Below the pieces are notes generated by a model. It saw only the letters and a program-made list of their open reading frames with translations, was not told the origin of the DNA and did no database searches. From the NCBI RefSeq assembly GCF_000196615.1, contig NC_014306.1:3534001-3598000 (forward strand): a stretch of DNA of 64,000 nucleotides, in the 5' to 3' direction. Position 1 is the first letter of the stretch; every line of letters starts with the position of its first letter. This DNA is from Erwinia billingiae Eb661. Its GTDB lineage: Bacteria; Pseudomonadota; Gammaproteobacteria; Enterobacterales; Enterobacteriaceae. The translations under genes were made by a program, and so were the position numbers. Positions 1 through 64,000 of this stretch are shown piece by piece.

Positions 1-46
1 GATCCGCGTTTCAACGTAGTCCTGCGCCGGTGATGGAAATCCCATG

Positions 47-289
47 TCAGCGGCCCCCGTTGTTATGATTGAACAGGTGAAACATCCGCCGCTCACCCTC
101 TTCAGTCGAGATGTCGCGGAAGCTGCCCTGATAGTGTTCAATCCACCGGTTGGCCTCAGCCAGGGTAAAATCGTGGTTTACCTTCATCAGATGCTCCACG
201 AAGTCGACCGTAGTCACCGTGCGCTTGCCGTTCGGCGCTATTTTGATGCTTGCTCTGAATGCTGTCGCTATGTCGTCTCTGCGTGCCAT
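47..289 (-). CDS. SOS-controlled small phage protein
   Basis: An 80-residue soluble protein that I do not recognise. I chose the ATG at 289 (MARRDDIATA) because a GGGG ribosome site lies six bases upstream. A TTG further out at 301 has no better signal. A near-perfect LexA box lies at 307-326, directly upstream, so the gene should be induced by DNA damage. It sits at the tail-fibre end of the prophage, a usual place for accessory genes. It contains no cysteines or membrane segment. It is not a DinI sequence as I know it. The role is unknown. Confidence 0.7.
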   Translation of the reverse strand: MARRDDIATAFRASIKIAPNGKRTVTTVDFVEHLMKVNHDFTLAEANRWIEHYQGSFRDISTEEGERRMFHLFNHNNGGR

Positions 290-306
290 GATGGCCCCCA
301 ATCAAA

Positions 307-326
307 TACTGTATGCATATACAGTG
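307..326. promoter_or_regulatory. LexA (SOS) box
   Basis: The sequence reads CTG, ten AT-rich bases (TATGCATATA), CAG, which is the LexA operator pattern with the usual TACTGT and ACAGT flanks. It lies about 20 bases upstream of the start at 289 and should overlap that gene's promoter. No other gene is close enough on the plus strand to be an obvious alternative target. Confidence 0.85.
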
Positions 327-453
327 ATATTGATCGGTGCAGGCTATCAAGGGGATTTTAGGTGGGCGTGTTAGTGGGTTGATGGTAAAGAGGATTTAGT
401 TTTGCCCGGAAGATTCCGGGCTTATGTCAATATCAAACTGTTGATTTATAGCT

Positions 454-1485
454 CTAAGAATTGCTGATTTTACTGCGGTACTTATCAACATTCTTATCAA
501 TTAATCCATACAATATCAAAGAGAACAATATTGAAATGCATATCATAATTAATGACCACATCCAACTTCCGCGATGATTTGTAATCACGTAAGCTACAAT
601 CGGCCAGTGAATTAAATAAATAGGGTAGCTGAGTTCACCTATGAATCTATCAAGCTTACTGTTTTTAGTGAAGTGAAAAATAAATGCGACGGAAGCGGCA
701 AACATTGAGAAGCAGATTATGTTAATATATGGATTATTGAAGTCATGTTGAATAATCGATATTAAAACGAATATCAACACACACCCCGACAATGACGCAG
801 CCCACCACCTTATATTGACATCAATTAATTTCATTCTCAATAAACACCACAACCAATAAGAAATCATACCCAGAAGAAATAACCAGAATGAATTTAAGGC
901 ACTTCGGTGATCTAATGGATGATGAAAGAACAGCGTACTTTTAATGGTGACGTATACTATCGTGAAAATCACAAGCAATGATGCGGTGATCCTCCAACTC
1001 CTTGCAAACAAAGGGGCAGCTAAATAAAAGCAGATTTCAACGCCCACAGACCACATATGCTGCATATGCGCTGCATTTGTAAGTGGTTCAATATTTAGTG
1101 ATTGCGCATGCTGGTTCAAAAAAACAAGGTGCCCAGAACCATCAATACCAAACCACCACAATATCTGCGAAAAAAGCATTGTTATTGATAAGAAGTAGAC
1201 TAATGCTGATGCCAAGATATTTCTATAAACACCAGAATCTATAGGCGTTATGAAAACTACAACTAAAATGAATACAGATATGTAGCTCGGCCATAACCGG
1301 AGGATTCTCGCAAGATAGAATCCAGATGTATTGCCAACATACTTTTCATTTAGCACAAGTGCCATGTAGAATCCAGATATTATAAAAAAGGCCATTACTG
1401 CAAGATGGCCTTCAATACCAGGCACTCTAATTCCATTGTGAGAAAAAACAACTGATATTGCAAGTAAGAAACGAATTAATCCCAT
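454..1485 (-). CDS. Membrane acyltransferase (acyltransferase-3/OafA type)
   Basis: About 343 residues with roughly ten hydrophobic membrane segments and the acyltransferase-3 signature near the N-terminus: an arginine, then a histidine about ten residues later (RFLLAISVVFSHNG). Members usually O-acetylate lipopolysaccharide or other surface sugars in the inner membrane. I chose ATG 1485 over a TTG at 1503; both have weak ribosome sites. The gene is much more AT-rich than the tail genes next to it and is the last gene of the late strand. A serotype-converting moron picked up by the phage is a natural reading. The substrate cannot be told from sequence. Confidence 0.85.
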   Translation of the reverse strand: MGLIRFLLAISVVFSHNGIRVPGIEGHLAVMAFFIISGFYMALVLNEKYVGNTSGFYLARILRLWPSYISVFILVVVFITPIDSGVYRNILASALVYFLSITMLFSQILWWFGIDGSGHLVFLNQHAQSLNIEPLTNAAHMQHMWSVGVEICFYLAAPLFARSWRITASLLVIFTIVYVTIKSTLFFHHPLDHRSALNSFWLFLLGMISYWLWCLLRMKLIDVNIRWWAASLSGCVLIFVLISIIQHDFNNPYINIICFSMFAASVAFIFHFTKNSKLDRFIGELSYPIYLIHWPIVAYVITNHRGSWMWSLIMICISILFSLILYGLIDKNVDKYRSKISNS

Positions 1486-1609
1486 GATATCGCTCTTTGC
1501 CAAAATTTATCTTAATTCTATAATCATAGAAAACTAAGCAGACCATTAAAAAACAGCCTTAAAATCTTGCATAACAATATCACAGATTCTTTAGCAACTC
1601 ATCATGAAA

Positions 1610-1756
1610 TCATTCAATTTTTTTCATGAAATCAATCAACCTGTCGTCATCATCCTCAATAACGCCGAGGTTTGGGTAGTCCTCATCTGATTGCTCAGAT
1701 GAAAATACAGATATCAATTCTTTTTCAGTTGAGTCTTTAAATTGAACAAATTTCAT
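1610..1756 (-). CDS. Small acidic protein after the tail fibre
   Basis: A 48-residue ORF beginning MKFVQFKDSTEKE, with AGGATGACGAT before its ATG and its stop at 1610. It is rich in Asp and Glu. It lies 14 bases after the tail-fibre gene on the same strand, where fibre-associated or fibre-assembly proteins are usual. I recall similar short proteins beside tail fibres of enterobacterial phages but cannot name a family. Linkage to the fibre is inference. Confidence 0.6.
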   Translation of the reverse strand: MKFVQFKDSTEKELISVFSSEQSDEDYPNLGVIEDDDDRLIDFMKKIE

Positions 1757-1770
1757 ATCGTCATCCTATT

Positions 1771-3537
1771 TTAGAATTCGTATCCTGAACAGTAAATTGT
1801 GAACTGATATGCTGTAGGGCCATTTATCGTAGTATAGTAATAAATAGTTTGAGGCGTGATCATCTGGATAGGTATAGCCGCAGAGTCATAAGACACAGAG
1901 GCCTGCCCTGTCCCAATATAAATCCCTCCAGCAGTCCTTCCAATTCCGCTTGAATCGGCTGACAAAGCAAAACCAATTGATCCTGTGCCTGCTGATGCCC
2001 TTGACCTTGCATAAATGAAACAACTGCTGGCATTTTTAGGTACTGCTGATGAGATATTCAAGGCAGTAGCGGAGGTCGGTGTTGATGTTGAGTCAAGAGC
2101 AGTTATCTGCGTCGTCCTTACCGCTCTTTGGAACTGATATCCGGGAATAAGCTTGGAGCTTGAGTCAGTAGCCCATACTGAAACAAGGGCTGATGCGGTA
2201 AAGCCAGTTGGCATGTTACTCCCGCCATAAACTTCTGGCGCAACGGAAGCTGTTGCATTGACTGCAAGAAGTGATGAAGCTCCACTTGTAGGATTGTAAA
2301 TGGCATACAAAGCGACAAAGCCGTTTACAGGCGCTGCGCCTGTGTCCATTCCCCCGGCGCCTAATGTTGTCAGGTTAACAGTTTTATTAAAGTTGCCTAT
2401 ACGGTATTGGCTTCCTCCCACTGCTACCCCAACAATTATTTCGTCAGAGGTGAATGTTGCCGAGGCAGATGCGGTTGAAAGTGACATTTTACTATTGCGA
2501 GAGCTACCAATTACCCCGGCAGCTAATGAAGATACTTGTGCCATGTTAACAGCATGATTGGTTTGAGTTGCCCCAGCCACAGGTAATGCACCGCCTGAGT
2601 TTCCGCACAAAACCCACGCCGTTAATGTGCTGTTCCACTCTACTTCAACCAAGCCATTTGCAATAATCTCGCCACCCTGCAATGCCTGATTTGCGTGTGA
2701 GTAAAGCGGGTATGCTGACCCACCGTTTGCTGAGAAAGTTGAGGATCCGGTATTGGCTGTTTTCGCCTTAAAAGTCAGGCGCGTTCCATCAATGAGCGTT
2801 GGCAGCGCCGGCACGAACTGGGCGACATAAGCATTGGCCGCTCCAGTATCAGCTGCATATGTCATAGAGCTTTGTTGAATGGCTGAAATCAATCCCGCTG
2901 CAGGCAGGAATGGAGCGTTTTGAGCTAAAGAGATATTCGCTGCCGATATCGCTGTGGTTCCCTGAGCAACAGTGATCACCCAGGCTGCAGTGTAACCAGT
3001 ATCAACGGCGGGAGTTGTCTGAGTTCCGGTCGTGGCTGCAACTCCAGCCTTCAACGATAAGGTGCATACTCCAGAACGGACCGTATTCTGAGCGGCGCCT
3101 GAATTATTAGGACCACTATAGGCGACTGAGGGGTTTGCTGCGTTGTAATAAGGCAGAGTTACCGCGCCTGAATCAGTATCGTTATAGGTGGCCTGGATAA
3201 GGTAATTTATGCTCTGACCAGCGGTTACCGGTGCTGTCAGTGTAAATGCAGTTGAGCTGAGAATTACACCCTGCTTTAAAATAGTGTTCGCAGTATCTGC
3301 GGCGAGTGATGAATATGCAGAATTATCCACGTTCTGAAGACTATAAATTTGTCCTTTCGCTACGTTAACAACCATTGATGCGGGGCTGGATGGCGTGCAG
3401 GAAAGGCCATGAAGATAAGTGCTTGAGCCCATTATTGCAGCTGATAATTTAGCAAGACCCATCATGGCGTATTTGTTAGTGTTCAGTAAATCGGTCTCTA
3501 ATGGGATTGCTCCCGGGTAGATGATCTGACGATCCAT
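1771..3537 (-). CDS. Tail fibre protein
   Basis: 588 residues with an N-terminal MDRQIIYPGAIPLETDLL segment of the kind that attaches phage fibres to the baseplate. The rest is rich in Ser, Thr, Ala and Gly, typical of beta-structured fibre shafts and tips. The gene is last in the baseplate cluster, right after the gp48-like protein, which is the normal position for the receptor-binding fibre. The start has a GGAGAAAGCA ribosome site. The C-terminal third probably holds the host-recognition domain. I see no intramolecular chaperone motif. Confidence 0.8.
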   Translation of the reverse strand: MDRQIIYPGAIPLETDLLNTNKYAMMGLAKLSAAIMGSSTYLHGLSCTPSSPASMVVNVAKGQIYSLQNVDNSAYSSLAADTANTILKQGVILSSTAFTLTAPVTAGQSINYLIQATYNDTDSGAVTLPYYNAANPSVAYSGPNNSGAAQNTVRSGVCTLSLKAGVAATTGTQTTPAVDTGYTAAWVITVAQGTTAISAANISLAQNAPFLPAAGLISAIQQSSMTYAADTGAANAYVAQFVPALPTLIDGTRLTFKAKTANTGSSTFSANGGSAYPLYSHANQALQGGEIIANGLVEVEWNSTLTAWVLCGNSGGALPVAGATQTNHAVNMAQVSSLAAGVIGSSRNSKMSLSTASASATFTSDEIIVGVAVGGSQYRIGNFNKTVNLTTLGAGGMDTGAAPVNGFVALYAIYNPTSGASSLLAVNATASVAPEVYGGSNMPTGFTASALVSVWATDSSSKLIPGYQFQRAVRTTQITALDSTSTPTSATALNISSAVPKNASSCFIYARSRASAGTGSIGFALSADSSGIGRTAGGIYIGTGQASVSYDSAAIPIQMITPQTIYYYTTINGPTAYQFTIYCSGYEF

Positions 3538-3608
3538 TGCTTTCTCCAGACGTGATTAGACGGCCGGGATTTATTCATCCAGGCTGGTTGTGTTCATTTT
3601 TTAATTAG

Positions 3609-4271
3609 TTACTGCAGGCGCACCCAAACAATGGTTCCTTCCATTTTCACCGAGGCTACGGCTTCGTAGACCTGTGCATCCGTGACAGTGCCGGTGACCA
3701 TTTTTTGAGATGAATATTGTCCGCGTGAGGGAATGCTGAAACCGGAAGGAGTGGATGCGTAACCTGCGATGTATGGAACGCCACTCCCCTTTGGCCTTTG
3801 TGCCGTGACGAATGCCTGATATGGCAGAGACAGGGAGCCATACCCACCCGCCTGGCCATAACCAATAGTTGGACCACCATAAGCACCGGTATCCTGCGGC
3901 CGCTGAGGCTCGAAAATAATCGGTGCCTGACCGGTTAAATCCTCCAGAATATCGATAATCGCCTGGCGGGTTCCTCGCTCACGGAACAGGTTTATTTTTA
4001 TCTGGTTCCTGAATAAATCATCTGCCTGCCCGCCGCTTCGCTTTAAATTATTCCCAAAGAAGTCATGCGCGGTGAGGTCAAGCCATCCATCGGTTGCAGT
4101 GCTCATTCGCGTCTGGAGCTTCGCGTAAACATATAGCGAATAACACCACGCAAGAGCACTTGAACAGGCGGTAAGCACGCCATTTAAAAATGGATTTAGC
4201 TCACCAAACCATGTTGGCGGAAGCAGCCCTTTCAGGCGGGTAAAGATGTCGTCCTGATCGCCTGTAGCCAT
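3609..4271 (-). CDS. Baseplate protein, gp48/tail protein I-like
   Basis: 220 residues; begins directly after the stop of the baseplate J gene, so the two are translationally coupled. An N-terminal helical region includes LPPTWFGELNPFLNGV. A short motif GTRQAIIDILEDLTG follows, and then a Gly- and Tyr-rich C-terminal half. Position between J and the fibre matches Mu gp48 or P2 gpI, which close the baseplate wedge and anchor fibres. Identity rests mainly on order and length, since sequence likeness to Mu or P2 is weak by eye. Confidence 0.7.
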   Translation of the reverse strand: MATGDQDDIFTRLKGLLPPTWFGELNPFLNGVLTACSSALAWCYSLYVYAKLQTRMSTATDGWLDLTAHDFFGNNLKRSGGQADDLFRNQIKINLFRERGTRQAIIDILEDLTGQAPIIFEPQRPQDTGAYGGPTIGYGQAGGYGSLSLPYQAFVTAQRPKGSGVPYIAGYASTPSGFSIPSRGQYSSQKMVTGTVTDAQVYEAVASVKMEGTIVWVRLQ

Positions 4272-5399
4272 TTAGCTCACCGCAATTGTTCCGGCGCGGA
4301 TGACCTGCTTGCCTGAAGCTGCTAGGTCTGCCGTTCCTGAGTTTAGAGTTACAGAAGATACGTTTGTGACGAGAGGGCTGGCGCCGTATGCCACTGTGGC
4401 CAGCTGCGTGTAAGTTAGTAATTGGCCCAGCGACAAACTGGCGATGTACTCCTGTATAGCGGCCTGCGCCAGTGACACAATTGCAGAATGACTGCCAGAC
4501 GGGTCAGAAGTAATCGTCATTGAGACGTTTGCGGTTAACACTGATGGCGGAAACACGCCGAACGTCGTGGTGAAGCCTCTCACAGCATCAATTGCTGAAT
4601 ATACCTGATCCAAAAACGTGCTCGTGGGGGTTCCGCTTCCATCATCAACTACTGCATAAAAGTATCCGGGCTGAGCAGTGCCGTTGTAGGCGATGTTTTC
4701 AGTCAGCGTATACGTCACGCCGCTCTGCATGCTGGAGATTGCATAGCCAATTGCCGCCTTGGTTGCTTTTGACAAAGAGGCAATCCAGAGGACAAATCGC
4801 GCCCTGAAATCAGTATCACTTTCAGCATCTTTGCCATTAGTGAATGTTGTACTGTTAGTCACCGTGTCCACATACTGGATTGAGCCTGAAATCACGGTGA
4901 TGGTTCCAGCCTGAGCGTTGCCCGCGGCCCCGGCGGTATTGGCCTGCACAGGCACAGACAGGGAACTAACGCCGGCCGCAATGATGTATCCCACCTGTAC
5001 TGAGTCGTAAGCGGCATTGGTGGTATCTGTTGTAACGGTAAATGCCTGGGTACCATCAGTGGTTGTTACCGAGGAACCCACAGCGATCAGAGCCTGATTT
5101 GTTGCAGTAAATCGGCTGAAGGTTACGGGACCGGTTGACTGTACCGCTGATAGCCTAGAAAAGCTGAAATCTGCCATCCACGTATCAAGGTCTTCACCGG
5201 AACACGTTGCTGCCCGGGTAGTAACCAGAAGATTGACGATCAGCTGCTGAATCCACATCGCCACGCCAGCATTTGATTCAGTAATTGAGCGAAGGATGCT
5301 GCCAATTACCAGGTCAACAAGCCCCGCCGCGCTGGCCTGCATAGCAGTTACCTGATCGCTAACCAGCGTTGCGAATGATTTAATATTGAGTGATGCCAC
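4272..5399 (-). CDS. Baseplate J-like wedge protein
   Basis: 375 residues, starting at a GTG with GAGGTAATCGC upstream. It has the baseplate J/gp47 pattern: an N-terminal helix, LVDLVIGSILRSITESNAGV, a repetitive Thr/Ser/Ala beta region, then KDAESDTDFRARFVLWI, the common J motif in the middle. It builds the wedge of contractile baseplates. Neighbours W (upstream) and gp48-like (downstream) are in the standard P2/Mu order. Confidence 0.9.
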   Translation of the reverse strand: MASLNIKSFATLVSDQVTAMQASAAGLVDLVIGSILRSITESNAGVAMWIQQLIVNLLVTTRAATCSGEDLDTWMADFSFSRLSAVQSTGPVTFSRFTATNQALIAVGSSVTTTDGTQAFTVTTDTTNAAYDSVQVGYIIAAGVSSLSVPVQANTAGAAGNAQAGTITVISGSIQYVDTVTNSTTFTNGKDAESDTDFRARFVLWIASLSKATKAAIGYAISSMQSGVTYTLTENIAYNGTAQPGYFYAVVDDGSGTPTSTFLDQVYSAIDAVRGFTTTFGVFPPSVLTANVSMTITSDPSGSHSAIVSLAQAAIQEYIASLSLGQLLTYTQLATVAYGASPLVTNVSSVTLNSGTADLAASGKQVIRAGTIAVS

Positions 5400-5403
5400 G
5401 CGA

Positions 5404-5769
5404 TTACCTCGTTACGTCAAAGCTTAATGTTGCAGGAGTGCCAGTGGTGGCGTCGGTGTACTTGATGTCTACAGTGACACCCATATCGATGATGGTCAGG
5501 TTCACAGCCGGTGCCGGGGTAGTGGCGACAACATCCTCAAGCAGCATTTGCCCAAGGATTAACGCTTTCCACTCATTAGGCCTAACGCTTTGCCCTACCT
5601 TCCGGCCCAGTCCGGCGCCATATTGAGGATGAAAGACGTAATCGCCTGGGTTGGTCATTAGTCTCCGAAGAATGCGCTGCTTTCCGCGTTCGGTGTCAGA
5701 TGCAGGGCGCAGGTCTCCCGTCGGTGAGGTTGAAATATCCCCACCTATGTAGTGCCAGATGTCGTACAT
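5404..5769 (-). CDS. Baseplate W protein (GPW/gp25 family)
   Basis: 121 residues. The central motif RGKQRILRRLMTNPGDYVFH followed by PQYGAGLG is the recognisable core of the GPW/gp25 lysozyme-like fold used by contractile tails and by T6SS TssE. It joins the baseplate to the sheath. AGGGTGAATC precedes the start. It lies four bases from J and nine from V, in one operon. Confidence 0.9.
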   Translation of the reverse strand: MYDIWHYIGGDISTSPTGDLRPASDTERGKQRILRRLMTNPGDYVFHPQYGAGLGRKVGQSVRPNEWKALILGQMLLEDVVATTPAPAVNLTIIDMGVTVDIKYTDATTGTPATLSFDVTR

Positions 5770-5778
5770 GATTCACCC

Positions 5779-6378
5779 TTAGGTTAGTTGCTGGTTCGGC
5801 TTGCTGGTTATGCCGCCGCCGTCACCGTTTTCTGGGTGCGTGTGTCCGTTATAGGTCAGGCGAATTTTCTGAACCGTGCCGTATAAACCATTGCTGTCGG
5901 TGATGTCCTTCACCACTTTCAGGTTTTCATCTATCAGAACGTCTCCGCCGGTAAAGTGATGAGCAGGGGCATCATAAGTTATCTTCACCGCCGAGCCGAC
6001 CTGCACCTCTCCGGTGTTGAGAAACTTCAACATTGAGCCTGATTTGTGAATCAGCCAGAACTCCCCCGATGGCGGCCCCGGGCAGCGGTCCTCATCGTTA
6101 TAGAACTGTCCCGCTGCCATGCCGGCGCCCATCAAGCCAGAATCAAACTCAACCTCAACTGCAGCGCCAATCATTGGCCCCGCTGCCAGCCCCCACCCAT
6201 CACCAACCCATGGCGAACTTAGCTGTATCCAGCCCGTTTCCTCACCTGTTGGTTGAAGCTGAACCTTCACCGCATAATTAACCGGATCGTAAGCAGTAAT
6301 AACGCCCTGCCGCGTGCTGCTTTGCCCTGCCCCGGATTGCTGCGCCTGCGCGGCCATTGCATTCAGTAATGCTCTCAC
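5779..6378 (-). CDS. Baseplate spike protein V
   Basis: 199 residues. The N-terminal half resembles the OB-fold of gpV (ITAYDPVNYAVKVQLQPTGE, then WIQLSSPWVGDGWG). The C-terminal part is a narrow beta-helix spike ending in YNGHTHPENGDGGG, the His-rich tip that binds a metal in P2-type spikes. The start is a GTG that overlaps the stop of the hub gene (GTGA) and has GGAGG upstream. The protein pierces the outer membrane. Confidence 0.88.
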   Translation of the reverse strand: MRALLNAMAAQAQQSGAGQSSTRQGVITAYDPVNYAVKVQLQPTGEETGWIQLSSPWVGDGWGLAAGPMIGAAVEVEFDSGLMGAGMAAGQFYNDEDRCPGPPSGEFWLIHKSGSMLKFLNTGEVQVGSAVKITYDAPAHHFTGGDVLIDENLKVVKDITDSNGLYGTVQKIRLTYNGHTHPENGDGGGITSKPNQQLT

Positions 6379-7490
6379 TCTGATACCTCCAGTGCTGGGC
6401 TGTGATTCTTGCCTGATATGCTCATCGCATAACCGGACTCCCAGCTCAGAGTGCGTCGAACACTATCGCAGTAATAAAGCTGATCAAACGGACTCGCTGT
6501 GCCTTCGATACGCACCATAGTTTGTGGCATAAGAAAGTTATCGCCGGCGGTCGAGCCGCTGAATTTCATCTCATGCTGAATGACCTGCTGATATATGGTC
6601 TGCGCCAGTGCAGCAGCTGACTCCGGAGAGAGCCCATTGCGGATAACCCGGTAAATCTGAGTTTTGGCAGTTGCATTACCCGGTGTGGTTCCTTTGGCAT
6701 TCTTAGGGTAGGAAGCAACGAATTGCTTATTCTTTCTCTTGGCGTTCCAGCTCAACACCTCAACAGTGACACCCTTTGATATCGTCAAGGCACGCGAGAA
6801 AGACAAGTCATCAGACATATTGCACTGCGGGTAAGCTAATGCCCCCGGCGGCTGCCAGCGAATTACGTAGTTATCGGCTTTTGCAGGGTCTTTCGTTGGC
6901 TGGAAATAGAGGGTTTCACCTTCCACCCAGACTGAGAAGTTTTCAATAGCAGCCAGCGTTGTCAGCAAGTCCCATTCGGTTTGTTCGCCGGTGAGGTGGG
7001 CTGAATCAATCTGGTAAAATTCACCGAAGCGCTGCGTTGTTGGGGTAACCGCCGCTTTCAGGCCGTGGCGCTCAGCCAGCATCGTTGCGATTTGCGAACT
7101 GGTGTAGTTTTTGAAGCTTTCACCGGCTGACTTGGCATCGATGAAGAGAGCAATGAAATCGCGGCCATCTGCAGTGATTTCGAAGCGCGCCGGGTCGTAA
7201 TGCCAGTTATCGATATTCCCGATAATCAGCTTCTTTTCGTTCGTTCCTGATTTAGTAATTATTGAGGCAGACAACTCGACCTTAATCGTGGTTTGCACAG
7301 CCCAGTAATTCAGTAATCCCATAGTGGCAGGGAGCGCTGATATCGCCAGTACAAGATCAAAGGTAGAAGCCCCTCGAAAGCCATTACTCTCGACACTGAA
7401 GGATACAAACGGCACTTCAACCCCATTCAAAAGACAACGCCCGCTGATATGGCGGGCGCTGGATTCAGTTATTGCGTTGTTAACATCCAT
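6375..7490 (-). CDS. Baseplate hub protein D (late control D/gp44-like)
   Basis: 371 residues. Features of the hub family include the early GRCLLNGVEVPFVSFSVES region, the SSQIATMLAERHGL segment and the internal LTGEQTEWDLLTTLAAIENF motif shared with P2 gpD and Mu gp44. It forms the trimeric hub that carries the spike V, whose gene overlaps its end by four bases. It follows the LysM protein by two bases. Confidence 0.85.
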   Translation of the reverse strand: MDVNNAITESSARHISGRCLLNGVEVPFVSFSVESNGFRGASTFDLVLAISALPATMGLLNYWAVQTTIKVELSASIITKSGTNEKKLIIGNIDNWHYDPARFEITADGRDFIALFIDAKSAGESFKNYTSSQIATMLAERHGLKAAVTPTTQRFGEFYQIDSAHLTGEQTEWDLLTTLAAIENFSVWVEGETLYFQPTKDPAKADNYVIRWQPPGALAYPQCNMSDDLSFSRALTISKGVTVEVLSWNAKRKNKQFVASYPKNAKGTTPGNATAKTQIYRVIRNGLSPESAAALAQTIYQQVIQHEMKFSGSTAGDNFLMPQTMVRIEGTASPFDQLYYCDSVRRTLSWESGYAMSISGKNHSPALEVSE

Positions 7491-7492
7491 GG

Positions 7493-8482
7493 CTAACTCG
7501 TCGGATTAGAGGGTATGGTGAGCGTGTTGATGCCAGTTAGTTGCGGGTCAGTAAGGTTGTTGGCCGAAGCAATGCTGCTCCAGAGAGAGGCATCTCCGTA
7601 CTGGTCAGAAGCAACCTGGTAAAGATTGCCGCCAGACAACGTTACCGATCGGACGCCATCAGCAGTCTGCCCTGAATCTACGTTTTTATTTAGCCGGCCA
7701 AGCACGCTTTGAAGATTGTAGAGCGCCGGTATTTTCATTGACTGATCAGCCTGCGATAACAGGTTGCTGATGGTCTTCGAAATCGGATTGCCCGGAACAA
7801 GCCCGCCCAGGGTCGTGATGTCATTAGCAGCGGATTCAAGTTGCCCGATTTGCTGCTGAATAATCACCTGCGCGGCTACGATCGGCCTGACAACAGATTG
7901 AACTTGCTCAACCGTGGCATGAGCGAAGTCAGTCACCTCTTTAACAGCGCTTTGTACGGTCGTGACAGCGCTTGTAACGCTATCAACGTCTATGATTTCA
8001 GCGAGGCCAAGGGATTTCCCTATATCGCTATCAATTAGTCCCTCAAGCGCCCCGGTTAATGCATCCACCTTCAGTGGCGAAGCATTGTTGCTAACGATCG
8101 CCACCTCAATCGTGAATGGTCGCCGGTAGATGAACTCATATACCGGAGTGAACGAGGTTATAACCACCGTGAAGCTGTAATTATCCAGCGTCAGGGTTAA
8201 CTGCTCCCCGGCGTCACGCATCCGCTCGAGCGCGCTGACACGATCGCCGGACTGAGAACCGGTGATGATGCCAGACCATGATAGCGGGTCATATTCGATG
8301 CCGAGAACGTCAATAGTTCGCTTACCACCAATCATCTGGTGAAGAACGGTCTTCTGCCTGCCGGGTATGGCGATGCGCTCAGGGACTTCGAAATCCAGAA
8401 ACTCGAAATCCCCAAGTACTACACGGGTCACAGAGGGGTCATAGCCCTGCGAGAAATTGTTCAGTGCGCTGATAAAAGACAT
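7493..8482 (-). CDS. LysM-containing tail protein (Mu gpN-like)
   Basis: 329 residues from the ATG at 8482, chosen because AAGGA lies nine bases upstream; a longer reading from 8512 lacks one. The N-terminal half (EVPERIAIPGRQKTVLHQMIGGKRTIDVLG) resembles the gpN/DNA-circularisation family of contractile tails. The C-terminus is a LysM-like module (GGNLYQVASDQYGDASLWSS and NTLTIPSN) that may bind peptidoglycan or join hub parts. It lies between the tape measure and hub genes, as in Mu-like tails. Confidence 0.8.
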   Translation of the reverse strand: MSFISALNNFSQGYDPSVTRVVLGDFEFLDFEVPERIAIPGRQKTVLHQMIGGKRTIDVLGIEYDPLSWSGIITGSQSGDRVSALERMRDAGEQLTLTLDNYSFTVVITSFTPVYEFIYRRPFTIEVAIVSNNASPLKVDALTGALEGLIDSDIGKSLGLAEIIDVDSVTSAVTTVQSAVKEVTDFAHATVEQVQSVVRPIVAAQVIIQQQIGQLESAANDITTLGGLVPGNPISKTISNLLSQADQSMKIPALYNLQSVLGRLNKNVDSGQTADGVRSVTLSGGNLYQVASDQYGDASLWSSIASANNLTDPQLTGINTLTIPSNPTS

Positions 8483-8552
8483 ATTTGCTTCCTTAAGAGG
8501 AATTTTAAGCACGCATTAACTGATCAAATGTCAGGATTACTTTCAACATCAG

Positions 8553-8586
8553 TTAAGAATATCTTTATTGTTCGGATAATTCTTAA
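8553..8586. repeat. Inverted repeat before the ClpP-like gene
   Basis: Perfect 8-base arms TTAAGAAT (8553-8560) and ATTCTTAA (8579-8586) around an 18-base AT-rich centre. They end at the ribosome site of the protease gene. The pair could be an operator or an RNA hairpin over the start. Nothing in the sequence decides which. Confidence 0.55.
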
Positions 8587-8595
8587 GGATAAAAA

Positions 8596-9138
8596 ATGTT
8601 ACACACAGCTCACTTTTTATGCCCAGTAACAGCTCAAACTGTTTCCTTATTTCAGCAATGTTGCTTGCAGGCAATTGGCAATGGCGCCACCTCATTAAAT
8701 GTGCATATTTCAAGCGGTGGAGGAGACCTCATTTCAGGTTTTACCGCCTATCATTTTTTGAAATCTCTAAGCATTCCGGTGATCACACATAACATCAGTA
8801 ACGTCGAGTCAGTAGCAAACATCATTTTCATGGCTGGCTCAGAAAGACGTACAAACCCCGGTTCAAGGTTCCTGCTCCACCCCCTACATTGGGGATTCTC
8901 TACTCCCGCCGCCGATCATGCCAGAATCGCTGAATGGTCTAAGTGTCTTGATAACGATTTCGAGCGTTTTGTTGAGATTCTCAACAGCGAAACGCAAAGA
9001 AGCGATATCAATTGGGGCGACATGATCAACGCTGCCACTATATTGGACGCCGATGCAGCCACCTCTAGCGGTATGGCCACATCTGTGGCAAGAGCAACAT
9101 TGAGAAATTCCGCTGCTAACTGGTCCGTTACCTGCTGA
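8596..9138 (+). CDS. ClpP-like serine protease moron
   Basis: 180 residues with the ClpP fold signature: ISSGGGDLISG (oxyanion Gly loop), a serine in NVESVANIIFMAG at the place of the ClpP nucleophile, a histidine in GSRFLLHPL, and an aspartate in ILDADAATSSGMA. All three catalytic residues are therefore present. AAGGATAAAAA precedes the ATG. The gene is on the plus strand, inside an otherwise minus-strand tail operon, between the LysM and tape-measure genes. It is therefore likely an independently expressed insert. No Clp ATPase partner or head-maturation context is nearby, so its target is unknown. Confidence 0.85.
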   Translation: MLHTAHFLCPVTAQTVSLFQQCCLQAIGNGATSLNVHISSGGGDLISGFTAYHFLKSLSIPVITHNISNVESVANIIFMAGSERRTNPGSRFLLHPLHWGFSTPAADHARIAEWSKCLDNDFERFVEILNSETQRSDINWGDMINAATILDADAATSSGMATSVARATLRNSAANWSVTC

Positions 9139-9155
9139 TATAGATGTTCTTCATT

Positions 9156-9180
9156 TAAAAACCCGCCAAATGGCGGGTTA
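9156..9180 (-). terminator. Hairpin at the end of the tape-measure gene
   Basis: Nine-base arms ACCCGCCA/TGGCGGGT around two bases. Read on the minus strand the hairpin is followed by TTTTT, so it should stop late transcripts leaving the tape-measure gene. On the plus strand the U-run is missing. It marks the junction with the inserted ClpP-like gene. Transcription of the downstream baseplate genes must read through or restart. Confidence 0.7.
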
Positions 9181-11478
9181 CTGACTTGATAGCTTGCTTA
9201 CCTGACCCGGATAGGCCATGAGCATGGATGAATCAAATGCGCTGGTTGAAGAAGGAGCTTTTGTTGCCTGCTTGCTCATACCCCCGATTACTGTTGCAAC
9301 AAGTACCTGCCTGCCCTCATGGGTGAGTAACAGATTCACGGGTTGATTGCTGGCAGAAGACACTTTTGGTGGTACAGAAGGGTAGCGCCCCTTCTCTGCG
9401 TCGAAATCAGCTTGGGATGGACTCCAGGGTTTATAGCTCCCTCCATTAGCTTTCGCGTTCTCATGGGCAAGGCGATCGCGCTCTGACATTTCAGCGGACT
9501 GGGATGCAATTTGATCGTATCCCTTCCCTTCAGCCATTGCCTTAATGCGTCGATAAATTTCGACACCTGAACTTGCAATAGCATAACCAGCAGCGGTGAT
9601 AACCGTATTTTGCAGGCCACTTAAAGCAGACCCGAGCTTAGGCAACCCCTCCGCGCCAGTAAGAAACTTAATCGGCGTGAAAAGAGCCGAGGCTGCATGC
9701 TTCATGGCCCAAATTCCACCGCGTAATATCGCCAAGCCAGTCACCGCAAGTGCTGCCTGAGCGACGAACTTAGCCAACTCTGGGTTCTTATGGGCAATAT
9801 CAGTCATACGCTGCATAACTGACGTTAGTCCCTCAAGCCCTTTAGTGAACGTGTCCAGCAAGCCGCCGTCTTTACCCATGACCAACTGCAAGTTCTCCCA
9901 TTTTTTCTGGAAGTCGATCATCTTGCCATTATAAGTCCCGCCCACCGCACCGTAAGCCGAGTTCAGCCCTCGAGCCTTGTCGTATGAGTCTACGGAGTGA
10001 TGAATGGTCCCCATCTGTTTATCGATGAGGTTAAACATTTTGCCGCCGGTTCGGCCAAATATCAGGGCGTTCTCACGCTGAATTTGATCTTCGGTGTAGT
10101 TATTCTTTTGGTAGATTGGAAGAATCATCTTCTCGTAGTAATCAACCGGTGACTGGCTGAACAGTTGAGAGTTAATGAGAGGATTGCCGAGGAAGCGCTT
10201 TATGCCTCCCATTTTGTTCAGCTCGATTTTATTGGCGTCCCACACTCCCATTTTCATCAGGTCGTGCGTCACCTGATTAGGTAGCTTCACGATGCCGTTT
10301 AACCGGTTATAAGATGTCATGAGTGCATCACCGGCCGCACTGCCCTTCAACTCGCCGATAATCGGCTCAAGTTCAGCGAATAGTGCCTTATTGCTAAGGT
10401 TGAATGCTGAAGTCCCTGCCTTCGCCATAAATTGGCGGTATTGAGTGAAGTCGACGTTACCGCCAGAAGACTGGATCGCCTTAAATCCTGCATCCATCAA
10501 TTCGTTAAATCGCTGCGGGCTCTTCAGACCACCTGCTGTTTCAACAAAACGGAGCATGTCCATCTGCTTAGCCGTGGTCATTTCTTTCGTGTGCTCATCA
10601 AGCCCCTGTGACGCAAAATTAATGCGTGCCAGGACGGGTGCGGCCAATTTTGCAGCCTTCAATTGCTCCTCAATGGAGTGAGCACCTGATTCACGGAATA
10701 CACCCTGGGCCTCGGTGAAATACTTGAGCATGTCAGTGGTAGACGTGCCGAGTACTTTTGTGGTTTCTGAAAAATTCTGTGCATCCTTTAACGCCGCAGC
10801 CCCCATGCCGTATTGATTGAACTTCTCAGACATGGTTTCGTATTTTGCAGCCTCATTAACAAACCCATCCAGCATCTTGAAACCCAGATAACCGGTCGCA
10901 AGATTTGTCATGCCATCAGCATGAGAGCCAGGACCGAAGCCGCGATTGGATGAGCCATTGCCTCCGCCACCAGATCCGCCACCGCCCCAACCACCTGGTG
11001 GGACACCATTATTCCATCCGCCCCATTCGCTTCCCTGGCCTTGTGGCCCAGGCAAGGCCATTAGTCCATTACCCCGACGAGCTCCGCCACCGCCGCCAGC
11101 ACTACCAGCCGATAATGCAAATGCACCTGCAGCCATTGCTGGGAATGCAGATCCGCTGCCATAACCACCGGTCAGCGCAGGAAGATTTCGGGTGGCAGTA
11201 CTGGCTCTTTGTGCATGATCCGCTGCAGAACGCATAGCACTGGCATATTCATTCGCACCGCGCGTCGCACCTGAAAACTGGTTATTCATTACGCTGTTCA
11301 TGGAGCGCATTGCCGAGGTAGCTTCTTTGGCTGCACTGGTTACAGTCTTGATATTTTTCGCCATCTCAACGAATTTCTTATTGAGCTGGATGGCATCACG
11401 GCTAACCTGCAGCATGTTTCGGGTGATCTGGTCATCAAGGGCGATGCGAACAGCTACGCGATAAGCCTGAACATCCAT
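9178..11478 (-). CDS. Tail tape measure protein
   Basis: 766 residues from ATG 11478, which has GAGGTTTCT upstream; an upstream in-frame start at 11517 would read through a terminator hairpin. The N-terminus is helical and coiled-coil-like (residues 1-110), followed by a Gly-rich low-complexity stretch at about 145-190. A large helical core follows, with hydrophobic segments near residues 585-640 (FVAQAALAVTGLAILRGGIW). The protein sets tail length and lies downstream of the chaperone, tube and sheath genes as expected. The Gly-rich hinge is unusually long. Confidence 0.9.
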   Translation of the reverse strand: MDVQAYRVAVRIALDDQITRNMLQVSRDAIQLNKKFVEMAKNIKTVTSAAKEATSAMRSMNSVMNNQFSGATRGANEYASAMRSAADHAQRASTATRNLPALTGGYGSGSAFPAMAAGAFALSAGSAGGGGGARRGNGLMALPGPQGQGSEWGGWNNGVPPGGWGGGGSGGGGNGSSNRGFGPGSHADGMTNLATGYLGFKMLDGFVNEAAKYETMSEKFNQYGMGAAALKDAQNFSETTKVLGTSTTDMLKYFTEAQGVFRESGAHSIEEQLKAAKLAAPVLARINFASQGLDEHTKEMTTAKQMDMLRFVETAGGLKSPQRFNELMDAGFKAIQSSGGNVDFTQYRQFMAKAGTSAFNLSNKALFAELEPIIGELKGSAAGDALMTSYNRLNGIVKLPNQVTHDLMKMGVWDANKIELNKMGGIKRFLGNPLINSQLFSQSPVDYYEKMILPIYQKNNYTEDQIQRENALIFGRTGGKMFNLIDKQMGTIHHSVDSYDKARGLNSAYGAVGGTYNGKMIDFQKKWENLQLVMGKDGGLLDTFTKGLEGLTSVMQRMTDIAHKNPELAKFVAQAALAVTGLAILRGGIWAMKHAASALFTPIKFLTGAEGLPKLGSALSGLQNTVITAAGYAIASSGVEIYRRIKAMAEGKGYDQIASQSAEMSERDRLAHENAKANGGSYKPWSPSQADFDAEKGRYPSVPPKVSSASNQPVNLLLTHEGRQVLVATVIGGMSKQATKAPSSTSAFDSSMLMAYPGQVSKLSSQ

Positions 11479-11502
11479 AGAAACCTCTTTGTTTGGGCAT
11501 AA

Positions 11503-11527
11503 AAAAACCCAGCTCATTGGCTGGGTC
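11503..11527 (-). terminator. Terminator after the signal-peptide protein
   Basis: Arms ACCCAG/CTGGGT with a run of seven T on the minus strand. It follows the gene ending at 11555 and precedes the tape measure, which suggests that the 11555-12052 gene is a self-contained insert in the tail operon. Confidence 0.75.
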
Positions 11528-11554
11528 TGAGATGTATTTAGCGAGAGCTAATTA

Positions 11555-12052
11555 CTAAAGCTTAATCTCACATGCTGTAGCGAACTGGTTAACAGCTTTG
11601 CTGGAACCAGAAACATTTGCTGTTACTGAGTGTTGCCCGATGACATCGCTGGAAATCCCAACTATCATCTTCGATTTAGCCTTTGCAGCCTCTTTCAAAA
11701 TTTGAGTTATGATGTCTTTGTCATCAACTCCAGCCTGAATATATTTATCATTTCTTTCTTCAAATGATGATTTCATTTTTTTTATATCACCCGAATCAAT
11801 CTTGACAAACATATCTACTGGTAGATGGGAGGCTTTTTCAGGCTGATTAGAGCGCTCGATATACGCGAAGGAGAGTTCATTTTTTGTGCAATCAAATATA
11901 AGTGCGCTACTGTCGTTGTAATCTCCGATTGAAGCAACCATGGTCGCTTTCTTACCACCAGAGAAGATGTCGTCGTCTACACTAGTTGCCCATTGGGCGT
12001 GTGCCACACCTGTTATAGACGCCAATAAAATCACTAATCCTATCTTCTTCAT
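11555..12052 (-). CDS. Exported protein of unknown function (tail-module moron)
   Basis: 165 residues with a clear signal peptide (MKKIGLVILLASITGVAHAQ, cleavage after AHA). The mature part is hydrophilic with two cysteines (IFDCTKNEL and ATACEIKL) that could form a disulphide in the periplasm. I do not recognise a family. It is flanked by terminators on both sides inside the late operon. A lysogenic-conversion role, such as blocking superinfecting phage in the periplasm, is a guess from location and export only. Confidence 0.75.
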   Translation of the reverse strand: MKKIGLVILLASITGVAHAQWATSVDDDIFSGGKKATMVASIGDYNDSSALIFDCTKNELSFAYIERSNQPEKASHLPVDMFVKIDSGDIKKMKSSFEERNDKYIQAGVDDKDIITQILKEAAKAKSKMIVGISSDVIGQHSVTANVSGSSKAVNQFATACEIKL

Positions 12053-12112
12053 ATCCCTGCCCCAAGAGTAATGTTCGGAGTAATCCTAAAGGGAGTCTTA
12101 TGCAAATGGAAG

Positions 12113-12136
12113 CAAAAAACCCGCGAGTGCGGGTTG
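12113..12136 (-). terminator. Terminator after the Doc-like gene
   Basis: Arms CCCGC/GCGGG with a six-T run on the minus strand, three bases after the Doc-like stop. It closes the toxin module as its own transcription unit. Confidence 0.75.
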
Positions 12137-12138
12137 TT

Positions 12139-12621
12139 TCAATCAATCTTGGAAATTCTTAGCCTAACAATTTCGCATACTGTGAGCCTAACTTTGGCAC
12201 ACAAATTCCTGGCATCATAGGACCTAGACCAGTGGCATAGCCAGTTTTCCAAATCTTCCGCGTCGTACTCTTTTTTTGCCATACCTTCAGCAATGGTCAC
12301 TACTTCATGGTCGGGAGCCGTCAACTCGTAACCATTTATGAGCAAAAAGATGTAACCAGACATCATAGCTGTGCGCTTGTTGGCGTTAGCGAAAGGATGA
12401 TTTTGAATGAGGCTTTCAATGAGTGCTGCAGACAGATGAAACATGTCATCTGTCTGCTCATAATATCTGATTTGGCTTGGTCTTGCTTGGGATGAACCTA
12501 ATCCATTGAGGTTTAGGATTTCGATAGGCTCATTAGGAGTTTGGGCCTCGATCAATGACGTATTGATATAGACAATATCATCAACAGACAGGTAGTTAAC
12601 TCCATCAACATGCTCTGCCAT
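12139..12621 (-). CDS. Doc-type (Fic/Doc) toxin
   Basis: 160 residues. The active-site loop HPFANANKRTA fits the Doc pattern HxFx(N/D)ANKR and not the AMP-transferring Fic pattern ending GNGR. Family knowledge: Doc proteins phosphorylate elongation factor Tu and stop translation. At 160 residues it is longer than P1 Doc (about 126), with a Cys- and Arg-containing C-terminal tail after residue 125. It starts ten bases after a 59-residue ORF that is the likely antitoxin, and it ends at a terminator. A stability or defence module carried in the tail region is the probable role. Confidence 0.85.
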   Translation of the reverse strand: MAEHVDGVNYLSVDDIVYINTSLIEAQTPNEPIEILNLNGLGSSQARPSQIRYYEQTDDMFHLSAALIESLIQNHPFANANKRTAMMSGYIFLLINGYELTAPDHEVVTIAEGMAKKEYDAEDLENWLCHWSRSYDARNLCAKVRLTVCEIVRLRISKID

Positions 12622-12631
12622 GTGTATTCAC

Positions 12632-12811
12632 TTACACCTTAGATAGGTCTTCCATAGCTTTTTCGTAGCGCGCGAAACCAAAGCCAAAAGCATTTTTGAC
12701 CTGATCAAGATGAGTCGTATCATCACTCATTGCCGCTTGCGGAGATGCTACGATGCTCTTGTCACGAGGCGGAATGTACAATCTCTCTACCTTTTTTTGT
12801 GCGTGACCCAT
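12632..12811 (-). CDS. Probable antitoxin partner of the Doc-like toxin
   Basis: 59 residues, MGHAQKKVERLYIPPRDK at the N-terminus and FGFGFARYEKAMEDL near the C-terminus. GAGGGTATACCC precedes the ATG at 12811. It lies immediately upstream of the Doc-like gene on the same strand, the normal order for phd-doc. The sequence does not look like Phd (no recognisable Phd/YefM DNA-binding start) nor like VbhA-type Fic inhibitors (no S/TxxxE(G/N) motif). It may therefore be a new antitoxin type. Function rests on position. Confidence 0.65.
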   Translation of the reverse strand: MGHAQKKVERLYIPPRDKSIVASPQAAMSDDTTHLDQVKNAFGFGFARYEKAMEDLSKV

Positions 12812-12860
12812 GGGTATACCCTCTCAAATTACTTAAAGCAGCCGATGCATAATGACTCAG

Positions 12861-13052
12861 CTAGTTGGTATCGTTTCCGATACCGGATAGAAGTGATTCT
12901 ATAGCTGCAACGTGCAAGTTGCAACCAGACAAGTTTTTATCACTGCGATAGAGACTCTGAATGGAAGTTTGAACACCCCATTTTTTACATATACCTAAAG
13001 CAGCATTCAAAATGGAACTCTCTACGGCCTTCTCATGAGCTTTAATGCCCAT
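12861..13052 (-). CDS. Small hypothetical protein
   Basis: 63 residues (MGIKAHEKAVESSILNAALG) with three cysteines and no recognised domain. The ribosome site is poor. It is the only sizeable reading frame between the toxin module and the tail genes on this strand. It may be real, or a remnant of material inserted with the toxin module. Confidence 0.4.
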   Translation of the reverse strand: MGIKAHEKAVESSILNAALGICKKWGVQTSIQSLYRSDKNLSGCNLHVAAIESLLSGIGNDTN

Positions 13053-13125
13053 ATAAAATCATCAATTTTTCGTAGTGCGAGATTTTTCTTGTAAGAGCCT
13101 CCTCGCCTTCTTCGCCATGTAGTCA

Positions 13126-13563
13126 TCAGTAAGCTTTGAAGCCAGTCGTGATAGCCAGCCCAATTGCATCCATCAGAGGGTCAATCTTCCTGACGTATGC
13201 GGGGCCAATGAATGGCCTTGGCGGGATGCGGTCTGTGCCAACTTCCTGCCACAATCCGATTTCGCTTTTGGTCCCTACTATTGCCGCCAGCCCCACTACC
13301 TGACTTTCAATTGTGTCGCGAAGCTCTCCGGAACGAAGTAATGGCTCATTGGCTGAGTATCCAGCTGATAAACGCCCTGCCATTGTTGAGTCAGCGAGTT
13401 GCGCCCAGGCATCGAAAGAGCCAACGGCAGGCTGGTAAATGCCCAGCTCTTCTTTTGCCGTTTCCTCAATGTCCTTGACGATCAGCTTAAACTGACTTTC
13501 AAGGCCAATCGCAATTGCAGCGGAAGACTGAGCAATCTCTCTTGCGAACATATCAAGATCCAT
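13126..13563 (-). CDS. HK97 gp10-like tail/neck completion protein
   Basis: 145 residues from ATG 13563, which overlaps the stop of the frameshifted chaperone frame and has GGAGGAG upstream. The C-terminal part (IGLWQEVGTDRIPPRPFIGPA) carries the PPRPF motif typical of gp10-like morphogenesis proteins. These act in head-tail joining or tail completion. Its place after the chaperones is unusual, as it is more often found among neck genes. Confidence 0.7.
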   Translation of the reverse strand: MDLDMFAREIAQSSAAIAIGLESQFKLIVKDIEETAKEELGIYQPAVGSFDAWAQLADSTMAGRLSAGYSANEPLLRSGELRDTIESQVVGLAAIVGTKSEIGLWQEVGTDRIPPRPFIGPAYVRKIDPLMDAIGLAITTGFKAY

Positions 13564-14122
13564 CACGTGCTCTCCTCCCACTGCCGGGTTGTCCAGTTGT
13601 AAACGCCGCCCTCAAACTCTCTGGTTACAACACCCATCGCTATCCGCTCATGAGGGAGTAATTCATTCAAGCCAGGGAAAATCACGCTGAAAGGAACCCC
13701 TGACTTCATCAGCCAGCACTGGTTAACGAAGCCGGGGTTCTGGGCTAGTTTTTTGCTGCGGCATCCACTGCGTCAGCTGCGCTTTCTTCTTCGCTCTTAA
13801 CCCGGAGATATTTGGTGACGGCCTTCAAACCTTCCTTGCCCAAAATCGAAAGCATCGTTTCAACCTGCTTTGCGTTCTGCGGAACCGCATAATCATCGCC
13901 ATCAATTTCAGCTACCGCGGCAACGGGGAATGCATACAGGTTCATATACATCACGTTCATTGCCATCTCCGCACCGACCGCAACGGTCAGGCGAGACTCC
14001 TGAAGCGGATCCAGTTCGCGCAGTGTGATTAACCTGCCTTTTGAGTCTTTCACCTGGTTATCTTTTACTGCCGGTGCCTTCACTTCTTCATCTTTGGTTT
14101 CGTGCACTGTTACCTGAGCCAT
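13563..14122 (-). CDS. Frameshift product: tail assembly chaperone GT
   Basis: If ribosomes slip back one base at the A AAA AAC heptamer (13748-13754, minus strand), the 125-residue G-like protein is extended by about 61 residues ending REFEGGVYNWTTRQWEEST. The -1 frame is open from the slip site to its stop at 13563-13565, which overlaps the next start. This is the lambda G/GT arrangement, found just upstream of the tape-measure gene in many long-tailed phages. The extension has no good start of its own, which supports the frameshift. Confidence 0.8.
13745..14122 (-). CDS. Tail assembly chaperone G-like
   Basis: 125 residues, acidic at both ends, with the middle segment KGRLITLRELDPLQESRLTV seen in tail-tube chaperone families. 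It follows the tail tube gene and precedes the tape-measure region, and ends just after a slippery AAAAAAC. AAGGGAAATAA precedes its start. It should bind the tape measure protein while the tube assembles and does not enter the virion. Confidence 0.8.
   Translation of the reverse strand: MAQVTVHETKDEEVKAPAVKDNQVKDSKGRLITLRELDPLQESRLTVAVGAEMAMNVMYMNLYAFPVAAVAEIDGDDYAVPQNAKQVETMLSILGKEGLKAVTKYLRVKSEEESAADAVDAAAKN
13748..13754 (-). other. -1 ribosomal frameshift site
   Basis: The minus strand reads GC A AAA AAC TAG, so the canonical slippery heptamer A AAA AAC sits in the correct phase right before the zero-frame stop. An adjacent AGCC/GGCT stem with one bulge could form downstream, although its spacing is short. 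The heptamer and phase are seen directly; the slip frequency cannot be judged. Confidence 0.8.
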
Positions 14123-14132
14123 TTATTTTCCC

Positions 14133-14564
14133 TTAGTTAACTTTTTTGCGGCGGTTTGCGGTGAATGCCAGTGTCTGGCTGACGGTCTTTTCACCCTGTT
14201 TGTTACCAGCATCGGTGAGGTGGAATGACACGCCTTCATAACGGTAAACGCTGAGGGTACCATTTGATTCAGTGATGCTTTCTGTGATGGTGCCGCGTTG
14301 CTGATCGATACCGTTGAAGTAGTTCTCTTCCCACTGCGCCCAGAAGTCATCCAGCGTGCCGTCCATACGCTCGGCGGTGATAGTGCCGTTCCAGCCGATC
14401 GGGATTTGCAACTCATCACTCACGCCATTCAGCGGGGTGATTTTCTGGTTGGAGACCTGTGGCTTAGCGTCGAAGGTCATAATTTTCGGGATGCGAAGCT
14501 TGCCGGTAGGCGTGTTGATATCAACGGCGACGTCGCGGCCCAGAGTGTAGCCAAGTTGCGGCAT
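14133..14564 (-). CDS. Tail tube protein
   Basis: 143 residues, directly after the sheath gene in transcription order, with a GGAGAATTACC ribosome site. The sequence is beta-rich (IPIGWNGTITAERMDGTLDD). Length and the sheath-tube-chaperone order match the inner tube of contractile tails. By order it is the tube. Sequence likeness to P2 FII is weak. Confidence 0.8.
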   Translation of the reverse strand: MPQLGYTLGRDVAVDINTPTGKLRIPKIMTFDAKPQVSNQKITPLNGVSDELQIPIGWNGTITAERMDGTLDDFWAQWEENYFNGIDQQRGTITESITESNGTLSVYRYEGVSFHLTDAGNKQGEKTVSQTLAFTANRRKKVN

Positions 14565-14609
14565 GGTAATTCTCCAAGAAGAAGCCCCGGATTAGCAGGG
14601 CTAAGGTTG

Positions 14610-16166
14610 TTAGCTGGATGGGGTATTGGAAACCGCGATTGAAACGCTGCCACCACCTTCCAGATTCACCAGGAAGTAGCGCACCACGTTGAGGTATTTG
14701 ACCTGCACGTCAGCCACCATGTAACCCAGTGCAACGCGGGAATCTGGGTTATTAGAAGCATCCAGTTTCACGGAGAAGGCCGGGCCGCCGTTCGGGTCAC
14801 CAATCATCTCTGCATCTTCGAGGGATGTGAGGAATGACTCGATGGTGCTCTTCGTTTCCCTGCGCAGTTCGGTTGTCTGGTTCTGGCCCACAACATCACC
14901 AAAGCTTGCCGCGATGGTCAGCGATAAGTAGTTGGTCATGCGGGTGTAAGTGTCATCGTTCTGGCTCTGCACTGAGCTGGTATTCCGGCCGGAACGCATG
15001 CCGAAATAGTTTCCGCCAGGGCACGGGTTTGTGATGACGTCCAGACGAGCAGAGTTGATCGCACCAATCTCAGGGATTGAGTAAGGCTGATTTGCCAGTT
15101 GGCGCTGCGTTGCGATGATGGTGCTGATCCGCTTATTCAGCGTGGAAATATGCGGTGACCGGGACGCGATATTAGCTGCTTCGAAAGTTGCCGGCGAAAT
15201 CATCCGGTTCACACCGTTCACCGTGTCTTTCCAGTACGGCCAGTCACCGACGATCACTTTCATGTGCCAGTCATCAACACCGGAAGTGTTGAGCAGTGTT
15301 GAAAGTGCCGAATAGGTCGTACCAGCCACACCCTGACTGATACCAAATGAACCTTCCGCTGCAGCAAAAGTTGCCATAGTCGGCCAGGCCGTTGAATCAG
15401 TCAGATCTGCCAGGTTGATTACCTGAGAATTGGTGCCGCGCAGCGCATACATACCCTTACGGGTAGTACTGGTGCCATCCGTACCCAGAAGCGTGGTATC
15501 AGTGATGGTCGCAGTGCCATCGGTGCCGCCCGCCATGGTATAGCTTGCGACAACATTCGGCACTGCGGTACTGGTTCCGATCGTTGCAATCGCTAACTGA
15601 CTTGCTCCACGAACGCTTGTTTGCCCGTTATTCACAGCACTCAGCATGTTTGCCCATAGAGTCGCGCCGGTACCGGTGATGTTATCGAACACTTCAGCAC
15701 TCTGGCCCGGCAGGTTGATCGTAAGCTTGTAAGAACTTACTGCTGTACCAGCCGTTACTGCTGCCTGAATGCTATTCCCACGCGTACCGGTATAAATGGC
15801 GGTCAGTGTGATACCAGTCACTGGAGTTGACGCCGTATCCTTCAGAGCGATACTGGCTGCCATATCGGTGCCGTCGGTCACGCGAACGCAGTTAAGATTA
15901 GTCGCGCCCAACTGAAGAGAGATTGAGACGGCCGTTGAAAGGTCGTATTTACGGTTCTGCGGAGATCCGAGATAGAGCGACTGGTCAGTATCCGAACCAA
16001 CCAGAAACGCGCTGTTAACCGGGCCCCAACTGCCAATGCCGACAATACCAAGGCCGTCAGTCGCAACGCCATTGATGTATCGCGTTTTCGGTGCCACAAC
16101 CTGAACATACAAATCAGGGGCCGTGAGCGCCGTAGTGTTTAAACTGCCAGATTGGTAAATCGGCAT
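14610..16166 (-). CDS. Contractile tail sheath protein
   Basis: 518 residues from ATG 16166 (GGAGAAGAAC upstream). The N-terminus TALTAPDLYVQVVAPKTRYI and the C-terminal domain with RVALGYMVADVQVKYLNVVR are sheath-like. The long Thr/Gly-rich middle is the surface-exposed insertion domain. Presence of a sheath shows a myovirus-type particle. The gene is followed by the tube gene. Confidence 0.88.
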   Translation of the reverse strand: MPIYQSGSLNTTALTAPDLYVQVVAPKTRYINGVATDGLGIVGIGSWGPVNSAFLVGSDTDQSLYLGSPQNRKYDLSTAVSISLQLGATNLNCVRVTDGTDMAASIALKDTASTPVTGITLTAIYTGTRGNSIQAAVTAGTAVSSYKLTINLPGQSAEVFDNITGTGATLWANMLSAVNNGQTSVRGASQLAIATIGTSTAVPNVVASYTMAGGTDGTATITDTTLLGTDGTSTTRKGMYALRGTNSQVINLADLTDSTAWPTMATFAAAEGSFGISQGVAGTTYSALSTLLNTSGVDDWHMKVIVGDWPYWKDTVNGVNRMISPATFEAANIASRSPHISTLNKRISTIIATQRQLANQPYSIPEIGAINSARLDVITNPCPGGNYFGMRSGRNTSSVQSQNDDTYTRMTNYLSLTIAASFGDVVGQNQTTELRRETKSTIESFLTSLEDAEMIGDPNGGPAFSVKLDASNNPDSRVALGYMVADVQVKYLNVVRYFLVNLEGGGSVSIAVSNTPSS

Positions 16167-16226
16167 GTTCTTCTCCAAATACAAAACCCGCCACATTGGG
16201 CGGGTTGGGATGTCACAGGGGGTGAA

Positions 16227-16412
16227 TTACGCGGCGCGCTTGATCACGTACACGGCCTGCTCACCTTCGAGGATTTCTTTGATCGTTGCTGAGTCGCTAA
16301 TCTCTTCACCAACCTGATAGTCAGCAAAGGCATGGCGAACCACCAGGATGTAGCCTGGCCCTTTCGTATCAGCCTTAGCGACTGGCGCTGTTTCTTCTGC
16401 AGAATCTGCCAT
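16227..16412 (-). CDS. Small protein before the sheath
   Basis: 61 residues with an acidic, probably disordered N-terminus and a short folded C-terminus (YILVVRHAFADYQVGEEISD). Its position just upstream of the sheath is shared by the small DUF2635-type protein of Mu-like tails, but I cannot confirm the family. GGAGTAAGAA precedes the start. Confidence 0.65.
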   Translation of the reverse strand: MADSAEETAPVAKADTKGPGYILVVRHAFADYQVGEEISDSATIKEILEGEQAVYVIKRAA

Positions 16413-16415
16413 TTC

Positions 16416-17237
16416 TTACTCCAGAATGGTTTTAATGAGGTTGCCTGAGGTGTCGGTAATATTCATCACAGGAGCGATAACCTGCGGCGCTGCAATGGTT
16501 TGAGTTGTGGCGTAGTTGACGGTGTAAATCAGGTCGCGGCGATAAACGAGGTAGTTCTCGCTGGCATCAGTATCAAACTGGCGCTTATAAAGTATGTAGG
16601 CCGGGGCAAAGTCGCCCAGTGAAACATTGCTCTCTTCTGACAAAGCAGAGTCAAGAGCCGGGCCTATCAGGGAGCGCATTTGTGGTGAAGGCGCCCAAAC
16701 GGTTATCTGAAAGTCCTTCTCCTGCCTGCGAAGTTCTCTCGAAGCCGTGCCCACGCCGCCAGTACGCGCAATAATGGTTCTGGCATCAGGAATGCTAATG
16801 ACCGGCCCTGCATTACTCGCGCCAGGTATCTGGGATGCCATGGCGGTAGCTACTGAGGTAAGTGAATCGCCCCCCTGAACCGGATAGTGATATCCAACGC
16901 CATCAATCAGAAAGTAAACGTTCGTCGGCAGCGATACGGCACCGGAAAGAGTCACCTGCTGACCTGATACCGTTGCGATCATCGGAGGTTCGCCTGTACT
17001 GATTACCCGGTAAGGGCGCCCCAATTCACTGCCAATCTTCCGCTCAGTTGGTAATGCCCATACCGAGATATGAGCCCCGCCGGCATTGATATCCTGCTGC
17101 AATATGTTGGGAACCGGCCAGCCAGGGTAAATCTTGATGACTGCATTTGCGATGCTTAGTGATGCAGTGCCATTCGGATATACCGTGGCAGCCACTTTCG
17201 CGGCGATCACATTGCTTACTTCTGATTGGTCAGCCAT
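16416..17237 (-). CDS. Neck/tail terminator-type protein
   Basis: 273 residues. The mid segment SRELRRQEKDFQITVWAPSP followed by MRSLIGPALDSAL is typical of proteins that cap the tail or join it to the head. The beta-rich N-terminal half has an unusual inserted region (residues 75-150). Start overlaps the preceding gene's end. The exact neck role (terminator or completion) cannot be fixed from sequence. Confidence 0.6.
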   Translation of the reverse strand: MADQSEVSNVIAAKVAATVYPNGTASLSIANAVIKIYPGWPVPNILQQDINAGGAHISVWALPTERKIGSELGRPYRVISTGEPPMIATVSGQQVTLSGAVSLPTNVYFLIDGVGYHYPVQGGDSLTSVATAMASQIPGASNAGPVISIPDARTIIARTGGVGTASRELRRQEKDFQITVWAPSPQMRSLIGPALDSALSEESNVSLGDFAPAYILYKRQFDTDASENYLVYRRDLIYTVNYATTQTIAAPQVIAPVMNITDTSGNLIKTILE

Positions 17238-17238
17238 A

Positions 17239-17883
17239 TCACACCATTGCCTGCATCGCGGTCACGCGCCAGCCCATATCGGTTAGTTCAGCACTTGAGA
17301 TGACATAGCGGCGCTCAATATCGTCGGTGATAATGTCGCTGGTACGCAGAGTGATACCCGGATAAGCGGGAAACAGGATTGCATACCATGGCGTTTTTGC
17401 ATCAGCCGGTAGATTCAGGGAGCTTTTCTCCCCTTTCGTACCCTGCAGGATGCTGGCAGGCCAGCCAGACATAATCGCCAACTCGTTAGCCGCGGTTGTG
17501 CCTCCATACCCCTGTAGCCCACCACTCCCCGGCTCCTGCGTTGTCCGAAGAACCTTTATGATTCTGTTGGTCTGAACGCAATAGATAGGGAGAGTGGTTT
17601 GCATTGCGGCCACAAAGAAAGTGCCATCCTGAGGGGAAACCAGAAAATCACCGGTTAGGAACTCACGCCCATCAAACACACCTAGCCACGTAGCCTGCCC
17701 GTATTTATTCGGTGCGCTGTATGAGAAATTCGTGGTGAAGGATGCCGGCAGCGTTTGAAGTGATTCATTTGCAAGCGGATCCGCTGCACTTGTTGCCCTG
17801 AACTGCTGAGCATCATAACCGATACGCTTCGCCGCTTTACCGTAGCCGATATAAACCTTACTTCTCAGCTTTGCAGCATCCAT
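17239..17883 (-). CDS. Neck protein, unknown family
   Basis: 214 residues with one recognisable feature, a beta-rich middle (GVFDGREFLTGDFLVSPQDG) resembling proteins that bind to nucleic-acid-filled neck rings in other myoviruses. It lies in the connector cluster between the coat and sheath genes and is tightly spaced on both sides. Function is inferred from position. Confidence 0.6.
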   Translation of the reverse strand: MDAAKLRSKVYIGYGKAAKRIGYDAQQFRATSAADPLANESLQTLPASFTTNFSYSAPNKYGQATWLGVFDGREFLTGDFLVSPQDGTFFVAAMQTTLPIYCVQTNRIIKVLRTTQEPGSGGLQGYGGTTAANELAIMSGWPASILQGTKGEKSSLNLPADAKTPWYAILFPAYPGITLRTSDIITDDIERRYVISSAELTDMGWRVTAMQAMV

Positions 17884-17884
17884 A

Positions 17885-18277
17885 TCACCCCCTGATAACT
17901 TGAGTGATACCGTTGCCCAGTGATGGTCCCGGAGCTATGCCGATGAAACCACAGAGCTGGCGACGCCACTGCGTGTAAAGCTTGGTGCGGTCACGAACTT
18001 CGTTTTTGTTGTGATACCACACCGCAGCCTGGTCTGTATCGAGGTTGTCGCCAGACGCCGGGATTGCGTCCTCGAGAGTAGCCAGTGTCGTGAGGTATTT
18101 AACGACGATTGTTTCCTCTTCCGGGCGCAGAGTTTTAAGGCGATGAGCTAAAGTCTGCCATGCACCAGCAGAAACCCAGCCATAGGCTGAGTCGCTGTTG
18201 TCATCAGCAACTATATCGCCAAGCATTGAATAACCCATATATCGCCGCGTGTCGGCCAGTTGCTGATCGGTGAGCAT
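17885..18277 (-). CDS. Head-tail connector protein
   Basis: 130 residues, mostly helical, with LRPEEETIVVKYLTTLATLE and a Trp/Arg-rich stretch (LYTQWRRQLCGFIGI), similar in style and size to gp6-like adaptor proteins that sit under the portal. Its start overlaps the previous stop (TAATG). Assigned from size, helicity and place. Confidence 0.6.
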   Translation of the reverse strand: MLTDQQLADTRRYMGYSMLGDIVADDNSDSAYGWVSAGAWQTLAHRLKTLRPEEETIVVKYLTTLATLEDAIPASGDNLDTDQAAVWYHNKNEVRDRTKLYTQWRRQLCGFIGIAPGPSLGNGITQVIRG

Positions 18278-18504
18278 TACTTCGCCTCGTCTTTCTTCTC
18301 TACCCAGCCGCCTGAATGGTAGTTTTGGACTTCATCAGGATGAACACTGGCTTCGTGGGGAGCTTCGTAGATATCCGGGTCACGCACCATCGTCACAAGC
18401 TTGACGTTCTCTTTTGCTTTTAGTGCGTCAGCGTTATCCACATTGGCGAGATCGGTGGTTTGTTTATTGGTCTGGTCGTTATTAGCTTCTGACTTGGTAG
18501 CCAT
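18277..18504 (-). CDS. Small hydrophilic head protein
   Basis: 75 residues with a polar, probably disordered N-terminal 35 residues and a short motif DPDIYEAPHEASVHPDEVQN ahead of a GGW element. It is transcribed straight after the coat gene. It could be a minor head or decoration protein; this is a guess. CTGGAGAAATATC precedes the start. Confidence 0.6.
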   Translation of the reverse strand: MATKSEANNDQTNKQTTDLANVDNADALKAKENVKLVTMVRDPDIYEAPHEASVHPDEVQNYHSGGWVEKKDEAK

Positions 18505-18550
18505 GATATTTCTCCAGAGTTAAGCCGCCAGCTTCCCGGCGGCAGAGTTG

Positions 18551-19675
18551 TTAGCCCAGCATGATCGCGGTGTGAGCTGGCTTGATGTTCTGGCAGCCCC
18601 ATGCGGCCGCAATTTCGTAGCGAACGCGACGGTACTGTTTGTACATCGAAACTTCGAACGCCATACCGGTACGCGGGTCGGTGATCATGATGCGGTCATC
18701 GGCCATATCGCCTTCTTCAGGCAAAGCAGGCGCGCGAGTTGCCAATACGATGGCAGAGCGGCTGAATGCGAAGTTAGCAGTGAAGTTGCTGGCAACGGTA
18801 ATCGTCGCGCCGGTGGCAACAGCAGCACGCAGGCCAGGTGCACCGATGGTGAATGAACCACCAGAGAGCGTTGAGGTAACCACGTATTTGAATGCCCCAA
18901 TGGTGACGACATCACCAACCAGAATGGTGCCTGTACCGGTCTGCGCCGGGATGACGGTAGCGCCGATCGCCAGCGCGCCATTGGTCACATAGCTCGCGCC
19001 AGTACCAGCGGTATGGGTTGCCACGCCAGCTGACTCACGAATGTTGAAACCATGCAGTTCCAGCAATGTGCCCTGGGCGCGTAACGCGGTAGTACCCGCT
19101 TCATTAGCCTTGGTCAGTTGAGCCAGGGTGCGAAGTGCGGCGCCAGAAGTCGTGTCGATAACACACTGCAGATCACTCAACGGTGCGCCGTTATCAGACA
19201 GGATTTTACGAGCCTGTGCGGTGTCGCTCAGGTTAGTAGCGAATGGCGTGGTGCCGGCGGTACCGGATGCGCGTGAAGACAGGTATGCCAGTTTGCCCAG
19301 GTCGGTTTCAATCTCGTTAACCAGCGTACGCATTGCCTGAGAAATCTGGTCGCGGCGAATGTTGCTATAACCTGGACCGTTATTGATTCCTTTCTGCTCT
19401 TCACCGCTCCAACGGAACGGAACCATACGTGATTTGGAGATAGTGAATGGTGTGTTACCAATCACCTGATCGCCGTCGTCTGGCGGAAGCTGGCCAGGGG
19501 CGACATCTTCTGCAGCTGAAGCAGGTGAGATCGGGATACGGATAGCCTGGTTAAGCGCAGCACGCTCAGCGGAAGCATCCAGAGTCACGGACGGGATAAA
19601 GCCTGCCAGTTCACGAGAAACAACATCCAGTGATTCGTACAGGTCAGGGATAAGGCCGGTGAGGGTGTTAGCCAT
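18551..19675 (-). CDS. Major capsid protein (P22 coat-like)
   Basis: 374 residues. The N-terminus MANTLTGLIPDLYESLDVVS and the C-terminus YEIAAAWGCQNIKPAHTAIM resemble P22 gp5, whose last segment reads similarly around ALWYGVNATRPEA. A Gly/Thr-rich insertion at about residues 215-305 fits the extra telokin-like domain of P22-type coats. It follows the scaffold gene, as expected. It is shorter than P22 coat (430). Confidence 0.85.
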   Translation of the reverse strand: MANTLTGLIPDLYESLDVVSRELAGFIPSVTLDASAERAALNQAIRIPISPASAAEDVAPGQLPPDDGDQVIGNTPFTISKSRMVPFRWSGEEQKGINNGPGYSNIRRDQISQAMRTLVNEIETDLGKLAYLSSRASGTAGTTPFATNLSDTAQARKILSDNGAPLSDLQCVIDTTSGAALRTLAQLTKANEAGTTALRAQGTLLELHGFNIRESAGVATHTAGTGASYVTNGALAIGATVIPAQTGTGTILVGDVVTIGAFKYVVTSTLSGGSFTIGAPGLRAAVATGATITVASNFTANFAFSRSAIVLATRAPALPEEGDMADDRIMITDPRTGMAFEVSMYKQYRRVRYEIAAAWGCQNIKPAHTAIMLG

Positions 19676-19690
19676 CGAATTTGTTTCCTA

Positions 19691-20443
19691 TTAATCGGTA
19701 ATTTGAACGCCTGATTTAGCCTGGGAACTCTGCTCTGTTGGGCTGAGTGCTTCGAACTGGGCGCGGGAAATTGTTTTGCCACCCGTACCGCCATTGCCAC
19801 CGCCAGAACCACCGCCTGATGCGCCGGTCCCTTTGAGGATTTGGTCTTTGTATGGGTAATGTTCGACGAGAATCCCCAGCGCTTCATCAAACCCGGCAGC
19901 TTCGCCTGGATTGCTTGCACTAAAGATTTTGTTGCCTGATTTGTCGTAGGCGATGACGTTGTCACCCTCGAGCTTGAAGTTATTACCAAAGCGGGCTTCC
20001 ACCATGTCGGCGGGAATACCCATTTTTTCCGAGATAAACTTCGAGCGGGCGAAGCTTCCACCAACTTTTTCGGCGATCAGTTTGTTGCTGAGGTCATCAC
20101 GTTCCTGAAGAATCGGAGCGTATTTGTCTTCAACCGCCTTGATCGCTTCAGCGCGGACTTTCTCGACTTCACCGGCATCCACCAGTTTTTTAGCGTCGAG
20201 GTTTTGAATGGTTTCGAGTGCCTTCATCGCTTCTTTTGGGTCTTTGATACCCTCAAAAGCTTTCACAGCCGTCTCAGCTGACTCCGCACGCTCACGGTGT
20301 GACTTTGCTTCACCGTTCAGGCGGGAAATCGTCTGGACAGTGCCAGGAGCGTCAAAAGCAACTTCTTTGCCATCGTCATGCACATAAACAGGCTTGCCAT
20401 CGGATACAACTACATGGCCGTTTTCGTCGAGTTTCAGTTTCAT
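19691..20443 (-). CDS. Capsid scaffolding protein
   Basis: 250 residues, strongly charged and helical (residues 40-125 probably coiled coil), with a Gly-rich hinge at about 208-222 (GASGGGSGGGNGGTGG) before a short helical C-terminus that likely binds the coat. Composition, place between portal and coat, and the helical design match phage scaffolds. No protease motif is present. Confidence 0.8.
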   Translation of the reverse strand: MKLKLDENGHVVVSDGKPVYVHDDGKEVAFDAPGTVQTISRLNGEAKSHRERAESAETAVKAFEGIKDPKEAMKALETIQNLDAKKLVDAGEVEKVRAEAIKAVEDKYAPILQERDDLSNKLIAEKVGGSFARSKFISEKMGIPADMVEARFGNNFKLEGDNVIAYDKSGNKIFSASNPGEAAGFDEALGILVEHYPYKDQILKGTGASGGGSGGGNGGTGGKTISRAQFEALSPTEQSSQAKSGVQITD

Positions 20444-20568
20444 ATCTGGTCATCCAACCTTATCGTTAGGCCATCCGGCCCGGTGCGCCGCTCTGCATCC
20501 GCAGAATTTCGGCAATAAAAAAGGCCCACGCGTTAACGTGAGCCTGAGTCAGTCCAACCAGCGGGGTG

Positions 20569-21969
20569 CTAGCCGGTGAGAGTTGTGCTTACTTTGGAGG
20601 CTTTCGGCGGCTGGGATGCAATGCGCCCTTTCTCCTCCAGCCATTTAACATCGCTGTTGATCAGGCCGCGCCGCTGCATCTCGTAGAACAGAGTTTCATC
20701 TGAAAGCGTTCCGGCGACATTCATATCCATCAGCAACTCAGCGGATGCTTCGGCTAGTGTGGCCGCGCCGAAGTCACGGAAGATTGTGATAGAACCGCCT
20801 TCCTTTTCGCCTATCCACTCAGCCATATATTCGAGTGCGAGATTTGTAGCGTCTGTAAGGTCACCTACTATGCGCTGTAATGCACATGTACCGGCCTCAT
20901 TATCAGCCACAGTCTGAACAACCGTTTGCCGTCCAGGCTTCACAACAAGTAGCTCAGCACCGATTTGCCGCATCTTGTCCTCAAGGTCGAGGATATCAAC
21001 ACGGCCGGCTTCAATGGCCTTGCCGGTATGTTCGACGTACTTAAGATCAGCGCCCTCTTCATCAGAAACTATCGCTGAGGCGGCACCTACCGTGATCGGC
21101 CCATCACCCAACTTTCTACCGAAGAGGACCGGTACGCGGGCAACGTGAAGGATTGTCTGCTGGTCGCTTTTAGACTGCCAGTGCTCAACATTCAGGAAGG
21201 CCAGTTCAGCCATTGGCGGCTTGGACTGCATGAATCCCAGTCGGTCACCATATACCGGAACGAAGGTTATCTTCTGCAGGCTGGTTGTGCCCTCCTGATG
21301 CAATGTCCACTCTATGGCGCCAGTCGTCTCGTTTTTCTTCTCACGATAGGTTCGCCACCGGCCGATATTCAACACCCTGACTTGCTCAATTTGTTTCTCA
21401 GCAAACTCATTTAGCGGATCACGTTCTGACACCACTTCAACGAAGCGGAGCATGGTGAATGTCTCCTGACCATCAATCCGCTTTGAGTCGAAGTCCAGCA
21501 AGCTGTTGCCGGCTATCTTGGCAAAGTAAGGCCTTAGCCCACGGCGCTTCTCCTCAGCTACCGTCAGGTTTCCTTCAGTGGGTGGATGCTCAACCAGAAT
21601 CCCACTCAGGCCGTACCCCATTGCCTCCTCACAAACGCTTGCAAGGAATGAGTGCAGGTTTGTTCCCTGCATATCGATATCCGGGAACATTTTTTGAATG
21701 CTCTCAGGCACCTTCTTCTCATCCCAAGTAACCGGCCGGGAAAACGGCTTTCCACTAAGCACCTCGATCGTACGGGAGAAGGCTGGGAATAGCGTGGCTG
21801 ACTTCAGGCGATTTTTATAAAAGCCTTCGTCCTCATTCGGCCACTGAGGAAGATAAACCTTTCCGGCATCGCGCATTGCAGACGTACCGCCGAGTAAGGC
21901 AGTAATCATCGGCCAGCAAGTGGCGATGGCCTCGACTTTTGCTGACCTCTTGCGAACGTCATTAGTCAT
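20569..21969 (-). CDS. Portal protein (DUF4055 family)
   Basis: 466 residues. Hallmarks include an N-terminal MITALLGGTSAMRDAGKVYL, the YGLSGILVEHPP motif and KYVEHTGKAIEAGRVDILDL, as in DUF4055 portals found with P22-like coats. It forms the dodecameric DNA entry ring. It follows the terminase large subunit directly and precedes the scaffold. GGATAAAACA lies before its start. Confidence 0.85.
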   Translation of the reverse strand: MTNDVRKRSAKVEAIATCWPMITALLGGTSAMRDAGKVYLPQWPNEDEGFYKNRLKSATLFPAFSRTIEVLSGKPFSRPVTWDEKKVPESIQKMFPDIDMQGTNLHSFLASVCEEAMGYGLSGILVEHPPTEGNLTVAEEKRRGLRPYFAKIAGNSLLDFDSKRIDGQETFTMLRFVEVVSERDPLNEFAEKQIEQVRVLNIGRWRTYREKKNETTGAIEWTLHQEGTTSLQKITFVPVYGDRLGFMQSKPPMAELAFLNVEHWQSKSDQQTILHVARVPVLFGRKLGDGPITVGAASAIVSDEEGADLKYVEHTGKAIEAGRVDILDLEDKMRQIGAELLVVKPGRQTVVQTVADNEAGTCALQRIVGDLTDATNLALEYMAEWIGEKEGGSITIFRDFGAATLAEASAELLMDMNVAGTLSDETLFYEMQRRGLINSDVKWLEEKGRIASQPPKASKVSTTLTG

Positions 21970-21981
21970 TGTTTTATCCAG

Positions 21982-23466
21982 TTATCCAGAAAATGGGCGA
22001 ACGGTAGTTTTGGGGACTTTCTTGTTGTGCTTGGCTGCGGCAAAGTAACGGAATCCGTCAGATCCATGTGAAGTGAAGTCGTGAAGCGGCTTATCTTTCC
22101 AGCAACCTCGCTTCTCATCCCATTCTTTCCGGTAGCCCTCAAGATGCGAGATGCCCTCCGAACATTTGGCCTCATCAAACACACACTTAGGAAGAATTTC
22201 ACGTACAGACTCAATACCCGTGTCCACGCCCACCTTTGGCACAACCTTGAAGGTCATTGAATACTTGTGCCCATCTATCTCGTAGCCTTCTTTGGCAAGT
22301 TGATTGCGAGACTTGGCATCAGATCCGAACTCGCGGTTTTCGATATCGTGCGGCCCCCAGTGCTCACCGTATTCATAGCCACGGTCTTTCAGCACCTTCA
22401 TGTAGTGGCGCAAGCCTTCACCGGAGTTTTCGTAGTAGTCGATGACGTGAAACTCTTCACCAACCTCGCGCACGAACCAGATAGCCGTTGAATCTCCCAC
22501 ACCAATATCCCAGAACGTGTGAACCGGTAGATGTGAATTATCAGGCAAGGTGCCAATGCGTTTGTTGGTATAGAGCCAGCGGAACTGCTTGGCGTAGTAA
22601 GCACCTTCAACGGATTGCTGGAATGCTTCAGCGGGGATAGTTGGATATTCCCGCTTCATATCGTCGCCCAGCGTTTTCTCTTTGGCGAAGTACCAGGCTT
22701 TCTGGCGCTCGTTGAGAATGACCCCGTGCTTGGCTTCCATCTCGTCGAAGTAATCAACCAAACGCTGCGGTAACGCCTCTACCGGGTCAATTGCGTACTG
22801 GGGATTCTTCCACCATGAGAAGAAGAAAAACTTCCAGTCGAGGGGTGAGAGTTTCTTACCCTGCAACAGTGCCTTTTCGGCGGTCTGGCAGTAATCGAAG
22901 AAGTAACCAGCCCTACCCTCAGCTGTGCTTTCGATAGTCGCAAAACATCCGGTCGATACCGCCTCAAACGCACCAGTGACAATCTCACGGGCTTTGTCTG
23001 GATACTTGGCGCATATCTTCCCGAACTCGGAAACATGCAGGTAGCGCAGCGTACCGCCACGGAATGACGTGCTGACGTATAGCGATCCGCCTTTCTTGAA
23101 AACTAACTCGCCTGCAGAGTCATTGCTGGCCGGATTGGCCGCTTTAATCTCATCGGGCAAGTTGTCATATGCGTACTTCACTTTTTCACGGAACAGGCGC
23201 TTGGCGTCATTCAGCGTGTGGGCGATCAGGGCGCATTTGGCAGACTCGAACAAGGCCGCATCCAGCTGGATTATGCAGACCTCAGTCGTGAATCCAAGCT
23301 GGCGAGCCTTGAGGATGATATTGCGTGTGTGGATACCCTCGAAGTACTCGCGCTGCTCAGGTGTCATCCTGAAGCGTGCCGGCTTGCCTTCTTTGTCGTT
23401 TATCCAGTAGAGGTTGTTCAGCCGCCAGTCTTTGTCAGCCAGCAATTTGAGGTGCTCAGGTTTCAT
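21982..23466 (-). CDS. Terminase large subunit
   Basis: 494 residues. The ATPase half shows a Walker A-like ILKARQLGFTTE (residues 52-63) and a Walker B-like RYLHVSEFGK. The C-terminal nuclease half includes HTFWDIGVGDSTAIW and GPHDIENREFGSD, with the expected acidic residues. It packages DNA through the portal. Its start overlaps the small-subunit stop (TAATG). The packaging type (pac or cos) cannot be decided here. Confidence 0.92.
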   Translation of the reverse strand: MKPEHLKLLADKDWRLNNLYWINDKEGKPARFRMTPEQREYFEGIHTRNIILKARQLGFTTEVCIIQLDAALFESAKCALIAHTLNDAKRLFREKVKYAYDNLPDEIKAANPASNDSAGELVFKKGGSLYVSTSFRGGTLRYLHVSEFGKICAKYPDKAREIVTGAFEAVSTGCFATIESTAEGRAGYFFDYCQTAEKALLQGKKLSPLDWKFFFFSWWKNPQYAIDPVEALPQRLVDYFDEMEAKHGVILNERQKAWYFAKEKTLGDDMKREYPTIPAEAFQQSVEGAYYAKQFRWLYTNKRIGTLPDNSHLPVHTFWDIGVGDSTAIWFVREVGEEFHVIDYYENSGEGLRHYMKVLKDRGYEYGEHWGPHDIENREFGSDAKSRNQLAKEGYEIDGHKYSMTFKVVPKVGVDTGIESVREILPKCVFDEAKCSEGISHLEGYRKEWDEKRGCWKDKPLHDFTSHGSDGFRYFAAAKHNKKVPKTTVRPFSG

Positions 23467-24068
23467 TACGCCCCCTGAGACAATGAATCCATCAGGTCAG
23501 AAAGTTTCTTAACAGAGTTGTCGCCTTCCGGACCGTCGATATCGTATGCCTGCCGCTCAAGTCCGATGAGGTTCTTCAGCGCGTCACTCAGAGCCTTAAC
23601 TGACTTCACGCGCTCTGGCATGCTTATCACCTTCTGATAAATCTCATTCAGACGGTCCTGCCCCTTATCGTCAGGGTTGAACATCAACTCGCCCAACTTC
23701 TCCAGCGCAGCAATGTCAGCACACTCAGCGCCAAGCTCATCAAACAAAGCGTTGGTGATCTGCCTTGCCCGCTTGATGTCGCCTCGATGCTCCATACGGA
23801 CATTGGCAATGACCTCTGCAGTAGCTTCAATCAGTACGCGCTCTGACAGTGCGCTCTCAGTGCGTACCTGCTTGCGTACCTCTTGTTTGCGTACCAGATC
23901 ATCAGCTCGCTCTTTGACCTTTGCGGCAAGGTCACGCGACCAGTCATCACGCTTTGCTCTTTTTCGTATAGCCCCTTCACTGATGCTGTGTTGAGAGGCG
24001 ATTTCGCGTAAAGACATCAAGCCAGCCCGGTAAGCCGATTCGATAGCCTCCCAGTCAGGTGATGCCAT
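23466..24068 (-). CDS. Terminase small subunit
   Basis: 200 residues with an N-terminal helix-turn-helix (SLREIASQHSISEGAIRKRA) for DNA-end recognition, a central charged helical region and a C-terminal helix that could contact the large subunit. It is coupled to the large-subunit gene. Size and layout are usual for the family. Confidence 0.88.
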   Translation of the reverse strand: MASPDWEAIESAYRAGLMSLREIASQHSISEGAIRKRAKRDDWSRDLAAKVKERADDLVRKQEVRKQVRTESALSERVLIEATAEVIANVRMEHRGDIKRARQITNALFDELGAECADIAALEKLGELMFNPDDKGQDRLNEIYQKVISMPERVKSVKALSDALKNLIGLERQAYDIDGPEGDNSVKKLSDLMDSLSQGA

Positions 24069-24071
24069 GAT

Positions 24072-24275
24072 TTATTCCTTCGCTTTTTCTTCAGTTTCAG
24101 CTTCCGGCACGTACTCCAACTTGAGCACGTCGTCTGGCGCCAGGTAAACCCACGAGCCGTCTTCTTTGGCTACACCGATGAAGCCGTTAACCATCTCAGG
24201 CTGTGATCGGTTCATCAGGCCTTCGTGGGTTTCACCTGACTTAGTGGTTACGGTGATGCGGTAGGTGTCAGCCAT
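24072..24275 (-). CDS. Small hypothetical protein before terminase
   Basis: 67 residues from ATG 24275 (GGAGAAACC upstream). Beta-rich core (YRITVTTKSGETHEGLM, then GSWVYLAPDDVLKLEYVP) with an acidic tail. The pattern resembles a small SH3- or Sm-like barrel, but no family is recognised. It is three bases upstream of the small terminase gene and so belongs to the packaging operon. Confidence 0.7.
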   Translation of the reverse strand: MADTYRITVTTKSGETHEGLMNRSQPEMVNGFIGVAKEDGSWVYLAPDDVLKLEYVPEAETEEKAKE

Positions 24276-24291
24276 GGTTTCTCCGGGCAAT

Positions 24292-24313
24292 AAAAAACCG
24301 CCGAAGGCGGCTT
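24292..24313 (-). terminator. Terminator before the packaging operon
   Basis: CCGCC GAA GGCGG with a six-T run on the minus strand. It lies between the 24338-24631 gene and the packaging genes. Late transcription must pass it, which fits Q-dependent antitermination. Confidence 0.7.
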
Positions 24314-24337
24314 AAAATTTAACAGTATGCGAAAAAA

Positions 24338-24631
24338 CTAATTCGCATTGCTCATGAATGTGATCGCTGGCTTCCCTGCTTTATCTGCCCACTGGTTATA
24401 TTCATCAACGAGGACTCTAAGTTTTGTTTCATATTCCTTTAGTTCTTCAATGGCCTTCTCAATTTTTGAGATGCCCATAGAGGTAATAGTATTACTGATA
24501 AAGGTGGAGCCTGTTGTTCTTGTAGCAGAACTAACCCTCTGTGCGTGCATGTCTCTTTTTGATAAGCATTCAGTGATCTCTTTGCGCAAATGCTCACAAC
24601 GGCCCATCGCCTCAAAATTTAACTCAGACAT
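24338..24631 (-). CDS. Small coiled-coil protein
   Basis: 97 residues from the second ATG (24631), which is better spaced from AAGGAGG than the first. Two charged helices surround a Thr/Ser-rich turn, with KIEKAIEELKEYETKLRVLV at residues 56-75 likely to be a coiled coil. No family recognised. It is bounded by terminators in the region between lysis and packaging, where accessory genes are common. Confidence 0.65.
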   Translation of the reverse strand: MSELNFEAMGRCEHLRKEITECLSKRDMHAQRVSSATRTTGSTFISNTITSMGISKIEKAIEELKEYETKLRVLVDEYNQWADKAGKPAITFMSNAN

Positions 24632-24743
24632 CATAACCTCCTTTTCATAAAGTGAGGTTACACACTACCGTTAGGATTAATCCTAGTGAAGCAAAATTTA
24701 TCATTCATCATCAGTCGTACTTGCAAATGCTACTTGTGATGCA

Positions 24744-24768
24744 ATAAAAAACCGCCCGTAGGCGGTTA
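24744..24768 (-). terminator. Terminator
   Basis: Arms ACCGCC/GGCGGT with a T-run on the minus strand, nine bases after the 44-residue ORF ending at 24777. Confidence 0.7.
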
Positions 24769-24776
24769 GGTCTCAA

Positions 24777-24911
24777 TCAGGTTTTATCGCCTGATTCAGG
24801 TGCGCTATGTGGATCATCTTTAGCGGCATCATTTTCTTTTTGATCAGGCTTTGTACTTCCCGGCTTAGGCTCATAGTCAGGATGATCGCCTTCAATTGGA
24901 CGTTCTGTCAT
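24777..24911 (-). CDS. 44-residue hydrophilic protein
   Basis: MTERPIEGDHPDYEPKPGST and onward, almost entirely polar with many Asp, Lys and Pro, so probably disordered. GGAGGATTC is an excellent ribosome site before the ATG at 24911, and a terminator follows the stop. These signals make translation likely despite the size. Function unknown. Confidence 0.65.
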   Translation of the reverse strand: MTERPIEGDHPDYEPKPGSTKPDQKENDAAKDDPHSAPESGDKT

Positions 24912-25031
24912 GAATCCTCCACTTTTGTCTGAAACACATCTTAAAGTATAGAAGGTAATCTCATACCAAGCCTAACGGAGTGATTTTCAAAGGCTGATTT
25001 TAGTCAGGCAGCCTGGTGATTGGGTGGCGTA

Positions 25032-25151
25032 CTACTTCAGGCACTGCTCACTGATGTAATCCTGCAATCCAGCTATTTGCTTTCCGGCAACTTCGATTCG
25101 CTCTCTGAGGGTGAAATAATCCCGTTGAGCGGTGTCAGTAAGTCGAATGCA
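25032..25151 (-). pseudogene. C-terminal remnant of an Rz-like lysis protein
   Basis: An open frame without a start ends at 25032 and reads RLTDTAQRDYFTLRERI and then GLQDYISEQCLK. This matches, from memory, the common C-terminus of lambdoid Rz-type lysis proteins. The frame runs upstream into a terminator A-tract and has no start. An intact spanin pair lies at 25702-26284, so this looks like the tail of an older lysis cassette left by recombination. Confidence 0.45.
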
Positions 25152-25160
25152 TTTTTCAGC

Positions 25161-25186
25161 AAAAAAAAACCGCCAGAGGCGGCTTT
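25161..25186 (-). terminator. Terminator after the XRE gene
   Basis: Stem CCGCC AGA GGCGG followed by nine T on the minus strand, about 40 bases after the helix-turn-helix gene. Confidence 0.75.
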
Positions 25187-25224
25187 AATAAATTTGTTGC
25201 TTCATAAATTTTGGCGTGAAGCCC

Positions 25225-25434
25225 TTAGATGAATATTTCTTTCATCTGAATTCCTAAAGCTTTAGCAAGCTTACTGATGGTGGACAGAGAAGGATTTCTT
25301 TTCCCTGTCTCTAAGCCGCTGAGATAAGTACGGTTTAAATCACATGCTTCAGCCAGCGCTTCCTGAGTCAGATGCTTGTCTTTTCTCAGCAATGCAACCC
25401 GCTTTCCAAAGTAGACCTGTAGTAGTGTTTTCAT
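25225..25434 (-). CDS. XRE-family regulator
   Basis: 69 residues forming one complete Cro/C1-type helix-turn-helix (LTQEALAEACDLNRTYLSGLETG at 23-45, recognition helix around NRTYLSGLE). It is small and has no effector domain. It follows a zinc-ribbon ORF by six bases and is probably cotranscribed. It lies between lysis and packaging; its target may be its own promoter or host genes. Confidence 0.85.
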   Translation of the reverse strand: MKTLLQVYFGKRVALLRKDKHLTQEALAEACDLNRTYLSGLETGKRNPSLSTISKLAKALGIQMKEIFI

Positions 25435-25440
25435 CAGGAT

Positions 25441-25602
25441 TTACCCATGGATGACAAAAAGTGATTTGCAATGCGGGCAAAGCATAATCTTTTCATGGGA
25501 TTGTTTGCTAATGGACTGTTTTGATTTTTCTCCGCATACAGGGCAAGTCGCGTAAGAGGTGATTTTAGCAATTTGGTCCATTACCTGGTTAAAGTAGGAC
25601 AT
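25441..25602 (-). CDS. 53-residue zinc-ribbon protein
   Basis: Reads MSYFNQVMDQIAKITSYATC with two CxxC pairs (CPVCG and CPHC), so one structural zinc site is expected. Start ATG 25602 has AAGG upstream at a loose spacing. It is coupled to the XRE regulator. No catalytic residues; a protein- or RNA-binding adaptor is possible. Confidence 0.65.
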   Translation of the reverse strand: MSYFNQVMDQIAKITSYATCPVCGEKSKQSISKQSHEKIMLCPHCKSLFVIHG

Positions 25603-25701
25603 CAGATTTGGCCTTTTAAGTGAATGGGCCTAACTATACCACCACTGGTTATTTTTTACTCAAACCATAATGTTTATCCGGTATTGGTGCATCCTGCGTA
25701 A

Positions 25702-25992
25702 TCACTCACGGATAGATTCAATTTTGCGCAATCCAGCGCGGTCAATGTTGCACTGACCAAGCAGGCCAAATAGCTCAGCATTAAGTGACACGCTGTCACC
25801 AAACGTAATGCCTTCCGGCACTGGCGGCACGTCAATAGGGCTTGTCAGGTCAACGGGGATCGGCAGGTTTGGCTGCTTTATTGTCCTGTACTCCACTTGC
25901 GGCTTTTGCTGCGTCCCGCAACCTGTCAACAGCATCAGCGGGAACAGGAGCAACAGCGCACTTGTCATCCGCGAGGTAACGTTTGATTTCAC
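25702..25992 (-). CDS. Outer-membrane spanin (Rz1-like lipoprotein)
   Basis: 96 residues with a lipoprotein signal ending LTGC (Cys at residue 25) and a Pro-rich mature part (KQPNLPIPVDLTSPIDVPPV), as in Rz1 proteins. The gene begins inside the Rz gene in another frame and runs beyond it, the usual nested spanin layout. With Rz it fuses the inner and outer membranes at the end of lysis. It is longer than lambda Rz1. Confidence 0.88.
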   Translation of the reverse strand: MKSNVTSRMTSALLLLFPLMLLTGCGTQQKPQVEYRTIKQPNLPIPVDLTSPIDVPPVPEGITFGDSVSLNAELFGLLGQCNIDRAGLRKIESIRE

Positions 25993-26284
25993 TCTGGAGC
26001 TTCCTGTTTTGCTGTGCTGTAACTGCCCGTTGCTCGGTTACCTGAGACATGACGGCATTCTGTTGTTTCACTGCTGTGACCAGGTCTTTCACACTGGATG
26101 CCAGGTCATCATTTTTGGAACGAAGATCGTTAATCTGATCATCTTTGCTATTGGTTAGCTTCTCCAGCCTCTCGTTGGTTGCGGTTAGCTGAGAGTTGCG
26201 GGCATTAAGCCCCCACAGCGCCACGCAGATGAGTCCAATAACGATGATGTGCGAGTAATTTCTGAGTCCGGCGATGATGTTCAT
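25850..26284 (-). CDS. Inner-membrane spanin (Rz-like)
   Basis: 144 residues: one N-terminal membrane segment (HIIVIGLICVALWGLNA), then a long periplasmic coiled coil (residues 35-110) and an Ala/Asp-rich tail. The start overlaps the endolysin stop by four bases. Partner of the nested Rz1-like protein. Confidence 0.88.
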   Translation of the reverse strand: MNIIAGLRNYSHIIVIGLICVALWGLNARNSQLTATNERLEKLTNSKDDQINDLRSKNDDLASSVKDLVTAVKQQNAVMSQVTEQRAVTAQQNRKLQSEIKRYLADDKCAVAPVPADAVDRLRDAAKAASGVQDNKAAKPADPR

Positions 26285-26718
26285 GTTTTGAATAGTTCCC
26301 TTTCTCTCTTGCGGCGTGGAAATAGCAGGTCAGGGATGTTTCCTGCTCGTTTCCACAGCAGCAACTGATCGGCAGCACCAGCGTAATCGCTGGCATTTAG
26401 CTTCTTAAGCAGAGTGGAATTCTCAAAGGCGGACTTGCCCACGTTAAAAACAAAGCTGCAGAGCGCGTCATACTGGTTTTGGGTGAGTGGCACTTTCACC
26501 GATTTACCGATGGATGATTCAACCCAGGCAATGTCACTCAGCAGTAAGGCCGTCGACTGATTCTGAGTGATCGTCATGCCGCGAGTTATTGGCTTCCCAC
26601 TTACCGCGCCTGTGTGGCCGACACCTATAGTCAGGACGCCTACCGAGTCAGCATAAGCAGTTAGCTTCTCGCCCTCTTCACGCTTGATAAACGCAACGCC
26701 GTTATTGCTGAGCTTCAT
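26281..26718 (-). CDS. Endolysin, T4-type lysozyme (GH24)
   Basis: 145 residues from ATG 26718 (GGAGGCACTG upstream). The catalytic Glu is in FIKREEGEKL, with the Asp in AYADSVG and the Thr in LTIGVGHT, matching the E-D-T triad of P22 and T4 lysozymes. There is no signal-anchor segment, so release should depend on the holin. It cleaves peptidoglycan glycan strands. Confidence 0.92.
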   Translation of the reverse strand: MKLSNNGVAFIKREEGEKLTAYADSVGVLTIGVGHTGAVSGKPITRGMTITQNQSTALLLSDIAWVESSIGKSVKVPLTQNQYDALCSFVFNVGKSAFENSTLLKKLNASDYAGAADQLLLWKRAGNIPDLLFPRRKRERELFKT

Positions 26719-27064
26719 CAGTGCCTCCAAACTTTTTATCTGTCAGCTTTCTGAAGCGGAACGAGATGTAGTCGATTCCGATGAAGCCAATGAGAATGGC
26801 GGCAACCCAGGCAAAATCGTCACCTATATTCCATCCGAAGATTGAGATAACGACCTGAAGGGTTGGCTTGACGAAGAAGGCAAAGATACTGCACATGGCT
26901 GCGTCCATCAGACGGCGTGGCCACGTGTCTTTACCGAAGTATGATGCTCGCAGTAGAGCCATTGCACCGGCCAAGGCGGCATATCCTGATTCATTTCTAT
27001 GGGCATAAAGCCAGGCTATCAGGCTCGCCCAGTAGCCCGGATCTTTATCTGGCATTCTATTCAT
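26702..27064 (-). CDS. Lambda-type holin with dual start
   Basis: About 120 residues with three membrane segments and a charged C-terminus (KLTDKKFGGTDEAQQ), closely like lambda S in layout (compare the MDAAMCSIFAFFV segment with lambda's MCAIIAWF). The start reads MNRMPDKDP, giving two in-frame ATGs (27064 and 27055) separated by Asn-Arg. This recalls lambda's MKM dual start, whose longer form is the antiholin. It overlaps the endolysin start by 17 bases. Confidence 0.88.
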   Translation of the reverse strand: MNRMPDKDPGYWASLIAWLYAHRNESGYAALAGAMALLRASYFGKDTWPRRLMDAAMCSIFAFFVKPTLQVVISIFGWNIGDDFAWVAAILIGFIGIDYISFRFRKLTDKKFGGTDEAQQ

Positions 27065-27070
27065 TTCCAC

Positions 27071-27616
27071 CCCCGAAAAGGGGACTTGTCCATTTTAGGA
27101 ATTAGATACATTGTGAACTGAACAAGTCCGGCTATGCTTTACCTTGTCGAGAGAAAAAGCCCCGCCTTGTCACTGTGTAGTCAAATGCCGAAAATCCGCC
27201 ACTGTGCGGATTTTTTGCATTCAAAAGTGCTGTGCAGCTTACAAAGATGAGAGAGTGATTTTTTGAAGCGGACAAAAAGAAAAGGCCCCGCATATGCGGA
27301 GCCTTAGAATTGGTGCGCCTGTTTATCATCTATGATTATGATTCATTCCATCGATTGGGCGGCGCATTGAATAACTACATTATTAATATTAGTAGTTACT
27401 GTGGAAATTACAAATAAAGAAGCCCTGACTGTAAGCCAGAGCTTTTTATGAAGAAATGCTTTTCCTAATTACTCTCAGTGAGCATTTAATTTTAATGGGT
27501 TAGATATGCGATTTTTAACTGAATGCTAACTAAGCTGCAGCTCAGTTCGCTTTACTTCCCAATCATATCTGTATTTAGTCCGGTTTATTGCCCAATGTCT
27601 TTAGCTATTTGTGCCA
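27071..27616. other. Q-to-holin leader region
   Basis: No convincing gene. By analogy with lambda this segment should contain the late promoter pR-prime and the Q-binding site near 27450-27610. The minus-strand terminator at 27275-27305 would then be tR-prime. Other hairpins lie at 27190-27214 (T-run on plus) and 27419-27448 (two-sided). A 65-residue frame at 27132-27329 overlaps these hairpins and has no ribosome site. Confidence 0.55.
27275..27305 (-). terminator. Probable tR-prime late terminator
   Basis: Strong stem AAGGC.CCGCA/TGCGG.GCCTT, followed on the minus strand by TTTTCTTTTTG. It lies between the Q-like gene and the lysis genes, where an antitermination-controlled terminator is expected. 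Confidence 0.7.
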
Positions 27617-28240
27617 TTAGACTGCTAATGCAGAACATTCATTCTCCATTTCTCGCTTAACAGCGTAATACAATTCTCCCTCAAGGACATCCTGCGCCCA
27701 TTCCATTCTATTTCGGGCTTCTTTCGGTGTTACGCCAGTGAAGTAAATTAACGACTGAGCGAGGTTTTGCGCGCTCTTGCATTTGCAGTATCGTAATCTG
27801 GCTACAGAGCGGATCGGGTTATCCCGTCCAAACGTTTTCACGATTACCGATTCCATAAAGGCAGCATCATCTGATTCTTTGGCGAGAGCGATGATGTTGC
27901 CGGCTGATGATTGTGGGACCAGGATGTCACGGGCTTTACGGAGTAACTCTTCCCCTCTGTAACCTTCACAGTGAAGCTCTGTGACGACCCTCTCTATCTG
28001 CCTTGCTTTCTGCTCACTCCATTCACAGCGCATCATGAGCCTGCCGAGCACGTTAATTTCGCCACGCTCATACTCATCACCGGAAAGGTGATCACCCCAT
28101 ACAGTCAGGAGATTACGAATCCAGGCCTGCTGCGATCGGTTGATGGTCTTCCAGCCGGTTCCGAATAGCCTGCGCATGTCAGCGGCAGTACGTACCCCAG
28201 CGAGACGAACGATTTGCTGATAGTCACGCTCTATTCTCAT
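27617..28240 (-). CDS. Probable antitermination protein Q
   Basis: 207 residues, basic, with helical segments and a Cys-containing stretch (ARLRYCKCKSAQNLAQSLIY). Its place at the end of the nin region and just before the late leader and holin is the Q position. Sequence does not resemble lambda Q closely; I think it is nearer to the DUF1133-type Q group but cannot confirm that. Its start overlaps NinG's stop (ATGA). Confidence 0.6.
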   Translation of the reverse strand: MRIERDYQQIVRLAGVRTAADMRRLFGTGWKTINRSQQAWIRNLLTVWGDHLSGDEYERGEINVLGRLMMRCEWSEQKARQIERVVTELHCEGYRGEELLRKARDILVPQSSAGNIIALAKESDDAAFMESVIVKTFGRDNPIRSVARLRYCKCKSAQNLAQSLIYFTGVTPKEARNRMEWAQDVLEGELYYAVKREMENECSALAV

Positions 28241-28815
28241 GCTGCCTCTCTTTGCTTAATTATTTCCCGTAGCAAAGCCCTGTATTTCGCACGCAGCGAG
28301 TCCAGTTCTTCACGGGTGTATCGGTGAGGGTTGTTGTCAGATTCGAGCGCTATGACGCGCTGAAGGCCGATTTTCGTTATGAGGTTGATACGGTATGGCC
28401 CGATGTTGCCGGAGTGGTGGGTATTGCACGCACTGCATTGTGATGAAACATTGTCCTCATTGAATCTCAGGTGCGATGCCGCCGCAGTAGAACGATAATG
28501 CCCGGCGTGATAGCTGACCGCCGTTGTGCTGCCGCAACTGATGCAGACTTCCCCGTCCCGCGCCCTGATGTAGTCGTTGAATGCCCGCTGGGTCATGTTC
28601 ATCCAGTGGCTTAACGGTTTAACATCGGCTTTGCGCTTGTTCCATGCAGCACGCTCAGCTTTCTCCTGTCGCTTTTGTTTGCGATCGGCTAGCTGGTTAG
28701 CGAGTTGGATTGCACATTTGGGAGAGCAGACGGTCTGAAGGCTGTTGCGGGGTGTGAACTTGGTGGCGCAGCATTTGCATTTACGGGGTTTCGGCGGCTT
28801 GATGACTGTTGCCAT
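28237..28815 (-). CDS. ninG: NinG/Rap recombination nuclease
   Basis: 192 residues with an N-terminal zinc finger (CKCCATKFTPRNSLQTVCSP, then KCA) and a central HNH-like region (CISCGSTTAVSYHAGHYRS and CSACNTHH). This is the NinG/Rap family, which cuts recombination intermediates in Red-type pathways. It belongs to the nin cluster with NinH and NinB. Confidence 0.92.
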   Translation of the reverse strand: MATVIKPPKPRKCKCCATKFTPRNSLQTVCSPKCAIQLANQLADRKQKRQEKAERAAWNKRKADVKPLSHWMNMTQRAFNDYIRARDGEVCISCGSTTAVSYHAGHYRSTAAASHLRFNEDNVSSQCSACNTHHSGNIGPYRINLITKIGLQRVIALESDNNPHRYTREELDSLRAKYRALLREIIKQREAA

Positions 28816-28945
28816 CGTATCCTCCTGCTATGTTGGCGTTCGGGTCTTCCAGCATCCAGGCAGCGCAATCGTCACAGCAGTGTGCTTCGTCTTCGCTCAA
28901 TGGGCGGCCACACTCCGCGCATACCCTGTCATATGGCTCACTCAT
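28781..28945 (-). CDS. Small zinc-finger nin-region protein
   Basis: 54 residues from ATG 28945, which overlaps the previous stop (ATGA). It has two Cys pairs, CAECGRPLSEDEAHCCDDCA, forming a probable zinc site. The C-terminus overlaps NinG's start by 35 bases. Longer upstream readings of this frame lie under another gene and are unlikely. Role unknown. Confidence 0.7.
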   Translation of the reverse strand: MSEPYDRVCAECGRPLSEDEAHCCDDCAAWMLEDPNANIAGGYDGNSHQAAETP

Positions 28946-29148
28946 ACCCTGCTCCATATCGGCTGTTCCCAGCGCTTGCTTGGGATCGGTTCGTATTTGG
29001 TTTCTGGCAGCAATGCCGAAACAGTCCAGGACTTGTAGTCGGCTGCGAGGTTCTTTTCGGTTTTGATGTTGCGGGCGGTGTAGCTGAGGATTAACAGGTT
29101 GGCTTCTTCGGTGGTGCAGTCTGAGTGGTGGAACCATGATTTAGCCAT
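28942..29148 (-). CDS. Nin-region protein of unknown function
   Basis: 68 residues from ATG 29148 (AGAGGA upstream), reading MAKSWFHHSDCTTEEANLLI. It is soluble. It overlaps the NinH gene end and is coupled to the following zinc-finger ORF. I do not recognise a named family. Confidence 0.7.
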   Translation of the reverse strand: MAKSWFHHSDCTTEEANLLILSYTARNIKTEKNLAADYKSWTVSALLPETKYEPIPSKRWEQPIWSRV

Positions 29149-29347
29149 GACCATTCCTCTTGTGCTGCCCTAACTGACCGCGATAGACCATCAGCACGCC
29201 ATTAACTATCGCGTGCTGAGTAGCCTTAAAGTCACGGGCATACTTCCTGATGGTTGCTCGGTTAGAGTTAATCTTCCTTGCAGCCTCAGTTTGATTGCCG
29301 CGTGTGAGGGTGAGTAATTCAGGTATCGTGGTGAGTTGTGCGTTCAT
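29141..29347 (-). CDS. ninH: NinH, Fis-like regulator
   Basis: 68 residues. TIPELLTLTRGNQTEAARKI followed by NSNRATIRKYARD is the NinH helix-turn-helix, close to lambda NinH. The protein is thought to bind DNA like Fis. The start overlaps the preceding stop. Confidence 0.9.
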   Translation of the reverse strand: MNAQLTTIPELLTLTRGNQTEAARKINSNRATIRKYARDFKATQHAIVNGVLMVYRGQLGQHKRNGHG

Positions 29348-29715
29348 ACCCTGACTCCGCGCAGTTGTCGATCAATTAACCGATAAATGCTGCTGTATTC
29401 CCGGCACATATCGAATATCGCGTTTTCACGCTTTGGCTTGCCCGGCACACGCCCCATTGTCTTAGCCAGGTGAGAATGATTGGCCGTCTGACGCGCTGAG
29501 GCTTCTGTCGCTTTGTAGGCGGGATTAAGCTTCGCGAAGGTGTGAATGTGATACCCATCGATTAGAACCTCGCCTCTGGCAACCATCTTGGATAGTGCAC
29601 CACATGAGCTGCATCGCTTATAGCCAAGTGATTCAATGTGGTCGTGGATGATGCTGGTTGATACGTGTCCGGTTCGGCCGGTCAGAAACTCTTTGATTCG
29701 GTCGCGTGCTGTCAT
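29344..29715 (-). CDS. Nin-region zinc-ribbon-like protein
   Basis: 123 residues from ATG 29715 (GGAGATGCAGC upstream; overlaps NinB stop). MTARDRIKEFLTGRTGHVST suggests a winged-helix start, and CSSCGAL gives one Cys pair. The C-terminus is basic. A DNA-binding role is plausible, but the family is unknown to me. Confidence 0.7.
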   Translation of the reverse strand: MTARDRIKEFLTGRTGHVSTSIIHDHIESLGYKRCSSCGALSKMVARGEVLIDGYHIHTFAKLNPAYKATEASARQTANHSHLAKTMGRVPGKPKRENAIFDMCREYSSIYRLIDRQLRGVRV

Positions 29716-30143
29716 GCTGCATCTCCAAAGCGCGAAGCCCATTCTGCTGCACGGGCTGATTCATCGCTGAAAGTTACATTGTGGTTTGCGCCGAATGCGT
29801 GAATCAGGGTTATCAGGTCCCGCATTTCACTGACGCGCATTTTGCTTGTTGACTGGCCCAACACGACAAAGCCCCCATCGATACCTGGTACTGTGTCCTG
29901 TTTCTTCAGGCTGGCGCTGAAAACATGCTTCCAACTTTCGGAGTCCATCTTTCGCCCATACCAGATGACCTGACGTGATACGTCATTCAGGCATGACCAC
30001 AGCATCCTGTTTTGCGCGAGGCTTCTGGTGTCTTCCTGGATTACGATTTGGTATGGCTTGGAGAAATTGGCGGGTAACTGCTGGATGGTGCTGATGATGT
30101 GCTGTCGGATGTTGCTGTCACGCAACACGAATGTTTGCTTCAC
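29712..30143 (-). CDS. ninB: NinB recombination protein
   Basis: 143 residues with the conserved NinB stretch TRSLAQNRMLWSCLNDVSRQ and RKMDSESWKHVF. NinB (Orf) binds ssDNA and SSB and replaces RecFOR in phage recombination. It fits with RecE/RecT and NinG in this prophage. Confidence 0.92.
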   Translation of the reverse strand: MKQTFVLRDSNIRQHIISTIQQLPANFSKPYQIVIQEDTRSLAQNRMLWSCLNDVSRQVIWYGRKMDSESWKHVFSASLKKQDTVPGIDGGFVVLGQSTSKMRVSEMRDLITLIHAFGANHNVTFSDESARAAEWASRFGDAA

Positions 30144-30146
30144 GGT

Positions 30147-30326
30147 TTACCTCCGGGTGTTTTGCTCCTGCAAGCTTGCTATCTCTGCATCAATGGTGCT
30201 GATGAACTCATTGATTACTTGGTAACTTTGTCTTTCGATTATCAATACCCTAAGTAAGAGAATGGAATTTCTGAGCTTTTGAAAACTCGAGCGATCTTGT
30301 TCAAGAGACTCTTTATTTGATTGCAT
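30147..30326 (-). CDS. Small helical protein before NinB
   Basis: 59 residues from ATG 30326 (GAGG seven bases upstream), mostly helical and charged (NKESLEQDRSSFQKLRNSIL). Tightly spaced with NinB. No family recognised. Confidence 0.6.
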   Translation of the reverse strand: MQSNKESLEQDRSSFQKLRNSILLLRVLIIERQSYQVINEFISTIDAEIASLQEQNTRR

Positions 30327-30388
30327 CACAAAGCCTCGAATCTTTGTTTAAATAGTTATAATTCTTATATTTCCCTGGTGTAAATACA

Positions 30389-30529
30389 TCATCTTTGTGG
30401 GTAAGGCCAACTTTTATCCAATCCCACTGCGGAAGATAGCCCGGTAATCAGTAAGTACGCAATCAGGATGACGAAGAGAGCCAACACCAACAACTCGATG
30501 ATTTTAAGTAACTTTAAATTAAACCTCAT
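30389..30529 (-). CDS. 46-residue membrane microprotein
   Basis: One membrane helix (IIELLVLALFVILIAYLLIT) after a short basic N-terminus and a C-terminus KSWPYPQR. AAAGGAGTTGCTA gives a strong ribosome site before ATG 30529. It lies between the replication and nin genes, where exclusion proteins such as Ren sit in lambda, but it does not resemble Ren. Confidence 0.65.
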   Translation of the reverse strand: MRFNLKLLKIIELLVLALFVILIAYLLITGLSSAVGLDKSWPYPQR

Positions 30530-30642
30530 TAGCAACTCCTTTAATGAAAGTGAACATACCCACAAAAAACATAGGCCGTTACCGGTAACATATCAACTTT
30601 CCCAAAGAAAAATAACTTCAATTTTGTTAACTAAAATGTCAT

Positions 30643-31347
30643 TCATCTCTGATATTCATTTTCACTTTTATGAAGACCGTATCTTTCTCGCAGCTCAGCG
30701 ATTTTATCCAGGCCCCTCTCATTGCTGACCGGAATGTGTAGTTTTGGAATCTGCACTACCGGTGCCGGGATGGGTTCGCCAGCCTGAATCCTACGTGACA
30801 TAGTTTTCAGCTCTTTGGCACAGCGCTTGCGAAGCTCCGGATCGGTCAGGTTCAGCGAGCGCATTTCCGAATAGAGCTTTGTCACCATCCAGTAGGCCGG
30901 GTTGTTTGGCCACGGGTAGGCTTCGGGTGAAGAGAAATCACCGCGCCGCGCGCTGTAGGTCATCACCATGTCGTAAAGCTCGTCAGAGTCAGGCAGGCCA
31001 TGACGACTTGCTTCGCCCTGATTGCACCAGGCAACAAACTGGCCGGGCGACGGGAGGAACGGTGTTTCCTGCTGGCGGGCTATCTTCATCCCGGCCTTCA
31101 CCTGGTCCATGCAGGTTATGCCGTTCTCAGCGAAGGACAGCACCCACTGGCGGCGCAGCTCATTCAGGTCATCCTGCTCTTTGATGGTTGCCATCAGCGC
31201 GGGGAATGCCGCTTTAAGCTCCCGGAACAGTTCGTTGAATATCTTGATCGCCTGCTCCGGTACCTGCTGGACAAGCTTTTCAGGCGCGTACATCTGCTGA
31301 AGTGATTTGCCATCACGGTTCTGGATGGCCGTTACCAGGTTTCTCAT
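30643..31347 (-). CDS. Replication protein P (helicase loader)
   Basis: 234 residues with the P-type stretch ITCMDQVKAGMKIARQQETP followed by FLPSPGQFVAWC and NPAYWMVTKLYSEM. Lambda P recruits host DnaB helicase to the O-ori complex. Start overlaps the O stop (ATGA), as in lambda. Confidence 0.9.
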   Translation of the reverse strand: MRNLVTAIQNRDGKSLQQMYAPEKLVQQVPEQAIKIFNELFRELKAAFPALMATIKEQDDLNELRRQWVLSFAENGITCMDQVKAGMKIARQQETPFLPSPGQFVAWCNQGEASRHGLPDSDELYDMVMTYSARRGDFSSPEAYPWPNNPAYWMVTKLYSEMRSLNLTDPELRKRCAKELKTMSRRIQAGEPIPAPVVQIPKLHIPVSNERGLDKIAELRERYGLHKSENEYQR

Positions 31348-32291
31348 AGCTGTAACCCCTCTGCCCAGTCAGTGTTGTTGAAGTCCAGGACAGGCTTGCC
31401 AGTTCCGGTACCGGATTTCGCCTTGTCGCGTTTGATTGCCAGCTGCGACCACTTCTCACGAAGCTTTGCAGGACACAGAACATTGCCGCACCAGAAACTG
31501 TCCTGGCTGGCCCAGCGGAACAGGCTGCACATGTCGCGATGGTCGCGGCCATCTTTCTCACGCATCAGCCGGATGTCATTTGCCCATCCTGCAAAGGCGG
31601 GCTTTCTTGCTGAAGGCTCGATTGCCTTCACCACATCGAACATCCACTCAGCCGCTTTCAGATCGTCAGCAGTCCCCCACTTGTCACCTTTCGATGATTG
31701 AATGGCTGCTTCAGGTCGTTGAGGTTTTTCTTGCTGGGCGGCAGGAGGGGAAATTCTCTGACTAGAATCTAATACGTTAGTATTAGATGTTATATTGTTT
31801 GTGGCACTTTGATGGCAATCTGTTGGCACAACCTCCCCGCCAGCCCTTGCCGTGAGCGGGATTGCGTTGGCACTTTGATGGCAATCTGTTGGCACAACTT
31901 TTTGCTGATAATCGTCGTATTTTGTGACCAGAATCTTAGAAAATTTCTTGTTCGATTCCTTGCTGATCATCCCCAATTTTTCGAACTTCAGTAGCAGATA
32001 TTTAATCCGGTTTGGGTCAATGCCTGTTTCCTGCGCCAGGGTATGACGCCCGGTGATGAACTCCCCTCTCCTGCAAAGCAGATCACCAAACTCGGTAGCT
32101 ACCGGACCAGGCGCATGGTTGGCAGAGAGGATGAAGTGAATCCACAGGTGAACAGCGTCAGAATCCGTCCTGTAGAAAGGCAGTTCCATTATTTTTCTGT
32201 GCAGCAAGGCAAACCCCTTACCGGTTGCCTCCGGTCTGTCAGCGGCCTTGTCAGGCCGTAATGGTGTTACGTTGGAATAGGCGAGGTTCAT
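31344..32291 (-). CDS. Replication initiator O with internal origin
   Basis: 315 residues. The N-terminal winged-helix DNA-binding domain (residues 20-125, including FITGRHTLAQETGIDPNRIK) is followed by a low-complexity hinge. The hinge carries two copies of VVPTDCHQSA, encoded by the origin repeats. The C-terminal domain (SLFRWASQDSFWCGNVLCPA) likely binds P. The start overlaps the ParB-like gene's stop and has AGGAGAAATC. Confidence 0.9.
   Translation of the reverse strand: MNLAYSNVTPLRPDKAADRPEATGKGFALLHRKIMELPFYRTDSDAVHLWIHFILSANHAPGPVATEFGDLLCRRGEFITGRHTLAQETGIDPNRIKYLLLKFEKLGMISKESNKKFSKILVTKYDDYQQKVVPTDCHQSANAIPLTARAGGEVVPTDCHQSATNNITSNTNVLDSSQRISPPAAQQEKPQRPEAAIQSSKGDKWGTADDLKAAEWMFDVVKAIEPSARKPAFAGWANDIRLMREKDGRDHRDMCSLFRWASQDSFWCGNVLCPAKLREKWSQLAIKRDKAKSGTGTGKPVLDFNNTDWAEGLQL
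31767..31898. other. Replication origin: iterons and AT-rich palindrome
   Basis: Two identical 31-base repeats at 31802-31832 and 31868-31898, 66 bases apart. On the minus strand each contains three TGCCA-type units spaced 11 bases apart (TGTGCCAACAG, ATTGCCATCAA, AGTGCCAAC). Next to them is an AT-rich segment with a perfect 22-base palindrome at 31767-31788 (ATCTAATAC, GTTA, GTATTAGAT). Iterons beside an AT-rich unwinding region inside the O gene repeat the lambda origin plan. Confidence 0.8.
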
Positions 32292-33121
32292 GATTTCTCC
32301 TGGCCTGTGTTGTCGCTGATGCCAGAGCGGTATTCAGCGAGGATGCGTTTAATCTCTTCAACGGTGCCTTGAGAGAGGATTAGTTGGTGAAAACCACCAT
32401 CAACATCGAACTCAGCATCAACCAGCAATTCAGCAAGTCGACGTGCCTTGTGAGCGCTGAACTGAGGTATTGCCGCAGATTTGGTAAGCTTGGTCTTGCC
32501 AGATGCTTTGGCCTTACCCAGTTGAATCTCAGCGACTGCGGCGGCGTGTGTGCCGTGCTGGCGGGAAAGAGCGACCGCAGTCGTGGGCGCCACCTCACCT
32601 GCCCTGACCATTTCAATCAGACTGTCGCCGCACTCCAGCAGCTGAAGATGGTGATCAACATCCGCAATGCTGCGTTTTACCTTCTTCGCTATCTCAGCTG
32701 TTTCCCATCCTTGGTTGCTCAGGCGCAGATAAGCCGCTGCACGCTCAAGGGGAGCCAGTGCTTTACCCTGCGAACTTGTAACCATGAAGGCAATGCGATC
32801 GGCTTCCGTGCCAACAAAGTCTTTGCACTCCAGGCGGGGGATTTCGGTGCCGGAATCAGTAGCCAACTTTGCGCCGTAATACCGGTGATGGCCGTCGATG
32901 ACTTTGACGCCTTGTTCAGTGACCTGAACCGCCAGCGGCGGAACAAACTCACCGGCAATGAATGCATCCCGGAATTCTTCAACGTGCACCTGATCGATAT
33001 CTCGGACGTTATATCCCGGCTCGACATAGATTTCTGACAGCGGAACAAGGAAGGTCTTTCGTACCGTGGTTTCAGTGCCGTTCTGGTCTTTGTATTTGTA
33101 TAACTGTGAAAGTGATGACAT
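32288..33121 (-). CDS. ParB/Spo0J-like protein
   Basis: 277 residues. The N-terminal ParB domain shows VDGHHRY-type motif KVIDGHHRYYGAKLA (residues 73-87) and APLERAAAYLRLSNQGWETA leading into a helix-turn-helix (AEIAKKVKRSIADVDHHLQL). No ParA gene is nearby, so partition is unlikely. It precedes O in the early operon, and a replication or gene-control role is inferred. Confidence 0.85.
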   Translation of the reverse strand: MSSLSQLYKYKDQNGTETTVRKTFLVPLSEIYVEPGYNVRDIDQVHVEEFRDAFIAGEFVPPLAVQVTEQGVKVIDGHHRYYGAKLATDSGTEIPRLECKDFVGTEADRIAFMVTSSQGKALAPLERAAAYLRLSNQGWETAEIAKKVKRSIADVDHHLQLLECGDSLIEMVRAGEVAPTTAVALSRQHGTHAAAVAEIQLGKAKASGKTKLTKSAAIPQFSAHKARRLAELLVDAEFDVDGGFHQLILSQGTVEEIKRILAEYRSGISDNTGQEKS

Positions 33122-33154
33122 AATTACCCCTGTGAATTGATCCAGTCTTTCGCA

Positions 33155-33493
33155 TCAGGCCTCGAAGCTGTTAGCGCAGCTCGGGGCTTTTTCTTTTGTC
33201 ATTTCCAGCTGCAGCCGTGAATATTCCAGCTGTATCCAGATCAGGTGCCGGTAATGTTCCAACGGCATTTTCCGTTCTCCAGACATAACAAAATCCTCTA
33301 CACCGCAGGCGGCGAGAGTTTCCATGATTTCCGGGTATTTTTCGGTTCTTCTGAGGATGGTCGAATCAGCTACTTCAAGCAGCCTGGCAACCACTGACTG
33401 ACGGGTGTTCGATAATGCCTGGTGAGCGGTGGCCAGCAGGTGGCGACCGATAAACGCAATGCTTCCTGATTTGCGTGATGTTGCGTGTTCCAT
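33155..33493 (-). CDS. CII-like transcription activator
   Basis: 112 residues with the CII-like core NTRQSVVARLLEVADSTILR (helix-turn-helix) and KYPEIMETLAACGVEDFV. In lambda CII turns on the repressor and integrase promoters when lysogeny is favoured. It lies after nutR and before replication genes, the standard place. GGAG lies nine bases before ATG 33493. Confidence 0.85.
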   Translation of the reverse strand: MEHATSRKSGSIAFIGRHLLATAHQALSNTRQSVVARLLEVADSTILRRTEKYPEIMETLAACGVEDFVMSGERKMPLEHYRHLIWIQLEYSRLQLEMTKEKAPSCANSFEA

Positions 33494-33531
33494 TTCTTAC
33501 TATCTCCGTGTTGATTAGTTAGATACGTGAA

Positions 33532-33547
33532 CAAGCCGTGGGGCTTG
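33532..33547 (-). terminator. tR1-like hairpin
   Basis: Minus strand CAAGCC CCAC GGCTTG followed by only two T. Weak intrinsic terminator between nutR and cII, the location of lambda tR1. Confidence 0.55.
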
Positions 33548-33561
33548 GCACTTAGTTTTGT

Positions 33562-33600
33562 GCCTGCGGTTAGGCTGGCGGCCTGATTATTTAAAGAGCG
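33562..33600 (-). promoter_or_regulatory. nutR (boxA and boxB)
   Basis: Minus strand: boxA CGCTCTTTAAATAA (33587-33600) is close to the NusB/S10 consensus. Thereafter boxB GCCAGC, loop CTAACC, GCAGGC (33562-33579) carries the same six-base loop as phage 21 boxB. The N protein at 37594 has a phage-21-type RNA-binding arm, so site and protein agree. Confidence 0.85.
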
Positions 33601-33614
33601 GTATTGCTAGTTAC

Positions 33615-33833
33615 TTAAGCTGCTGCCGTGTTACCTGGTGGGAACACATCATCAAGTGCCGCATTTGCACCAAGTTTGTTGAAAATGCTCACAAACTGGC
33701 GACAAAGCTGGATATCCATTCCTCTGCGGCCTGTTTCCCAGTGACCGATAGCACCTGGCGTGTATCCGGCAATTTCCGCTAACTGCGTTTGGGTCAATCC
33801 CACTCGCTCGCGGTAAAGTCGCAAATTGTTCAT
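33615..33833 (-). CDS. Cro repressor
   Basis: 72 residues from ATG 33833 (GGAGGTTCAT upstream). One helix-turn-helix (LTQTQLAEIAGYTPGAIGHW). Divergent from CI with operators between, as in lambda. It should lower CI expression and commit to lysis. Confidence 0.9.
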   Translation of the reverse strand: MNNLRLYRERVGLTQTQLAEIAGYTPGAIGHWETGRRGMDIQLCRQFVSIFNKLGANAALDDVFPPGNTAAA

Positions 33834-33857
33834 ATGAACCTCCATTAGCTTAAATAG

Positions 33858-33935
33858 AGTATACGTATTGTATCCTTAGCAAGCAAGCTAGTTATACATT
33901 TTGTGTCTCGATTGAAGTTATACAGATTGTATAAT
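33858..33935. promoter_or_regulatory. OR region with pR and pRM
   Basis: Three 17-base operators: 33859-33875, 33892-33908 and the perfect palindrome 33918-33934 (TTATACA GAT TGTATAA). pR on the minus strand is TTGCTT (33881-33886), 17 bases, TATACT (33858-33863), and the first operator covers its -10. A plus-strand TATAAT at 33930-33935 lies seven bases before the CI ATG and overlaps the third operator. This gives pRM autoregulation and pR repression on the lambda pattern. Confidence 0.88.
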
Positions 33936-33941
33936 CAGGGC

Positions 33942-34601
33942 ATGAATATGAAATGGTATGACGTGGCCAAGTCCCGCATGAAGGAAATGGAAATAACGCA
34001 AGAGACACTCGCTGAGCATCTTGGAATTACCAAGGGTGCGGTAAGCCATTGGCTAAATGCCAGGCGGGAGCCAAGCATCGAGGACATAGCCAAGATTCTA
34101 AGGTTACTTGGAATGAAGGAGTTTACCGTTAACTCGGATGGGACGATTGCTCCATCTGGTTCGATAAGCAATGTTTCCATTGCTGGCCCATATACCAAAG
34201 GCAAAAAGTATCCGGTCCTTAGCAAGGTTCAGGCAGGGGCATGGGCAGAGGCTTGCGAAGTCTATACTTTGAAGGATATCGATCTCTGGCTTGAGTCTGA
34301 CGCACATATTCAGGGTGATGCTTTCTGGCTTGAGGTTGAGGGTGACTCCATGACTGCGCCTGCAGGCCTGAGCATCCCAGAGGGAACTTTCGTCCTCTTC
34401 GATACAGGGCGGGAGGCAGCTAACGGGAATCTGGTTATCGCTAAGTTAGTAGATGATAATGAAGCAACATTCAAGAAGCTGATCATCGATGGTAATCAGA
34501 CATACCTAAAGGGGCTGAACCCAGCCTGGCCACTTATTCCCATTAACGGCAACTGCAAGATCATCGGTGTGGGTGTAGAGACAAAGCTGCGGCTGGTTTA
34601 G
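33942..34601 (+). CDS. CI repressor (S24 peptidase type)
   Basis: 219 residues from ATG 33942, preferred over 33903 because the -10 box would otherwise lie inside the gene. N-terminal helix-turn-helix (TQETLAEHLGITKGAVSHW). The C-terminal LexA/CI-type self-cleavage domain has an Ala-Gly cut site in KVQAGAWAE, Ser in EVEGDSMTA and Lys in ATFKKLIID. The prophage should therefore be induced by RecA during SOS. Confidence 0.92.
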   Translation: MNMKWYDVAKSRMKEMEITQETLAEHLGITKGAVSHWLNARREPSIEDIAKILRLLGMKEFTVNSDGTIAPSGSISNVSIAGPYTKGKKYPVLSKVQAGAWAEACEVYTLKDIDLWLESDAHIQGDAFWLEVEGDSMTAPAGLSIPEGTFVLFDTGREAANGNLVIAKLVDDNEATFKKLIIDGNQTYLKGLNPAWPLIPINGNCKIIGVGVETKLRLV

Positions 34602-34663
34602 GCCAGTGGCAGGAAGAGACGTTCGGTAAATTTACAATTAACTTAAGCTAAAAAGGAGTTTGT

Positions 34664-34885
34664 ATGGATGAAGCAGACTTAGCACAGGAACGTGAGGAAG
34701 CCCTCATAATAGCGGCCATGTCAGCCAGAAAGCCAGGACTAAAAAGCCCTAATGGCATGTGCATTTGGTGCAAGGAAGAACCTGTAGTACCCAACTCCGC
34801 GTTTTGCTCGGCGGATTGTGGTGAAGATTATTTCAAACATGAACGCGAAGCTAAACATCGTTATAGCCCCCCTGACCGAGATTGA
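34664..34885 (+). CDS. TraR/DksA-like zinc-finger protein
   Basis: 73 residues with a helical N-terminus and four cysteines in MCIWCKEEP and AFCSADCGED. Such short phage proteins resemble the zinc-finger end of TraR/DksA, which bind RNA polymerase. AAAAAGGAGTTTGT precedes the start. It follows CI and may be expressed in the lysogen. A second member is at 45959. Confidence 0.75.
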   Translation: MDEADLAQEREEALIIAAMSARKPGLKSPNGMCIWCKEEPVVPNSAFCSADCGEDYFKHEREAKHRYSPPDRD

Positions 34886-34919
34886 TGGCTAAAAGGCGAT
34901 TAAAGCCCAGGACCTGCTA

Positions 34920-35003
34920 GTGAAGAATGCCCTGCTTACTGCATATGTCTCGATAGTTTCAGTTACCCTGGCCTTCCTGTGGCTCAAGGGTATTTACGCT
35001 TAA
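34920..35003 (+). CDS. 27-residue membrane microprotein
   Basis: GTG start with AGGA upstream; reads VKNALLTAYVSIVSVTLAFL and ends WLKGIYA. Essentially one membrane helix. First of three similar microgenes after CI. Confidence 0.5.
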   Translation: MKNALLTAYVSIVSVTLAFLWLKGIYA

Positions 35004-35023
35004 GCTGGAGCCAGAAGTTCATC

Positions 35024-35064
35024 CAGACCCTACGACAAGGGAGCATGGTGGAATTTACTCACAG
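35024..35064 (+). repeat. Leader repeat, copy 1
   Basis: A 41-base segment starting CAGACCCTACGACAAGGGAG and ending ACTCACAG. It recurs with about 80 percent identity at 35366-35407. Each copy lies between a microgene and the next reading frame. Possibly an RNA regulatory element or a duplicated leader. Confidence 0.6.
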
Positions 35065-35105
35065 TAGATGTTGGGGGCGATCAGACATCCGGGCGAGGAG
35101 AGAAT

Positions 35106-35183
35106 ATGAATAGATTCATCATGCCGCTGTTGATTCTCGCAGTAATTGTCGTTTTCGTTGTTGCGTTCTTAACGCGTGTTTAA
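35106..35183 (+). CDS. 25-residue membrane microprotein
   Basis: MNRFIMPLLILAVIVVFVVA and then FLTRV: a short basic start, a pure membrane helix and a basic end. GAGGAGAGAAT is a strong ribosome site. Such peptides may act as exclusion or toxin-like membrane factors. Confidence 0.6.
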   Translation: MNRFIMPLLILAVIVVFVVAFLTRV

Positions 35184-35247
35184 GGCCGGAAGAAACGTTC
35201 AGCTAACCCCAGCGCTCGGAACGAAGAACTTTAGTCGTGAGGAAGTC

Positions 35248-35343
35248 ATGAAAAATCTGATAGTCCCGTCGTGTGAAGTGCTGGCTGTGATAATTGCTGT
35301 CTTCCTGATAATAATAGATTTAAAGCCTCTACCGTGGTTCTGA
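35248..35343 (+). CDS. 31-residue membrane microprotein
   Basis: MKNLIVPSCEVLAVIIAVFL followed by IIIDLKPLPWF. GAGGAAGTC precedes the ATG. Shape (about 30 residues, one helix, aromatic end) recalls Hok/Lys-type membrane peptides, but the sequence is not Hok. Confidence 0.6.
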   Translation: MKNLIVPSCEVLAVIIAVFLIIIDLKPLPWF

Positions 35344-35365
35344 TTTGGCGGAAGATGTGCTCAGC

Positions 35366-35407
35366 CAGAACCCTACACCAGGGGAGTACGGTGGGATTTG
35401 CTCACAG
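35366..35407 (+). repeat. Leader repeat, copy 2
   Basis: Second copy of the 35024-35064 element: CAGAACCCTACACCAGGGGA to GCTCACAG. It follows the third microgene and precedes the DUF3024 gene. Confidence 0.6.
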
Positions 35408-35561
35408 GGCATGTGGAAGAATTAAGAATCGATCAGTGCCGGGGGGGCTGATTGATATGGAGAGTAAACGTAAGGATGCGGTAATCACTCCGCCAGGGGT
35501 GGTTAGGAGTTAGTCGCTTAGGAATGAGCACCCAACGAGAGAGTATCTCTGAGGAGGAGAA

Positions 35562-35885
35562 ATGGTATTCAATGACCTTGAACGTTACCGAACCAAAAAA
35601 ATAGTCGAGCAGTTTGTTGAGCTTCATCGCCCGCCGGTCTCAATACGATCACTGGTTGATATCACCTATGCTATCGCCGGACAAACTGTCGAGCTTATAG
35701 AGATCAGGCCATCATTAGGTAATAAATATTCCTTTGCCAAAATTGTTTACGTTCGCACTAAAGACGTCTGGATGGTTTATCGCACAGACAGCAGAGCCAA
35801 CTGGAGACCCTATGACGTTGCTAGAACGCTTGAGGCAGCGTTGAGGATGATTGGAACAGATGCCAGAGAGTGCTTCTTCGGTTAG
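35562..35885 (+). CDS. DUF3024-family protein
   Basis: 107 residues. The core QTVELIEIRPSLGNKYSFAK followed by VWMVYRTDSRANWRPYD matches what I recall of DUF3024 proteins. GAGGAGGAGAA gives a strong ribosome site. It is the last coding gene before the terminator array. No catalytic motif is evident. Confidence 0.8.
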   Translation: MVFNDLERYRTKKIVEQFVELHRPPVSIRSLVDITYAIAGQTVELIEIRPSLGNKYSFAKIVYVRTKDVWMVYRTDSRANWRPYDVARTLEAALRMIGTDARECFFG

Positions 35886-36106
35886 GGTAGGCCCACCTCG
35901 CCGGGTGTTTTGTGCCTGTAGCTTCATTTGCCTGCTAACTTACACCCGCTACATCTTCCGCACTAACTCCAACCAGCCAGAGATTAAAGCTAAGTTCACA
36001 GCATTACGCAATCCTGACAGTAGTGGTCGAACCACTATGGTAAAATTCCTAAACTACACATGGGATGGTTACCGTATGTAGTACGAGTGTAAATATTGTT
36101 CTTTTT

Positions 36107-36130
36107 CCCGGCCACTGCGCCGGTTTTTTT
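36107..36130 (+). terminator. Terminator array, hairpin 1
   Basis: CCGGC, six-base loop, GCCGG, then seven T. It follows the DUF3024 gene by about 220 bases of sequence with no clear gene. Confidence 0.8.
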
Positions 36131-36142
36131 GTGCATTCTATT

Positions 36143-36164
36143 TGACGCCTATCACACAACGGCT
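36143..36164 (+). promoter_or_regulatory. Candidate promoter inside the terminator array
   Basis: TTGACG, 16 bases, TAAATT, about 25 bases before hairpin 2. It could start a very short RNA ending at 36216. Confidence 0.35.
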
Positions 36165-36189
36165 AAATTTAACGCTTAACGAATTTTCA

Positions 36190-36216
36190 GCCCGCCTCTG
36201 TGCGGGCATTTTTTTT
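36190..36216 (+). terminator. Terminator array, hairpin 2
   Basis: GCCCGC, six-base loop, GCGGGC, A, then nine T. Strong intrinsic terminator, no coding gene directly before it. Confidence 0.8.
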
Positions 36217-36263
36217 GCACTTTGCATAACCCCCCTCACCAACCCGAAAATACTCCTCAAGGT

Positions 36264-36401
36264 TTGACAGGCGCAACCGATAACTTAACTACCGGTAGAT
36301 CACTATAGTTTTCTCTGTCGGGCTGTAGTGAGGGCACTAGCGGAACCCAGAATGTTTTTGATGCACTTTATCTCCCGGCCATGATGGTCGGGATTTTTTT
36401 T
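36264..36401 (+). ncRNA. Candidate small RNA unit with hairpin 3
   Basis: A consensus TTGACA at 36264-36269 with TAACTA 16 bases later would start an RNA near 36298. That RNA would end at a strong hairpin (TCCCGGCC, ATGAT, GGTCGGGA, T8; 36373-36401), giving about 100 nucleotides. Near its 5-prime end CACTATAG can pair with CTGTAGTG. There is no sizeable ORF. Inference from promoter-like and terminator signals only. Confidence 0.45.
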
Positions 36402-36535
36402 GCCTCTTTACTGATCATTTTTTTGCTTAATCGTCACGATGAAAATTGCTAGCTTTCCACCGATGAACAAGCTGGTATCTTGCGCGAGCGTGATTCTTTG
36501 TACGCGAATTTCTTTGCTCTTCTGGCCTTCAGGAG

Positions 36536-36559
36536 CCGACAATTGTGTCGGTTTTTTTT
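36536..36559 (+). terminator. Terminator array, hairpin 4
   Basis: CCGACA, ATTG, TGTCGG, then eight T. The 130 bases before it hold no convincing gene. Confidence 0.8.
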
Positions 36560-36710
36560 CGCCTGGCGGCCCCAAAACATTTCCGCATCAGAACCATCCT
36601 AACTTTGACAACCTAAGAACATGCCTGGAGCCAGTGCTGCTATTGAATAGTAGCCTGAAGATTCTACACATGCGGATTACGTATGTGTGGTTCAAGAGCT
36701 TCGATCATTT

Positions 36711-36736
36711 TCCGGCCTTAGTGCCGGGATTTTTTT
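36711..36736 (+). terminator. Terminator array, hairpin 5
   Basis: CCGGC, six-base loop, GCCGG, GA, then seven T. A consensus TTGACA lies about 100 bases upstream (36605-36610), but I see no good -10 at the right distance. Confidence 0.8.
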
Positions 36737-36809
36737 GCCTGAAATTCAGCTATACTGCTTGTGGTGCCGAAGAGCGCCTGGTAACAGAGAAGTATCCCAA
36801 CACCGATTC

Positions 36810-36836
36810 TCCCGCCCAGTATGGCGGGATTTTTTT
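36810..36836 (+). terminator. Terminator array, hairpin 6
   Basis: TCCCGCC, CAGTAT, GGCGGGA, then seven T. A TATACT at 36751-36756 could be a -10 for a roughly 75-base RNA ending here; its -35 is poor. Confidence 0.8.
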
Positions 36837-36931
36837 GCCTGTAATTTGCATATTAGATTGGTACTACTATCATTACATTAACGATATCCATCGTTAACCT
36901 CATAAGACATTCCTGTGCACCACAAATATTC

Positions 36932-36959
36932 AGCCCGTCGCCAAAGCGGGCTATTTTTT
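36932..36959 (+). terminator. Terminator array, hairpin 7
   Basis: AGCCCG, nine-base loop, CGGGCT, A, then six T. Last hairpin before the OL operators and the minus-strand gene at 36964. Confidence 0.78.
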
Positions 36960-36963
36960 GCCG

Positions 36964-37173
36964 TCACTTCATCGCCCTGCTCCCGCACCGAACTATCTCA
37001 GCTGCATCTCTGTTTACTCCTTTACCGATGACGTTCCCGCGCTCATGCCGATACTGCTCCAGCTTGTCTGCTATTGAGTGTGGGTTAATGCATGCATCAG
37101 CCAGCGAAAGCTCCATAACAGCCCTACCCATAGCATAAACCAGCATCTCTAGACGTTCTTCGCTCATATCCAT
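36964..37173 (-). CDS. Small hypothetical protein between array and OL
   Basis: 69 residues, MDMSEERLEMLVYAMGRAVM with a helical C-terminal half. GGGGGCGTCGT lies before its start. It reads towards the terminator array, opposite to its neighbours, and its promoter would lie near the OL operators, so CI or Cro may control it. I recognise no family; a distant likeness to the YmgB/AriR helical fold is a guess. Confidence 0.55.
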   Translation of the reverse strand: MDMSEERLEMLVYAMGRAVMELSLADACINPHSIADKLEQYRHERGNVIGKGVNRDAAEIVRCGSRAMK

Positions 37174-37271
37174 ACGACGCCCCCGCTTACAAATCGACTA
37201 AATCAGCATATCTCTGCGGCGTTTTTTTGGCGAGATTGAAATTTTAAAAACCTTAAAAATCATCACATAAC

Positions 37272-37331
37272 GTATACAACATGAAATTAGTATACATATC
37301 GTATTGCAATGTATGGATACGTTTTGTATAT
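37272..37331. promoter_or_regulatory. OL operator cluster and presumed pL
   Basis: Repeats of the OR half-site motif occur here: GTATACA at 37272, GTATACA TAT CGTATTG around 37290-37306, and GGATACG TTT TGTATAT at 37315-37331, related to the OR sequence GGATACA ATA CGTATAC read on the minus strand. They lie upstream of nutL and N, so they should govern the rightward-reading left operon. Confidence 0.7.
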
Positions 37332-37377
37332 TTAATCCCACAGCAGGACGCTGAAGCAGTACGACAGGGAACGCAGT

Positions 37378-37414
37378 CACTTTAACAATTTGCTCTCCGC
37401 TCTAATCGGCGGGG
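37378..37414 (+). promoter_or_regulatory. nutL (boxA and boxB)
   Basis: boxA CACTTTAACAATT (37378-37390) resembles the ribosomal boxA. boxB follows as CTCCGCT, loop CTAATC, GGCGGGG (37395-37414), matching the nutR loop CTAACC but for one base. The pair lies between pL and N as in lambda. Confidence 0.75.
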
Positions 37415-37440
37415 CCAGAATAAGATGCTTTTGGGATTGG

Positions 37441-37527
37441 ATGAATGCGCAGGCTGATGCGCAGTGGGACGTGGCTGACTCACGAGGATGGCTCAAGCGA
37501 ATAAGCAAGTTCGACGCCGACGAATAA
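37441..37527 (+). CDS. Possible 28-residue leader peptide
   Basis: MNAQADAQWDVADSRGWLKR and then ISKFDADE, between nutL and N. The ribosome site is weak. It could be a leader peptide or chance frame. Confidence 0.3.
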   Translation: MNAQADAQWDVADSRGWLKRISKFDADE

Positions 37528-37593
37528 GCTCCTTATGCCGGAAATCAGCACCGGCCATCCAATCACCAAAATCATCTAACCCGGAGGTCAATC

Positions 37594-37881
37594 ATGGCAA
37601 CCATCATCTGGAAAGAACCTAAGCCGCAAGGCACAGCTAAAAGCCGCTACAAAGCACGCAGAGCAACGAAGGTTGCAGACCGGACTTTCGATAAGTCGCT
37701 GGCGCGTAACTTTGCTGAGGCGGTTACAGGATGCAGCAGCTCGGTATTCAGAGCAGTAACAGCACCTGGAGTGCGTAGTAAGCCTGAGCCAGGTGCAGGG
37801 AGTATCTGCATGGGTGATGTGGCGTTGTATCAAGCCGGTCACCGCGGAAAGCCAGTTAACCCTTATCACATTATTAAATAG
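37594..37881 (+). CDS. Antitermination protein N (phage 21 type)
   Basis: 95 residues. The N-terminus ATIIWKEPKPQGTAKSRYKA followed by RRA closely resembles phage 21 N (TIVWKESKGTAKSRYKARRA region), the arginine-rich arm that binds boxB. CGGAGG lies upstream. It should let RNA polymerase read past early terminators from pL and pR. Confidence 0.92.
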   Translation: MATIIWKEPKPQGTAKSRYKARRATKVADRTFDKSLARNFAEAVTGCSSSVFRAVTAPGVRSKPEPGAGSICMGDVALYQAGHRGKPVNPYHIIK

Positions 37882-37889
37882 GAAAGATT

Positions 37890-38468
37890 ATGAAACTGAA
37901 CATCACGGTAGACCTTGAGTGGCTTGGCCAAGATGGCGACATGGACGCCGAAGTCAAACATGAAATCATCAGCGGCGTGAAAAATGCAATCTCCCGCGAT
38001 TGCCTGGCTAAGGTTGAGAAAGAGGCTTCAGCGCAAATCAATGCTGCTATTCAAGAGTCAATTGGCGCGGCGAAGTTAGCCATTCAGGAAAAGGCAATTA
38101 AGTTCGCTGATGACTGGCTTGAAAAGGAAGTGACCATCACTGATAAGTGGGGTGACACACAGGATTGTCTGACAATAACCGACCTGATTAAGCGCACATT
38201 TGATGGCCTGATGGAGAAAAAGGTTAATGACAATGGCGATTTTTCAGACAACTACAGCGGCAACACGCGACTCATCAACTGGCTCACTGGAAAGCGTGTT
38301 CAGGATGTTGTTCAGCAGAAGCTGAAGGGGATAAATAAGGACATCGATCGCCAAATTACCGAAGCTGTCAATGCTGGCATTCGTGAGAATGTAGCCAATA
38401 AGTTTGCTGAAATGGTCGTGGCCACAGCCCAACACAACAGTCGAACAGCCATCGAGAACAAACAATAA
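37890..38468 (+). CDS. Left-operon protein of unknown function
   Basis: 192 residues, largely helical and charged, with a middle stretch KWGDTQDCLTITDLIKRTFD. No membrane segment or known domain. It directly follows N (eight bases), so it is an early gene. Some early proteins in this place block host nucleases or defences, but nothing in the sequence shows it. Confidence 0.75.
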   Translation: MKLNITVDLEWLGQDGDMDAEVKHEIISGVKNAISRDCLAKVEKEASAQINAAIQESIGAAKLAIQEKAIKFADDWLEKEVTITDKWGDTQDCLTITDLIKRTFDGLMEKKVNDNGDFSDNYSGNTRLINWLTGKRVQDVVQQKLKGINKDIDRQITEAVNAGIRENVANKFAEMVVATAQHNSRTAIENKQ

Positions 38469-38491
38469 GTCGCCTAGAGCGGCTTTTTTTA
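38469..38491 (+). terminator. Early-operon terminator
   Basis: GTCGCC TAGA GCGGC followed by seven T, right after the 38468 stop. N-modified polymerase should read past it. Confidence 0.6.
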
Positions 38492-38513
38492 TGCCTGAAT
38501 TTCGGAGCACACC

Positions 38514-38699
38514 ATGATAGTCGACCGCAAAGACGGTAAATGGCGCGTCACACAGATGGCCTGTGGCTGTCATTGGCGTGCTGATTTAACAGAAGGGAAA
38601 GGGGTATTTGCAGGCAAGGTAATCAGCCAGCAGATGAACAAAGACCAGTTTGAGAGGTGGAAGGATGAGCGGAAAAGTAGCGAACCTGTCGTGGAGTGA
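38514..38699 (+). CDS. Small hypothetical early protein
   Basis: 61 residues with GGAGCACACC before the ATG. Reads MIVDRKDGKWRVTQMACGCH, basic, one CxC. Its end overlaps the next gene by 35 bases. No family recognised. Confidence 0.6.
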   Translation: MIVDRKDGKWRVTQMACGCHWRADLTEGKGVFAGKVISQQMNKDQFERWKDERKSSEPVVE

Positions 38700-38883
38700 G
38701 GCAATTAATGCAATGGAAAAGGGTCAGCTCGTCAGAAACCAATATTTCACTTCTGATGAGTTCTTTGAAATGCGAAATGGAAGCATCTTCGCCGAGGATG
38801 GTTGCCCCATGGCTGGATGGTATCGCGGGGAAGATTGGCAGAAAGAAGGGTGGCAAGTAATCAGCGATCCTTGTGGATTATAA
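38665..38883 (+). CDS. DUF2829/Tad2-like candidate
   Basis: 72 residues from ATG 38665 (AGGTGGAAGG upstream). The layout SWSEAINAMEKGQLVRNQYF and then EDWQKEGWQVISD fits DUF2829, the family of Tad2 proteins that bind Thoeris signalling molecules: a short FxxA...G..V.R start and a closing W..GW.V. The match is by pattern memory and the middle is divergent. It lies in the early operon, a fitting site for anti-defence genes. Confidence 0.5.
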   Translation: MSGKVANLSWSEAINAMEKGQLVRNQYFTSDEFFEMRNGSIFAEDGCPMAGWYRGEDWQKEGWQVISDPCGL

Positions 38884-38902
38884 ACGCAAAAAGGGGGCAT
38901 TT

Positions 38903-39172
38903 ATGGAGCCAAAGTCTGGAGACAAGATAAGGATTGTACGGGATGACAACTGGTATGGGACTGAGGTTCTCACATTCAATCTTGAAATATACCGCTTTAC
39001 GCTGGGCTTTTTTGCCAGTGATAACGACCGTGAGGCGTCAAGGTTTACGCCTCTTTCTGATCCGGACTTGTATGGAGATGGGCCTGAAAGTGAAGACAAT
39101 TACATATGCAATTATGGCCCATACCGAACAAAACAAATCGCTCTATTTGAAATCATCTCCACGACTGATTGA
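38903..39172 (+). CDS. Small early protein, unknown
   Basis: 89 residues from ATG 38903 (AAAAAGGGGGCATTT upstream). Starts MEPKSGDKIRIVRDDNWYGT, beta-rich and rich in Tyr, Asp and Glu. The start looks like a small barrel with a KOW- or SH3-like strand order. No family assigned. Confidence 0.65.
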   Translation: MEPKSGDKIRIVRDDNWYGTEVLTFNLEIYRFTLGFFASDNDREASRFTPLSDPDLYGDGPESEDNYICNYGPYRTKQIALFEIISTTD

Positions 39173-39269
39173 TATCGCAAAGCGGTTATAAGTGACCGCT
39201 TGACGATGGCGCCCAGTCATCAACCAACGCGCTTTAGACAAGGTGGCGTTGGCCGTTATTGTTCAGCTT

Positions 39270-39291
39270 GGCCTCTCCGGAGGCCTTTTTT
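39270..39291 (+). terminator. Terminator before the coiled-coil gene
   Basis: GGCCTC TCCG GAGGCC followed by six T, 20 bases before the next ATG. A second hairpin-like segment (AAGCGGTTATAAGTGACCGCTT) lies at 39179-39200. Confidence 0.75.
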
Positions 39292-39310
39292 ATGCCCACA
39301 GGAGAGGAAT

Positions 39311-40312
39311 ATGAGCGAAACAACGGATATCGCAGTACTCGAAATTAAGCCAGAGCAGGCGCCGGCGGTTTATGTGCCGAATGGTCTCGATCAGTACATT
39401 GAGCAGATTAAGCAGGCTGTGAATGAAGTCCCTGACCTGACCACTGCAAAGGGCCGCGCTCGGGTAGCTTCACTGGCAGCTCAGGTATCACGTAGCAAGA
39501 CGGCCATTGAAAAGCCGGGTCGTGAGTATCTGAAGCGACTTAAGGAAGCTGTAAAGCCTGCTGAGGCGGAAATTAAGCGGTTCGTTGATGCTTGTGACGA
39601 GTTGCGCGATGCCACTCGCCAGCCACTGACTGAGTGGGAAGCTGAGCAGGAAAGGATTGCGGCTGAAAAGGCCGCTGAGGAAGAGCGCCAGCGCATCGCA
39701 GCTGAAGAGCTGGCCGCCGCTGAAGCGCTGAAAAAGCAGTTCGAATCAGATCACGAAATCGCCCTTCTGCTTAATGACAAATTCGACCGTGACGCAGCTG
39801 AAGCAAAAGCCGAAGCAGAACGCCAGCGCGTTGCCCGTGAGGAAGAGATTAAGCGGCAGGCTATCGAGCAGGAACGCATTGATGCCGAGCAGAAAGCACA
39901 GCAGGAACGTGAAGCAGCAGCCAAGCGTGAGGCCGATTTAAAGGCAGCTGCTGAGCAGGCAGAGCGTAACCGTATCGAAGCACAGGAACGTGCGGAGCGT
40001 GAAGCTAAAGAGGCAAAGGAAAAGGCTGAGAGGGAAAAGCAGCAAGCTATCGAAGCAGAACAACTAAAGGCTCGGCAGGATGCCAATCGCATTAAGCGGG
40101 AAGCCGAGCAGAAAGAAGCCATTCGCCTGGCTGAAGAAAAACGCATTGCCGATGGGGCCGCCTCCCGCGCTGCTGATATTGAGCACCGCAAGACAGTGAA
40201 CAAAAAAGCACTGGCCGATCTGGTTGCCGCTGGCGTACCGGAAGACTGCGCCAAGGCCTGCATTACAGCTATCGCTAAGGGCACCGTTAGCGCCATTCGG
40301 ATTACCTACTGA
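39311..40312 (+). CDS. Coiled-coil protein of the RecET cluster (TolA-like annotation)
   Basis: 333 residues from ATG 39311 (GGAGAGGAAT upstream). A folded N-terminal 115 residues (VPNGLDQYIEQIKQAVNEVP) leads into about 170 residues of Ala/Glu/Arg-rich coiled coil (115-290), then a helical C-terminal cap. Genes like this are often called TolA-like only because of composition. They recur upstream of phage recE/recT, so a recombination-linked role is more likely than envelope work. Confidence 0.75.
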   Translation: MSETTDIAVLEIKPEQAPAVYVPNGLDQYIEQIKQAVNEVPDLTTAKGRARVASLAAQVSRSKTAIEKPGREYLKRLKEAVKPAEAEIKRFVDACDELRDATRQPLTEWEAEQERIAAEKAAEEERQRIAAEELAAAEALKKQFESDHEIALLLNDKFDRDAAEAKAEAERQRVAREEEIKRQAIEQERIDAEQKAQQEREAAAKREADLKAAAEQAERNRIEAQERAEREAKEAKEKAEREKQQAIEAEQLKARQDANRIKREAEQKEAIRLAEEKRIADGAASRAADIEHRKTVNKKALADLVAAGVPEDCAKACITAIAKGTVSAIRITY

Positions 40313-40363
40313 TTCAGTTTTACAACTACCTGATAAACCAATATTTGAAATTAAATTTTGTCG

Positions 40364-40666
40364 TTAATTCTCAGTAAAATCATTGTCATTACTGCTCTCA
40401 ACATATCGGGTAATAGAAATGAGTTGTTTGTAGTACTTCATAACTAAATCAACGTCTGAGGAAAGAAAGCTTTCGGACGATTTTAATGCGGAAATGAACG
40501 CTTTATCGACATCTCCATTCATTGATTTTACGCCCCCATTTTTACCCTGCGTAAGCGTTAATACACCAAGCAATAGGGACTGGGCTTCGACCTGAGCTGT
40601 TAACTCTTTAGCCTTTTCATCCATTTTAGACATCTTCATTAGTATTCCAATCATCAGATTTCTCAT
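40364..40666 (-). CDS. Antisense small gene inside the left operon
   Basis: 100 residues from ATG 40666 (AGGAG, six-base spacing). Helical and charged (MSKMDEKAKELTAQVEAQSL). It is the only minus-strand gene between N and the SRAP gene, so it should be transcribed separately, perhaps in the lysogen. No family recognised. Confidence 0.6.
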   Translation of the reverse strand: MRNLMIGILMKMSKMDEKAKELTAQVEAQSLLLGVLTLTQGKNGGVKSMNGDVDKAFISALKSSESFLSSDVDLVMKYYKQLISITRYVESSNDNDFTEN

Positions 40667-40786
40667 GCGCATCTCCTATTTACTCAAAAAATGACCTTAA
40701 CAAAAAAGCTACGGCATTAATTGTCCCGGAGTCTTAATTCAGTCATTTCAGTTGAAATTTTCACATAAACAAAAAAGGAACCCACG

Positions 40787-40960
40787 ATGTCATATGCAAT
40801 CGCGGGCGATGCCGTCGTGGCTCGCCCTTATTTTGATGCGTTTAAATCAATTCAGTTTCACCCTAAAAACATCCTGACCAGTGCCAGCTTCACTCCCCCG
40901 CCCCGTAAGAGCTGGCTGGATAAGTTGGTTGAGTTTCTGCGCTCGGAGGGTAAGCCATGA
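40787..40960 (+). CDS. 57-residue early protein
   Basis: MSYAIAGDAVVARPYFDAFK, ending RSEGKP. AAGGAA precedes the ATG and the stop overlaps the next start (ATGA), so translation is likely. No family recognised. Confidence 0.65.
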   Translation: MSYAIAGDAVVARPYFDAFKSIQFHPKNILTSASFTPPPRKSWLDKLVEFLRSEGKP

Positions 40961-41271
40961 GGCTCACATTCAAAGACAGGCAGGAAATCGAAACCATCAT
41001 CAAAGGATTTGGTGATGTTGAGAATGAACAGGTGCGGGAGATGGTCGAGCGGATTGTTGAACCTCTCAAACACAACCCTGTGGAAGCCGCTATGACGGTG
41101 TTCTTCTCCAAGCAAGGCGACGATATGGAAATGGTTGGAAGGGCTCAGGATGGCTCTGACGCGCAGGATATGGCGCATAAATTCCTTTGGGATTACGTGA
41201 CCAAAAACGAAGAGCAGCGCCTGGCTGAGTCAATCTGGAAGGGCAAGCACTCGTATCGTGAGGTGGCCTGA
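40957..41271 (+). CDS. Early protein before RecE
   Basis: 104 residues, acidic (MRLTFKDRQEIETIIKGFGD). Coupled at both ends to its neighbours, ending at the RecE start. No family recognised; possibly an accessory to the recombination genes. Confidence 0.7.
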   Translation: MRLTFKDRQEIETIIKGFGDVENEQVREMVERIVEPLKHNPVEAAMTVFFSKQGDDMEMVGRAQDGSDAQDMAHKFLWDYVTKNEEQRLAESIWKGKHSYREVA

Positions 41272-42089
41272 TGGAACCGGGAATGTACCTCGATATCAGC
41301 AACGAGGATTACCACTCAGGCGCGGGTGTTAGTAAATCTCAGCTGGATGACATTGCAACTAACCCGGCCATCTACAAATGGCGCAAGGAAGCGCCAGTGG
41401 ATACCGAAAAGCTTACGGCACTTGATATGGGTACCGCCCTGCACTGCCTTTTGCTGGAGCCGCTGGAGTTCGACAAGCGATTCATCGTGGCGCCGGAATT
41501 CAACCGCCGCACAACCGCAGGCAAGGAAGAAGAAGCTCGCTTTCTAAGGGATTGTGAAGGCAGCGGCATGACAGTCATGGATGCGGAACAAGGCAGGAAA
41601 CTGAAACTGATGCGCGAGAGTGCGCTGGCGCATCCGGCGGCCAGATGGCTGCTTGAAGCTGAAGGACAATGCGAGGGTTCAATCTACTGGACAGATGATG
41701 AAACCACTGAGCTATGTCGCATCAGGCCGGACAAGTTCCTGACAGGCCAGCCGGTAATCGTTGACGTCAAAAAGGTGGCGGATATGGATCGCTTCCCCCG
41801 TCATCTGGCTGAGTTCCGGTATCACATGCAGGAAGCAATGTATCGCGAAGGTTATCTACGCCACTTTGGCGAATACCCAATGTTTATTTTCCTTTGCGTC
41901 AGCGAAACCATCGACTGCGGCCGCTATCCGGTTCGCACCTTCCAGATTCAGCCTGATGATACCGAGGATGGTTACAACCTCTTCCGTACCAGCCTGAACA
42001 CTTATCACGAATGCCGGACTACCGATAACTGGGGCGGCATCGAAGAAATCACCCGCCCAGCCTGGGCGAAGAAAAAGGATTACTCATGA
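41271..42089 (+). CDS. RecE-type 5-prime exonuclease (exodeoxyribonuclease VIII domain)
   Basis: 272 residues, equal to the C-terminal nuclease domain of E. coli RecE alone. Motifs: SNEDYHSGAGVSKSQLDDIA, GTALHCLLLEP, and the PD-(D/E)xK core RIRPDKF with VIVDVKKV. It degrades the 5-prime strand of DNA ends to leave 3-prime tails for RecT. Overlaps recT by four bases. Confidence 0.92.
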   Translation: MEPGMYLDISNEDYHSGAGVSKSQLDDIATNPAIYKWRKEAPVDTEKLTALDMGTALHCLLLEPLEFDKRFIVAPEFNRRTTAGKEEEARFLRDCEGSGMTVMDAEQGRKLKLMRESALAHPAARWLLEAEGQCEGSIYWTDDETTELCRIRPDKFLTGQPVIVDVKKVADMDRFPRHLAEFRYHMQEAMYREGYLRHFGEYPMFIFLCVSETIDCGRYPVRTFQIQPDDTEDGYNLFRTSLNTYHECRTTDNWGGIEEITRPAWAKKKDYS

Positions 42090-42961
42090 GCAACGAAATC
42101 ATCCACGCCCCGGCTAACGAGGCCGATACGAAAGCAGCCATCTTCAGCCCGTCAGGTCTGCAAAAGCTTCAGGCATTTGCCGCGGTCATGGCAGAAGGTA
42201 AAACGACAGTGCCGGCACATCTGGCCGGGAAGCCGGCTGACTGCCTCGCGGTGGCATTACAGGCTGCTCAGTGGGGTATGAACCCGTTCGCTGTGGCGCA
42301 GAAAACTCATCTGGTGAACGGCACGCTGGGATATGAAGCCCAGTTGGTTAATGCGGTAGTGACCAGCTCTACTGCCGTTCAGGGTCGCTTCAAATACGAG
42401 TATGGCGGCAACTGGGATGCCTTTAAGCCGGGTGCAGCCAATGCCGCTAATGAGAAAGGTTTGTGCATTCGCGTGGGTGCTGTGCTTCGCGGTGAAACGG
42501 AAATCACCTGGGGCGAATGGCTGTTCCTGGAATTCATCACCACCCGCAACTCACCGCTATGGAAGACAGCGCCAAAGCAGCAGATGGCATATCTGGCCGT
42601 GAAATACTGGGCGCGCCTCTACTGCCCGGACGTCATTCTCGGAGTTTACACCCCGGACGAGTTTGAGCAAAAAGAGCGTATTGAGCGCGATGTAACCCCG
42701 GCACGCACCCGGCAGGATTTGAACCACCTGATCAACCAGAAGCCCGCCACTGAAGAAACCGCGGCCCAGCAGTCGGCTGAACGCACGCCAGATGAACTCC
42801 TTGCAGCCTTTACTGAAGCAGCCAGCAAGGCGACTGATGCCAAGGAACTGGATCGTATCTATAGATACGCCGCTAAGCATCTCGCCAATGACACGGAAAA
42901 GTTGGATTTGGCTACTGACGTCTACAGCATTCGCCGGGATGAACTCACCGAAGCAGCGTAA
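42086..42961 (+). CDS. RecT single-strand annealing protein
   Basis: 291 residues. CLAVALQAAQWGMNPFAVAQ and LGYEAQLVNAVV are RecT hallmarks. It coats and anneals single strands made by RecE. The C-terminal 70 residues are Ala/Glu-rich and helical, longer than in some members. Confidence 0.92.
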   Translation: MSNEIIHAPANEADTKAAIFSPSGLQKLQAFAAVMAEGKTTVPAHLAGKPADCLAVALQAAQWGMNPFAVAQKTHLVNGTLGYEAQLVNAVVTSSTAVQGRFKYEYGGNWDAFKPGAANAANEKGLCIRVGAVLRGETEITWGEWLFLEFITTRNSPLWKTAPKQQMAYLAVKYWARLYCPDVILGVYTPDEFEQKERIERDVTPARTRQDLNHLINQKPATEETAAQQSAERTPDELLAAFTEAASKATDAKELDRIYRYAAKHLANDTEKLDLATDVYSIRRDELTEAA

Positions 42962-43145
42962 CTAATCTCCGGGCTGGTTGCGCCTGGCCCTCATTACGAA
43001 GCAATAAAACAAGAGCAGCCTGTGAGCAGGTGAAGAAGCGGATCATCGAGCATAGGCCATTTTTTCAGCTTGAGTGTGGCGAGGTAAGGCGGTAAAAATG
43101 CATTACTAATTCCACAAGATATAAGATGATCGAGAGGAAGATAAA

Positions 43146-43505
43146 TTGATCTCATCACGGATACTGGTTTTGCTTTTGCCGCTTTTTCTTACTGCTTGCA
43201 TGTCAACGCCCAATGAGGCAAGGCGTGATACTCCTGTATTTTCTGGCACGAGCGGAAAATCTCCTGATAATCTCTCCGAATGTATCTATGAAGGATGGAC
43301 GAATACCCGGGTGATGCTGGAGAGAGACAATACAACTCATACTGAGCGCTCGGGTGGGAGGGTAACTGTATTTACATGGAAAGACAGTCTGTTTGCAGAC
43401 ATATTGTCAGAAAAGGACGGCTCTCGAGTGAAATTCTATAAGACGTTCGGTATGGGATACACCGTTTCATCTAATAGGAATGATGTCGTAAAAGACTGCC
43501 TGTAA
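43146..43505 (+). CDS. Lipoprotein of unknown function
   Basis: 119 residues from a TTG with GAGAGGAAGA upstream. The lipoprotein signal ends LTAC (Cys 18). The mature part has two more cysteines (SECIYEGWTN and KDCL) and a beta-rich middle. The 184 bases before it hold no clear gene. A lysogen-expressed surface protein is possible. Confidence 0.7.
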   Translation: MISSRILVLLLPLFLTACMSTPNEARRDTPVFSGTSGKSPDNLSECIYEGWTNTRVMLERDNTTHTERSGGRVTVFTWKDSLFADILSEKDGSRVKFYKTFGMGYTVSSNRNDVVKDCL

Positions 43506-43546
43506 TTTCAAATATGCTTCCAAGCGACCTGGCTCCAGCGGGTTTT

Positions 43547-44230
43547 TTATAAAACAGGATCATCAATCTCCTCAACCAACTCACTTCCCTGATGCTTCAC
43601 GCTGCCCACTGACTTCGATACCGGGTGCCAGGTGAAATCATCTGATGGTATGGATTGCTCTTTGGCTATGTCCTTAGCCTCTTCAGAACTGGTATCGGGA
43701 TTGAGCCAGTCCAGCACAGCGGATGTGCTCAGAACCAGCGGCCGGCGGTCATGGATATCGACCAAACCTTTATCGCTGGCGGCGGTGACAATCACAAAGC
43801 CCTCATTCTCGTTCTGCTTATCGTAGGGAGCTTTGCCGATCGCAGCGAAGAAGATGGGTTTACCGGATTTGTGGTAGATGAAGTAAGGCTGCTTCTTGCT
43901 GCCGTCACGCTTCCACTCATACCATCCGTCGGCCATTACGATAGCGCGACCGTTGTTCCACAGCGGCTTGAACATGCGCCCGGTGGCTGCGGTCTCTACC
44001 CTGGCATTAATCAGCGGGGCTTTGTCCCACCACTCGGGCCCATAGCCCCAGTGAACCGGATCAAGATGAAGGGAGTCATCACGCTGATTTAGCAGCAGGA
44101 CATTGGTGCCGGGCGCCACGTTATACCGGCCGATCGGGTCAGGGTCGTAAGCAATCTCCCGCTCTACTTCGTCGGCAAACTCTTTCAGGTATTCTTCGCG
44201 TGTTCTGTACTGCGTGAATCGTCCGCACAT
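43547..44230 (-). CDS. SRAP/HMCES (YedK) protein
   Basis: 227 residues from the ATG that makes the catalytic cysteine residue 2 (MCGRFTQY). Other family marks: NVAPGTNVLLL, NARVETA, ADGWYEWKR and FTWHPVSKSVG with the conserved His. The family crosslinks abasic sites in single-stranded DNA, useful beside RecET. An IS3-family element begins ten bases upstream, so its own promoter is cut off. Part of the ribosome site (GAGGTGCCT) remains. A broken second copy lies at 49068. Confidence 0.92.
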   Translation of the reverse strand: MCGRFTQYRTREEYLKEFADEVEREIAYDPDPIGRYNVAPGTNVLLLNQRDDSLHLDPVHWGYGPEWWDKAPLINARVETAATGRMFKPLWNNGRAIVMADGWYEWKRDGSKKQPYFIYHKSGKPIFFAAIGKAPYDKQNENEGFVIVTAASDKGLVDIHDRRPLVLSTSAVLDWLNPDTSSEEAKDIAKEQSIPSDDFTWHPVSKSVGSVKHQGSELVEEIDDPVL

Positions 44231-44312
44231 AGGCACCTCTGTAGTGGCACACTGAATTTGGCCACCTGAATAGAGGTGATATCATCACCTCATAGTCAAA
44301 ACAGGTGACATT

Positions 44313-45487
<1,175 letters not shown>

Positions 45488-45628
45488 CCGCTACACTCCT
45501 GCTTAAAGATAGTGCAGGCAGGCCATTTGTTCAGCTTGAGAGCTCAACTGTTTACAGATATCCTGGTTATGAGATTCTATGTTAGCTAGCTAATAAGTCT
45601 GTAGATAACTTATCTCTCTGGAGGGTCA

Positions 45629-45895
45629 ATAAAGCACGATTACATTATTTTCGGGGCTGGACATGATGGGAGCATTTTAACGCTTGAGCACTTTTGCACA
45701 GAATTACCCATCTTACCTTACCCATGCACCTTTAATAAGAGCGATGAAGTGCAACCAATCAAACTGGAGCTATTTGATGTTTTCCAGGCTGAAGTTGGTG
45801 GCAAGCAATACAACGTTGCTTCTAATGATGGGGTTCAAATTAGCAGGGTTGCAAAGGTGGTTTCCGAAAGAAAGCCTCGACCAACCAACAGTTAA
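45629..45895 (+). CDS. 88-residue ORF with no standard start
   Basis: An open frame reading IKHDYIIFGAGHDGSILTLE and ending VVSERKPRPTNS. It has no ATG, GTG or TTG until the middle (GTG in the codon before QPIKLEL). GGAGGG lies just before an ATA at 45629, so either ATA is used or an ATG has mutated. A terminator follows the stop. An overlapping 85-residue ATG frame (45684-45941) reads through that terminator and looks less protein-like. Confidence 0.45.
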   Translation: MKHDYIIFGAGHDGSILTLEHFCTELPILPYPCTFNKSDEVQPIKLELFDVFQAEVGGKQYNVASNDGVQISRVAKVVSERKPRPTNS

Positions 45896-45909
45896 TATAC
45901 CGCTAACAA

Positions 45910-45933
45910 GCCGCCCACTGAGGCGGTTTTTTT
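45910..45933 (+). terminator. Terminator
   Basis: CCGCC CACTGA GGCGG followed by seven T, 15 bases after the 88-residue frame. Confidence 0.8.
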
Positions 45934-45958
45934 ACACCTAAATTTCAGGAGTCATCCC

Positions 45959-46174
45959 ATGCATGCAGACATAACAGACCAGGCCGCTGAGCTTGAAGAA
46001 CTGGAAAGGACTATCGCTTTGGCTAACAGGAAGAAGCCGGAACCGCCGTCACCCATTTGCCGCAATGGCGATTGTGGGGAGCCATCTCAGCCGGGTGCGA
46101 GCTACTGCTGCCCGGAGTGCAGGAAAGATGATGAGCTTAATCAGTGGGCGGCCAAACAACGCCTTGTAGCGTGA
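45959..46174 (+). CDS. TraR/DksA-like zinc-finger protein
   Basis: 71 residues: helical start (AAELEELERTIALANRKK) and a four-Cys site (CRNGDCGEP and CCPECRKDD). AGGAGTCATCCC upstream. Like the 34664 gene it may touch RNA polymerase. A degenerate second copy is at 50241. Confidence 0.75.
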   Translation: MHADITDQAAELEELERTIALANRKKPEPPSPICRNGDCGEPSQPGASYCCPECRKDDELNQWAAKQRLVA

Positions 46175-46183
46175 GGATGCGCT

Positions 46184-46387
46184 ATGTCGCCGGAGTCTCA
46201 GAACGCGATCAACAGCACAGCCCGAGCTGCAGTTAAAGAATACACCAACACATCAAACACCCTCACCTACCGTCAGATACTCGATAAACACGCCAAGCGC
46301 ATTGAAACCCTGATACCTGCACAACATCGCGGGCGGGCATGGCTATGGCTGAATTGCGTGTATCAGCGGCTGGGCTGTGGTGGATAG
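46184..46387 (+). CDS. Small hypothetical protein before the methyltransferase
   Basis: 67 residues with GAGGATGCGCT upstream. Helical (NSTARAAVKEYTNTSNTLTY) with a Trp-rich end. Family not recognised. Confidence 0.65.
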   Translation: MSPESQNAINSTARAAVKEYTNTSNTLTYRQILDKHAKRIETLIPAQHRGRAWLWLNCVYQRLGCGG

Positions 46388-46411
46388 GAGATGAAGTCAT
46401 GAGAGGACGCG

Positions 46412-47122
46412 ATGAATGAGCTGGCTCTTTTCGCAGGCGCTGGCGGAGGAATACTCGGCGGGCACCTCCTTGGATGGAGGACAGTTTGCGCAGTTGAACG
46501 TGATGCCTACGCCGCACAAGTTCTGGCGCAACGACAAAACGATAGATGCTTGCGACCATTCCCGATTTGGTCTGACATCTGCAGTTTTGATGGAAAGCCA
46601 TGGAGAGGCATTGTTGACATCGTTTCTGGCGGCTTTCCCTGCCAGGACATTAGCTCGGCTGGACGTGGCGCAGGAATCGAAGGTAGCAGGTCAGGGTTGT
46701 GGTCAGAGATGGCAAGAATCATTGGTGAGATACGACCTTCATTCGTATTCGTGGAGAACTCACCCCTCCTTATCGGAAAAGGACTTGCCCTGGTCATCAG
46801 TGACCTTGCCAAAAATGGGTATGATTGTCAGTGGAGTCGTGTTTCAGCAAAAGAATTTGGTGCGCCTCATAAAAGAGACCGACTTTGGTTGGTCGGGAGA
46901 AATGTTCGCGACACCACAAGCCCGGGATTACCGATCGGGTTCAATTGCCAGATGGAAGGATCCGAAGAGGTCCAGAAACCTGAACGACCAGGTTGGTGGC
47001 CTGCTGAACCCGAACTGGCAAGAGTGGCTAATGGGATGGCCCATCGGGTGGACCGAATTAAAGCCCTTGGAAATGGACAAGTTCCGCGAGTGGCAGCAAC
47101 AGCATTCAGCATCCTGAAGTGA
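46412..47122 (+). CDS. Short C5-cytosine DNA methyltransferase
   Basis: 236 residues. Motif I LALFAGAGGG, motif IV GGFPCQDIS with the catalytic Cys, motif VI FVENSP, motif VIII region KEFGAPHKRDRLWLVG and motif X ALGNGQVP. The target-recognition region between VIII and X is only about 45 residues, far less than usual. Specificity may therefore be altered or activity lost. It may protect phage DNA from restriction. A second long frame overlaps it entirely. Confidence 0.85.
   Translation: MNELALFAGAGGGILGGHLLGWRTVCAVERDAYAAQVLAQRQNDRCLRPFPIWSDICSFDGKPWRGIVDIVSGGFPCQDISSAGRGAGIEGSRSGLWSEMARIIGEIRPSFVFVENSPLLIGKGLALVISDLAKNGYDCQWSRVSAKEFGAPHKRDRLWLVGRNVRDTTSPGLPIGFNCQMEGSEEVQKPERPGWWPAEPELARVANGMAHRVDRIKALGNGQVPRVAATAFSILK
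46416..47117 (+). CDS. Overprinted ORF on the methyltransferase gene
   Basis: 233 residues in another plus-strand frame, starting four bases inside the methyltransferase gene and ending five bases before its stop. Begins MSWLFSQALAEEYSAG; ends NPNWQEWLMGWPIGWTELKP and then LEMDKFREWQQQHSAS. I recall free-standing phage proteins with this same MSWLFSQAL start and WLMGWP..WT end, so both frames may be used. Biochemical role unknown. Confidence 0.6.
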   Translation: MSWLFSQALAEEYSAGTSLDGGQFAQLNVMPTPHKFWRNDKTIDACDHSRFGLTSAVLMESHGEALLTSFLAAFPARTLARLDVAQESKVAGQGCGQRWQESLVRYDLHSYSWRTHPSLSEKDLPWSSVTLPKMGMIVSGVVFQQKNLVRLIKETDFGWSGEMFATPQARDYRSGSIARWKDPKRSRNLNDQVGGLLNPNWQEWLMGWPIGWTELKPLEMDKFREWQQQHSAS

Positions 47123-47193
47123 TCACCCTTCCCCATGTTCTCATCGCAATAGCATTCGTGATCGCCGCCTGGGCGATATTCAAAATACTCTGA
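47119..47193 (+). CDS. 24-residue membrane microprotein
   Basis: GTG overlapping the methyltransferase stop (GTGA). Reads VITLPHVLIAIAFVIAAWAI and ends FKIL, one membrane helix. No strong ribosome site; translational coupling is needed. Confidence 0.4.
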   Translation: MITLPHVLIAIAFVIAAWAIFKIL

Positions 47194-47207
47194 ACGAGGA
47201 AACAACT

Positions 47208-47411
47208 ATGCATCAGCATCAGTTTCAACCAGACTCGCTTGTTGATCTCAAATTCATCATGGCTGATACTGGTTTCGGCAAGACATTCATTTATGACCGC
47301 ATCAAAGACGGCACCCTTCCAAAAAGCAAAATCATTCATGGCCGGGCAAGATGGCTTTACAGTGACCACTGCGCATTCAAATCTAAGCTTCTGAATAACC
47401 CAGATGGGTAA
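47208..47411 (+). CDS. AlpA/excisionase-like DNA-binding protein
   Basis: 67 residues with MADTGFGKTFIYDRIKDGTL, a MerR-like winged helix as in AlpA and Xis proteins, which direct excision or regulate integrases. GAGGAAACAACT precedes the ATG. It is the last phage-like gene on this side. No integrase gene follows it. A deleted copy occurs near 50368. Confidence 0.75.
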   Translation: MHQHQFQPDSLVDLKFIMADTGFGKTFIYDRIKDGTLPKSKIIHGRARWLYSDHCAFKSKLLNNPDG

Positions 47412-47627
47412 ATGCGCGGGTAAAAATATTCTTCCACTAAATAAAACCATTCAAATACAACCTCCTGCGTGATGAATTAGGTGTCTGCAGGGGACACCAT
47501 CTGACCGTTCGCTACCCTCCGCTTTAGTTCGCAAATCCCAAGTCAATCAACCTCCCCTTAAATCATTTTACGCATTGTTTTTTTAGCCGTTTACCTCAGC
47601 GGAAAAGAGGCAGGCGGTGAAAAGTTA
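47412..47627. other. Right end of the prophage, no gene seen
   Basis: Holds a segment around 47440-47500 (AAAACCATTCAAATAC and GTGTCTGC) that recurs imperfectly at 50404-50455, at the end of the second prophage remnant. No integrase, tRNA or clear attachment core is visible. Confidence 0.5.
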
Positions 47628-48344
47628 TTATGAGTTTTTATGCCTCTTTAGCATGTTATGCAGCGCCAGAAATATCAGACCAACACCTATCAGTATCAGG
47701 AACGCATATCCAAGTGAATGGAACAACCCTATTCCTGCGATCCCGCCGGCCAGAAATGACAGCAAGGTGAATGAGTGCAGCCTGAGTCTCTCAAGATAAA
47801 GCGGAGCGTCCTTAGGTGATTCCTTTCGCCTGAGCACGTCGAAGAGCAAGGCCAGCTCTATACCGATATCCGTAGATGTGCCTGATACATGCGTTGTTCT
47901 TACACGCGCGTTAGATATTCTCGTGACGACAGCATTTTGTAAGCCCATTAAAAAGCTCAGGCTTAAGATAAGTAACACGCCGGGGGAAACTGGCGTGAGA
48001 TAGCTCTCAACAATACCGAGCACGACAAGCCCGACACCCTCTATAAAAATATTAATGGCGTATACCGTACGCATTTTCTTTCTGCGACCTGAATTGATAA
48101 CAATTGTCGAGAATGCAGAACCGGCAATGAAAATGCTGACAATCGACAGAAAGAAAATAGCTGGTGCCAGGTTTGCTTTGGCAAGATGATCTGACAGTGA
48201 AGAGACGTTTCCCGTCATGTTGGCAGAGAAAAAACCGACAGCTTCAAATGCTGCGGTGTTCAGGGCTCCGGCAACGGCGGCGAGCGTACAAGCGAGTTGT
48301 GTATCTGCAACATGACTTCGCGAATTCTCAGTGCTAATTAACAT
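47628..48344 (-). CDS. YoaK-like (DUF1275) membrane protein
   Basis: 238 residues from ATG 48344 (AGG upstream). Longer readings to 48455 lack a ribosome site and exceed the usual family length. Signature FEAVGFFSANMTGNVSSLSD and LQNAVVTRISNARVRTTHVS GTSTDIG. About six membrane segments. Function of the family is unknown. It sits between two prophage ends as cargo or as original chromosome. Confidence 0.85.
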   Translation of the reverse strand: MLISTENSRSHVADTQLACTLAAVAGALNTAAFEAVGFFSANMTGNVSSLSDHLAKANLAPAIFFLSIVSIFIAGSAFSTIVINSGRRKKMRTVYAINIFIEGVGLVVLGIVESYLTPVSPGVLLILSLSFLMGLQNAVVTRISNARVRTTHVSGTSTDIGIELALLFDVLRRKESPKDAPLYLERLRLHSFTLLSFLAGGIAGIGLFHSLGYAFLILIGVGLIFLALHNMLKRHKNS

Positions 48345-48623
48345 GGAACCTGCCGTGTTCACCTGGGGTAGACACATGATCCGCTCATTTTTCATCAGTG
48401 ACAAGATGACCAGCCAGACAAAGACAGTACGGCGAGTTTGTACAACTCTTTTCATTTTCGCGTCACATAGATCGCTTCATAAGGCGCACCCGCAAATGTA
48501 CCTTGGGCTTAAAAAACCGCTCGGAGGCACTTTAAGTTTCTACTTCAGTACATTACAAACACTTTTTGAAATTCTTCGACATCTTTCTCAAAGTTGTGCC
48601 GATCCGGGGCTGCATTGTAGTGT

Positions 48624-48953
48624 TCAGTAAGGCAGAGTGAAGAGAAAAGCGTTATAACCTTCGGATGCATCTTCATTAATGTTCTCAATAGCAAGATCAT
48701 TATTCTCTTTAATTTTGCCTGCGGCCACGAGGTCGGATTTGCTGTCCCAGGTCATATTGCCATCTGGGCAAAACCCTGACACACTCCAGTTGCCACATTC
48801 AATACGACCTATGAAAATGTTCCTTTTTGTTGCTTCTTCGCACAGCTCCTTTGCACCTTTAGGCGTAAATTTCATGGTGCTATTGCCATTCAATTCAAAA
48901 AAGTCAGCTCCTGTATCATATAACACATGACGTTCAAAATTCTGACCAGCCAT
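48624..48953 (-). CDS. Hypothetical protein, 109 residues
   Basis: Start ATG 48953 with GAGGAGAGAATT; longer reading from 48992 is unlikely. Acidic, with KGAKELCEEATKRNIFIGRI and SVSGFCPDGNMTWDSKSDL. Size and acidity resemble bacterial toxin-immunity proteins, but no family is recognised. Confidence 0.7.
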   Translation of the reverse strand: MAGQNFERHVLYDTGADFFELNGNSTMKFTPKGAKELCEEATKRNIFIGRIECGNWSVSGFCPDGNMTWDSKSDLVAAGKIKENNDLAIENINEDASEGYNAFLFTLPY

Positions 48954-49067
48954 AATTCTCTCCTCAGTACAGGTCGTTAACCCTATAACCACTATTTTTC
49001 AATTATTATTGAGCATTAACGGATAAAATTACGGCAAGTGCAGGATAAACTCACCCATCGAGTTTCA

Positions 49068-49751
49068 TCACGAGTCCGGATTGCCAATGTCATTTACCAA
49101 GTCACTCCCCTGATTCTTAACATTCCCCACCGTCTTCAAAACAGGATGCCAGGTGAATTCGTCTGAGGGAATGGATTGCTCTTTAGCGATGTCCTGCGCC
49201 TGCTCAGAAGTGGTATCGGGATTCAGCCAGGCCAGTACTGCGGATGTGCTCAGAACCAGCGGCCGGCGGTCGTGTATATCAACCAGACCTTTATCGCTAG
49301 CCGCAGTGACGATCACAAATCCTTAGTTCGCGTTCTGCTTATCGTAGGGAGCTTTGCCGATCGCCGCGAAGAAGATGGGCTTACCGGATTTGTGGTAGAT
49401 AAAGTAAGGCTGTTTCTTGCTGCCGTCACGCTTCCATTCGTACCAGCCGTCGGCCATGACGATAGCGCGCCCGTTGTTCCACAGCGGCTTGAACATGCGG
49501 CCGGTGGCTGCGGTCTCTATCCTGGCATTAATCAGCGGTGCTTTGTCCCACCATTCGGGCCCGTAGCCCCAGTGAACCGGGTCAAGATGAAGGGAATCAT
49601 CGCGCTGGTTTAGCACCAGGACGTTTGTACCGGGCGCCACGTTATACCGGCCGATCGGTTCAGGGTCGTAGGAAATATCCTGCTCTGTTTCGTCGGCAAA
49701 CTCTTTCAGGTATTCTTCGCGTGTTCTGTACTGCGTGAATCGTCCGCACAT
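49068..49751 (-). pseudogene. SRAP/YedK copy 2, nonsense mutation
   Basis: Same length and nearly the same protein as the 43547-44230 gene, with Cys2 (MCGRFTQY). A TAA at 49323-49325 replaces a glutamate codon after DKQNAN; the frame resumes at once with GFVIVTAASDKGLV. The upstream leader AAAAAGGAGGTGCCT shows what the first copy looked like before its IS insertion. Confidence 0.9.
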
Positions 49752-49883
49752 AGGCACCTCCTTTTTCAAGGGTAGAGCATGCAGGTTAAGTGGTCAGCTT
49801 GACGACTTATAGTACTAAAGGTTTCAAGTGGGATGTCGATGAAACATTTACTTAGGATGAACGTATTTTACAAGGATTAATGA

Positions 49884-50198
49884 TTGAAGTGGCTAGTAGT
49901 TTGTTTGATTTTTATGGCATCCAGTGCTCTGGCAGAGCGAGAATATGAGCCACCACTCGTAAGATGCCTCAATGACAATGTTCTCCCTGAAATCCCATCA
50001 AATAGATCAGCAGTTACAATCGTGGACGAAGCATTCAAAAAATGCTCCAAAAATGTAAACATCTGGATGAAAGAGCGGGAGTCACTATCCCCAAATATAC
50101 AGACGAGTCAGTACGGTGAACTTCATGATTTCTATATCAGGATGATTGAGATACGAAGGAAAGTCATCGCAAAACGAAACCACGAAACCGCTCAATGA
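49884..50198 (+). CDS. Exported protein of unknown function
   Basis: 104 residues from TTG (AAGGA eight bases upstream). Signal peptide MKWLVVCLIFMASSALA, then a mature part with two cysteines (VRCLNDN and FKKCSKN). A terminator overlaps its end. It lies in the prophage remnant where the 88-residue frame lies in the other copy, but it is unrelated to it. Confidence 0.65.
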   Translation: MKWLVVCLIFMASSALAEREYEPPLVRCLNDNVLPEIPSNRSAVTIVDEAFKKCSKNVNIWMKERESLSPNIQTSQYGELHDFYIRMIEIRRKVIAKRNHETAQ

Positions 50199-50212
50199 AG
50201 CGGTTTTTTTTA
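50187..50212 (+). terminator. Terminator
   Basis: AACCGC TCAATGAA GCGGTT followed by eight T, overlapping the end of the 49884 gene. Confidence 0.8.
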
Positions 50213-50240
50213 TGCTTAAAAATAAGGAGCCCCCTCAAGC

Positions 50241-50304
50241 ATGCAGACCTAACAGACCAGGCCGCTGAGCTTAAAGAACTGGAAAGGACTGTCGATACGA
50301 CCAT
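50241..50304 (+). pseudogene. Remnant of the zinc-finger gene
   Basis: About 55 bases nearly match the start of the 45959 gene (CAGACCAGGCCGCTGAGCTT, then AAGAACTGGAAAGGACT). A frame change just after the ATG, and loss of the zinc-finger half, make it inactive. Confidence 0.8.
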
Positions 50305-50367
50305 GGGATGTTCTTGTGGGCAAAAAAGCAAAGGCAAATTGCATGACTGAAGCAGCGAAAGCCTTTG

Positions 50368-50455
50368 AAGACCGCATCAAAGACGGCCCCTTCCAAAAAG
50401 CAAAACCATTCAAATACCCCCCCTGCATGATGAATCAAGTGTCTGCCGTTAACAT
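50368..50455 (+). pseudogene. Remnant of the AlpA-like gene and phage end
   Basis: GACCGCATCAAAGACGGC and TTCCAAAAAGCAAAA match the AlpA-like gene at 47208. The sequence then jumps to the AAAACCATTCAAATAC segment that lies past that gene. Roughly 110 bases are deleted between short A-rich repeats. It forms part of a chance 62-residue frame at 50316-50504. Confidence 0.7.
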
Positions 50456-50595
50456 CATTTTACCGTTTTCCTACTTGTTAAAAGCATACCAAATTCAGCA
50501 ATAATCCCTTATTTATGACAAACGCTGACTCAATTTAATCTATCTCTTAGAATCAGAGTGAAACTTCGCAAACCTATCGTTAATCGAAAAAAGTT

Positions 50596-51051
50596 TTAAT
50601 CATTTGTTTTTTGCATTCTTGAGATTTCAGATTCGTTTAAAGGAAAACCTTCAACATGTCCACCCGAAACTTTAACGCCAACAACAAAACTTCTGATTGA
50701 ATCATCCCCCGTCGTTTTTTTCAGAATAAACTTTACGATATATTCTTTGTTCTCTGCTGGTTCAAATTCAGCAGGAGAGAGACATAATTTGTCATTTAAA
50801 AAATTTATGTCACCTACGATTCGATTGCGCTGAGCTTTTGGTGGAGTGTCCCTCAAATTGATCGACAGATAAGTAGGTACATATCCCTTTGAGTGAGTAA
50901 CTGGAAAACAAATATCTTTTCCGTTACGGACGGCTGGTATTGTTTCATCATGCCGCCCTCTGTCTCCAATACCAGGGCAGCCAGTAAGTACAAAAGAACT
51001 GCCAGATAACATCAATATAATAACGGAATTTTTAAGTGATAAATTTCTCAC
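50596..51051 (-). CDS. Periplasmic lipoprotein, putative T6SS immunity protein
   Basis: 151 residues from GTG 51051 (a TTG at 51054 is possible). The lipoprotein signal ends LTGC. AT-rich. I recall this type annotated as a putative T6SS immunity lipoprotein. The start overlaps the stop of the metallopeptidase gene, so the pair is cotranslated, as effector and immunity genes are. Confidence 0.65.
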   Translation of the reverse strand: MRNLSLKNSVIILMLSGSSFVLTGCPGIGDRGRHDETIPAVRNGKDICFPVTHSKGYVPTYLSINLRDTPPKAQRNRIVGDINFLNDKLCLSPAEFEPAENKEYIVKFILKKTTGDDSIRSFVVGVKVSGGHVEGFPLNESEISRMQKTND

Positions 51052-51638
51052 CAAGGGAATCCTCGTAAAGCACTTTTATAACTCGACTCAATTTCAGAAA
51101 GTCGTAAATCACCGTCAAGCGTTACAACTTCATTTCCATAAAGCCATAAAAATGACTCGTATCCCCATGAGCTAAGAATAAAATTATCCGCAATAATTTG
51201 TGCCTGCTGCTCCATCGGGTACTCGCAGAGTAGTCTGCCATCAAGCCTGTAGCGATAAGACACAATCCAGCTTGCCAGCCCCCGGCAGATTACACACATC
51301 CCTCGTTCGCGTTGCCAGACATGACTGAGTTCATGAATGAAAGTGTGCTGCTCAGTGGAGGACGTTTTTGAATAGTCATCCTTGTATAACTGAGTCCGGT
51401 AATAGATCTCCCCGTGAGGAGTCATGACAGCATGCTCATGCTGGAGGCTAAACGGTAAATAGCTATCATGATGGATCCAGACTTTGTTGTAAGAGATCCT
51501 GTCACCAAACACCCTTTTAGCGAGTTGTATTTCTCCTGAGCTCATAAGACGTAGGCTACCCTCTTTGATAGCTTTCTCATTAGCTGTCTCTACACTATCC
51601 ATGTCGACTCCATGTAAGATGGTACGGATATTTTCCAT
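51048..51638 (-). CDS. Zinc metallopeptidase, putative T6SS effector
   Basis: 196 residues from ATG 51638; the earlier in-frame region is poor. HELSHVWQ at about residue 95 is an HExxH zinc motif. TPHGEIYYRTQLYKDDYSKT before it is typical of DUF4157-like toxin peptidases delivered by Rhs or VgrG systems. It lacks a signal peptide. No T6SS genes are in the window, so this is an orphan pair. Confidence 0.7.
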   Translation of the reverse strand: MENIRTILHGVDMDSVETANEKAIKEGSLRLMSSGEIQLAKRVFGDRISYNKVWIHHDSYLPFSLQHEHAVMTPHGEIYYRTQLYKDDYSKTSSTEQHTFIHELSHVWQRERGMCVICRGLASWIVSYRYRLDGRLLCEYPMEQQAQIIADNFILSSWGYESFLWLYGNEVVTLDGDLRLSEIESSYKSALRGFPW

Positions 51639-52042
51639 GACCACAATTTCCCTTTTCGTACTGCACGAATATATATTATCTAAATCACATGAAGCAATAA
51701 ATAAGAATGAAGCTTGACGATTTCTATATGAGAATATTCTTAAGCATTGGCGTAGATTGCTGAAGGAAGTTAAAAAAAAGAGAAAGTTTATCAAGATGAT
51801 AAACGTTAATTTAATACAGCTTTTACTTCCTAAAAATCTCATTTAGCCAATATTATTAAGCTACTTATTATTTATCGGCGGTTTGTTTAATGAAGCATAA
51901 TAACCCCGCAGTGTTTTCTCGGGGCGTGGATGAAAACAGATTAATGGCCCAAGCTAAAACGATGGCCCTAAGAATTATTCTTCCCGGATAAGCGTGGGGG
52001 TCTGTGCATATGCATACACATGTCCCCAGCCTACCCCTTCCC
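51639..52042. other. AT-rich intergenic region
   Basis: No convincing gene. The effector promoter probably lies at 51650-51750. A hairpin near 51901-51930 (CCCCGCAG and CTCGGGGC) could end transcripts. The shift from AT-rich to GC-rich sequence here marks the return to chromosome. Confidence 0.5.
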
Positions 52043-52339
52043 TCAGGTCTTACTCACCGTGTAGCTTTTAACCTTGCCGCCATCGAGTTGCACCGTTAGC
52101 GTTTTGCCTTCAGTGGTACTGCCGGCTTTCGCCTGGCTGTAGCTCCACATCATCAGCAGATGATTCTCCGGGTATGGTGTTTCCGTGGTCGGCTGGCCGA
52201 ACAGTGAAATCAGATCCTGGCGGCTGGTTTGGCCGTACTGGATTTTGCTCAGCTTGGCATCATCGAAATCCTTGCCGGTTGAAGAGGTGCAGCCGGAAAG
52301 AAACAGAACAATGGCCAACACAGTCAGTATTTTTCTCAT
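52043..52339 (-). CDS. SmpA/OmlA (BamE)-like lipoprotein
   Basis: 98 residues from ATG 52339. Lipobox LSGC. The domain KLSKIQYGQTSRQDLISLFG matches the SmpA/OmlA start, where a helix-turn-strand follows a Gly. BamE itself belongs to the outer membrane assembly machine. This is a paralogue-like small lipoprotein of unknown partner. Confidence 0.8.
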   Translation of the reverse strand: MRKILTVLAIVLFLSGCTSSTGKDFDDAKLSKIQYGQTSRQDLISLFGQPTTETPYPENHLLMMWSYSQAKAGSTTEGKTLTVQLDGGKVKSYTVSKT

Positions 52340-52363
52340 CAATATTCTCGTCAAACTGAAGGG

Positions 52364-52705
52364 CTATCCGACTTTTTCACAGTCGTAGGAACCGCTGATG
52401 CGGATCTGGCTGGCGCTGGTTCGCACCACCTGCACGTTCAATGTCGCCTTGCCGTGCTGAACAGCCTGGTCCATATCCAGCATACCCGGTGCCTTGGTGT
52501 TCTTAACCCGCAGATGGATTTTCACATTATCGTAATCCCCTTTATCACCGGTAAAAGTGACTTTCTGCTGGGTGGGCTTGGTGTTATTGACGTAAACGCT
52601 ACCGTCCTGGTGGCGATCTAAATGAAAAGGACCGCATTGCATTGCCGCCATTGCTGGTGAAAGGCACAGCATTAGCGTGGAGAGAAGCAGGGATGTTTTT
52701 ATCAT
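52364..52705 (-). CDS. Exported protein of unknown function
   Basis: 113 residues from ATG 52705. Signal peptide ends SPAMA. The mature part has two cysteines (MQCGPFHLD and SYDCEKVG) and a beta-rich pattern. Next to the SmpA-like lipoprotein gene, 24 bases apart, and probably cotranscribed. Confidence 0.7.
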   Translation of the reverse strand: MIKTSLLLSTLMLCLSPAMAAMQCGPFHLDRHQDGSVYVNNTKPTQQKVTFTGDKGDYDNVKIHLRVKNTKAPGMLDMDQAVQHGKATLNVQVVRTSASQIRISGSYDCEKVG

Positions 52706-52855
52706 AACGGAGGCATGACCTGTTGAAGCGGAGGCAGGAAGTGGACCTGCTAACCAGGGTAAAGTGTGCATCACTGCAATGCATACTTTACCGTTCAGGC
52801 CGTCAGTATAACTGATGACAGGGCGAAAGAGATCTGTCGCCCTGGTGTTGAAATT

Positions 52856-53263
52856 CTATTTGGTGCGCCACATGCGATATTGTCCCCAGAAACCCACCTC
52901 GGCGACATATTCCTGATCGGTACCGTCTGCGGTAATATCCAACGTTTTTCTCATTCCCATCGTCAGCACACTACAATCGTTACTGACGCGTAATTTATGC
53001 GGCCCGTTTTTCAAATAGGTCGTCACAAATTGGTTCTGACGCAATAAAGCCACTTCAGTATTATCAACGGTAATAACAAACCTACATATCCCACCACTCA
53101 TGCTGCCAATAAACTGCTTCTGCCGGGTGATGGTGACCTTGGTCTGCTGACCGGATGAAGATGGGGTAACAATCTGATTATCCAAAATTTTATCTGCAGG
53201 ACCATAAGGCCTTGCACAGCCTGCCAAAGTTAACACTGCTAAGGCCAAAACCAACTTTTTCAT
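52856..53263 (-). CDS. Lipoprotein of unknown function
   Basis: 135 residues, signal ending LAGC. The mature core (KVTITRQKQFIGSMSGGICR, VTTYLKNGPHKLRV) resembles DUF2846-type lipoproteins. Envelope-located; substrate unknown. Confidence 0.75.
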   Translation of the reverse strand: MKKLVLALAVLTLAGCARPYGPADKILDNQIVTPSSSGQQTKVTITRQKQFIGSMSGGICRFVITVDNTEVALLRQNQFVTTYLKNGPHKLRVSNDCSVLTMGMRKTLDITADGTDQEYVAEVGFWGQYRMWRTK

Positions 53264-53537
53264 TTCCCTGCCCTTTTATTAACGAATTTCCTGAAAGCAC
53301 GCAAAACGGCCAGATAAAAATAAGGTTATCTGCAAGAGTATTATGTTGAGGGTCGATATATTAACGCCTGACCATGGTGTGAATCAATAATTATATTTAC
53401 CATTATCCTCTTTGAAGTGAAAAAAGCGCGACCTCAATTGAATCAATTAATTCTCATTCAATAATATTTTAAAAAACGTCGCATTAAGACAAATTAACAG
53501 GGTAAACTCCAGTCATCTGAATAAGGAGATGCACTGA

Positions 53538-53858
53538 ATGCCTACCACTTTTACCCTGCGTATGGCCCACCGTGTGAGTGATGTTTTGCTGCCCGATCTG
53601 AAAGCGCTGATCCCACCCGAGTCGATGCAGTTCTTCTCCAATGAACTCGATGAAGAGTGGCATTACACTTTGCTCTGCCAGCAGAGTGACGAAACCTGTT
53701 CGCTGGCGGTATCGGCTATCCTGGTCTGGCATCAGTTAAAACGGATCACCCTGATGAATTACAGCAATGCCAGCGTGCAGAAAGATCTTTCCCATTGCGC
53801 TGCGGCCGACCTGTTTAACTTCCTGAAAATGCCCGGTGCGGTATTGCACCTGTCCTGA
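53538..53858 (+). CDS. Hypothetical cytosolic protein
   Basis: 106 residues with AAGGAG before the ATG. Starts MPTTFTLRMAHRVSDVLLPD. No signal peptide or known motif. It lies alone between envelope genes. Confidence 0.65.
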   Translation: MPTTFTLRMAHRVSDVLLPDLKALIPPESMQFFSNELDEEWHYTLLCQQSDETCSLAVSAILVWHQLKRITLMNYSNASVQKDLSHCAAADLFNFLKMPGAVLHLS

Positions 53859-53971
53859 TGCGTTCGCCCGATTTGATTAGCCACCGTTATGCCAGTGTAT
53901 TCCATTGATTGATTTTTACTCCCTGCCCTAAGCTGATGGAAAATAAATACCGAATCATGGCGGAGTACCCT

Positions 53972-54184
53972 ATGTCAGAAAAAGATCCTATCGTTGAGCG
54001 CCTCACCGTTGAAGTCGTTGCCCTCAGGCATATCGTGCAGATGCTGATTGCCTATGGCAACGTGCCGACCGGCGGCAAACTGAATAAATACCTGATGAAA
54101 GTGGCCGAGGACGCGGAACATCGCGACGATCGCCACGCGAATAAAGCCATCGCTGACGCTATCCGCAGCTATATTCAGAAGTAA
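53972..54184 (+). CDS. Small helical protein (DUF2594/YecF-like size)
   Basis: 70 residues from ATG 53972 (GGAGTACCCT). All-helical, VERLTVEVVALRHIVQMLIA. It loosely resembles YecF/DUF2594 proteins; I cannot confirm the family. A strong terminator follows. Confidence 0.65.
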   Translation: MSEKDPIVERLTVEVVALRHIVQMLIAYGNVPTGGKLNKYLMKVAEDAEHRDDRHANKAIADAIRSYIQK

Positions 54185-54186
54185 TA

Positions 54187-54217
54187 AAAAACCCGGTCCA
54201 GCATCTGGACCGGGTTT
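54187..54217 (+). terminator. Terminator
   Basis: AACCCGGTCCAG CATCT GGACCGGGTT then T5; works in both directions and so may also serve the chemotaxis receptor gene ending at 54237. Confidence 0.85.
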
Positions 54218-54236
54218 TTGCATTAACATCCGGCCG

Positions 54237-56171
54237 TTACGAGGTAGCCACCTTAAACGAAGAGATGTCCTGAGCCAGCTGTGAAGCCTCTGCCCGTAGT
54301 GCCTGGGTGTTTTCCGCGTTCTGATTGACCAACAGCAGGTTCTGCTGAATGCTGCGCTCCATCTGCGAGACGGCCAGCGTCACTTCACCAATGCCTTTAC
54401 TCTGCTCATCGCCCGCAACGCGGATTTCACCAACCACCTGCTTCACTTTCAGCACGTCGTTCACCAAACCTTCCAGCTGTTCGCCTGCACCTTCCACCAG
54501 TTTACTGCCTGCCAGCACCGTGGTATCCGACTGGCTGATCAAGGTTTTGATCTCCTGCGCCGCATTAGCGCTTCGCTGTGCCAGCGCGCGGACTTCGGCG
54601 GCCACTACCGCAAATCCACGGCCCTGCTCACCGGCCCTGGCGGCTTCAACCGCAGCGTTCAGCGCCAGAATATTGGTCTGGAAAGCAATGCCATCAATCA
54701 CACTCAGGATCTCGCCGACGCGGCTGGAAGAGGTTTTGATGGTCGCCATGGTATCAATCACTTTATGCATTACTTCGCTGCTGCTGCGGGCAATCTGCGC
54801 CGTCTGCTCGGTGAAGGCATCTGCCAGGCGGGTGTTCTCGGCATTCTGCTGCACGGTGGCGTTGAGCTGCTCCATCGCAGCGGCACTCTGCTCCAATGCA
54901 GCGGCCTGATCGCCAATCTTCGCCGACAGAGCCTGATTGCCCTCTGCCAGGAAGGTGGCATTGGCAGCCACGTTGATGCCGCTGGCCTGCACATTAGTGA
55001 TAACGCCGGCAATCTTGTCGACAAACTGGTTAAACGATACGGCAATTTCCGCGATCTCATCCTTGCCGGAAGCATCCAGACGACGGGTTAAATCCCCATC
55101 GCCATTGGCAATCTCATCCAGCGCGGCACGCGTGGATTCCAGACGCGTGGTCAGCCCGCGTGCAAATAACCAGGCACCCGCCAGCAGAACCAGCAGCGCC
55201 GGGATCAGCACCACGAAGATATCCTGCATGATATTTCTGGCCAACGCGGTCACGTTTGCTTCCGGCGTGACCAGGCCGATCACCCAGCCGGTATCCGGCA
55301 TCTTAAACAGCGTGACCTGAGCACGGGTATGCAGGTAATCATCCTGCAAATTATTCAGCGTGGTGGTTCCCGGCTGATGGGCTGCCGTCGCAAGGCCTTT
55401 TACCACCGGCGCCAGCCACTTCTGCTCATCCGCCAGCGCGCTGAATTTCTTCAACGCTTTGTCTTTACTGCCGGGGAAATACAGCACGTTACCGGACTGG
55501 TCCAACGCGAAGGCATAGCCGCCGGTCAGGTTGCCATTCTTGGCCATAAAGCCAGACAGGTTATCCAAAAGCACGTCAAAGGTTGCCACGCCGGCAAACC
55601 TGTCGCCCGCGCTGTAAGGCACGCTACAGGTGACCATATTCACGTTGGAAACCGGGTCCTGGTACACTTCGGACCAGTTACACTTGCTGCGCGATGCCGC
55701 TTTAGTTGAGGTGTACCAACTTTCATTGTGGTAACCCGCACCGGCAGGATCGTTGTAGCCGTCGGAGTAATCCAGCGTGCCGTTGGCGCCGCGTGACCAG
55801 AAGAAGCTGCGACGGGCAACCCCCTCGGTAAAGGCATTCGGTTCCGGCCAGATGCCGCCACCGGCAATGCTTTTGTCACCTTTGCTGTCGATAATCTGCG
55901 GCAGCACGCTTTTGAATAAATCGTCCTGATGGGGCAGCACTTCCGCCAGACGCGCCATGCTGACGACTTCGCCTTCAATGCGGATCAACTGCTGATTCAG
56001 CTGGCCAACAATGTTTTCGCCGGTCTGCTGGATCAGACTGTTACTGGCTTCGATCACCCTCGGTTGGCCGCGCAGCGAGATGGCAAGATAAACAATTAAT
56101 GTGATGAGTAGCAGCATCGAAATGCCGCCTAGTGTCAATTTCCCTGACAGACGAACTGGGATCCCCGGCAT
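54237..56171 (-). CDS. Methyl-accepting chemotaxis protein (dCache type)
   Basis: 644 residues from ATG 56171 (AAGGA upstream; an earlier ATG at 56186 lacks one). Membrane helix near 14-34, a long periplasmic double-Cache sensing region (to about 305), second helix ([20 protein letters not shown]), HAMP, then the signalling hairpin with [20 protein letters not shown]. No C-terminal NWETF-type tether. It has its own sigma-28 promoter. Confidence 0.92.
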
Positions 56172-56266
56172 AGTGATTTCCTTCATAGTAAAGAAGTCGT
56201 GATAACTGAGAGAAAGGGTGGCGTAAGAGATGACACAGCGTGATTGTTAACCATCACATCCCCGGG

Positions 56267-56293
56267 TTATCGGCCTGCCGCGAGAAAACCTTA
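56267..56293 (-). promoter_or_regulatory. Sigma-28 (FliA) promoter
   Basis: On the minus strand: TAAGGTTT, 11 bases, GCCGATAA, one base off the FliA consensus. It lies about 100 bases upstream of the chemotaxis receptor, so the receptor is in the flagellar regulon. Confidence 0.88.
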
Positions 56294-56498
56294 AACAGAG
56301 TATGTCAGCGCAGGTAAAGGATCGGATTTACCCTTCATTCATCGCCGCGCTTAATTGATAATAACGGCTGGCAGCGGAACGTCTGCGCTGTCAAAGGCCG
56401 GGTGGCTGGGGTTCGGATGAGCCCAAAGGCCCGCCTGAACGATATTTTTTGACTGAAACTGCACTCTGGACAGCTTCACCTGAAGGGATAATAGCCAC

Positions 56499-57749
56499 AT
56501 GCAACTTTTAATAACCGGATGGCTGACCGCCTTCGACCTGCCCTACGCGCCCCTGATTGCGCTCTTCGCCATCATCGCCCTGATTGCCATCATCTCATTG
56601 ATTGTGCATGGCTTACTGCACCGCGCGGTGCTGCCATTCCTGCGTCGGTTTGCCGACCGATCCTCACACCTGTGGCCAAAATCCATCATTGATAAAAAGC
56701 TGTTCAGCCGTTTCGCGCTGCTGATGCAGGGCGTGCTGCTGCAAATCCAGCTTGAGGTGTTCCTGAAGGGCGACGAGCCGATTTACTCCGTGCTGATGAT
56801 CGCCAGTCAGGTCTGGCTGATGATCTTCACCCTGCTGATCCTTTACTCGCTGCTGGACGTGCTGCTGGAGCTCTCCGATAACAGCAGCTTTGCCGGCCAG
56901 CTGCCGTTACGCGGCATTTTTCAGAGCATCAAACTGATCGCCACCCTGTTGATTGGGCTGATGGTGATCTCGCTCCTGATTGGCAAATCCCCGCTGGTGC
57001 TGTTGACCGGTCTGGGTGCGATGACCGCCGTACTGATGCTGGTGTTTAAGGATCCGATCCTCGGCCTGGTCGCCGGCATTCAGCTTTCGGCCAACAATAT
57101 GCTGAAAATGGGTGACTGGCTGGATATGCCAAAATACGGCGCGGATGGCGACGTGATTGATATCGGGCTGACCACGGTGAAAGTGCGCAACTGGGATAAA
57201 ACCATCACCACCATTCCAACCTACGCACTGATTTCTGACTCGTTTAAGAACTGGCGCGGCATGTCCGAATCCGGTGGCCGCCGCATCAAGCGCAGCCTGA
57301 ATATTGATGCCACCAGCATTCATTTTCTGTCAGATGAAGAGATCGCCCGGATGAATCGCGCGCAGCTGCTGACGCCGTATCTCGACGGCAAGGTCGCTGA
57401 AGTCGCTAACCACAATGCCAGCCTGGGCTGCGACCTCACTACGCCACTGAATGGCCGGCATATGACCAATATTGGCACCTTCCGCGCCTGGCTCGAAGCC
57501 TGGTTGAAGTCTCATCCCCAGATCCACAAAGATATGACGCTGATGGTTCGCCAGCTGGCGCCGGGTTCTGAAGGCCTGCCGATTGAGATTTATGTCTTCA
57601 CCAACACCACGGTCTGGCTGGAGTACGAGAAGATCCAGTCAGATATCTTTGACCACATCTTTGCGCTGCTGCCTGAATTCGGCCTGCGCGTGCACCAGAC
57701 GCCGACCGGCAATGATATGCGCAATATGCGCTTTTCCCCCGCGGAATAA
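56499..57749 (+). CDS. ybdG: Mechanosensitive channel YbdG
   Basis: 416 residues, close to E. coli YbdG (415). Five membrane helices, then the MscS-like segment [20 protein letters not shown] followed by [20 protein letters not shown]. The beta domain ([20 protein letters not shown]) is typical. It opens under hypo-osmotic shock to release solutes. AGGGATAAT precedes the start. Confidence 0.92.
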
Positions 57750-57834
57750 GGGCTGAACCGGCGGACGGGATGCTGAAAAGCCCGTCCGCCAACGCCCGCT
57801 GTGTATTTCGCCATGCCATTCATACCCGCTAACA

Positions 57835-57865
57835 GGCATTTCATTCCGCTCTGACGGCAGTTCAT
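57835..57865 (+). promoter_or_regulatory. Paired YpdB boxes upstream of yhjX
   Basis: GGCATTTCAT (57835-57844), 11 bases, GGCAGTTCAT (57856-57865). This repeat pair and spacing is the YpdB-binding arrangement known from the E. coli yhjX promoter. It lies 76 bases before the start codon. Confidence 0.85.
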
Positions 57866-57940
57866 GCCCTATTCTCCCCGCGCGCGAAGTCCCGGCTTAT
57901 CATCTGCTCATTCTCTTAAACTTTCCCCCGGGAGCTTTCC

Positions 57941-59167
57941 ATGAGCACACAGCCCGTCAGCACAAGCGTTAACCGTACCCGCTGGTTAACCCTGTTCGGC
58001 ACCATCATTACCCAGTTCGCGCTGGGCTCCGTTTATACCTGGAGCCTGTTTAATGGTCAGTTGTCGCATAAGCTGGATGCCCCGGTCAGCCAGGTGGCGT
58101 TCTCCTTTGGCTTGCTGAGCCTGGGGCTGGCGATTGCCTCTTCCCTGGCCGGCAAGCTGCAGGAGCGTTTTGGCGTGCGCAACGTCACCATCGGTGCGGG
58201 CGTGTTGATGGCGATTGGTTTTTATCTGACGGCGCACTCCAGCAACCTGTTTATGCTGTATCTGAGCGCGGGCGTGCTGGTGGGACTGGCGGATGGCGCC
58301 GGGTATCTGATGACCCTGTCGAACTGTGTGAAGTGGTTCCCGGAACGCAAAGGGCTGATTTCCGCCTGTGCCATTGGGGCTTACGGCCTGGGCAGCCTCG
58401 GCTTTAAATTTATCTGCGGCTACCTGCTCAGCGTCTACAGTCTGGAAAATACCTTCCTGATTTGGGGTCTGCTGGCGATGGCGCTGATTGTCACCGGCGC
58501 ACTGTTTATGAAGGAAGCGCCGAAACAATCTGCTGCAGCGCAGGGAAGTCACAGTAAAGCCCGCGATTTCTCTCTGGCCGAAGCGGTGCGTTTGCCGCAG
58601 TACTGGATGCTGGCATTGATGTTTCTGACCGCCTGCATGAGCGGCCTGTATGTGATTGGCGTGGCGAAAGATATTGGCGAAGGCCTGGTGCATCTGTCGA
58701 CGCAAACGGCGGCCAATGCGGTGACCATTATCGCCATTGCTAATCTGAGTGGACGACTGATCCTCGGCGTGATGTCCGACAAGATGGCCCGTATCCGGGT
58801 GATTACTCTGGCGCAGGTGGTCTCGCTGGCGGGCATGAGCATCCTGCTGTTTACCCAGATGAATGAAACCACCTTTTTTATCTCTATCGCCTGCGTGGCC
58901 TTCAGCTTTGGCGGCACCATTACCGTTTACCCCTCGCTGGTCAGCGACTTCTTCGGCCTGAACAATCTGACCAAAAACTACGGGCTGATTTATCTGGGCT
59001 TTGGTATCGGTAGCGTATTGGGGTCGTTGATTGCTTCGCTGTTTGGCGGCTTCACCATCACCTTCAGCCTGATTATGGCCCTGCTGGTGATTTCGCTGAT
59101 TATGTCTGCCACCATTCGCTTACCGCACCGTGCGGAAGAAGAGAAAAAGGTCCTGCAGCACGCGTAA
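57941..59167 (+). CDS. yhjX: YhjX-type MFS transporter
   Basis: 408 residues with about twelve membrane helices and the oxalate/formate-antiporter-like start (RTRWLTLFGTIITQFALGSV). Closely like E. coli YhjX, the target of the pyruvate-sensing YpdA/YpdB system. CGGGAGCTTTCC precedes the start. The paired boxes upstream support the name. Confidence 0.9.
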   Translation: MSTQPVSTSVNRTRWLTLFGTIITQFALGSVYTWSLFNGQLSHKLDAPVSQVAFSFGLLSLGLAIASSLAGKLQERFGVRNVTIGAGVLMAIGFYLTAHSSNLFMLYLSAGVLVGLADGAGYLMTLSNCVKWFPERKGLISACAIGAYGLGSLGFKFICGYLLSVYSLENTFLIWGLLAMALIVTGALFMKEAPKQSAAAQGSHSKARDFSLAEAVRLPQYWMLALMFLTACMSGLYVIGVAKDIGEGLVHLSTQTAANAVTIIAIANLSGRLILGVMSDKMARIRVITLAQVVSLAGMSILLFTQMNETTFFISIACVAFSFGGTITVYPSLVSDFFGLNNLTKNYGLIYLGFGIGSVLGSLIASLFGGFTITFSLIMALLVISLIMSATIRLPHRAEEEKKVLQHA

Positions 59168-59169
59168 AA

Positions 59170-59195
59170 AAATGGGGCGATAATTCGCCCCATTC
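59170..59195. terminator. Bidirectional terminator
   Basis: Perfect arms AATGGGGCGA/TCGCCCCATT with a TAAT loop between the convergent yhjX and SMP-30 genes. Confidence 0.8.
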
Positions 59196-59223
59196 ATACA
59201 CCGTTGATATGTCCCTTCCCGGA

Positions 59224-60105
59224 TTATTTCGCCTGAAATAGCGGCTCGGCAATTCCCGCCACCGCCACTCTTACCGCAAACACATCGCCAGACTGAGGAT
59301 AGCGTGCCAGCTCTTCTGCGGTGCGGTCTTCGCGTGAACTGGTGATATACAGCGTCTTCAGATCCTCCCCGCCGAATGCCACCATGGTCGGCCAGCGAAC
59401 CGGCAACGGGATCTCATCCACAATGCGTCCATCAGCGGGATCGAGACGGATCACCCGGGAACCATCAAACATTGCTGCCCAGTAGAAGCCTTCACTGTCG
59501 ACGGCGGCACCATCAGGCAAACCGCCCTCTTCCTGCACAAAGCGTTGCAGCACTTCGCGTGGGCCGATTTCGCCCTGTTCATCCATCGGATAACGCCAGA
59601 GCACGCCGTTTGGCGTATCGGTCTGATACATCCAGCGACTGTCTGGTGAGAAAGCCAGCCCGTTGGAGATTTTGATATCTTCAGCCTGCACCGTCAGCGT
59701 CAGGTGTTCATCCAGACGGCATAGCTTGCCGCCGTTGCGATCCTGCGGTTCCCACAGGCTGCCACACCAGAAACGACCGTGGCGATCGACGCGGCCATCA
59801 TTAAAACGGCTGCGTTCCGCATCACCCGGATTTGGCGCGATGCGCTGAGTAATATGCCCGTGATCATCCAGCATGCAGACGCCGCTGCGTAATGCGGCAA
59901 CAAATCCACCCTGAGCATTCAGGCCAAAGCAGCCAATGTCCTCAGCTACAGGGAAAACCTGATGCTTACCACTTTGTGGATCGAACCGGTGCAAAGCAGG
60001 CGCCAGAATATCGACAAAATAGAGGACCTGTTCCCTGACAGACCAGACCGGACACTCACCCAGTTCAGCCTGCGCCGACAGCACGTTTTCTACCTGATAA
60101 CTCAT
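59224..60105 (-). CDS. SMP-30/gluconolactonase family protein
   Basis: 293 residues. Metal ligands: Glu in LGECPVW, Asn in RFNDGRVD, Asn in ISNGLAFS, Asp in LPDGAAVDSEG. These are the regucalcin/lactonase residues. It opens sugar lactones in the cytosol, exact substrate unknown. No sugar operon flanks it. Confidence 0.88.
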   Translation of the reverse strand: MSYQVENVLSAQAELGECPVWSVREQVLYFVDILAPALHRFDPQSGKHQVFPVAEDIGCFGLNAQGGFVAALRSGVCMLDDHGHITQRIAPNPGDAERSRFNDGRVDRHGRFWCGSLWEPQDRNGGKLCRLDEHLTLTVQAEDIKISNGLAFSPDSRWMYQTDTPNGVLWRYPMDEQGEIGPREVLQRFVQEEGGLPDGAAVDSEGFYWAAMFDGSRVIRLDPADGRIVDEIPLPVRWPTMVAFGGEDLKTLYITSSREDRTAEELARYPQSGDVFAVRVAVAGIAEPLFQAK

Positions 60106-60400
60106 AGTTTCTCCTTAGTCAGTCTGCCTAAGTCTACTGCATATTTGATGTCGGTGGCGGCCTGAGGTGAAATTGATTCGTATTAAGGTTTATTCGTCGC
60201 TGGCGCTAAATTAAGAGCATTCCGGATGGAAACGGCTTATTTTAGGTCTTATCTTATTTATGAATATTACGCCGCGATTATTAAACTGAAATTTGAAATA
60301 TCTGGAAATACCTGATTAAATAACTCTACACAACCGGCATTATTCCTCCACTTTTCTCAAGTAAAGTTGTAGTCATTGAAAAAGTGAAGGAGCATTCACA

Positions 60401-60562
60401 ATGAAAAAACTCATTAAAGTTGTCTCGGTTCTGGGCGTAATGCTGATGTTGAACGGTTGTATCGTGCATGATGGATATCGTGGCGGACATCACGGCGGCG
60501 GTTATCATAACGGGTATCATGGCGGCTATCACCACGGAAATGGCCCGCATCGGGGCTGGTAA
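60401..60562 (+). CDS. His/Gly-rich small lipoprotein
   Basis: 53 residues, AAGGAGCATTCACA upstream. Lipobox LNGC (Cys 20), then a mature part made almost only of His, Gly and Tyr (GYRGGHHGGGYHNGYHGG), which could bind metal. A terminator follows. Too short for usual gene callers. Confidence 0.8.
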   Translation: MKKLIKVVSVLGVMLMLNGCIVHDGYRGGHHGGGYHNGYHGGYHHGNGPHRGW

Positions 60563-60650
60563 GCAGAAATTCTAAGAGGGTGAGGTAACTCATCCTCAAG
60601 CGGGCAAAGCCTGCACACGGCAATATAATAAGATCGTTGAAAAAAATATT

Positions 60651-60677
60651 GGGCGGGAATTTTCCCCGCCCTTTTTT
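60651..60677 (+). terminator. Terminator
   Basis: GGGCGGG, six-base loop, CCCGCCC then T6. Between the convergent lipoprotein genes. Confidence 0.82.
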
Positions 60678-60681
60678 CGTT

Positions 60682-60969
60682 TTAGCTTTTAATGCTGTAA
60701 TTACACTGATACCAGGCGTTCATTAATCCAGGTACCCGACTTTCCTGCGGTTTAATCGGTTCCACTTTATCAAACCCGCGTTCTGTACAGTAGCGTTCCA
60801 CATCCTCTTGCATCGCCATCTTATTGACGGTGGACGGATTAAAACGATACTGCACAGTATTTACCGCAGGATCTTCATCAACTTTTTCAAATGCCCCTGG
60901 CTTGCTGGAAGTACAACCGGCTAATACAAATACAGCCAGCGCAACGGCGCCAGTCACTAACTTCTTCAT
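60682..60969 (-). CDS. Lipoprotein of unknown function
   Basis: 95 residues from ATG 60969 (AAGGAGCTAAA). Lipobox LAGC. Mature part has two cysteines (ERYCTERGF and WYQCNYS), likely a disulphide. A frame start at 61065 would add an unlikely leader. Confidence 0.78.
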   Translation of the reverse strand: MKKLVTGAVALAVFVLAGCTSSKPGAFEKVDEDPAVNTVQYRFNPSTVNKMAMQEDVERYCTERGFDKVEPIKPQESRVPGLMNAWYQCNYSIKS

Positions 60970-61190
60970 TTTAGCTCCTTCGTTCGGTGCGGCATGATAA
61001 CAGCCGACTTTCCTGACGCCATCGGAAAATCCCGCATTTGCAGTTTCTTTACCGTGCAAATGCATTGTTTTACCAATTGAATCGATTCAGGAAGCCGTCT
61101 GGCGCTATCTGGAAAGGGATGCGATTATCCGTACAGACATATTTTAATGTCTGCCAACACCATGAATGACTTACAATAACAATGTGTTAT

Positions 61191-61215
61191 GCCCGCGGCG
61201 AGCGGGCTTTTTTTT
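61191..61215 (+). terminator. Orphan plus-strand terminator, possible small RNA end
   Basis: GCCCGC GGCGA GCGGGC followed by eight T on the plus strand. No plus-strand gene precedes it in the 130 bases from 61066, so it may end a small RNA. Confidence 0.6.
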
Positions 61216-61219
61216 GCGC

Positions 61220-62026
61220 TTAATTCGCGTTACCGTCGAGAATAATACGTAAAACGTCTGCAGAATTATTAACCGGAAGTGCCAGAACCGACTGATAAAG
61301 GTCAATGGTCATATCGCAGAGTTTACCTTTATCAGAACCCGCTTCGGCCGGGGAGTTAAGCGTTTGCAGATCGCTGCCCCACTTGCCGTATAGCGAACGC
61401 ACGATGGTTTGCAGAGCGGCACGGCCCTTCGCCACATCGACCTGCTGCTGTGCGCCGTGGCTGTGCAGCAGGAAATCATCAATGCTGGCCATCTCTTTGT
61501 CGATCAGCGCCTTGGGTAATATTTCTGCGGTGTTAACGCCACCTTCCACCTGAGGGAAAAGGTATTTGAAACAGAGTGCACTGTCCTTCTGCCTGATGAC
61601 TTTCATTTCTTCCAGCGCTACGGCCATATAATCATGTAGTTGCCGATCGCCGGCATAGCTGATGCGCTGATTCAGCAGGTCTGACAGCATCGGACGTAAC
61701 CGTTCCAGCGCCTGTTGCTCGCTGTTGCCTTCACGTAAGGCGCGAATAAATTCCTGATCCAACGTCTGGTAAAGTGCCGGCTGCTGATCTTTGATGGTGC
61801 GGTAGACCGGCAGCGTCGCCAGACGTTGCTCTGCCGCAGCCAGACGGGCTTCCTGCTGCTGTTGCGGTGCCACAAAACCAAAGTAATAAAGGTTACCGGC
61901 AAACAGCAGCATAAAGGCCAGCAAAACCGCTTTGGCTTTACTGAGGGAACCCCGCTTTGACAACCACGCGAGAAATAAAACGACCAGCAGGCCGCTAATA
62001 AAGGAGATGAGTGTAGCCTGGGACAT
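61220..62026 (-). CDS. Inner-membrane protein of unknown function
   Basis: 268 residues. Two N-terminal membrane helices (LISFISGLLVVLFLAWLS and AVLLAFMLLFAGNLYYFG), then a soluble helical part with conserved-looking cysteines (SALCFKY and GKLCDMT). No known family. It precedes the universal stress gene in the opposite order of transcription only by 52 bases, but transcription direction is the same. Confidence 0.75.
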   Translation of the reverse strand: MSQATLISFISGLLVVLFLAWLSKRGSLSKAKAVLLAFMLLFAGNLYYFGFVAPQQQQEARLAAAEQRLATLPVYRTIKDQQPALYQTLDQEFIRALREGNSEQQALERLRPMLSDLLNQRISYAGDRQLHDYMAVALEEMKVIRQKDSALCFKYLFPQVEGGVNTAEILPKALIDKEMASIDDFLLHSHGAQQQVDVAKGRAALQTIVRSLYGKWGSDLQTLNSPAEAGSDKGKLCDMTIDLYQSVLALPVNNSADVLRIILDGNAN

Positions 62027-62078
62027 GACAGTAAATACCTGTAGAGGCGGGCCGCGATGCGCGGCCCAATAGGCGGAG

Positions 62079-62531
62079 TTAATCTAGCCGAACATCCACC
62101 AGCACCGGGCAGCTGGCGCGCTCGATCACGGCAGCACTGACAGAGCCCTTCAGCAGACGGTTAAAAGAGGAAAGATGACGGCGGCCCATAATGATCATCG
62201 CAGCAGCGAGTTCGTTGGCCTGCGCGACGATGGTTTCCGCAGACTCACCGGCCACCACACGCCCGGTGGAGGCGATGCCGGCGCGCTGCAGTTCCGCCAG
62301 TGCCTGACGCACCGCGGCTTCAGCGGTGTTTTGCTCATCCAGCGCGCAACCGAAATCATTCGGGTCTTCCCCGGCCTCGATAAGGTAGGTGCCGGTGGTG
62401 CTGGCATAGCTGGCATCGATACAGCACAGCACCACAACGTTGGCCTGCAAAGCCTGCGCCTGTTCAGTGGCCAGTGCCACCACCTTGCGGGCTATAGCGG
62501 AATTATCAACGGCGACTAAAAGCGTTTTCAT
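62079..62531 (-). CDS. Universal stress protein (UspA family)
   Basis: 150 residues. Starts MKTLLVAVDNSAIARKVVAL, and ends MGRRHLSSFNRLLKGSVSAA, close to the Gx2Gx9G(S/T) ATP loop. The second Gly is His here, so nucleotide binding is uncertain. It sits directly downstream of the IclR regulator (12 bases) in one operon. Confidence 0.88.
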   Translation of the reverse strand: MKTLLVAVDNSAIARKVVALATEQAQALQANVVVLCCIDASYASTTGTYLIEAGEDPNDFGCALDEQNTAEAAVRQALAELQRAGIASTGRVVAGESAETIVAQANELAAAMIIMGRRHLSSFNRLLKGSVSAAVIERASCPVLVDVRLD

Positions 62532-62543
62532 TTCCCTCTCCTG

Positions 62544-63326
62544 TCAGTCACGTAAGGCCGCTTTGCCTATCTCATCCACCAGCGCCTCTTTGCATTTAAG
62601 GATCTCTGTACGGTAGAGCGCCTCGTGCTTCTGAAAACGGGTAGACGGAACCAGCAAGCTGATGGAAAAACGGCCCAGAATGGTATCGATCGCCACCGCC
62701 ATGGTGGAGATCCCTTCCAGCGTCTCGCCCCGATCGTAAGAAAGACCGGTGCGGCGGATCTCCTTAAGGCGTTCAATCAGTTCAGGAAACGCCTTAACGG
62801 TCAGATCGGTAATGGCTTCATAGGCATCGCCGACGACGGCGCGAGCCTGTTCATCGCTGTCCAGCGCCAGCAGCGCTTTGCCACCGGAGGTGCTGTACAA
62901 CGGCAGATTCAGGCCGATGCGCGGAACCACGCGCAGCTCACGATCGGCCACCACATAATGCACGATCGCCAGCTGCAATCCGCTGGCACGCGCCAGAGAA
63001 ACCGTTTCACCGGTGGCATCGCACAGCGCCTGCAGCCAGGGCTGAGCAATCGCCACCACGTCGGTATGCAGCGTGGCAATGAGCCGAAGCAATGCCGGCC
63101 CAAGCCGGACGCCACCCGCGCCGGGACTGCGTACCAGCTGCACCGAATCCAGCGCCGCGACGATGCGTTGCACGGTTGAACGGGGTAAATCCACCGCCTG
63201 AGCGATTTCGCCCAGGCTCATGCCGTCGGGACGGTTGCCCAACGCATCCAATATTTTCGCCGCACGAGAGATCACCTGGATCCCCCCAGTGCGCTCATCC
63301 TCACGCTGTGTAATAGGGTCAGACAT
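62544..63326 (-). CDS. IclR-family transcription regulator
   Basis: 260 residues: N-terminal winged helix (MSLGEIAQAVDLPRSTVQRI) and a C-terminal effector domain (LYSTSGGKALLALDSDEQAR). Divergent from an MFS transporter gene with repeated sequences between. It probably controls that transporter and itself. Effector unknown. Confidence 0.92.
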   Translation of the reverse strand: MSDPITQREDERTGGIQVISRAAKILDALGNRPDGMSLGEIAQAVDLPRSTVQRIVAALDSVQLVRSPGAGGVRLGPALLRLIATLHTDVVAIAQPWLQALCDATGETVSLARASGLQLAIVHYVVADRELRVVPRIGLNLPLYSTSGGKALLALDSDEQARAVVGDAYEAITDLTVKAFPELIERLKEIRRTGLSYDRGETLEGISTMAVAIDTILGRFSISLLVPSTRFQKHEALYRTEILKCKEALVDEIGKAALRD

Positions 63327-63385
63327 ACGCGTTGCTCCTTGCTTGATGACGATACTTTAGCACTTATTTACCGTTCGAGGCAGGC

Positions 63386-63458
63386 TGTATCGCATTGCAA
63401 TACACCCATTCACACTGTAAACTCTGCGGCAAATGTACCACAATGCAATACAGTGCAT
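63386..63458. promoter_or_regulatory. Candidate IclR operators
   Basis: Two related elements: TGTATCGCATTGCAATACA (63386-63404, partial palindrome) and ACAATGCAATACAGT around 63440-63453. Both share TGCAATACA. They lie between the divergent IclR and MFS genes, the usual place for IclR binding. Confidence 0.6.
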
Positions 63459-63493
63459 CGTAATTTTATTTCCTTCCTGACGGAGCCCCTGCT

Positions 63494-64000
63494 ATGACTG
63501 CTCAACCAGCAGCGCCGCCTGCTCCCCACCCGTTTACTCTACGTCTGGCGTTGGGACTGGTGGGTGTACTGATCGCTGCGTTGACCTCAGGATTAAACGA
63601 CCGCGTCACTGACCTGGCGCTGGCCGATGTGCGGGCAGCCATTGGCTTCAGCTATGACCAGGCCAGCTGGATCACTTCGGTGTATCAGGCGGCAGAAGTC
63701 GCCGCGATGATGATCGCTCCCTGGTTTGCGGTGACGTTTTCACTGCGGCGCTTTACCCTGACCGTCGCAACCGGCTTTGCGCTGGTGGGTTTATTGCAGC
63801 CTTTCGCACCCACGCCTTCTTTATTTATCGCGTTACGCGTGATCCAGGGGATTTTTGGTGGCGCGCTGCCGCCGATGCTGATGACCGTGGCACTGCGTTT
63901 TCTGCCGCCGCCGATCAAGCTTTATGGTCTGGCTGCCTATGCCTTAACCGCCACCTTCGGCCCCAACATTGCCGCGTCGCTGGCGGCGTTCTGGACCGAT
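63494..64000 (+). CDS. MFS drug/metabolite transporter, partial
   Basis: The first 169 residues are present; the gene runs off the right edge. Starts MTAQPAAPPAPHPFTLRLAL, with membrane helices and QASWITSVYQAAEVAAMMIA, typical of 14-helix DHA2/EmrB-like transporters. CGGAG lies before the ATG. Likely regulated by the divergent IclR protein. Confidence 0.85.
   Translation, partial: MTAQPAAPPAPHPFTLRLALGLVGVLIAALTSGLNDRVTDLALADVRAAIGFSYDQASWITSVYQAAEVAAMMIAPWFAVTFSLRRFTLTVATGFALVGLLQPFAPTPSLFIALRVIQGIFGGALPPMLMTVALRFLPPPIKLYGLAAYALTATFGPNIAASLAAFWTD

Follow-up and report, generated by a model that had tools for sequence, protein, structure and literature searches.

An overlapping second frame in a prophage C5 methyltransferase gene of Erwinia billingiae as a probable target-recognition subunit

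Two frames in a stretch of prophage DNA

The question raised by this locus is whether two long reading frames that cover the same bases of the same strand both encode proteins, and if so, what the second protein does. The window analyzed is a stretch of 64,000 nt from contig NC_014306.1 of Erwinia billingiae Eb661, and all coordinates given here are positions within it. A methyltransferase frame (alpha; 46412..47122, + strand; 236 aa with an ATG start), delimited by its ORF and by matches to PF00145 and phrog_363, overlaps in a stretch of prophage DNA with a second frame (S2; 46416..47117, + strand; 233 aa), which lies at +1 relative to alpha, has its own ATG and is supported by its ORF, its relatives and selection. 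This is the arrangement described in the first-pass annotation of this DNA. The two start regions overlap as ATGAATGAGC, and a Shine-Dalgarno-like AGAGGA, read from the sequence at 46402..46407 (+), could serve both starts.

Alpha matches phrog_363 at 5.6e-64 and PF00145 at 1.9e-32, the latter over model positions 4-163 of 324 only. It contains the catalytic domain of a C5 methyltransferase with motifs I-VIII, but a recognition domain and motif IX are missing from the same chain, as the PF00145 match ends at 163/324. For S2, searches with 143 members found no Pfam family (best E 0.036, in one member). The window's S2 and seven of seven distant S2 proteins match phrog_1008, which is named DNA methyltransferase and may be the family of the overlapping frame.

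The first-pass annotation took the second frame for a family known from other phages, and relatives of S2 are indeed abundant: 2240 proteins at E<=1e-3 (of which the best 120 are listed), with 42 phage records and 5 plasmid records. The same S2 recurs at 100% identity on an IMG/VR viral contig (L007), while the source genome of the window holds this one S2. As to whether S2 hits always overlap a methyltransferase, which the annotation had put forward as a check, all 80 loci found by searching with a distant S2 (the best 80 of 594) have an alpha frame at -1, and none of these has S2 without alpha.

Two ORFs that flank the region, at 43547-44236 (-) and 49323-49769 (-), have nearly the same start (MCGRFTQYRTREEYLKEFAD) and are presumably of SRAP/YedK type. 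Slightly upstream of the methyltransferase lies an ORF pair, 44313-44624 and 44660-45487 (+), which we take to resemble an IS3-type transposase.

Openness of the second frame and selection in both frames

Viral loci were fetched by alpha protein alignment alone, irrespective of S2, and the best 80 of 599 confirmed stretches were used; the S2 profile finds S2 in all 80. Expected stop numbers were obtained by shuffling synonymous codons within each gene, by which both the protein and its codon usage are kept. Over the alpha spans of these 80 loci (the best 80 of 599), which are mutually related so that tests on them are not independent, 77 stops were observed in the +1 frame vs. 397.1 expected, and 1265 vs. 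1003.0 in the +2 frame, bearing out the earlier suspicion that frames of such length would hardly stay open by chance. In 71 of the 80 loci, a stop directly preceding the S2 ATG overlaps the start codon of alpha. Inside the S2 span there are no stops at all in these alpha-driven loci, a count that is partly circular because the span ends at the S2 stop, and the totals of 77 and 397.1 are therefore preferred. Samples driven by S2, which are biased by design, gave 87 vs. 338.5 and 85 vs. 365.6 stops expected in the +1 frame.

As controls, the longest ORF per locus was taken from 30 loci with PF00145 matches in other genomes of the family, several of these ORFs not being the methyltransferase itself. 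The controls had 490 stops in the +1 frame vs. 528.5 expected; four of the 30 were individually low (L247, L268, L270, and L273; p 0.015 or less), none had an open +1 frame, and the longest +1 run was 163 codons. Among more distant alphas, stops in the +1 frame fall mainly at the ends (71 vs. 164.6 expected in 24 loci, and 199 vs. 355.9 in 32 loci). One locus of the distant-alpha set, L300, shows no depletion (12 stops vs. 8.5 expected), and therefore the overlap is limited to some clades. The first-pass annotation named methyltransferase homologs with stops in the second frame as what would speak against its reading; such homologs do not appear in this family, but they do among other C5 methyltransferases, such as L300.

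The S2 ATG requires an alpha codon ending in AT, and at the 77 loci with that ATG this codon is AAT in 74 and AAC in none, whereas elsewhere in the same alpha genes AAC outnumbers AAT by 385 to 238. Further, between alphas that share 50–80% of their protein sequence, 50–62% of third codon positions are identical vs. 37–41% in controls (33 control pairs), and fourfold sites in alpha are identical 1.66–2.19 times as often as expected from composition, compared with 1.01–1.19 times in controls.

For independent close pairs from a set of 179 alphas, the window included, each difference was scored as synonymous or nonsynonymous in either of the two frames. Among 21 pairs at 85–97% identity, the nonsynonymous/synonymous ratios (plain counts without fitted models, the class synonymous in both frames being small) were 0.32 for S2 and 0.10 for alpha in the catalytic part, 0.07 and 0.39 for the stretch that follows motif VIII, and, with wide intervals, 0.51 (0.26–1.42) and 0.31 (0.17–0.87) in the C-part. 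For 62 pairs at 70–85% identity, the corresponding S2/alpha values were 0.38/0.12, 0.34/0.79, and 0.23/0.25. In a distant set of 104 alphas (37 and 17 pairs), the S2 start lies further inside alpha. Upstream of the S2 start the +1 frame is neutral (0.93 and 0.95), whereas its ratios inside S2 are 0.33 and 0.21; over the recognition stretch the values are 0.97 and 0.78 for alpha vs. 0.50 and 0.15 for S2. Purifying selection thus acts on both alpha and S2. From motif VIII up to the C-part, it is S2 that is conserved, with the constraint on alpha relaxed nearly to neutrality. Substitution rates in the second frame had been suggested as a check by the first-pass annotation, and these ratios indicate purifying selection on S2.

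The same shift between frames is seen across groups. The stretch from motif VIII to the LNP motif of S2 was cut out at the DNA level and compared in three frames for 155 loci of the 228 in the window's group and 73 of the 80 in the distant group; the remaining loci were left out for want of a pattern match or because the stretch was too short. Among the resulting 11315 pairs, cross-group matches numbered 2687 in the S2 frame, 141 in the alpha frame, and 156 in the third frame, and alpha is at background in the recognition stretch across groups.

S2 as a recognition subunit, and the alternatives

Along the DNA, the catalytic block of alpha and its PF00145 match end with GAPHKRDRLWLVG (46859..46897, +), which we take to be motif VIII. 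The alpha stretch from there to the C-part (46898..46993, +; window residues 161-193) is the one with near-neutral rates, and over it lies the S2 module FATPQARDYRSGSIARWKDPKRSRNLNDQV (46905..46994, +), the sole recognition module in the window as judged from the module count and from identity to L154. It is followed in S2 by the motif-IX-like GGLLNPNWQEWLMGWPIGWTEL (46995..47060, +), which contains a motif also present in single-chain enzymes, and then in alpha by ALGNGQVPRVAATAF (47063..47107, +), read from the sequence and presumably motif X (ALGNGQVP). The order of the pieces on the DNA is thereby the canonical one: VIII, recognition, IX, X. The LNP stretch of S2 (46995-47060) and the alpha stretch before motif X (46994-47062) use the same bases. 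In a survey of 321 loci, motifs VIII and X lie in the alpha frame without a stop between them in 272; two loci have a stop between VIII and X, one has X in the S2 frame, 41 gave no pattern match, and five lie at contig ends.

S2 proteins are characterized by "WPTP" modules, of which the window has one and other loci up to seven, together with LNPxWxEWLMGWPxGWT. In the distant group, an N-part is followed by two to seven modules with a WPTP- or WATP-like start and then by GGxLNPxWVEWLMGxPxGWTDL; with the same pattern, the window's group has zero to five modules. The window's module is found again, at 76% identity over S2 residues 162-215, in L154, a MAG labeled Candidatus Acetatifactor stercoripullorum. 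The first-pass annotation had proposed that most of the target-recognition region was deleted and that both frames survived the deletion. Instead, the short region that it saw reads as a one-module version, because relatives vary in module number and the window has one; the recognition stretch is kept in the S2 frame and is near-neutral in alpha. In the single-chain enzymes, the LNP motif sits at the position of motif IX. Compared directly by profile with ordinary C5 enzymes, the C-terminus of S2 gave no significant match (Probab 0.20, E 0.3), although its best alignment falls on motif IX.

Taken together, we consider it very probable that S2 is the detached target-recognition and motif-IX subunit of a two-polypeptide C5 methyltransferase similar to M.EcoHK31I. 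The alpha frame would provide the large subunit, with motifs I-VIII and X, for cofactor binding and catalysis. The S2 frame, translated from its own ATG four bases downstream, would provide a small subunit consisting of a linker, one recognition module and the motif-IX-like segment. The two chains would then associate into an active cytosine-5 DNA methyltransferase, as reported for M.EcoHK31I, with the modules setting its target. The overlap, its non-chance nature and the phage family thus stand from the earlier reading, which named no role for S2, while the deletion of the recognition region does not.

An enzyme kind made of two polypeptides is already known in M.EcoHK31I, whose small gene lies inside the large gene in a different frame. 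M.EcoHK31I was reportedly described as a two-polypeptide C5 methyltransferase by Lee, Kam and Shaw in 1995. According to the text available from PMC3404938, the large chain of M.EcoHK31I (YGGCCR) has motifs I-VIII and X with a predicted recognition domain, and the small chain has motif IX; the text available from PMC3439449 terms the enzyme naturally split. The window's alpha likewise contains I-VIII and presumably X. In that published description, the predicted recognition domain of M.EcoHK31I is in its large chain, whereas the window's recognition stretch is conserved in S2. By contrast, the split C5 methyltransferase M.AquI (CYCGRG) has part of the recognition region, motif IX, and motif X in its small chain (PMC3404938, available text). 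The window resembles this description in having the proposed recognition region and a motif-IX-like segment in the small chain, but its motif X is in alpha, so that it is not of the AquI type. L156 (2983-4497) is AquI-like in layout: its large ORF stops after motif VIII, and motif X is found in an S2-frame ORF along with the LNP motif and several modules. The proteins P0246, P0300, and P0312 resemble the L156 layout.

Phage relatives provide further comparisons. In the Paenibacillus larvae phages Shelly (gp55/gp56) and Leyra (gp61/gp62), overlapping alpha and S2 are both annotated; in contrast to the window, S2 begins within alpha there and comprises several modules. The record of Shelly gp56 carries the note "g55 internal gene", that of Leyra names both gp61 and gp62 methyltransferase, and neither gives the inner gene a distinct role. 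In multispecific Bacillus phage C5 methyltransferases, such as M.SPRI, several recognition modules stand in series in one chain and one frame. They are similar to the present pairs in having serial modules in phage enzymes and different in the single chain and frame.

Three single-chain C5 methyltransferases (P0298, P0325, and P0354; 586–798 aa) have the same S2-type modules and LNP/LSP motif, the difference being that all lie in one frame together with PF00145 and motif X; P0354 is without the N-terminal part of the catalytic domain. Scans for the gene DNA of P0298 and P0325, where traces of the other frame might be seen, did not find it and returned two and five other loci instead, including the further overlapping pairs L422 and L423. 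Other loci vary in the state of either frame. Alpha appears to have an in-frame stop with S2 intact in L051, L096, L102, L135, L146, and L411, the stops of L102 and L146 falling within the recognition stretch; the S2-driven locus L063 seems to have the reverse, a stop in S2 with alpha intact. Apparent frame changes in L062 and L153 join parts of both frames into one ORF, and in the S2 relatives P0021 (392 aa) and P0071 (402 aa) a long, seemingly unrelated sequence intervenes between the MSWLFSKA start and the remainder of S2.

Alternative to two subunits, one chain might be made by programmed frameshifting, in which translation starts on alpha, slips by +1 after motif VIII and slips back for motif X. 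The canonical order of the pieces, the way in which selection passes along the gene from alpha to S2 and then returns to alpha, and the existence of single-chain enzymes with that order would all be accommodated. However, S2 is constrained well before motif VIII (0.21–0.38 in its N-part), the +1 frame of the distant group is neutral only upstream of the S2 start, and the S2 ATG is conserved. In addition, since the bases of the LNP motif also encode the alpha residues ahead of motif X, one frameshifted chain would be unable to carry both in full, and we regard such a mechanism as very improbable.

It is equally hard to maintain that S2, though translated, has a different function, for example in anti-restriction or as a nuclease, and merely overlaps a methyltransferase. 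Such a role would be in keeping with the lack of a Pfam family and of any informative match in PDB or by structure: profile searches of PDB with S2 found no C5 enzyme, one giving a weak unrelated match (E 0.15) and a second none, and AlphaFold models were poor (pLDDT 54 for S2, and 45 for the natural alpha-S2 ORF of L062). Against it, S2-type modules and the LNP motif sit between catalytic domain and motif X in the single-chain enzymes, they share an ORF with motif X in L156, and S2 never occurs without alpha in the 80 S2-driven loci (the best 80 of 594). Finally, that S2 is an untranslated shadow ORF, held open by codon usage and the constraint on alpha, is rejected as having next to no probability, for although the +1 frame of genes generally has fewer stops than the +2 frame (by expected values) and many records annotate alpha only, it is contradicted by the stop counts under shuffles that preserve protein and codon usage, by the third-position, fourfold and region-wise rates, and by the three-frame test, with controls behaving as expected.

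Novelty, origin and meaning

As far as our searches show, what is new relative to the known two-polypeptide enzymes is the breadth in phages, the recognition modules in a small overlapping gene, and the single-chain relatives. Among the papers listed in a literature search of open-licence PMC, none is on this overlap in phages; in the available text of PMC6070908, a table has two DNA-cytosine methyltransferases as neighbors, with the overlap unmentioned there.

The LNP stretch and the stretch before motif X are consecutive in the single-chain enzymes and superposed in the window. Two ready-made sequences would hardly come to overlap, and therefore the overlapping pair may be older, with the single-chain enzymes arising by duplication and fusion. 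More broadly, we tentatively propose, as a possibility that falls somewhat short of an even chance, that a class of enzymes widespread in phages has its recognition half overprinted on its own catalytic half. Swappable modules of 30–45 residues would pass from phage to phage in the +1 frame, the catalytic frame would drift almost neutrally through them, and single-chain enzymes would have come later, with the two overlapping frames placed end to end.

If the two-polypeptide reading is right, many phage annotations of "DNA cytosine methyltransferase" would describe half an enzyme, the half that chooses the target being unlisted, called hypothetical, or mislabeled, and predictions of specificity from the annotated frame would be reading a near-neutral stretch. 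The locus is a large same-strand overlap of deep conservation, with the more strongly selected frame changing from one part of the gene to another. Its single-chain relatives make the evolution of overprinting testable, and its module array makes the recognition code testable.
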